Positions 1 to 21,727 of a stretch of DNA of 21,727 nt are shown piece by piece (position 1 is the first letter of the stretch; every line of letters starts with the position of its first letter). Source of the DNA: a virus; IMG/VR virus record IMGVR_UViG_3300020437_000695, positions 1 through 21,727 of that record, one strand, 5' to 3'. The notes under the pieces are model-generated. The model made no database searches and was not told the DNA's origin. It saw only the letters and a program-made list of their open reading frames with translations. The translations under genes were made by a program, and so were the position numbers.

Positions 1-271
1 TTTTAAATCTTTCTGCAATCCTGTTCATTGCCTGTTCATCAGTTTCTTTTACTGATTCAACAGTACCTTCTGAAACTACAACATTTTCGGGATTGTCTAA
101 TTTAACCCTGATTTTAGGGTTTTTGAATTTGCTCTTTTGAGCATTGACAGTAATAAACCAACTACCGTCTTTTGCTTGTTTCATTTCTGAAACAACTGGA
201 AAAGTACCTTTTACTTTTTCGTTTCTGTAAGTACCTTTTTTTATTTGTGCTACGAACTGATTCTCACTCAT
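1..271 (-). CDS. N-terminal part of an unassigned phage protein (possibly AAA+ ATPase), cut by window edge
   Basis: Ninety codons are visible from ATG at 271; the frame stays open to the left edge, so the C-terminus is missing. GGTGAG lies three bases before the ATG and acts as ribosome binding site. The visible part is a basic, beta-rich segment (residues about 5-66, with GTFPVVSEM and the KIRVKLDNP block), then an acidic linker and the sequence DEQAMNRIAERFK. From memory, marine T4-like phages carry AAA+ (MoxR-like) ATPases with a similar N-terminal domain, in which a D-E-x-x-x-x-R-I-x-x-R-F helix leads into the Walker A core. The core would lie outside this window, so the function is inference. 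It has its own early-type promoter (305-332). Confidence 0.75.
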   Translation of the reverse strand, partial: MSENQFVAQIKKGTYRNEKVKGTFPVVSEMKQAKDGSWFITVNAQKSKFKNPKIRVKLDNPENVVVSEGTVESVKETDEQAMNRIAERFK

Positions 272-304
272 ATTCTCACCTTTCTGTTTAATCATTATGT
301 TTAC

Positions 305-332
305 AATATATCATGATTCTCATATTTGTCAA
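305..332 (-). promoter_or_regulatory. Early sigma-70 promoter P1 (TTGACA-16-TATATT, extended -10)
   Basis: On the minus strand the -35 TTGACA is at 332-327 and the -10 TATATT at 310-305, 16 bp apart, with TGA directly before the -10 (extended TGn). It points at the partial gene starting at 271. It shares AAAAACTTGACA and a GAGAATC-x-TG spacer block with the promoter at 1072-1099. Confidence 0.75.
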
Positions 333-343
333 GTTTTTGACCA

Positions 344-604
344 TTACAACCTTTTCTCGATTTCTTCCAATTGAGCCAAATGTCGGTTATAATTGTCTCT
401 AATTACAACATATTTTTCCCAACTTGCATAATTATGAGTATCTGGTCCTTCTTTATTATTGCGAATCTCTGCACTACCTTTTGCAAGACCTTCGCCAAAT
501 ACCCACCATTCAACAATCTCTTTATTGTCTTCACGATAGGTTACAAAAACTGGATGCCCGACATTTAGGGCATCCTCCAAGGAATTAGATTTAGCTAAAT
601 TCAT
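344..604 (-). CDS. Hypothetical 86-aa protein
   Basis: Short protein of 86 residues starting at ATG 604, with AAGGT about ten bases upstream as a modest ribosome binding site. I do not recognise the family. The N-terminal half looks beta-rich (VGHPVFVTYRED, EIVEWWVFGEG, residues about 15-40). The C-terminal 25 residues (YNRHLAQLEEIEKRL) look like a charged helix. There is no signal peptide, membrane segment or cysteine. It follows the LPD29-like gene by 17 bp and has no promoter of its own, so the two are probably cotranscribed from the promoter at 1072-1099. Its stop lies just upstream of promoter P1. A small early or accessory role is likely from position only. Confidence 0.7.
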   Translation of the reverse strand: MNLAKSNSLEDALNVGHPVFVTYREDNKEIVEWWVFGEGLAKGSAEIRNNKEGPDTHNYASWEKYVVIRDNYNRHLAQLEEIEKRL

Positions 605-621
605 ATTATATTACCTTTTAA

Positions 622-1041
622 TTAAGCCGCCTTAAGAACGTAAGGCTTATTCCATTTACCAACATTGATATGCACATAAAATGCAGTATCAAAATAATCA
701 ATCATTGCATCTGAGTTATCGTAATATGCTCGACCACCTTCTGCTTTAGCAGGTGCAGTATGACAAATATCTTTTATGTCATTGAATAATTGTTCATGTT
801 TACCATAAAAATGTGTATGATAATGATTGATTTGAGCATGACCATCGAACTTTTGAACTCGTCCACTGTACTTGTCGGTCATATCCATTGAACCGTCAAA
901 GAAATCTATATTACCTTCCATAATAGAAACACTGACACTTGAATGATGGTCACGTGTTACTGAAAATTTTAGATTTTTACCGAACTTTTCTTTAAGTGCT
1001 TTACGAACTTCTTTAACTTCGTTTGTTGAAATATAAGCCAT
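622..1041 (-). CDS. LPD29-like domain protein (139 aa)
   Basis: Starts at ATG 1041 with AGAGG eight bases upstream. The opening MAYISTNEVKEVRKALKEKF followed by LKFSVTRDHHSSVSVSI resembles the LPD29 domain (large polyvalent protein-associated domain 29): a helix of the form ST-x-E-V-x-x-x-x-R-x-x-L-K, then paired beta strands with a Ser/His-rich turn. The C-terminal YFDTAFYVHINVGKWNKPYVL (residues about 115-135) also fits what I remember of the family. LPD29 proteins are small stand-alone phage or plasmid proteins or parts of large polyvalent proteins, and their biochemical role is not established. The residues HYHTHFYGKH near the middle are His-rich and could bind metal, but that is speculation. 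First gene behind promoter P2. Confidence 0.75.
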   Translation of the reverse strand: MAYISTNEVKEVRKALKEKFGKNLKFSVTRDHHSSVSVSIMEGNIDFFDGSMDMTDKYSGRVQKFDGHAQINHYHTHFYGKHEQLFNDIKDICHTAPAKAEGGRAYYDNSDAMIDYFDTAFYVHINVGKWNKPYVLKAA

Positions 1042-1071
1042 ATTAAGTACCTCTCTCTTGATTACTTAATT

Positions 1072-1099
1072 ATAATAGCACGATTCTCGATTCTGTCAA
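1072..1099 (-). promoter_or_regulatory. Early sigma-70 promoter P2 (TTGACA-16-TATTAT, extended -10)
   Basis: On the minus strand a consensus -35 TTGACA is at 1099-1094 and -10 TATTAT at 1077-1072, with TGC directly before the -10. Expected leader to the ATG at 1041 is about 25 nt. The TATAAT three bases further on gives a less good 19-bp spacing. Confidence 0.8.
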
Positions 1100-1114
1100 G
1101 TTTTTCGACTTGAA

Positions 1115-1411
1115 TTAGTCGTTATTTTTCGGCATTTTTACCCAACGATTTATTGGAGTACCTTTTCTATTAGTATATTCTACTCTTAATCTAGTTGTTC
1201 CTTTAGGAGCAGAACCTGCCACGGATTTAAATACTTTCTTTAATCCTAAACCTTCTTTTTCTTCTGAGAATTCTTTATCGTCTGTGATTTTTATTTTGAT
1301 TTTTCTAGTCATATAGTTGTCTCTGGCCCAGAGACATTCGCATTCATCGATTGGTTCGCCACATATTGGACAATCTTCCCAATCTGGCAAGTCATCGGGC
1401 CAGGGACTCAA
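1115..1411 (-). CDS. Small zinc-ribbon-like protein, start uncertain
   Basis: Open frame of 98 codons if read from TTG at 1411, eight bases after the stop of the winged-helix gene. The N-terminal part has a probable zinc knuckle, CPICGEPIDECEC (C14, C17, C24, C26), after an acidic/Trp-rich start. The rest is a basic, beta-rich domain (MTRKIKIKITDD, then TRLRVEYTNRKG) ending in NND. The TTG has no ribosome binding site at the right distance, so reinitiation after the upstream stop may be needed. The only in-frame ATG (codon 34, 1312-1310) would drop the cysteines and also has a poor binding site. The cysteine pattern in frame argues that the N-terminal part is translated. A 19-bp palindrome (1318-1336) lies in the coding sequence just before that ATG. 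Confidence 0.6.
   Translation of the reverse strand: MSPWPDDLPDWEDCPICGEPIDECECLWARDNYMTRKIKIKITDDKEFSEEKEGLGLKKVFKSVAGSAPKGTTRLRVEYTNRKGTPINRWVKMPKNND
1318..1336. repeat. 19-bp palindrome (9-bp arms, 1-nt centre)
   Basis: TGTCTCTGG and CCAGAGACA flank a single base at 1327 with no mismatch. It lies inside the zinc-ribbon gene, five bases before its internal ATG. It could be an operator for a dimeric DNA-binding protein or an RNA hairpin (TGTCTCTG/CAGAGACA with a 3-nt loop). Confidence 0.7.
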
Positions 1412-1419
1412 GTTATTGT

Positions 1420-1731
1420 TTACCCAAACACCTTTTCGTTAGCTAGAGCCTTGTAACCTGCGGCTACGACTCTTCTTAAAGGAGCTCCCATTTTGTAGAT
1501 AGTTTTACCATTTTTGCTTTTATTAGCATATATGGCGTATCCTTTCATTCTTAATGCGGATACTGTCGCTCTAGGGTTAGCAATAGAAAATCTGTGTTTC
1601 ATTGCTGATTCCGTTAAAGCCTCTCCATCTTTAAGAGCATTAACTAGTCTTGTTTGTTTAGTTGTTTTCATCGTTTCTCCTTTTTCATTTGAAAAAGATT
1701 TTTTTGTACTCAAGTTTAACCAATTAAACAT
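1420..1731 (-). CDS. Winged-helix/HTH-type small phage protein
   Basis: Open frame of 103 codons from ATG 1731, where AAGGAGG sits four bases upstream, an excellent ribosome binding site. A second in-frame ATG (codon 21, 1671) also has AAGGAG in front of it. From codon 21 the protein reads MKTTKQTRLVNALKDGEALT, then AMKHRFSIANPRATVSALRM and a basic hairpin YAIYANKSKNGKTIYKMG. This is a helix-turn-helix with wing, like small proteins I remember from marine T4-like phages (about 80-90 residues, ending VVAAGYKAL). It probably binds DNA; the target is unknown. The longer form adds an unlike 20-residue N-terminus. It is the first gene behind promoter P3. Confidence 0.8.
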   Translation of the reverse strand: MFNWLNLSTKKSFSNEKGETMKTTKQTRLVNALKDGEALTESAMKHRFSIANPRATVSALRMKGYAIYANKSKNGKTIYKMGAPLRRVVAAGYKALANEKVFG

Positions 1732-1755
1732 AGTACCTCCTTTTCGTTAGGATAT

Positions 1756-1784
1756 AGAATATCATAAATCGAAGGTATTGTCAA
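1756..1784 (-). promoter_or_regulatory. Early sigma-70 promoter P3 (TTGACA-17-TATTCT, extended -10)
   Basis: On the minus strand the -35 TTGACA is at 1784-1779 and -10 TATTCT at 1761-1756, spacer 17 bp, with TGA before the -10. The -35 is again preceded by AAAAC. It faces the winged-helix gene and lies back to back with a plus-strand late promoter. Confidence 0.75.
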
Positions 1785-1814
1785 GTTTTAATTTTTGTTG
1801 GAATCCCTGGCTTT

Positions 1815-1822
1815 TATAAATA
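1815..1822 (+). promoter_or_regulatory. Plus-strand T4-type late promoter TATAAATA
   Basis: A perfect match to the T4 late -10 octamer TATAAATA, and the only one I found on the plus strand. In T4 the start point lies about six bases downstream, here at or inside the ATG at 1827 of the 39-aa ORF. The transcript would run into nrdB in antisense. Confidence 0.55.
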
Positions 1823-1826
1823 CAAT

Positions 1827-1946
1827 ATGAGAAATTTAGCCCAAGAAATAGACCAATTTTCATTTGTCATAGGAATGGCCTATGGTGCGTTCACACTTTT
1901 AATGATAATACTGTTCGTTTGGCTAATGATTCGTATGAATCGTTAA
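1827..1946 (+). CDS. Small single-pass membrane peptide (39 aa), opposite strand
   Basis: ATG at 1827, TAA at 1944-1946, 39 residues. The peptide begins MRNLAQEIDQFSF, then has a long hydrophobic helix from about residue 13 to 35 (FVIGMAYGAFTLLMIILFVW and following), and ends RMNR. This fits a single transmembrane segment with a short polar N-terminus and a basic C-terminus. It is the only plausible plus-strand gene in the window. TATAAATA lies four bases before the ATG, so the mRNA would be leaderless or nearly so; no ribosome binding site is visible. Its TAA overlaps the nrdB stop (minus strand TAA, 1945-1943) tail to tail. The family is unknown to me. An alternative reading is that the promoter makes only antisense RNA to the nrd operon. 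Confidence 0.5.
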   Translation: MRNLAQEIDQFSFVIGMAYGAFTLLMIILFVWLMIRMNR

Positions 1947-3073
1947 AGAGATAAACCACCAAATGTCTTTTTATCAACATCTTGCTTAACGCCACCAATA
2001 ACATAGCTTGAAATTTCAGTTTCTTGAGGAGCCACTTGTACTTCTGCACCTGCAATCCACTTTTGTGTCCAAGGTAATGGGTTAGCTTGTGTTACTTTAT
2101 ATGGACATTTTAATCCAACTGCGGTCATACGTTTACAACAAATCCACTCAATATAATTATCAAGTAATTGTGCGTTTAGACCAATCATTGAACCATCTTT
2201 AAACAAGTATTGAGCCCATGCTTTTTCTTGTTCTACTGCATCTACAAACATTTTGATACATTCATCTTCTGTTTCTTTTGCAATTTTGATGTAGTCTTTA
2301 TCATCTTTTGGAAGTAATTTTAATAGTGTTTGTGTACTTGCTAAGTGTAAGTTTTCGTCACGTGCAATTAACTTGATAATTTTTGCGTTACCTTCCATTT
2401 TCTTTAATTCTGCAAATGCCCATGAACATGCAAAAGAAACATAGAAACGTACACCTTCAAGAATATTAACACTCATTAAAGTTTTGTAAAGAGACTTTTT
2501 AATTTCGTATTTTGAGATTTTTACCTTTTTACCATTTACTGTATGATTACCTTCTCCTAAAAGATTGTAATAACCTGTCATTTCAATTAGTTCATCATAG
2601 TTTTTAGAAATATCATCTGCACAATCAACGATTTCACCAATGTCCATCATTTCATCAAATACTTTTGATGGATCTGCATAAACATTTCTAATGATATGTG
2701 TATATGAACGTGAATGAATCGTTTCACTAAATGTCCAAGTTTGAATCCATGCTTCCAGTTCAGGTATAGAAACAATAGGAGAGAACGCCTCAACTGGTGC
2801 CCTACCTTGTACTGAGTCTAAAAGAATTTGTCTTTTTAAGTTTGAAGTAAAGATATGTCTTTCATGGTCTGTTAAGTTTTTAAAATCGTTTGCATCTTTC
2901 AATACATCAACTTCTTCTGGTCTCCAGAAAAAACCTAACTGCTTATCTGTTAGCTTATCAAACTGTTTATACTTTAGCATATCATATCGCTGAATATTTA
3001 CGCCGCCTGATGGATCCAAAAATGCTAATGCCTTTGTATGATCCGTTTTATTCTCTGAATTAAAAACTGACAT
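1943..3073 (-). CDS. nrdB: Ribonucleoside-diphosphate reductase, class Ia beta subunit
   Basis: NrdB carries the di-iron centre and tyrosyl radical that NrdA uses to reduce ribonucleoside diphosphates to deoxy forms for phage DNA synthesis. The protein has 376 residues, the usual length (E. coli NrdB 376). All expected metal ligands are visible by alignment to E. coli: D86 (LLDSVQGR), E117 and H120 (FSETIHS), E206, E240 and H243 (ARDENLH), plus radical tyrosine Y124 (SYTH). This makes it a normal, active-looking tyrosyl-radical enzyme. The C-terminal tail KKTFGGLSL would be the NrdA-binding peptide. Start ATG 3073 has AGGAAG upstream. It is last in the gp32-to-nrdB block, 10 bp after the unknown 197-aa gene, and its stop overlaps a small convergent ORF. 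Confidence 0.97.
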   Translation of the reverse strand: MSVFNSENKTDHTKALAFLDPSGGVNIQRYDMLKYKQFDKLTDKQLGFFWRPEEVDVLKDANDFKNLTDHERHIFTSNLKRQILLDSVQGRAPVEAFSPIVSIPELEAWIQTWTFSETIHSRSYTHIIRNVYADPSKVFDEMMDIGEIVDCADDISKNYDELIEMTGYYNLLGEGNHTVNGKKVKISKYEIKKSLYKTLMSVNILEGVRFYVSFACSWAFAELKKMEGNAKIIKLIARDENLHLASTQTLLKLLPKDDKDYIKIAKETEDECIKMFVDAVEQEKAWAQYLFKDGSMIGLNAQLLDNYIEWICCKRMTAVGLKCPYKVTQANPLPWTQKWIAGAEVQVAPQETEISSYVIGGVKQDVDKKTFGGLSL

Positions 3074-3083
3074 TTTTTTCTTC

Positions 3084-3677
3084 CTATTTTCCTACTTTAC
3101 TATTTATTCTATCCTTAAAGTTAATTATGGACTCTATTACTTGAAAAGGCACAGAATCAACTTCTCTTTTTGGATCATATACTTCTTGTCTTACTGACAT
3201 AAAGACTATATTTTTATTATCTTTATACATCTGCAACAAATCAGGATCCACTGGTTCATTGCTTAACTCTGTTACTTTGTTTGCTATTTCTAGCATCCAA
3301 TTATTTTGTACATTATCGCATAAGTATTTTACAATATCTTTCCAATATGTACAATCAAGGAGATTTTCTTCGATTTTGTTATTTGAAATATGCAACATGC
3401 ATAAATTTCTATTTGCTCTTTTAACCCATGTTTCTAAAAATGTTGCATAGTCTTCAAATTTTACTGTATTAGATACTTTTAAATCTATAAAATTAAAAAC
3501 ATCTTCAAAGTCATCGTAAAATATTTCTCCTAAATCTTCTGCTTCATTTGTATGTTCACATGTCTTAAACCATTTTAATTTATGACTTAAATCTGGGCTT
3601 TTTGCCCATGGGTCATTGTCTATATGCCAAACAGGTCTATAACAAAGTCTACTTTCTTTTCTCCATTGTTCATTCAT
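3084..3677 (-). CDS. Unknown 197-aa protein between nrdA and nrdB
   Basis: I do not recognise this protein. ATG at 3677 overlaps the nrdA stop as TAATG and has no Shine-Dalgarno, so translation is probably coupled to nrdA. A TTG twelve bases upstream is possible but less likely. The predicted protein of 197 residues starts MNEQWRKESRLCYRPVW, is rich in acidic and aromatic residues (an FYDDFEDVFNF stretch near residue 55), and has five or so scattered cysteines with no clear zinc pattern. The C-terminal half looks helical. There is no membrane segment or signal peptide. The position inside the nrd operon suggests a role in nucleotide metabolism or control of the reductase, or a free-standing gene inserted there; the sequence itself does not decide. 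Confidence 0.85.
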   Translation of the reverse strand: MNEQWRKESRLCYRPVWHIDNDPWAKSPDLSHKLKWFKTCEHTNEAEDLGEIFYDDFEDVFNFIDLKVSNTVKFEDYATFLETWVKRANRNLCMLHISNNKIEENLLDCTYWKDIVKYLCDNVQNNWMLEIANKVTELSNEPVDPDLLQMYKDNKNIVFMSVRQEVYDPKREVDSVPFQVIESIINFKDRINSKVGK

Positions 3678-5983
3678 TAAATCACACAAGATTCACAATA
3701 ATCATCATACTGTTCATCTGTTTCAAAATCTTCTCTCGTTTTCTTTTCATCTTCCTGATGAACATCGATTTCACCTTGTCCATCAAACGTATTAAAATAG
3801 TATAACTGTTTACCACCGTATTTGTAAAACATAATAAGGTGTTGTAACATTACACTCATTGGTATTTTTTCGTCTTCAAAGAAGATAGGATTATAACTTG
3901 TATTTACACTAATACCTTGGTCTATGTATTTCTGTAAAACAGCCATAATCTTTAAGTATCCTTCTGGAGACTTTTGATCCCATAGTAATTCGTATTTATT
4001 CTTTAACTTGTGAATCCCGGGTACAACTTGCTTTAAAACACCATGTTTTGATTGCTTAACACTAACCATACTTCTTGGTGGTTCTATACCGTTGGTTGAA
4101 TTTGATATCTGTGCTGATGTTTCAGCAGGCATCAAAGCCATTAATGTACTATTACGAATACCATGTTCTTTTAAACTCTTACGTAATTCTTTCCATTTTC
4201 TTCTTTCTTTATGTTTGACTAATTCATCAACATCTGTCTTACGTGTATCTGATGGCACTATACCGTTACCATATCTTGTTTCTAAACTTTTTGGACATGC
4301 ACCTTTTTCTTTTGCTAATTCGTTAGATGCTTTAATAAGATAATAAGACCATGCCTCTGCCCATTCATCAACTAATTCTAAATCAGGATCTGAGTAATTT
4401 GTATCATTCTTAGCTAACCAATAAGCAAAGTTAATGATACCAATACCAAGAGGTCTTCTATTGTTTGTTGATATCTCAGCCGCTAATACTGGATATTTTT
4501 GATAATCTAATAATGCATCAAGTCCTCTTACGGCTAGTTCACATGGTTTCCTAAAATCTTTTGGTGTTCTGATATTACCCCAATTAATAGCACTCAAAGT
4601 ACACAATGAAATTTCACCTTCTTCATCTGTAATAGATGTTAATGGTTTAGTTGGTAAATTAATTTCACAACAAAGATTTGATTGTCTGATAGGTGCTTTT
4701 TCTGGTAAAAATGAACCATGGTCATTTGCATGATCCACATTCATTAAATAAATTCTTCCTGTATTCTTTCTTTCATTCATAAAGATAGAAAACAATTCTA
4801 ATGCAGGAATAGTTTTCTTTCTTAATCTTGTATTACGTTCTGCTTTTTCATATAATTCTCTAAACTTATCTTGGTCTTCAAAGAAAGCATTATATAGACC
4901 AGGAACATCACTTGGAGAAAATAAAGTAATATTTTCACCAGCAATCAATCTTTCATACATAAGTTTATTAAATTGTACACCATAATCCATATGACGTACA
5001 CGATTATCTTCTGTACCTTTATTATTTTTTAGAACAAGTAAGTCTTCAACTTCGTAATGCCAAATAGGATAATACAAAGTTGCCGCTCCACCACGTACTC
5101 CGCCTTGCGAACAAGATTTTACACTTGCTTGAAATAGTTTATAAAAAGGAATAACTCCTGTATGACTAGCATCACCATTTCGAATTGGAGAGTTAATAGC
5201 ACGAATACTACCAGCACCAATACCGATACCTGCTTTTTGAGAAACATATTTTACAACTGAACTTGAGGTAGCATTTATAGAATCAAGAGAGTCATCTGTT
5301 TCAATCAAAACGCAACTTGAGAATTGTCTTTGTGGTGTTCTTACGCCTGCCATAACAGGAGTTGGTAAAGAAATATCAAAATTACTAATTGCATCATAAT
5401 AATCTTTTACGTATTTTAATCTAATATCTTTTTCATATGAACTGAATAATGTAGCCGCAATAAGCATGTATGCAATCTGAGGTGTTTCATATAGTCTTCC
5501 AGTAACTCTATTTTGTACTAGATACTTACCACGAAACTGTTCCATACCTACATATGCGATATCGAAATCTCTATCATGTTTTATATACGAATTGATTTCG
5601 TCCCATTCTTCTTTTGAATAATCTTCTAATAATGCTGAATCATAAAAGCCTTCTTTGACGTTTGTTTCTACAACCTTTAGAATATGCCAAGGCTCAAAAT
5701 CACCATATACCATTTTTCTTATATGATAATTAACTAGATTTCCTGCAACCCATTGATAGTTTGGAGTTTCTTCCGAGATTAAATCAGATGCCGCCTTAAT
5801 TAGTGTCTCTTGAACTTCTTCGCTTTTGATACCATCATAAAACTGTATATGGGATTTTAATTCTACTTCACTTGCACTAACACCTGCTATATCTTCACAA
5901 GCAAACATTACTACTTTGTGCATTTTTTCCAAGTCTAACGGTTCTTTCTTGCCGTCCCTTTTTTCTACTTGAATTTTCGTCAT
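3677..5983 (-). CDS. nrdA: Ribonucleoside-diphosphate reductase, class Ia alpha subunit
   Basis: Catalytic subunit, 768 residues (E. coli 761). An N-terminal ATP-cone domain is present (residues about 4-94, VEKRDGKKEPLDLEKMHKVV), so allosteric activity control by ATP/dATP is possible. Active-site residues align one position before E. coli: C224 (FSSCV), N436, C438 and E440 (SNLCCEI), C461 (LCTLSA). The radical-transfer tyrosine pair is in KQLYYFNTFDG. The C-terminal redox pair is CESC (C763, C766), a CxxC spacing instead of the CxxxxC of E. coli. Start ATG 5983 has GGGAG seven bases upstream. Downstream is the coupled unknown gene and then nrdB. Together they supply dNDPs during replication. 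Confidence 0.97.
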   Translation of the reverse strand: MTKIQVEKRDGKKEPLDLEKMHKVVMFACEDIAGVSASEVELKSHIQFYDGIKSEEVQETLIKAASDLISEETPNYQWVAGNLVNYHIRKMVYGDFEPWHILKVVETNVKEGFYDSALLEDYSKEEWDEINSYIKHDRDFDIAYVGMEQFRGKYLVQNRVTGRLYETPQIAYMLIAATLFSSYEKDIRLKYVKDYYDAISNFDISLPTPVMAGVRTPQRQFSSCVLIETDDSLDSINATSSSVVKYVSQKAGIGIGAGSIRAINSPIRNGDASHTGVIPFYKLFQASVKSCSQGGVRGGAATLYYPIWHYEVEDLLVLKNNKGTEDNRVRHMDYGVQFNKLMYERLIAGENITLFSPSDVPGLYNAFFEDQDKFRELYEKAERNTRLRKKTIPALELFSIFMNERKNTGRIYLMNVDHANDHGSFLPEKAPIRQSNLCCEINLPTKPLTSITDEEGEISLCTLSAINWGNIRTPKDFRKPCELAVRGLDALLDYQKYPVLAAEISTNNRRPLGIGIINFAYWLAKNDTNYSDPDLELVDEWAEAWSYYLIKASNELAKEKGACPKSLETRYGNGIVPSDTRKTDVDELVKHKERRKWKELRKSLKEHGIRNSTLMALMPAETSAQISNSTNGIEPPRSMVSVKQSKHGVLKQVVPGIHKLKNKYELLWDQKSPEGYLKIMAVLQKYIDQGISVNTSYNPIFFEDEKIPMSVMLQHLIMFYKYGGKQLYYFNTFDGQGEIDVHQEDEKKTREDFETDEQYDDYCESCVI

Positions 5984-6003
5984 TCTTATCTCCCTATCCT
6001 CTA

Positions 6004-6032
6004 TATAATGGCTCTCTTATTTAACCATTATA
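6004..6032 (-). repeat. Inverted repeat between uvsY and nrdA
   Basis: TATAATGG (6004-6011) and CCATTATA (6025-6032) are perfect 8-bp arms around a 13-nt loop, in the nrdA leader about 20 bases before its start. The minus-strand arm contains TATAAT, but no matching -35 stands at 16-18 bp. The likely meaning is an mRNA hairpin or an operator. Confidence 0.55.
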
Positions 6033-6040
6033 ATAGATTC

Positions 6041-6508
6041 TTAATGTCTATTGTTTATTTCAGCATCTTCCATTCCTGCAACCCTCAGTTTAATTATGTT
6101 AGTCAACTGAAAGTGTTTAATTTCAAAACCCTTAGTTATCCCTAAAAATTGATTTCGTGTATATGCAACTTGATTGATTAGTTCTGATATTGCAACAACT
6201 TCTTGTTCTCCATCAGCATACTTTTCTGCATCACGACTACTAAGTGCTTTATTGTAATTCTCTAGATACTTTCTTAAATATTCACTTCGTTTCTTTCTTA
6301 ATTGTATATTAAGATGTTCAAGGATAGCCTCTATTTCTTGAAGTTGAGCAAAACGTAATTCAACATATGAAGGTAAGTTTGTAGCATTCTTTTCTACATT
6401 ACCATATATCTTGACTTCTTTTCTTGCCTCTAGTAATTCATTAGAATAAAAATCAACCATAGCTGGTATCTTACTCCAATCTTTTACAACTTCACTGTAC
6501 CAATTCAT
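6041..6508 (-). CDS. uvsY: UvsY-like recombination mediator
   Basis: 155 residues (T4 UvsY 137), mostly predicted helix, rich in Lys/Glu, without cysteine. The C-terminal segment KGFEIKHFQ (residues 126-134), followed by LRVAGMED, matches the RGFAIKHIQ block near the end of T4 UvsY. The preceding helix (ISELINQVAYTRNQFLG) lies where T4 has its hydrophobic oligomerisation helix. UvsY helps UvsX displace gp32 from single-stranded DNA to start recombination and recombination-dependent replication. The context fits: gp32, uvsX and uvsY are all in this block. The rest of the chain is too diverged for me to align by eye, so the call rests on the C-terminus and the neighbours. Start ATG 6508 follows the preceding stop by 3 bp. 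Confidence 0.78.
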   Translation of the reverse strand: MNWYSEVVKDWSKIPAMVDFYSNELLEARKEVKIYGNVEKNATNLPSYVELRFAQLQEIEAILEHLNIQLRKKRSEYLRKYLENYNKALSSRDAEKYADGEQEVVAISELINQVAYTRNQFLGITKGFEIKHFQLTNIIKLRVAGMEDAEINNRH

Positions 6509-6511
6509 AGA

Positions 6512-6739
6512 CTACCATTCCTCTTCATCATCTTCATAATCATCTTCATAATATCGGTCGAATGCCTCTTCCAATATTTTATCTTGAGATACTAAATCTT
6601 CTATATCCTCTTTCAGTACTCCTGCCTCGTCAGCGGTCTTTATAAAAATTTCTGCAACCTCTAACTTATCTTTTGCAGGGATACAAGGTTTAATTTTTTC
6701 CCATAACTCAAATACTGTTTCAATATCAATAGAAGACAT
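6512..6739 (-). CDS. Small acidic conserved-type phage protein (75 aa)
   Basis: 75 residues starting MSSIDIETVFELWEKIKPCI and ending in a very acidic tail (YYEDDYEDDEEEW). Predicted helical, no membrane segment. It begins directly after the QueD-like stop (TAG ATG), with GAGGT as ribosome binding site inside the preceding gene, and lies three bases before uvsY. I recall short proteins of this kind (MSSID start, helical, acidic) next to uvsY/uvsX in marine T4-like phages, but no function is known to me. The acidic tail could mimic DNA or bind a basic partner; that is a guess. Confidence 0.8.
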   Translation of the reverse strand: MSSIDIETVFELWEKIKPCIPAKDKLEVAEIFIKTADEAGVLKEDIEDLVSQDKILEEAFDRYYEDDYEDDEEEW

Positions 6740-7186
6740 CTAGACCTCATAAATTGCCGAGTTTGCACCATGTTCTGCACACTCTACTCTAACACATTTA
6801 CAACGTCCATTTGTCATTTGATTTACTATCTCATTCGCCTTTCGCCAAGCATGTTCGGCAAATTTCTCGACCCCCACACCTTCAAGTTGTACAATACTTG
6901 CTAGACCTTGAGTCTCTAACAATAGTAAATCATCTTTCTTAGGATCATTTACATCAATTACAACTTTGTGGTCAAACGTTTCTTCAAGCCATGCTTTCAG
7001 AGGTTTGAGTCCACCAAAATCTACAACCCAATTACGTTCATCTAATTCATCACAACCAAATGTGAATTTAAAAGATAAACTATAACCATGTAGTAGTTTA
7101 CAATGTGAGTGTGCTAACGGTTGCCTGAACACCGCACTTAAACCAATGTTATGCCCATAACACTTGGTCGAAAAATATTTAGCCAT
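6740..7186 (-). CDS. QueD / 6-pyruvoyl-tetrahydropterin synthase-like protein
   Basis: 148 residues of the PTPS/QueD fold (T-fold), which in cellular enzymes turns dihydroneopterin triphosphate into a pterin or 6-carboxytetrahydropterin, an early step to 7-deazaguanines. Visible motifs are a Cys motif HSHCKLLHGYS (C29, H33), VVDFGGLK (residues 54-61), FDHK (D72, H73) and VRVECAEHGANSA with a pterin-binding-type E135. The catalytic Cys-Asp-His set (C29, D72, H73) seems intact. Of the usual three zinc histidines, however, the first position reads V19/F20 and the last is Y35 (HGY instead of HGH); H26 or H28 might substitute. Start ATG overlaps the uvsX stop as TAATG, with GAGGAAG upstream. No other queuosine genes are in the window. 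Confidence 0.88.
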   Translation of the reverse strand: MAKYFSTKCYGHNIGLSAVFRQPLAHSHCKLLHGYSLSFKFTFGCDELDERNWVVDFGGLKPLKAWLEETFDHKVVIDVNDPKKDDLLLLETQGLASIVQLEGVGVEKFAEHAWRKANEIVNQMTNGRCKCVRVECAEHGANSAIYEV

Positions 7187-8277
7187 TATGCTTCCTCTTT
7201 TACTTCTAAGTTTTCTTCAACAGGTGCATCTAATTCTTCTGATTCATCATCAAAATCTTTAGTTCCCCATTCATTCATGATAATGTCAAGTTTATCACCT
7301 GTCCAGTTTTTTCTGAACTCTGACATTATCTCACCTGATGAAGTTGTATAAGCAAGTTTGTTACCAGACTTAACAAGAACACCTTTTGATTCAAAGAAAT
7401 CAACTAGTCCACTGTATGGATCCATTCCTGTTTCATATGGAATTTTTACTTGCACACCTTCAAAAGGTTTTGCATAACGAGTTTTCATAACTTTACAAGC
7501 CGCCCTAATACCACGTACTTCTGAAATTTTATTACCTGCCTCGTCTTCTTTTAGTTTTAGTTTTTTCATTGCTACAACAATAGAACTTGCATAGATAAAT
7601 CCTTGACCACCTGATATTTTATCATCAGGATCAAACATATCTTGTGATGCATATGTATGATTTGTACAAACCATACCAACATTATAATCACCAAACATAT
7701 TTACACAGTTTCTTACAAGTGCCGCCAGTGCTTTAGGTTTTCTACCCATATCACCTTTCATATCACCTTTTCCAAACTGGTCAACATCAGTTGGTGTTAA
7801 CATCATTCCAAGTGAATCAACGACAAAAAGAATCTTAGGTCTTTCTGCATCATCTACATCGGCATATTCTGCCTTGTAATCTTTCATAAATTCACTAATG
7901 ATTTTAGCAACTTCATCAATCATTGCAACATTTAATTTCAACAATTTGTCTTCGCTTGTATCTACATCTAAAGCATGTAACCATTTTTCATCTAGTGCAT
8001 TTTCACTATCGATAAGAACAACAAAGATTCCTTTTTCTTGTGCGTTTCTAACGACATTTCCTGCGGCGATAAATGATTTACCTGCACCACTTTCACCTGC
8101 TAGAACTGTTACTTTACCTAATGGGATACCTTTCTGGAAGTCTCCAGAGATTAACCTGTTTAAACAGTAGTTACCTGTTGATACCCATGTATCTGGATCA
8201 CGAAATCCTGAACTAACACCGGGTACCGATTTTGTTATGCTCTTTCTAAATTTACTTACATCAAATGCTCTTGGCAT
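7186..8277 (-). CDS. uvsX: UvsX, RecA-like strand-exchange recombinase
   Basis: 363 residues (T4 UvsX 391). RecA-fold ATPase: Walker A GESGAGKS at 61-68, catalytic-type glutamate E92 in VLIDSENALD (RecA E96 equivalent), Walker B ILFVVD at 149-154, and a loop-2-like ISGGQGFIYASS at about 221-232. The N-terminal lead (about 40 residues, SVPGVSSGFRDPDTWVSTG) and the C-terminal acidic tail (DFDDESEELDAPVEENLEVK) are typical of phage UvsX. It forms filaments on gp32-covered single strands with help from UvsY and drives strand invasion for repair and replication. Start ATG 8277 has GGAG six bases upstream. It is separated from gp32 by a strong hairpin without a U tract, so it is likely cotranscribed with gp32. 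Confidence 0.95.
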   Translation of the reverse strand: MPRAFDVSKFRKSITKSVPGVSSGFRDPDTWVSTGNYCLNRLISGDFQKGIPLGKVTVLAGESGAGKSFIAAGNVVRNAQEKGIFVVLIDSENALDEKWLHALDVDTSEDKLLKLNVAMIDEVAKIISEFMKDYKAEYADVDDAERPKILFVVDSLGMMLTPTDVDQFGKGDMKGDMGRKPKALAALVRNCVNMFGDYNVGMVCTNHTYASQDMFDPDDKISGGQGFIYASSIVVAMKKLKLKEDEAGNKISEVRGIRAACKVMKTRYAKPFEGVQVKIPYETGMDPYSGLVDFFESKGVLVKSGNKLAYTTSSGEIMSEFRKNWTGDKLDIIMNEWGTKDFDDESEELDAPVEENLEVKEEA

Positions 8278-8296
8278 CTTTTACTCCTTTTATAAT

Positions 8297-8318
8297 AGAG
8301 GGAGGTTGCCCTCCCTCT
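8297..8318 (-). repeat. GCAA-tetraloop hairpin between gp32 and uvsX
   Basis: In the mRNA (minus strand) AGAGGGAGG and CCTCCCTCT pair over 9 bp around a GCAA loop, a stable GNRA tetraloop. The 3' side continues ATTATAAAAGGAG, not a U run, so it is not a standard intrinsic terminator. It more likely stabilises or marks processing of the gp32 message, or partly attenuates. Confidence 0.8.
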
Positions 8319-8334
8319 TAAGTTAATTGATGAT

Positions 8335-9348
8335 TTAATCAGATTTACGATTTCTAATCATCGCCAGGATATCAGCGGCATCTGTACTACCACCATTTGC
8401 ACTAGCAGATGCTGGTGCTTTTGCCTCAGCCATTACTGGTTCAGCTTTTACTTCTGCCTTTGGAGCAGGAGCCTGTGCTGGAGCAGTTTCTTGAACTGGA
8501 GCAGATGCAGTTTTAGTTTCAGTTGCCTCTGTTTTTGGAGTTGATTTTGTATTACCCACATCCAAACCATATGGTTTATAATAAGAACCAAACTTCTCTG
8601 GATCATACAAATTACCATCAACTGATGATTCAAACATCTCCATGATGATACGTAATTCTTCATCATTAGGACGTTTTGGCATGAAATCATTTAAGTCAAA
8701 TAACCCATGAGTTTCAATCGCCTTACGTTCATCTTCATTTAGAGAACGTTCTTTACGTGCCCAATTTGAAGTTGAATAGTCAGCATATTGACCTTTTTGA
8801 GTTTTTGTTAAACGAAAATCTGTACCTGCATCATAATCAGTTGGAAGATTTTCCATATCTGGATCCATAAGTGCAGATTTTAGAAGTTTAAAAATTTGTG
8901 GTCCAATTACAAATCTACGAATTGGATTTTCTGGAGTTTCCTCGTTCATTGGATCTGTAACAACGAAACCTTGGAAAATATAAGAACGTTTCTTCCAATA
9001 TTTTCTTCCAATATCTTCCATTGAAGGATCTTTAAACCAAGGACGTATCTCAGCATGTACTGGACACGTATCACCCCACATTTCTACGCACGGAACTTGT
9101 ACAGTAACTGGCTTAGATTCGTCCCCGCCTTTTACGCCAGGGAATGTCATCTTAATGATTTGACGTTCACGCCAGAAAAATGTATTTGATTGATCCGCAT
9201 CTGGAAGAAAACGAATTACAGAAGTTGAGTCTGTATCCATATTCCAGAAAGGATAGATTGCGTCTACCCCACGATTTGCGTTGGCATTGTCTGCCGATTT
9301 GTTATCTTGTGCAAGAAGTTTTGCACGGATTTCTGCTAAGGTTGCCAT
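8335..9348 (-). CDS. 32: gp32-like single-stranded DNA-binding protein
   Basis: 337 residues (T4 gp32 301). The order of parts fits the family: N-terminal self-interaction helix (MATLAEIRAKLLAQ), an OB-fold core with many aromatic and basic residues (FLPDADQSNTFFWRERQI, then RKYWKKRSYIFQGFVV and NPIRRFVIGPQIFKLL), and an Ala/Pro/Gln-rich linker with a C-terminal tail. The zinc site is unlike T4: PCVEMWGDTCPVH gives C87, C95 and H98, with no histidine anywhere before it, so at most three ligands are seen. The tail ends MIRNRKSD and is less acidic than in T4. It coats single-stranded DNA in replication and recombination with UvsX/UvsY. Strong promoter and GGAG binding site are upstream. Confidence 0.9.
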   Translation of the reverse strand: MATLAEIRAKLLAQDNKSADNANANRGVDAIYPFWNMDTDSTSVIRFLPDADQSNTFFWRERQIIKMTFPGVKGGDESKPVTVQVPCVEMWGDTCPVHAEIRPWFKDPSMEDIGRKYWKKRSYIFQGFVVTDPMNEETPENPIRRFVIGPQIFKLLKSALMDPDMENLPTDYDAGTDFRLTKTQKGQYADYSTSNWARKERSLNEDERKAIETHGLFDLNDFMPKRPNDEELRIIMEMFESSVDGNLYDPEKFGSYYKPYGLDVGNTKSTPKTEATETKTASAPVQETAPAQAPAPKAEVKAEPVMAEAKAPASASANGGSTDAADILAMIRNRKSD

Positions 9349-9359
9349 TATATTTCTCC

Positions 9360-9392
9360 TATATTAGCCTGTATTAGTTTTATATTAGCCTG
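9360..9392 (-). repeat. Direct repeat in the gp32 leader
   Basis: TATATTAGCCTG occurs at 9360-9371 and 9381-9392 (plus-strand reading), 21 bp apart, with a related TATTAG between. In the mRNA it is CAGGCTAATATA twice, ending at the ribosome binding site TAGGAG. It is a candidate operator for gp32 autoregulation, which in T4 works on leader RNA. Confidence 0.65.
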
Positions 9393-9427
9393 AGTACATA
9401 TTACAATAATATATTCAAACATGTACT
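9393..9427 (-). repeat. Inverted repeat in the gp32 promoter-leader
   Basis: AGTACAT (9393-9399) pairs with ATGTACT (9421-9427). Inside lies a second small inverted repeat, ATATTA-CAA-TAATAT (9398-9412). It sits right at the expected transcription start, so it could fold in the 5' end of gp32 mRNA or serve as a DNA operator. Confidence 0.5.
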
Positions 9428-9428
9428 A

Positions 9429-9457
9429 AGTATACTTATCTTTTTCCTCAAAGTCAA
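9429..9457 (-). promoter_or_regulatory. Strong sigma-70 promoter for gp32 (TTGACT-17-TATACT)
   Basis: On the minus strand -35 TTGACT is at 9457-9452 and -10 TATACT at 9434-9429 with an ideal 17-bp spacer. The expected start near 9422 gives a leader of about 73 nt to ATG 9348. The terminator of the upstream late block lies about 40 bp before it, so this promoter opens the gp32-uvsX-uvsY-nrd block. Confidence 0.85.
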
Positions 9458-9493
9458 GCGTTAAATACGAATTTTTTGAAAATTTTTTGTGGG

Positions 9494-9520
9494 TAAAAAA
9501 AGGGGCGCCTAAACGCCCCT
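9494..9520 (-). terminator. Rho-independent terminator ending the late module
   Basis: Minus strand: AGGGGCG, loop TTTAGG, CGCCCCT, then a run of seven T. The stem is 7 bp and GC-rich in AT-rich surroundings. It follows the stop of the 101-aa gene (9543) and insulates the gp32 promoter. Confidence 0.92.
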
Positions 9521-9542
9521 ATTTTATTGATTTTTTTGAATA

Positions 9543-9848
9543 TTATCTATCGAAAATTGGTGTAGCTGATATAACATTTGATCCAACATTTGATACTAAA
9601 ACATCTGTTGGATACTTTCTTATGATAAGAGGTTGTTCTTTAGTTATATAAACTTTACCGATAGACACATATGGATTTGTAGATTCGTCATGTGGCTTAG
9701 ATTTGTCAGTAAGTTCTTTATGTTCGATATACTTACCTTCAGTAGTTACAGATTCTTTTGCCCAAGAGATATAAACTCTCTTAGCATCACTTACTGTAGT
9801 TTCTGTAGTTTTGACAAATTCTTGTTCGCCTGTTATTGTTATAATCAT
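9543..9848 (-). CDS. Hypothetical 101-aa protein at the end of the late block
   Basis: 101 residues, start ATG 9848 with AAGGA upstream, placed across the stop of the 482-aa gene (8 bp gap). I do not recognise it. It looks beta-rich (MIITITGEQEFVKTTETTV, KRVYISWAKES, VSIGKVYITKEQPLIIRKY) with alternating polar and hydrophobic residues. It has no cysteine, no membrane segment and no signal peptide. As the last gene before a strong terminator and after structural genes, it is probably made late. A small virion or assembly protein is plausible by position only. Confidence 0.75.
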   Translation of the reverse strand: MIITITGEQEFVKTTETTVSDAKRVYISWAKESVTTEGKYIEHKELTDKSKPHDESTNPYVSIGKVYITKEQPLIIRKYPTDVLVSNVGSNVISATPIFDR

Positions 9849-9856
9849 ATCTATCC

Positions 9857-11305
9857 TTACGCCGGTATCTCAAACTTATCAAATGCTTCTGCTAACATAG
9901 AATCAAATTGTTCTTCAATATTTTGTTTAACAACTTGTTCGCCCTCTGTAGCAGTTTTTGAAAGTTTCATTAAATAACCTGCAAGTTTTAATTTATCTTT
10001 TGATAAATTTGTACCATTACGAATATCATCTGCAACATCACCTAAGAAGTTTGATAACTCAGCCGCTCTATCGTGACCTTTGTTTTTACGTTTCTTATCG
10101 TCTTTAGCATCAACATCTACACGGTGTGCTAAATCATCGACTTGTAACGCAAGTTTCATTTTCTTTTGTTCTTCTGCTTCTTCTTTTGATGTTGGTTCTC
10201 TGTATTGTTTTTTAATTTTATCAAAATCAAAACCATCAGTACGTGCTGGGAAATAGATACGATTCATTTTTTCGCCTGTCTTTTTATCCTTTGAAGTAAT
10301 TATGCTCATTACTGATTGGATTTGGTTCAAACGATTATCTTCCATTTCTTCTTCGTTTACACGATGAATTAACGGTAAAACATCTCTTAATGATTCTTCA
10401 AAAGTTGTTTTTGTAAATTTCTTTACATAATTATCAACTGTATCTTCTGTAATCTCATTTGATTTGTTTTCTTCTGTTTCGTTGATTGCTAATTTTTCAA
10501 CAAACGCCTGATATCCTTTTGCACCTTGAATTCGTTTAATAGATTCTTTAATTGATTCCATTCTACGTTTTACATTTAGTACAACTGAACGATTGTTTTC
10601 GTTAACTAGAGATTGTCTGTTAACAACATTCATAAACTCTTTTAATTTTGATAAGTTTGATGATAGTTCTATAATCGATTCACCCACCATGTCGCTTGGT
10701 ACACCACCATGTGCTACGTGTCTCGCCATTGCTCTAGCACCATTTAAATGTTTAAACGGATACTTGAAACGTTCACCTTCTGCATTTTCAACAAAGATTG
10801 ATGAAATGTTACGAGAACGTGCTCCACGTTGCTCCTCGTTTACTGGCGCACGGTGTTTGACGATTAGTCTTACATTTTCCAGTGTCTGGCGACTAGTACG
10901 TGAAGATCCTTCTAATTTTGACATACCTTCATTGAATACATCACTCATAGTCTGCTCCTTGTTTTTGTCTAATTTGTAAGCATAGTTTTTTGGTTCGATA
11001 TGTTTGCCAAAAGACCTAACATCGAAATCTAACATATACTCACGTGAAAGATTTTTAAGACTGTTCATAATTTTTTCTGCTTTTGGTTTATCAATATCTA
11101 CACCTTCACCAAAATGAAGTTTTACTTCTTTTGAAGATTCATCTATTGATACCATCATATTTGGTTCATCGATGTAAAAAAATCGTGCATCATCTGGATT
11201 AGATACACTTTTACCATTCTCAGAATCAAACATTTTCAAAGAAAGACCATTTCCTTGAATATAACGCATTATTTTTTCTGCTATTGTTGAATAATTCACA
11301 GCCAT
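9857..11305 (-). CDS. Conserved-type phage protein of 482 aa, possibly virion-associated
   Basis: 482 residues starting MAVNYSTIAEKIMRYIQGNG. The N-terminal 110 residues form a mixed domain (ARFFYIDEPNMMVSIDESSK, then YMLDFDVRSFGKHIEPKNYAYK). The rest is largely helical and highly charged, with probable coiled coils (residues about 225-275 and 330-400), a basic patch KDDKKRKNKGHDR, and an amphipathic C-terminus. From memory, similar proteins stand next to gp17 in marine T4-like phages and are often listed as structural, but I cannot name a T4 equivalent. It has its own late promoter (11327-11334) overlapping the gp17 stop, which supports late expression. No membrane segment or enzyme motif is visible. 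Confidence 0.85.
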   Translation of the reverse strand: MAVNYSTIAEKIMRYIQGNGLSLKMFDSENGKSVSNPDDARFFYIDEPNMMVSIDESSKEVKLHFGEGVDIDKPKAEKIMNSLKNLSREYMLDFDVRSFGKHIEPKNYAYKLDKNKEQTMSDVFNEGMSKLEGSSRTSRQTLENVRLIVKHRAPVNEEQRGARSRNISSIFVENAEGERFKYPFKHLNGARAMARHVAHGGVPSDMVGESIIELSSNLSKLKEFMNVVNRQSLVNENNRSVVLNVKRRMESIKESIKRIQGAKGYQAFVEKLAINETEENKSNEITEDTVDNYVKKFTKTTFEESLRDVLPLIHRVNEEEMEDNRLNQIQSVMSIITSKDKKTGEKMNRIYFPARTDGFDFDKIKKQYREPTSKEEAEEQKKMKLALQVDDLAHRVDVDAKDDKKRKNKGHDRAAELSNFLGDVADDIRNGTNLSKDKLKLAGYLMKLSKTATEGEQVVKQNIEEQFDSMLAEAFDKFEIPA

Positions 11306-11326
11306 TGTATAAATTCCTTATAGATG

Positions 11327-11334
11327 TATTTATC
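11327..11334 (-). promoter_or_regulatory. Late promoter GATAAATA upstream of the 482-aa gene
   Basis: GATAAATA on the minus strand (11334-11327) overlaps the gp17 stop and lies 21 bases before ATG 11305. The same spacing is seen for the gp17, gp16-like and 189-aa genes. Confidence 0.7.
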
Positions 11335-12892
11335 AAATTATCACAGGAAGAGGGTCATTGTAATTATCGTCACTATCCAACGATTCTCCTAGTGTTTCCA
11401 TAAAATCTTCATCGAATCGTGATATTACTTGTATTTGTCGTATACATAAAAGTGTTGCAGATACTAAATCGTCTGTCTCTCCTAGTTTTGCCTCGAAACT
11501 TTTACCTTTTGCTATAAATGTTTTTAACTCTCTGATTAAATTTCTACTCAGAGGTACCATTTTATCACTTTCCATCCAAGACTTCATCTTCATACAAGCA
11601 GTAATTTTTGTTTTGTACGATGTTGTAAACCCTTTTCTTATTGCTTTTTGTATTCCTCGTTTCTTAGGTTCATGTAAAAACTCACCTGGAAATTTATCTT
11701 CATCCATTTCATCAATTACAATCAAAGCCGCCTCACCTAATGAGTTATTCTCAACTGACCAATATATTTCTGGATTATTAGCACCAAGTTCTTTCATCTC
11801 GTCATTTAAAATAGACAATATATCATGCATTGTTTTTACTTGACCTCTAACATCTGTACGATTACTTTGCCACTCTGCTACTTGTACTAATTCTGGTAAA
11901 GACCAGACTTCGATTGCTGAATAATCTCCTCCAGTACCCATAGCAGGATCAAGACCAACAACGTAAGTAGAATTTTTGTTAATTTTTTCATACCATCTCA
12001 CCTGTCCTGTTTTGTGAATTGGTTCTTTACCTTTTAAATGAGACAGTTTTATACTATCAACAAGTGTTTCATCAAATGCAATAAACTGACATTCATGTTC
12101 ACGTAAAAATCTTTCTTCTCCAACACGTGTTCTTTCTTCTTTTGCCCATTCAGGATTTCTATCAGGATGTTCGTCCCATATTGCTTTGAAAGGTTTGAAA
12201 CCATTTATTCCTGTTTCTTTTTCATTACCATACTCATCTATCTTTTTATTTGCACCACTCCATATCATTGCAAACTGGTCATCATCTAAATTTGGTGTTG
12301 AAGTTATAATAGCTTTACCACCTGTTGCTAGAGTAGGAGATATTGAAGTCCAAAACTCTTTTGCAATGTTAGGTCTTACGAATGCAAACTCATCACAGTA
12401 TAATAAAGAAATTGAAAGACCACGACCTGTGTTTTCAGTTGTTGCTTGTGCAATAATACGTGAACCGTTATCAAATTCTAAACTTCCTTTGTTATAACTT
12501 GTTACACCTGCTCTGATATGGTCAGGACATAGTTCATATGCATGTCTAATTCTATGCATAATCTCTTGGGCACCTGAATATTTGTGTGCCGCAATTAAAA
12601 TAGTTTGGTCAGCATTAAACATTGCATACCATAATAGATATCCAGCCGCGGTTGTAGATTTTCCCATCTGTCTTCCAAGCATGGAAATAGAAAATCTATA
12701 ATCATGATAAGAATGCAATAAACCTTTTTGAAACCCGTATGCATCATATGTCATACTACCTTTTGTAGGGTGTTGTATTTTAAAGTAATTGTTTAAAAAA
12801 TAAAAAGGGTCATTTGCACACCTACTAAACTCTAATAGTTGTTGATTACTAAATTGAGTTTTCTGATATGCTTTTTTTGTTAAATCTGCCAT
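11333..12892 (-). CDS. 17: Terminase large subunit (gp17): packaging ATPase and nuclease
   Basis: 519 residues, shorter than T4 gp17 (610). ATPase domain: Walker A-like GRQMGKS at 73-79 (T4 has SRQLGKT), Walker B and catalytic glutamate LLYCDE at 163-168, coupling motif STP at 198-200. RNase H-like nuclease domain: D315 (VGLDPAMG), E381 (WSVENNS) and D474/D475 (ETDDLVSA), the usual acidic triad. The protein docks on the portal, cuts concatemeric DNA and pumps it into the prohead. It has a late promoter CATAAATA at 12914-12921 and sits behind a strong terminator. The probable small subunit is not adjacent but lies three genes upstream. Confidence 0.97.
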   Translation of the reverse strand: MADLTKKAYQKTQFSNQQLLEFSRCANDPFYFLNNYFKIQHPTKGSMTYDAYGFQKGLLHSYHDYRFSISMLGRQMGKSTTAAGYLLWYAMFNADQTILIAAHKYSGAQEIMHRIRHAYELCPDHIRAGVTSYNKGSLEFDNGSRIIAQATTENTGRGLSISLLYCDEFAFVRPNIAKEFWTSISPTLATGGKAIITSTPNLDDDQFAMIWSGANKKIDEYGNEKETGINGFKPFKAIWDEHPDRNPEWAKEERTRVGEERFLREHECQFIAFDETLVDSIKLSHLKGKEPIHKTGQVRWYEKINKNSTYVVGLDPAMGTGGDYSAIEVWSLPELVQVAEWQSNRTDVRGQVKTMHDILSILNDEMKELGANNPEIYWSVENNSLGEAALIVIDEMDEDKFPGEFLHEPKKRGIQKAIRKGFTTSYKTKITACMKMKSWMESDKMVPLSRNLIRELKTFIAKGKSFEAKLGETDDLVSATLLCIRQIQVISRFDEDFMETLGESLDSDDNYNDPLPVII

Positions 12893-12913
12893 AATTAAAT
12901 ACTCATTTAATTA

Positions 12914-12921
12914 TATTTATG
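12914..12921 (-). promoter_or_regulatory. Late promoter CATAAATA upstream of gp17
   Basis: CATAAATA on the minus strand (12921-12914), 21 bases before ATG 12892. It begins only three bases after the U tract of the preceding terminator. Confidence 0.75.
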
Positions 12922-12924
12922 CAT

Positions 12925-12953
12925 AAAAAAAGCAGTCCAAAAGAACTGCTTTT
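12925..12953 (-). terminator. Rho-independent terminator between the 137-aa gene and gp17
   Basis: Minus strand: AAAAGCAGT, loop of eight bases, ACTGCTTTT with the T run extended to seven. It follows the stop at 12975 and directly precedes the gp17 late promoter. Confidence 0.9.
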
Positions 12954-12974
12954 ATGGTAACTAATTTAGATGAA

Positions 12975-13388
12975 TTATTCTTTATTTTCTTCGTGTTCAT
13001 CATCCATCATTGGTTCTACATCACTTGGAAGTGCATCATGATCCTCTACTGGTGGTTCAACCCACTCAATGTCATCATGATTGTGCATATCTGCACCTGT
13101 TTCATATAATGCTTGTGTATGCATATCAGTTGTCCAATCTGATGCATGAGTATCATAGTTCACTTGGTCTTCAGGAACATATGCCCATGTCATAGCTGGT
13201 GCATCGTCTTGATTATCTTGGTGTTCCATTAACTCTTCCATAAGGTCACGTGCATTTTTTCTTTTATCAAGTTCAATTCCACATGCTCTTCCTTCTTGTT
13301 CTAGCATATCTTTGACGTTTTTCTCCATCTCGGATGCCTGATGCTGAAGGTCCTCCATCATCTGTATCATCATCTCTTTATCATACAT
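12975..13388 (-). CDS. Acidic 137-aa protein of unknown function upstream of gp17
   Basis: 137 residues, start ATG 13388 with AGGAG six bases upstream. The N-terminal 60 residues are Met/Gln/Glu-rich and probably coiled coil (MYDKEMMIQMMEDLQHQASE, then MLEQEGRACGIELDKRKNARD). The C-terminal half is low-complexity, Asp/Glu/His/Pro-rich (ADMHNHDDIEWVEPPVEDHD, ending MMDDEHEENKE). The whole is strongly acidic, with one cysteine and no membrane segment. Acidic helical proteins placed among assembly genes are often prohead scaffold or internal proteins; small terminase is another option by position. The sequence does not decide, and a better gp16 candidate lies at 15281-15808. Confidence 0.78.
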   Translation of the reverse strand: MYDKEMMIQMMEDLQHQASEMEKNVKDMLEQEGRACGIELDKRKNARDLMEELMEHQDNQDDAPAMTWAYVPEDQVNYDTHASDWTTDMHTQALYETGADMHNHDDIEWVEPPVEDHDALPSDVEPMMDDEHEENKE

Positions 13389-13441
13389 GATTGTCTCCTC
13401 TTTACCTAAGGTGGTAATCTAGTTGTGCATAATTGCACTAG

Positions 13442-13449
13442 TATTTAGA
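13442..13449 (-). promoter_or_regulatory. Possible variant late promoter TCTAAATA
   Basis: TCTAAATA on the minus strand (13449-13442), one mismatch to NATAAATA, 53 bases before the ATG at 13388 in an intergenic gap. It could drive the 137-aa gene; the distance is longer than at most late promoters here. Confidence 0.35.
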
Positions 13450-13461
13450 GGATTTTAAGAT

Positions 13462-14670
13462 TTATGCTTGGTTATTAGAACCCATTGCTTTTTTGGCCGC
13501 CATGCCTGCACCTGCACGTGCTACTGTGCCTTTGATGCCTTTCTTAAGCAATGCACCACCTACTGCTTTAGCTACTGGAAGTACGGCAGGAAGAATTTCA
13601 TCTACCTGTTCAACTTCTTCTGAACTTGCTTTTTCGATGTTTGCTAATTTTCTTAATCTATCTAATTCAGATTCTAAGCCTGTATCTTCTACTTCTTCGG
13701 AATTTTTTTGTTCACTAGTTGTTTCTACCAGACCTAAGTCATCTAATTTAGTTAAAATCCAATCCATTGGATCTCCGTCTCTAGCTTTCATTGTACCATA
13801 AGGCATTTCATCTGAATAGTAATCAAATAAGTCTTGATATAGTTCTCCGCCAAGTTCCATATCATCTACATTTGATACACCATGTTTGGCTAAGATTGCT
13901 TTTACTTCATCTGCTTCAAAACCTTCTTCAATAGATTCATTAGCTTTTTCTTTTTTATCTTTGGCCGCTTTTTTCATTGTTTCTTTTTTATCGCCGTCAC
14001 CATCGATATCAGCAAAGTCAGGCTTTGCTTTCTTTTCTTCTACTTTATCTTCTTTATCGTCTTTTTTACCTTTTTTCTTATCTAAATATGCTTGAAGACC
14101 TGGGTTAAGTTTACCTTCTTCTACTGACTCATTTTTCAGTTTTCTTTGTTTACGTAGAAGTTCAGTCATTTCATCACTACTTTGAATAGTGTTTGCTTTT
14201 TGTGGATCACCATCGTCTTTGGCTTTCTGTGCCATGTCTTTTAACTTTTTAATTTGTGCTTCCACTTTTTCTAGACTGCCAGGTGTTCCTACTTTAGCTT
14301 CTTTTACTTCTTCAAACTCATTCATTAAAGATTCAAAGATTTCATTTTCATCTAAAGAATATTCTAGTGGATTATCACCTCTTGAAGGTGCTTTATCTAA
14401 ACTTTTCTTTTGTTTTGGAATACTTTCGCCTGATTTTTTTGAATAATCGTCTAAATCTAACTTATCATTAGCTGGTGTTGGTTGGTATTCATTTTCTTCT
14501 ATGCTTTCATCACAACCACATGGGCTTGTGCCACATCCACATGATGCGTCCTGCATACCTGCTAAATGCATCATACGTAAAATTTCGTCTGAATGTTCTG
14601 TGCTTGTGTTTGAAGTAGTAACTGACTTACCATTATCATCAGTAACAGTTAAATTGTAATGCTTACTCAT
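13462..14670 (-). CDS. Acidic 402-aa protein, possible prohead/internal protein
   Basis: 402 residues, highly charged. In order: a small N-terminal beta segment (MSKHYNLTVTDDNGKSVTT), a cysteine cluster CGCGTSPCGC (C44, C46, C51, C53), a long Lys/Glu/Asp-rich, probably disordered or coiled region (about 60-245), an EF-hand/dockerin-like loop DIDGDGDKKE (221-230), a compact segment (about 250-315, EGFEADEVKAILAKHGVSNV), and a cationic Gly/Ala-rich amphipathic C-terminus (VAKAVGGALLKKGIKGTVAR). The DxDGDGDKKE phrase is familiar from acidic assembly proteins of marine T4-like phages, but I cannot name the gene. Start ATG overlaps the preceding stop as ATGA, so it is coupled to the 189-aa gene. 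Confidence 0.85.
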   Translation of the reverse strand: MSKHYNLTVTDDNGKSVTTSNTSTEHSDEILRMMHLAGMQDASCGCGTSPCGCDESIEENEYQPTPANDKLDLDDYSKKSGESIPKQKKSLDKAPSRGDNPLEYSLDENEIFESLMNEFEEVKEAKVGTPGSLEKVEAQIKKLKDMAQKAKDDGDPQKANTIQSSDEMTELLRKQRKLKNESVEEGKLNPGLQAYLDKKKGKKDDKEDKVEEKKAKPDFADIDGDGDKKETMKKAAKDKKEKANESIEEGFEADEVKAILAKHGVSNVDDMELGGELYQDLFDYYSDEMPYGTMKARDGDPMDWILTKLDDLGLVETTSEQKNSEEVEDTGLESELDRLRKLANIEKASSEEVEQVDEILPAVLPVAKAVGGALLKKGIKGTVARAGAGMAAKKAMGSNNQA

Positions 14671-15236
14671 TTTTCATCTCCTGAGATAACAGAAGGGCTT
14701 GATTTTTCTTCCTTATCCATTTGTTCAGGTGCTGGGTCTCTTTTTTCTTTTGGACTTAATTCATTTTCTTTTGTTTCCATCTCTTTTGGTGTAAGAGTTT
14801 TTAAGAAATCATCGATAAATGTACGTCCATAGTTTTTACCTGCATCTGATTCTGATTTTTCTTCGGAAGTAAGTAAAGGTTCTGCATTTTCATCTTTATC
14901 TTCTTCCTCTGTTGGTTCCCATCCTTCAGGATGTACTGCAACATGTTTAATATGCATACACAATTGGTCTGCTAATTGTTGACGTAAGATATCGGCTGAT
15001 ACAGGATAACCTGTAACAACATCAATCTTAGATACTTCTGAATTTTCTACATCTTTGAAGAACATAGGATTTTTAGAGATAGGTGTTTTTGATGTTTTAG
15101 ACATATTTCTTAAATCGTATTTGCCTAAAAACTTTTCAATTCTATCTTCTGCGTTCTCATCTATATCACAACAAAAACGTAGAGTCATTTTATGCTCTTT
15201 TTCTGATTCTGTTAAAAATTCTTTAAAACTTTTCAT
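14667..15236 (-). CDS. 189-aa phage protein, unassigned (MKSFKEFLTE start)
   Basis: I choose ATG 15236 because GGAG stands six bases before it and a late promoter 22 bases before it; a TTG twelve bases upstream would be too close to that promoter. The N-terminus MKSFKEFLTESEKEH is the kind seen on many T4-like assembly proteins. Residues about 17-105 form a folded part (MTLRFCCDIDENAEDRIEKF, then FFKDVENSEVSKIDVVTGYP and ADILRQQLADQL). The C-terminal 80 residues are acidic and low in hydrophobics (WEPTEEEDKDENAEP, ending VISGDEK). No known enzyme motif or membrane segment is visible. It is translationally coupled to the 402-aa gene by ATGA, suggesting joint action in head or packaging assembly. 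Confidence 0.82.
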   Translation of the reverse strand: MKSFKEFLTESEKEHKMTLRFCCDIDENAEDRIEKFLGKYDLRNMSKTSKTPISKNPMFFKDVENSEVSKIDVVTGYPVSADILRQQLADQLCMHIKHVAVHPEGWEPTEEEDKDENAEPLLTSEEKSESDAGKNYGRTFIDDFLKTLTPKEMETKENELSPKEKRDPAPEQMDKEEKSSPSVISGDEK

Positions 15237-15258
15237 GTTGTACTCCAACGTATAATCT

Positions 15259-15266
15259 TATTTATC
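15259..15266 (-). promoter_or_regulatory. Late promoter GATAAATA upstream of the 189-aa gene
   Basis: GATAAATA on the minus strand (15266-15259), 22 bases before ATG 15236, located between the gp16-like stop and that start. Confidence 0.7.
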
Positions 15267-15280
15267 ATTTTTGTTACTTT

Positions 15281-15808
15281 TTACTTACTTTCTTTAGTGG
15301 CCTCGTCTGCAATCTTCTGTGCAGAGGCGATTCTTTTCAATAATTCGTTTCTATCGATATTTAACGTACCTTCTGCGGTGATTTCCTCATCAGATTTAGT
15401 AGTATCCCTGTCTTTTTGGTGATCCAGCTTTGCTTTCTGTAATTGAAGATTAATCATACGTAATTTTCTATCTACTTTGCTATCTTTTGCCTCTTTTGCA
15501 GTTTTTAGCAGTTGATTCGCAGTTTCTAGTATCTTTGCACCTGCATGTACTTCGACATTCATACCTAATTGTAGTAAATCTTCAAATGTTTTCAATGCTT
15601 TAGCATGAATATCGTCCATTTCTCTATCATGCTCATTTAAGTCTGTAACAACAGGTAAGGCCGCATCGATTTTTTCAGTATTCTCGATTTCGGTATTTAA
15701 TAATTCTGTTATTTCTTGAGATTCTTCGATAGTAGGAGTATTTTCTTCATTACTATCTTGTTCTTCATCGTTAGATATATTAAACGTTTCTTCTAGTTTC
15801 TTAGTCAT
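15281..15808 (-). CDS. 16: Probable terminase small subunit (gp16-like)
   Basis: 175 residues (T4 gp16 164). Layout matches the family: acidic, disordered N-terminus (to about residue 60), a central helical hairpin (about 60-132: DIHAKALKTFEDLLQLGMNV, then AKILETANQLLKTAKEAKDS and KLRMINLQLQKAKLDHQKDR) and a helical C-terminus. By eye the central part follows T4 gp16 (Q-M-L-x-D-A-A-K-I-F-L-E-T-A-K). The small subunit forms a ring that recognises DNA and regulates gp17. A late promoter with perfect TATAAATA precedes it. Alternative: another coiled-coil assembly protein; similarity by eye in helical proteins is weak evidence. Confidence 0.8.
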   Translation of the reverse strand: MTKKLEETFNISNDEEQDSNEENTPTIEESQEITELLNTEIENTEKIDAALPVVTDLNEHDREMDDIHAKALKTFEDLLQLGMNVEVHAGAKILETANQLLKTAKEAKDSKVDRKLRMINLQLQKAKLDHQKDRDTTKSDEEITAEGTLNIDRNELLKRIASAQKIADEATKESK

Positions 15809-15830
15809 CAGTTAATACCTTTCATTATTC

Positions 15831-15838
15831 TATTTATA
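15831..15838 (-). promoter_or_regulatory. Late promoter TATAAATA upstream of the gp16-like gene
   Basis: Exact T4 late octamer TATAAATA on the minus strand (15838-15831), 22 bases before ATG 15808, in the short gap after gp4. Confidence 0.8.
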
Positions 15839-15851
15839 TTAACTTCTAACA

Positions 15852-16313
15852 TTACTTTTTTCTTCGTTTAACAGGTTTGGGTTTTCTAGCATTCTGATAG
15901 ATATCACCTTCGTTAAGAACACGAAAACGCATACCTCTTTTCTTAGCCCAAGAAGTTGCCGCGTCCCATTTAGCAAAGTTTTGTACAACTGCCGCCCTGT
16001 CTGTTCTTCTTTTTGCAAACTCTGGATTAGATTGAGTTGCAGGTTTTATTTCTACTAATTCTGCGTTTTTGTTTCCTTTTTTATCCATATATACAATTAC
16101 AAAGTCTGGTACATATGCAGTTACTTTTCCATTTAAAGGATTTTGATAAGTTATCTTACAAGGTTCACTAGCCCAAGCAACTACACTTGGATTATCATCA
16201 CAAAAATTCATGAATGTGTATTCCCAACTACTTCTAAAGGTAGGTTCACCCTTGCCAGAATACTTCTGTGGGTTTTTTATAGTGTATTTTCCTTGATGAT
16301 ATTTTTGTCTCAT
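15852..16313 (-). CDS. 4: Head-completion nuclease gp4
   Basis: 153 residues, same length as T4 gp4 (about 150), and the motif order can be followed by eye: RSSWE (27-31; T4 RSNWE), VAWASEP (45-51; T4 IAWGSE), YVPDF (67-71), VEIKP (87-91; T4 IEIKP), KWDAA (115-119; T4 KWKAA) and KRGMRFRVLNE (125-135; T4 KRGIKFRILTE). D70, E88 and K90 form a PD-(D/E)xK-type nuclease site. In T4 gp4 acts late in head completion, probably trimming or finishing DNA ends before tail joining. The C-terminus is very basic (KPKPVKRRKK). Start ATG overlaps the preceding stop as ATGA, indicating coupling to the 89-aa gene. Confidence 0.92.
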   Translation of the reverse strand: MRQKYHQGKYTIKNPQKYSGKGEPTFRSSWEYTFMNFCDDNPSVVAWASEPCKITYQNPLNGKVTAYVPDFVIVYMDKKGNKNAELVEIKPATQSNPEFAKRRTDRAAVVQNFAKWDAATSWAKKRGMRFRVLNEGDIYQNARKPKPVKRRKK

Positions 16314-16579
16314 TCAAATATAGCCCTTGCGACATATTTATTTGGTTTCTGAGGTTTTACTTTACCTGTTTGATAACCAAATCGCAAAGTACTATTAATT
16401 ACGAATGATCCTAAGTCGTTTAGTTTGAAGTCTGTACTTACTTCATCAACTAATGAATAAGGATTTAGACCGTAAGCCCTTGCAGTATTGGTTAACTCTC
16501 TAGCAAACAAATTGGCTTTCTCATCTGTAAAACCTTTTTTCTTTAATTTAGCTTTTAGTACATCAATATCAAACGCCAT
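16310..16579 (-). CDS. Hypothetical 89-aa protein between baseplate protein and gp4
   Basis: 89 residues, start ATG 16579 overlapping the upstream stop as TAATG; its own stop overlaps the gp4 start as ATGA. It is therefore locked into a three-gene translational chain. The sequence starts MAFDIDVLKAKLKKKGFTDE, is mostly helical in the first half (ANLFARELTNTARAYGLNP) and basic at the end (TGKVKPQKPNKYVARAIFE). I do not recognise it. Tight coupling between a tail-tube initiator and gp4 suggests a small structural or assembly protein, possibly of baseplate or head completion. Confidence 0.8.
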   Translation of the reverse strand: MAFDIDVLKAKLKKKGFTDEKANLFARELTNTARAYGLNPYSLVDEVSTDFKLNDLGSFVINSTLRFGYQTGKVKPQKPNKYVARAIFE

Positions 16580-18153
16580 TATCTAATCCCATTTGTTAAA
16601 TTTTTTAAATTAGCAATATTCGATTGTGCATTATTTAAAACTGTGCTTGTAGAGTTAGCATTTATATTTGAAGGAACAGTTGTAGTTTGTATTTGTCCAC
16701 CACTTGCAGTTCCTGAGTTAAGAATGCCGTCTCTAATTAAGTCTCCTGCGATACCAAATCTACTCTGAGATGTTTTACTTAAGTTTTGTAAAGTACCTAC
16801 GTTAGTATTTCCTAGTATTCCTTGTGCCGCTGAATCTCTTATGTTACCCCAATTTATACTTCTTCCATTGAAGAAAGCATTTACTAATTCATTTTTTATT
16901 GCCCCACCTAAATTACTTCCACCATATCTTCCTGTACCACCATCATAAGTATTACCTAGATTAGCAAAATCTGCCACTTGAGGATATTTTGTTTCTGGTA
17001 CAAAAGGATCAGCAAATCTTTCATTTGTTGGAAGAGCCTCTACAAAGCCATGTCTTGATATAGCTTCTTGAATTTCTTGTCTTATTATATCAGCCTCTCC
17101 ATCAGCATCTGGACTTGTAGTTGCTGAGAAAGCCAATTTATTATTAAGTTTTGCCAACTCATCAAATTTTTGTTGATTTATAACGTTATTTTGAGCATTA
17201 AATTTTTGTCTACTGTTTAATGCTTGTTGAAATTGTGGATTAGTATTTTGTACAAAAGTTTCATTGCCTTCAAACTGACTTGGACTAATTAATTCATTTA
17301 GTTTATCTGTTAAAAATTGAGTTTTGGCTGTAGAATAGTTACCACCTTCTACATCACTTATAGCAGTTTCTACTTCAACTGGTAAACCATCCATCAACCA
17401 TGTTGGGAATGTTACTTCTTCTGATACTGAACCGAATACAACATTTTCTGGTTGTAAACCAATTTCTATTGTTCTAAGTTGTCCATCTGCATAATCGCTA
17501 GGACCAAATGTTATATTAGTTACAATAGGATTAATCAATTCAATTTTTTGTATTGCGCCAGACCTTGGAACTGTTCTATCATTTTTTACATTTTGACTTT
17601 CGTTACGAGGATCTCCTTGGTCAGTAGTTCCATCAATATTGCCAAAGAAATGAAATATTACTACTTTCTCTAAACTATTGTGAAATGACTTTCCTTTATT
17701 TGAAAATTGTCTTCCTTGTACTTCATCTGGATTTGCATTTATTGATTGTTCAATATTTGCTGAGTCAGTTTGCATTGTTCCATTTCTGAAAAACTGTTCA
17801 TATAATCCTTGAGCAAAATCAAACATTTTTCCATCGACTATATCATACATTGATATTTGAACTTCAGGATAATCCATACGTGTAGGAATATAAACACGTT
17901 TACCATATCTGTCTATTGGAATAGTAGTTGTGGCAACTGAAACGCCACTTACGCCTTTTGCGAATTGATTGAACGGAAGTTTTTTGTTAACGCCTTCTGA
18001 GTCATGAAACTCAAGATAAAACATATCACCCGTTTTAGGGGCGAGTGTAATGGGTCCGACACCGCCGAACCCAAATCTGTTTTTAGCGTTCTTATTGTCT
18101 TGAACGACAATATTACCTTGCTTATTCTGTCCACCTTGTTTGGTATTAGCCAT
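16579..18153 (-). CDS. Tail-tube initiator/baseplate protein, gp48/gp54-like, with long C-terminal extension
   Basis: 524 residues. After a Gly/Asn/Gln-rich start, residues about 30-245 read like the tube-fold proteins of myoviruses: TTTIPIDRYGKRVYIPTRMD and YPEVQISMYDI (75-105), then KIELINPIVTNITFGPSDYA and TIEIGLQPENVVFG (about 203-242). These parallel both gp19 next door (ESIPVDSYNSRMY, PITITLRDD) and the T4 baseplate tube proteins gp54 and gp48. About 280 further residues are Asn/Gln/Ser/Thr/Gly-rich, without clear domains. The protein probably sits on the baseplate hub and nucleates the tube. I cannot decide between gp48 and gp54. GGGGT serves as ribosome binding site; it follows gp19 by 16 bp. 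Confidence 0.8.
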   Translation of the reverse strand: MANTKQGGQNKQGNIVVQDNKNAKNRFGFGGVGPITLAPKTGDMFYLEFHDSEGVNKKLPFNQFAKGVSGVSVATTTIPIDRYGKRVYIPTRMDYPEVQISMYDIVDGKMFDFAQGLYEQFFRNGTMQTDSANIEQSINANPDEVQGRQFSNKGKSFHNSLEKVVIFHFFGNIDGTTDQGDPRNESQNVKNDRTVPRSGAIQKIELINPIVTNITFGPSDYADGQLRTIEIGLQPENVVFGSVSEEVTFPTWLMDGLPVEVETAISDVEGGNYSTAKTQFLTDKLNELISPSQFEGNETFVQNTNPQFQQALNSRQKFNAQNNVINQQKFDELAKLNNKLAFSATTSPDADGEADIIRQEIQEAISRHGFVEALPTNERFADPFVPETKYPQVADFANLGNTYDGGTGRYGGSNLGGAIKNELVNAFFNGRSINWGNIRDSAAQGILGNTNVGTLQNLSKTSQSRFGIAGDLIRDGILNSGTASGGQIQTTTVPSNINANSTSTVLNNAQSNIANLKNLTNGIR

Positions 18154-18169
18154 AATAGCTTACCCCAAA

Positions 18170-18769
18170 TTAACCAAGAATGCTTGAATTATTAACGAAT
18201 GTTGTATCAGGCATAATTTCAGTATCAGTGAATACCGCATTATCATATTGTAATGTAAGTACGATTGTTACTGGATCTGAAACCGAATAATCTGACTGTG
18301 AATAATCTGCATTCTGAACGAAACAACCTTCAAGTTGCCATTGTTCGTTAGGGTTACCTGAGTTACCATCTAAGATTTCAATTAAAGTAGAAAACTTATA
18401 GTTAGTACCTGCCGCCGGACCAGCTTGATTTCTGTGGTTCAACTGCGATTGTACTTGTCTACCAACTAGTTTTGTTAAGTTGTTAGCTATATCATCACGT
18501 AAAGTAATTGTGATAGGTTCCCAAGTGTGTTTACCCATCATATACATACGAGAGTTATATGAATCTACTGGAATTGATTCGTGAGTGATTTTAGGTCTCG
18601 TCACGTTCATAACTTGTCTTGTGAACTCAGTAGTGTTAGTTGCTACACCACCGAAACCTGCAACTTGTACACGGAAACGATAATTCAGTTTTGGCTGTAG
18701 AATACCTGAGCCAGTAACTCCATCACCGGAATCTGTAGGTACACCGAAAGTATTTAATGTTCTTGCCAT
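18170..18769 (-). CDS. 19: Tail tube protein gp19
   Basis: 199 residues (T4 gp19 163). Typical tube sequence: YRFRVQVAGFGG (30-41), FTRQVMNVTRPKITHESIPV and SYNSRMYMMGKHTWEPITIT (49-89), LRDDIANNLTKLVGRQVQ (90-107), then GCFVQNADYSQSDYSVSDPV and the ITITL-type strand VTIVLTLQYDNAVF. It polymerises into the inner tube through which DNA passes, inside the gp18 sheath. Ten to twenty extra residues at the N-terminus and a slightly longer C-terminus compared with T4. AGGAG lies eight bases before ATG 18769, with late promoter GATAAATA 45 bases upstream and a 14-bp palindrome in the leader. Confidence 0.96.
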   Translation of the reverse strand: MARTLNTFGVPTDSGDGVTGSGILQPKLNYRFRVQVAGFGGVATNTTEFTRQVMNVTRPKITHESIPVDSYNSRMYMMGKHTWEPITITLRDDIANNLTKLVGRQVQSQLNHRNQAGPAAGTNYKFSTLIEILDGNSGNPNEQWQLEGCFVQNADYSQSDYSVSDPVTIVLTLQYDNAVFTDTEIMPDTTFVNNSSILG

Positions 18770-18785
18770 TGTTTTGTCTCCTAAA

Positions 18786-18799
18786 AAGTTTCGAAACTT
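18786..18799. repeat. 14-bp perfect palindrome in the gp19 leader
   Basis: AAGTTTCGAAACTT reads the same on both strands and lies between the late promoter and the gp19 ribosome binding site, so it is in the mRNA leader. A hairpin with a 4-nt loop has only five pairs, so a protein-binding site is as likely. Confidence 0.55.
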
Positions 18800-18814
18800 C
18801 TTTGTTTATAAGAG

Positions 18815-18822
18815 TATTTATC
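18815..18822 (-). promoter_or_regulatory. Late promoter GATAAATA upstream of gp19
   Basis: GATAAATA on the minus strand (18822-18815), 45 bases before ATG 18769 and about 30 bp after the gp18 terminator. Confidence 0.7.
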
Positions 18823-18853
18823 AATTATGATTGGAATTAAAGTTGTAGTTAAT

Positions 18854-18882
18854 AAAAAAGCCCCTTATTTCTAAGGGGCTTT
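18854..18882 (-). terminator. Rho-independent terminator after gp18
   Basis: Minus strand: AAAGCCCCTTA, loop GAAA, TAAGGGGCTTT, then further T residues. The stem has 11 perfect pairs and a GNRA-type loop. It separates the gp18 and gp19 transcripts, so gp19 needs its own late promoter. Confidence 0.92.
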
Positions 18883-18907
18883 AATAAATTTGTTAGTTTC
18901 TCTGCAA

Positions 18908-21589
18908 TTATGCTAGAGATTCACCTGTATTTCTAATACGTAGTGGGATATAGATGAATTCTACTGATTTAGCTGGTTGAATTGCTACATCAACGTATAG
19001 TTCATTTCTATCGATACGTGCTGGTGTGTTGTTTGACTCGTCACAAACTACTAAGAAGTCATATAAACCTCTGTTTGTAACTAGTTCACCACAGAAACGT
19101 TCTACTGCATCACGCATGTTATCACGTGTAATCTTATCGTTTTGTTCGAATAAGAAACCACGAGATAGTTGATCCAAGTTGAAACGCATGTAGTTTGTTA
19201 GTCTTGCAACATTAATACGGTCAAGTGCTGATGCAAATGCCTGTGTTGTTTTCTGACCATAAACTACTAGACCTTGATTTGGAAGGTCTGCGATTGGATT
19301 GATACGACTTGTGTATAAAACATCTCTTTGACCATTGCTTAGTTTAACTTGTGTAAACTCATTTTCATCATTTACATAACCAACTCTACTTGCATTAGTT
19401 ACTACACCACGTGTCAAGCCCGCTGGAGCAAACCATGGGAATGATACTTGGTCTGAGAATGCAATAGTACGTAGTGCGACCGCTGATGAAGGGATAACAA
19501 CATCATTACCTGATAAGTCTGTAGATAGACCATGTGGGTAATAAATGCCTGCATATGTTTCTGCAGGAGCGTTATCAGTTGCCCAATTTTTAAGAGAAGT
19601 AGAATCTGATTTCAATGTTAGTGGTGTATCACCAATAACAAATGCGATTTCTTTCTTATCTTTGTTTAGTGCAATCATTTCATCCATTAGTTCTGGGTAT
19701 CCTGGTGATGCAATCAAGTTGAAGTATACGGCTTCTGAACGTATACCATCATTACCTGCGACTGCCGCCTGCATAGCTTCCACAACCATGTGACGTTGTG
19801 CATGAGCACCGAATTTTCCTGAGCCATCTAAGTTTGAACCTGATGCCCATTCCCATTTATCGCCTACATATTTTTTAACATTGTATGTAGAGTAATCCAT
19901 GTTAACTAGTAACATGTTTTCTGGATATAATTCTGCGTTTGGTGTAAGTGAGTGTTCAGTACGAACATTGAAGTTACCATCTGCATCATATGGAGCATCG
20001 TTTGAGTAATGTCCAAATACAACACCGTTAAGTGATGATTGGTCTGCATTATCTAACTTGACCCATTTTCCGCCATCCCAAACATAGATTGATGGGTATG
20101 GTAATTCATCGCCGTCGACCCATAAGTCACCCGTATTTAATGGACTTGTTCCATCTTTACGAGTTGTTGGCATACCAGTACGTAACTGTAGTTCTTGTCC
20201 TAGTAAACCATCTGCGTCTTCTGACCATGCATATCTTTGCCAAACGTTTGATGTACCATCATATACACATTTTAGAACTTCCATTTTTAGGTCTGGATTA
20301 TACCATAAAGTACCATCAGTTACAACACCTGTTGGTTGTGTAGCTTTGGCTTCGTATGATAAATCTGCCCAAACACTATCAATGATTGTAGATGATGCAA
20401 AACCCATTGCTCCAAAACCTGATGCGAAAACAATGTTTAATTCTTTTCCATCTGATTTTGTAAATCTGATTTTGTTTGAACCTACTTTTTCAACATTAAC
20501 GTTTGCACTGTTTAGTGCGGCGCTATTTTGCATATTGATTATTAATGCATCTAATGTTGATGCGTTTGGTTGGAATCCTACACCTTCGATTGTGAAGTCT
20601 GCACTAATCGATGTTGTGCTTGGAATTGTTCCAGATGTTATTTGTGTTTCTGCTTTACCAGTGTGTCTACGTAGTTCAACAAATCCTTTTGTTGCATCGT
20701 ATCTAGCATATACATCGCCAGCATCGATTAAATCAACACTTGCTAAGTCATCTGTAGAATAGAACGGTGCTTGAACTGCCGTAAATAAACCTGATGATGC
20801 ATCATAAATTGATGTACTTAAATCTGCTCCACCACCTTGTTTCGTTAAACGAACATAAACGTTACCAGTTGTTAATGCTGATGTACCGTCTGATTGTGTT
20901 GTAGGTGCAAATTTTGAAAATTGGAAATCTGCTGATCCTGTGTCGCCTAATACGACCCAGTTTACACCAACTTTTTCCCAGTATGTAATTTTTGCGGTTG
21001 AGGCTACGATTGCGATTTCGCCTGCTGAACCATATGTGTTTGTAGGTGACGCAAAACCGTCTGCGTTAATGGCCTCGACATTTCCTGTTCCAGGTGCATC
21101 TGTCAATACTTTTGGTGTGTATGCAACCCAATTGGTTCCATCATGTTTGAAAATACCAAAAGCAGAAGATGAAGTGTCGTGCCAATAAGTTCCGGCTGTG
21201 ATTGCTCCTGCAGGTTCAGTTGTTGTAGCTTCTAACTGTGCTAAATCAATGTTCGCTCTCATAACATAGGCGTTATTTGAAACTCCTAGATATTGATAAG
21301 CGGACAATAATCCATATTCACTAGTTTCTGCTCCTTGCACAACTGAGCCGCCAACTTCATAGAACTTAGGTTCTCCGAAAGTCTCAACTAATTCTCGTTG
21401 TGAAGAAACAAGATATGCAACACCGGCGTTTTGGGCCAATGTTCCAGAAGCGATAGCTGAACCAGATGCGTCTGTTTTGTTTGTTGCAGTTGCAACAACT
21501 ATTAGTGGAAGTGTACCTTGAGTAGCCGCCGCGTATTGCGATTCATCGACTACTGTAACTGACACGCCCGGTGATACTAATGTAGGCAT
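18908..21589 (-). CDS. 18: Tail sheath protein gp18, enlarged by repeat-containing insertions
   Basis: 893 residues, much longer than T4 gp18 (659). The N-terminus (MPTLVSPGVSVTVVDESQY) and the C-terminal third (residues about 590-893, with RINPIADLPNQGLVVYGQKT and ARLTNYMRFNLDQLSRGFLF, then the strand SVEFIYIPLRIRN) are conventional sheath domains. The middle (about 120-585) holds several copies of a P/D-x-G-x-x-x-x-T-G-x-x-W module followed by a strand and a G-x-W-x-x-Y ending: about 125-157, 231-273, 418-455 and 477-512. These should form domains on the outside of the tail. Contraction of the sheath drives the tube through the host envelope. AAGGAG stands eight bases before ATG 21589; late promoter at 21645-21652. 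Confidence 0.96.
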   Translation of the reverse strand: MPTLVSPGVSVTVVDESQYAAATQGTLPLIVVATATNKTDASGSAIASGTLAQNAGVAYLVSSQRELVETFGEPKFYEVGGSVVQGAETSEYGLLSAYQYLGVSNNAYVMRANIDLAQLEATTTEPAGAITAGTYWHDTSSSAFGIFKHDGTNWVAYTPKVLTDAPGTGNVEAINADGFASPTNTYGSAGEIAIVASTAKITYWEKVGVNWVVLGDTGSADFQFSKFAPTTQSDGTSALTTGNVYVRLTKQGGGADLSTSIYDASSGLFTAVQAPFYSTDDLASVDLIDAGDVYARYDATKGFVELRRHTGKAETQITSGTIPSTTSISADFTIEGVGFQPNASTLDALIINMQNSAALNSANVNVEKVGSNKIRFTKSDGKELNIVFASGFGAMGFASSTIIDSVWADLSYEAKATQPTGVVTDGTLWYNPDLKMEVLKCVYDGTSNVWQRYAWSEDADGLLGQELQLRTGMPTTRKDGTSPLNTGDLWVDGDELPYPSIYVWDGGKWVKLDNADQSSLNGVVFGHYSNDAPYDADGNFNVRTEHSLTPNAELYPENMLLVNMDYSTYNVKKYVGDKWEWASGSNLDGSGKFGAHAQRHMVVEAMQAAVAGNDGIRSEAVYFNLIASPGYPELMDEMIALNKDKKEIAFVIGDTPLTLKSDSTSLKNWATDNAPAETYAGIYYPHGLSTDLSGNDVVIPSSAVALRTIAFSDQVSFPWFAPAGLTRGVVTNASRVGYVNDENEFTQVKLSNGQRDVLYTSRINPIADLPNQGLVVYGQKTTQAFASALDRINVARLTNYMRFNLDQLSRGFLFEQNDKITRDNMRDAVERFCGELVTNRGLYDFLVVCDESNNTPARIDRNELYVDVAIQPAKSVEFIYIPLRIRNTGESLA

Positions 21590-21644
21590 TCTGTTTCTCC
21601 TTTTTCTTAATTACTTAATAAACAATTAATGTAATTGTTACTAC

Positions 21645-21652
21645 TATTTATC
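21645..21652 (-). promoter_or_regulatory. Late promoter GATAAATA upstream of gp18
   Basis: GATAAATA on the minus strand (21652-21645), 55 bases before ATG 21589, in the intergenic gap. Confidence 0.7.
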
Positions 21653-21686
21653 GAAAATGGAGAAAAAAGTGCGTTTTTTGAGTTAA

Positions 21687-21727
21687 CTACGTAGACAATA
21701 GGTCTGAAACCTGACTATACAGATTTT
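21687..21727 (-). CDS. 3' end of an unidentified upstream gene, cut by window edge
   Basis: Twelve codons ending NLYSQVSDLLST and TAG (21689-21687) are open from the right edge. The other two frames stop as well, but their residues (for example ICIVRFQTYCLRS) look less like a protein end. The identity cannot be judged from so few residues. It would be the gene transcribed just before gp18. Confidence 0.35.
   Translation of the reverse strand, partial: NLYSQVSDLLST

Follow-up and report, generated by a model that had tools for sequence, protein, structure and literature searches.

Does a short open frame that points against all of its neighbours encode a late phage protein, or is it a by-product of an antisense transcript? 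The question is raised by positions 1815-1946 of the window (the whole stretch of 21,727 nucleotides analysed here, a 21.7-kb virus record whose terminase is closest, among the 60 matches listed, to those of PA5oct-like Pseudomonas phages, at 54.6%). Judging from the list of ORFs, every plausible gene of the window lies on the minus strand, as a sequence-only reading of this DNA had stated, and the long ORFs of the plus strand sit opposite minus-strand genes. That reading had described a late promoter box, a four-base gap, an ATG, 39 codons and a stop overlapping that of nrdB – and had seen in them either a late small membrane protein or an antisense RNA. Each of these elements is present: the box is followed by CAAT and by an ATG at 1827, and the TAA that closes the 39 codons (1944-1946, plus strand) overlaps the stop of nrdB (1943-1945, minus strand). 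The features of the locus are:

1815..1822, plus strand: T4-type late promoter box TATAAATA (exact sequence; NATAAATA in 11 of 11 contigs)
1827..1827, plus strand: predicted RNA start, on the first base of the start codon (from the pyrimidine-purine step T1826-A1827)
1827..1946, plus strand: 39-codon gene MRNLAQEIDQFSFVIGMAYGAFTLLMIILFVWLMIRMNR (homologs, alignment, silent-change excess, predicted helix)
1943..3073, minus strand: nrdB, the convergent neighbour (phrog_86, E 1.4e-143)
1756..1784, minus strand: candidate promoter of sigma-70 type lying upstream of the divergent gene, TTGACA-17-TATTCT (10 of 12 consensus positions)
1420..1731, minus strand: divergent gene for a 103-aa winged-helix protein (PF14090 HTH_39, 22.5 bits against a cut-off of 21.3; synteny)

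A TG precedes the second hexamer of the candidate promoter at 1756-1784. Inspection by eye also shows Shine-Dalgarno-like sites at two in-frame starts of the winged-helix gene, one being the ATG at 1731 and the other the Met of MKTTKQ.

Conservation of the frame and its predicted product

Taken by itself, the box is no more than chance would supply: two exact copies of TATAAATA occur in the window compared to 2.95 expected from shuffles, and 77 of 100 shuffles contain at least two. What lifts the gene above this expectation is that relatives conserve both frame and box. A search for the small ORF in related genomes – the check that had been proposed along with the two readings – recovered ten further IMG/VR contigs (L001, L002, L003, L083, L084, L085, L086, L090, L091 and L099), which together with the window represent eight distinct nucleotide sequences. 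An ATG-started frame is kept in all ten relatives (39 codons; 40 in L003 and L090), as is a NATAAATA box, at a gap to the ATG (window included) of 4 nt in eight contigs, 5 nt in two and 21 nt in one. The eight share the arrangement TATAAATA-NAAT-ATG and the two (L003 and L090) have CATAAATA-AACGT-ATG, while in the last (L099; IMGVR_UViG_3300020463_003399, 2773-2930) TATAAATA is followed by a 21-nt leader containing GGAG. This leader arose when 16 nt at the start codon were duplicated in tandem (one mismatch), which leaves the first ATG, 5 nt past the box, out of frame; L099 thus reads as a natural switch from the leaderless to the leadered layout.

Every reading frame of 25 contigs or genomes, and of loci L001-L104 minus two that are pieces of the window, was searched with an HMM of the peptide; no further contig passed the inclusion threshold, the next match having an E value of 0.029. 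Among 80 nrdB loci, many of them short, the gene is found in three (L001-L003). Both ORF and box are missing from L092-L094, even though the divergent winged-helix gene there is 93% identical: the unit is therefore dispensable. L003 also has a longer open frame (72 aa) with a possible Shine-Dalgarno start upstream. This frame was set aside as the true gene; by eye, the extension crosses the reverse complement of TTGACA.

A further prediction concerns substitutions. If the frame is translated then silent changes should be in excess, and the sequence-only reading had named the lack of a synonymous pattern as a point against a gene. The pattern is there: the window, L083 and L086 differ at nine silent columns and one replacement column (P 6e-6, computed against a neutral fraction of 0.79 with columns treated as independent), and with L084 and L091 added the counts are 19 silent and 18 replacement columns (P 4e-5). 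Comparison of the window with L001 gives a dN/dS of 0.88, and the frame by this measure evolves fast in some lineages. One antisense frame has a pN/pS of 0.51 versus 0.48 for the true frame; the antisense frame carries stops in six of the eight sequences. On the evidence of these alignments measurable selection acts on the protein, and 1827-1946 is a real gene.

The product is predicted to have one transmembrane helix, in agreement with the single span claimed earlier: the AlphaFold2 model is a single helix over residues 2-38 (mean pLDDT 89.7). An alignment of seven sequences shows M1, D9, Q10, S12, G16, M17, G20, F30 and V31 to be invariant, including the GxxxG at residues 16-20. The peptide combines an acidic N-terminal part, the GxxxG within the helix and, in most sequences, a basic end; by the positive-inside rule, the C-terminus is expected to face the cytoplasm. 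Among 50,697 phage records no annotated relative rose above noise (one match, E 4), and the best match in PHROGs (E 0.18) is to an entry without function. Pfam CcmD (PF04995), a short single-span haem exporter protein, scored 18.3 bits, below the curated gathering cut-off of 25.6. The short span and basic C-terminus are common to CcmD and the peptide; no Ccm gene was noticed in the window and the likeness is a lead only.

Spacing between late boxes and start codons

In T4, late boxes span -13 to -6, the start lying about one helical turn downstream of the box (both as given in PMC2988020). By this numbering a gap of 5 nt puts +1 at the A of the ATG, and the gap of 4 nt in the window puts it at 1828, the T of the ATG – that is, inside the start codon, where the sequence-only reading had placed it. 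A1827, one base before, would nonetheless be the likelier start on sequence grounds because leadered boxes (below) show a start signature, a pyrimidine-purine step: T1826-A1827 is such a step, at an offset of 4 after the box here compared to 5 in leadered boxes. Upstream of 1827 no Shine-Dalgarno sequence was apparent by eye. G001, a 187-kb relative contig, encodes a late sigma factor (phrog_12791, E 2.3e-78), and T4 gp55 used as query matched one of 11 related records, most of which are fragments.

The relationship between box and ATG was followed through 25 contigs and genomes (the window, G001, G003-G016, G018-G024, G026 and HTVC008M; 1,640,800 bases), in which 597 NATAAATA boxes were scored for downstream ATGs opening at least 60 codons. 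Counts at distances 0 to 9 were:

ATGs: 1, 1, 4, 1, 5, 51, 3, 2, 2, 0
Protein clusters (ORFs grouped by single linkage, unverified as genes): 1, 1, 3, 1, 5, 34, 2, 2, 2, 0

As ATAAATA is identical when read backwards, a reversed-pattern control is weak, and permuted motifs were chosen instead: 20 of these, matching 506 to 1118 boxes apiece, never exceeded 15 clusters at a single one of the ten distances (200 cells), or seven at distance 5. Since permuted motifs too give isolated peaks, it is the height at 5 alone that is decisive. The 80 nrdB loci alone yield eight cases at distance 5 from 97 boxes, and in the same loci the control TAATAAA peaks at distance 3 with 19 cases, probably through repeated homologous genes; it is for this reason that clusters were counted. 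The clade of the window has a spacing of 4, not the common 5, and just five clusters of at least 60 codons share it.

ATGs past boxes stand either at exactly 5 nt, mostly without a Shine-Dalgarno sequence, or at 18 nt or more, mostly with one. Such a sequence precedes 6 of 56 ATGs at distances 4-5, 0 of 7 at 6-8, 7 of 16 at 9-17, 153 of 204 at 18-35 and 77 of 129 at 36-59; the baseline, for ATGs anywhere that open 60 codons, is 1923 of 12789. The base preceding the ATG in the 5-nt class (n = 51) is T in 42 cases, C in eight and A in one, and hence a pyrimidine in 50 of 51. Among leadered boxes (n = 220) the pyrimidine-purine step is most frequent at offset 5 (62%, versus 22-30% at offsets 2-4 and 6-8), and the step at offset 5 is also found in 50% of 203 boxes without such an ATG nearby. 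The simplest reading is that +1 lies at offset 5 in leadered and 5-nt boxes alike, and that in the 5-nt class this position is the start codon. Given the clustering at 5 nt, the scarcity of Shine-Dalgarno sequences and the signature of leadered boxes at the same offset, RNA synthesis from a T4-type late promoter apparently begins at the AUG; the leaderless reading of the locus has, for its part, grown stronger with the evidence from the class.

Beginnings like MKINEIISE are frequent among proteins of the 5-nt class, in G001, G005, G012, G013, G014, G015, G023, G026 and PA5oct: a pattern picked after the list had been viewed fits 10 of 56 proteins at distance 5 versus 5 of 311 at 18-45. Such beginnings resemble the capsid-targeting starts of T4 and support the 5-nt ATGs as start codons. 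In the window itself, an ORF at 14667-15236 (minus strand) starts with MKSFKEFLTE, has GATAAATA 22 nt upstream and matches a virion structural family weakly (E 0.00043). G012 carries, at 168646-178073, several genes (some radical-SAM-like by eye) each with its own 5-nt TATAAATA start, two of these starts being divergent (178050/178073).

Annotated genomes allow these starts to be compared with called genes. The pelagiphage HTVC008M has 45 boxes: an annotated start lies 5 nt on in nine, 7 nt in one and 8 nt in two, and the remaining boxes within 70 nt of starts are at 18 nt or more. All nine of its distance-5 pattern matches are annotated starts, of which five belong to virion genes (tape measure, DNA end protector, tail tube cap and two baseplate genes) and the others to a 2OG oxygenase, CsgF, a regulator and one gene without an assigned function. 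The nine ATGs lie at 6280, 7562, 16007 (minus strand), 18916 (minus strand), 19456, 31132, 49760, 75559 and 142360. Melnitz has four ATGs at distance 5, three of them annotated starts. PA5oct has two with at least 60 codons, at 144985 and 180252. At the former, the record annotates the start of a structural protein, which it marks ESI-MS/MS. The latter (NC_071039, minus strand) lies 5 nt past GATAAATA and five codons inside an annotated gene, and opens a protein beginning MKIKEIILEN; the annotated start at 180267 may be too far upstream by these five codons. PA5oct has eight pattern matches in all, and the three compared with the annotation comprise one start, one site five codons inside a gene and one deep inside a gene; of five distance-5 matches in Atu_ph07, the one compared lies away from a CDS start. 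The 65 boxes of T4 are followed by no ATG opening at least 60 codons at 0-9 nt, and the same holds for Syn9; S-PM2 and P-SSM2 have one each at 5, the class being otherwise absent. Among distance-5 pattern matches no CDS start was found in those checked from T4 (2 of 2), S-PM2 (1 of 2) and P-SSM2 (2 of 3), and Syn9 and RaK2 have a single such match each.

Protein families show both layouts. In a family of 265-aa proteins the seven members from the 25 sources with 67% identity or more (the G001 query included) all have a distance of 5, as has a remote PA5oct member whose record bears the ESI-MS/MS mark, whereas five of six more distant homologs (L224, L232-L234 and G018) have a longer leader behind the box; the sixth, L223, has a Shine-Dalgarno sequence and no exact box was seen. 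Some members of this family carry GGAG about 12 nt upstream, which would be usable if longer RNAs reach it. In a kinase-like family the distance is 5 nt for G001 and G005, and 25-33 nt for G012, G013, G019, G021 and G022.

Alternative readings of the locus

Taking these lines together, we consider it probable that the locus encodes a 39-aa membrane peptide with a single span, expressed late, with a gp55-type start on the AUG, a leaderless message and a place in the class with a spacing of about 5 nt. The gene, its conservation, its box and the spacing class can be read from the sequences themselves; where the RNA starts, its lateness, its leaderless translation and the topology and function of the peptide are inferred. 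A gp55-type late RNA polymerase would recognise TATAAATA and begin RNA at the A of the ATG; with its start there the mRNA would have neither leader nor Shine-Dalgarno sequence, and its translation would thus need ribosomes that accept a 5'-terminal AUG. The gene would be one member of a wider class present in part of the T4-like phages, and the peptide would lie in the inner membrane, basic end inside, oligomerising via GxxxG. Of the late small membrane protein first proposed, the membrane-peptide gene is real and the late-type promoter and leaderless layout are borne out. As to what the peptide does, our best guess, tentatively held, is that it adjusts the envelope or the timing of lysis late in infection.

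Were the box instead the source of a late antisense RNA that silences nrdB and nrdA, the 39-codon frame would be incidental. In the window, L083, L086, L091 and L099 the ORF does face nrdB directly, in convergent orientation, and no terminator-like site was found at 1600-2100 of the window; read-through RNA could reach nrdB in all contigs. In six of the ten relatives (L001, L002, L003, L084, L085 and L090), however, the convergent neighbour is a methyltransferase gene, with nrdB beyond it. Because this gene intervenes and would be met first, direct opposition to nrdB falls away as a conserved role, and antisense control – the second proposal of the sequence-only reading – finds no support in that capacity; with frame, start codon and silent-change excess all conserved we regard the antisense explanation as very unlikely.

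Two further explanations accept the gene and dispute how it is expressed. A ribosome-binding element, consisting of the AT-rich box held at a fixed distance from the ATG and serving Shine-Dalgarno-free translation on longer RNAs, would account equally for the 5-nt spacing, which fits a ribosome footprint rule too, and for the rarity of Shine-Dalgarno sequences there (6/56). Yet the same box stands 18-35 nt before genes that have Shine-Dalgarno sequences, and there too the pyrimidine-purine step falls at offset 5; homologs alternate between both layouts behind it; late sigma factors are encoded in G001, HTVC008M and Melnitz; and T4 possesses the box without the 5-nt class. We judge such an element quite unlikely. 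Equally improbable as the antisense RNA is transcription of the gene from elsewhere upstream, through the sigma-70-like overlap or by read-through, with the late box in a secondary role: a sigma-70 start from the weak match TTGGAA-17-TACAAT that overlaps the box (9 of 12 positions; two such sites in the region compared to 1.6 expected) would, from the usual spacing, land inside the ORF, the window has no in-frame ATG, GTG or TTG upstream, and L084 has a 1-nt length change just upstream. In its favour, besides the match itself, are the overlapping early and late promoters known in RB49 and cyanophages (mentioned in PMC2984593).

Known systems and the possible role of bS21

The late promoters of T4 (TATAAATA, served by gp55, gp33 and gp45) have the same 8-bp box, and G001 encodes a sigma factor of the gp55 type; the difference lies in the many genes at exactly 5 nt, of which T4 has none. 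Leaderless mRNAs are likewise familiar – lambda cI transcribed from PRM is an example, and they are reported for mycobacteria – and the RNA predicted here would resemble those of bacteria and phages in beginning with AUG and having no Shine-Dalgarno sequence. It would differ from them in apparently coming from a set of genes, some of them virion genes, in which this layout recurs behind phage late promoters. A passing remark in PMC5312081 holds that phage transcripts are often leaderless, the same source giving leaders of 26-491 nt for AR9, and the main text of a review of T4 translation never uses the word 'leaderless' (PMC3014915). No systematic union of leaderless mRNAs with T4 late promoters in part of the T4-like phages was found in the open-access literature; each by itself is already known.

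One extension is that a T4-like lineage runs a leaderless late regulon and that its own bS21 retunes the ribosomes of infected cells to AUG-first or Shine-Dalgarno-free mRNAs, which we hold to be rather unlikely. bS21 (PF01165) was found in 15 of 38 records, among them all six profiled phages with two or more distance-5 genes (HTVC008M, Melnitz, PA5oct, G001, G012 and G013), whereas T4, S-PM2, Syn9 and P-SSM2, with none or one, have no bS21; the ten phages of this profile were hand-picked and are not a random sample. bS21 also occurs without a 5-nt pattern match (Phosso, Vibrio phage 2.275.O and the 61-kb contig G017), and several fragments (e.g., G005, G014 and G015) contain 5-nt genes but show no bS21 match. 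The association is a lead, and common descent could account for it.

If 5' ends lie where predicted, marine phages – one of SAR11 among them – bypass Shine-Dalgarno initiation for some of their late genes. The annotation of late genes, both of start codons and of small genes, would then change, and the role of phage-encoded bS21 would become directly testable. The spacing from box to ATG, moreover, offers a means of finding unannotated small late genes, as with 1827-1946.
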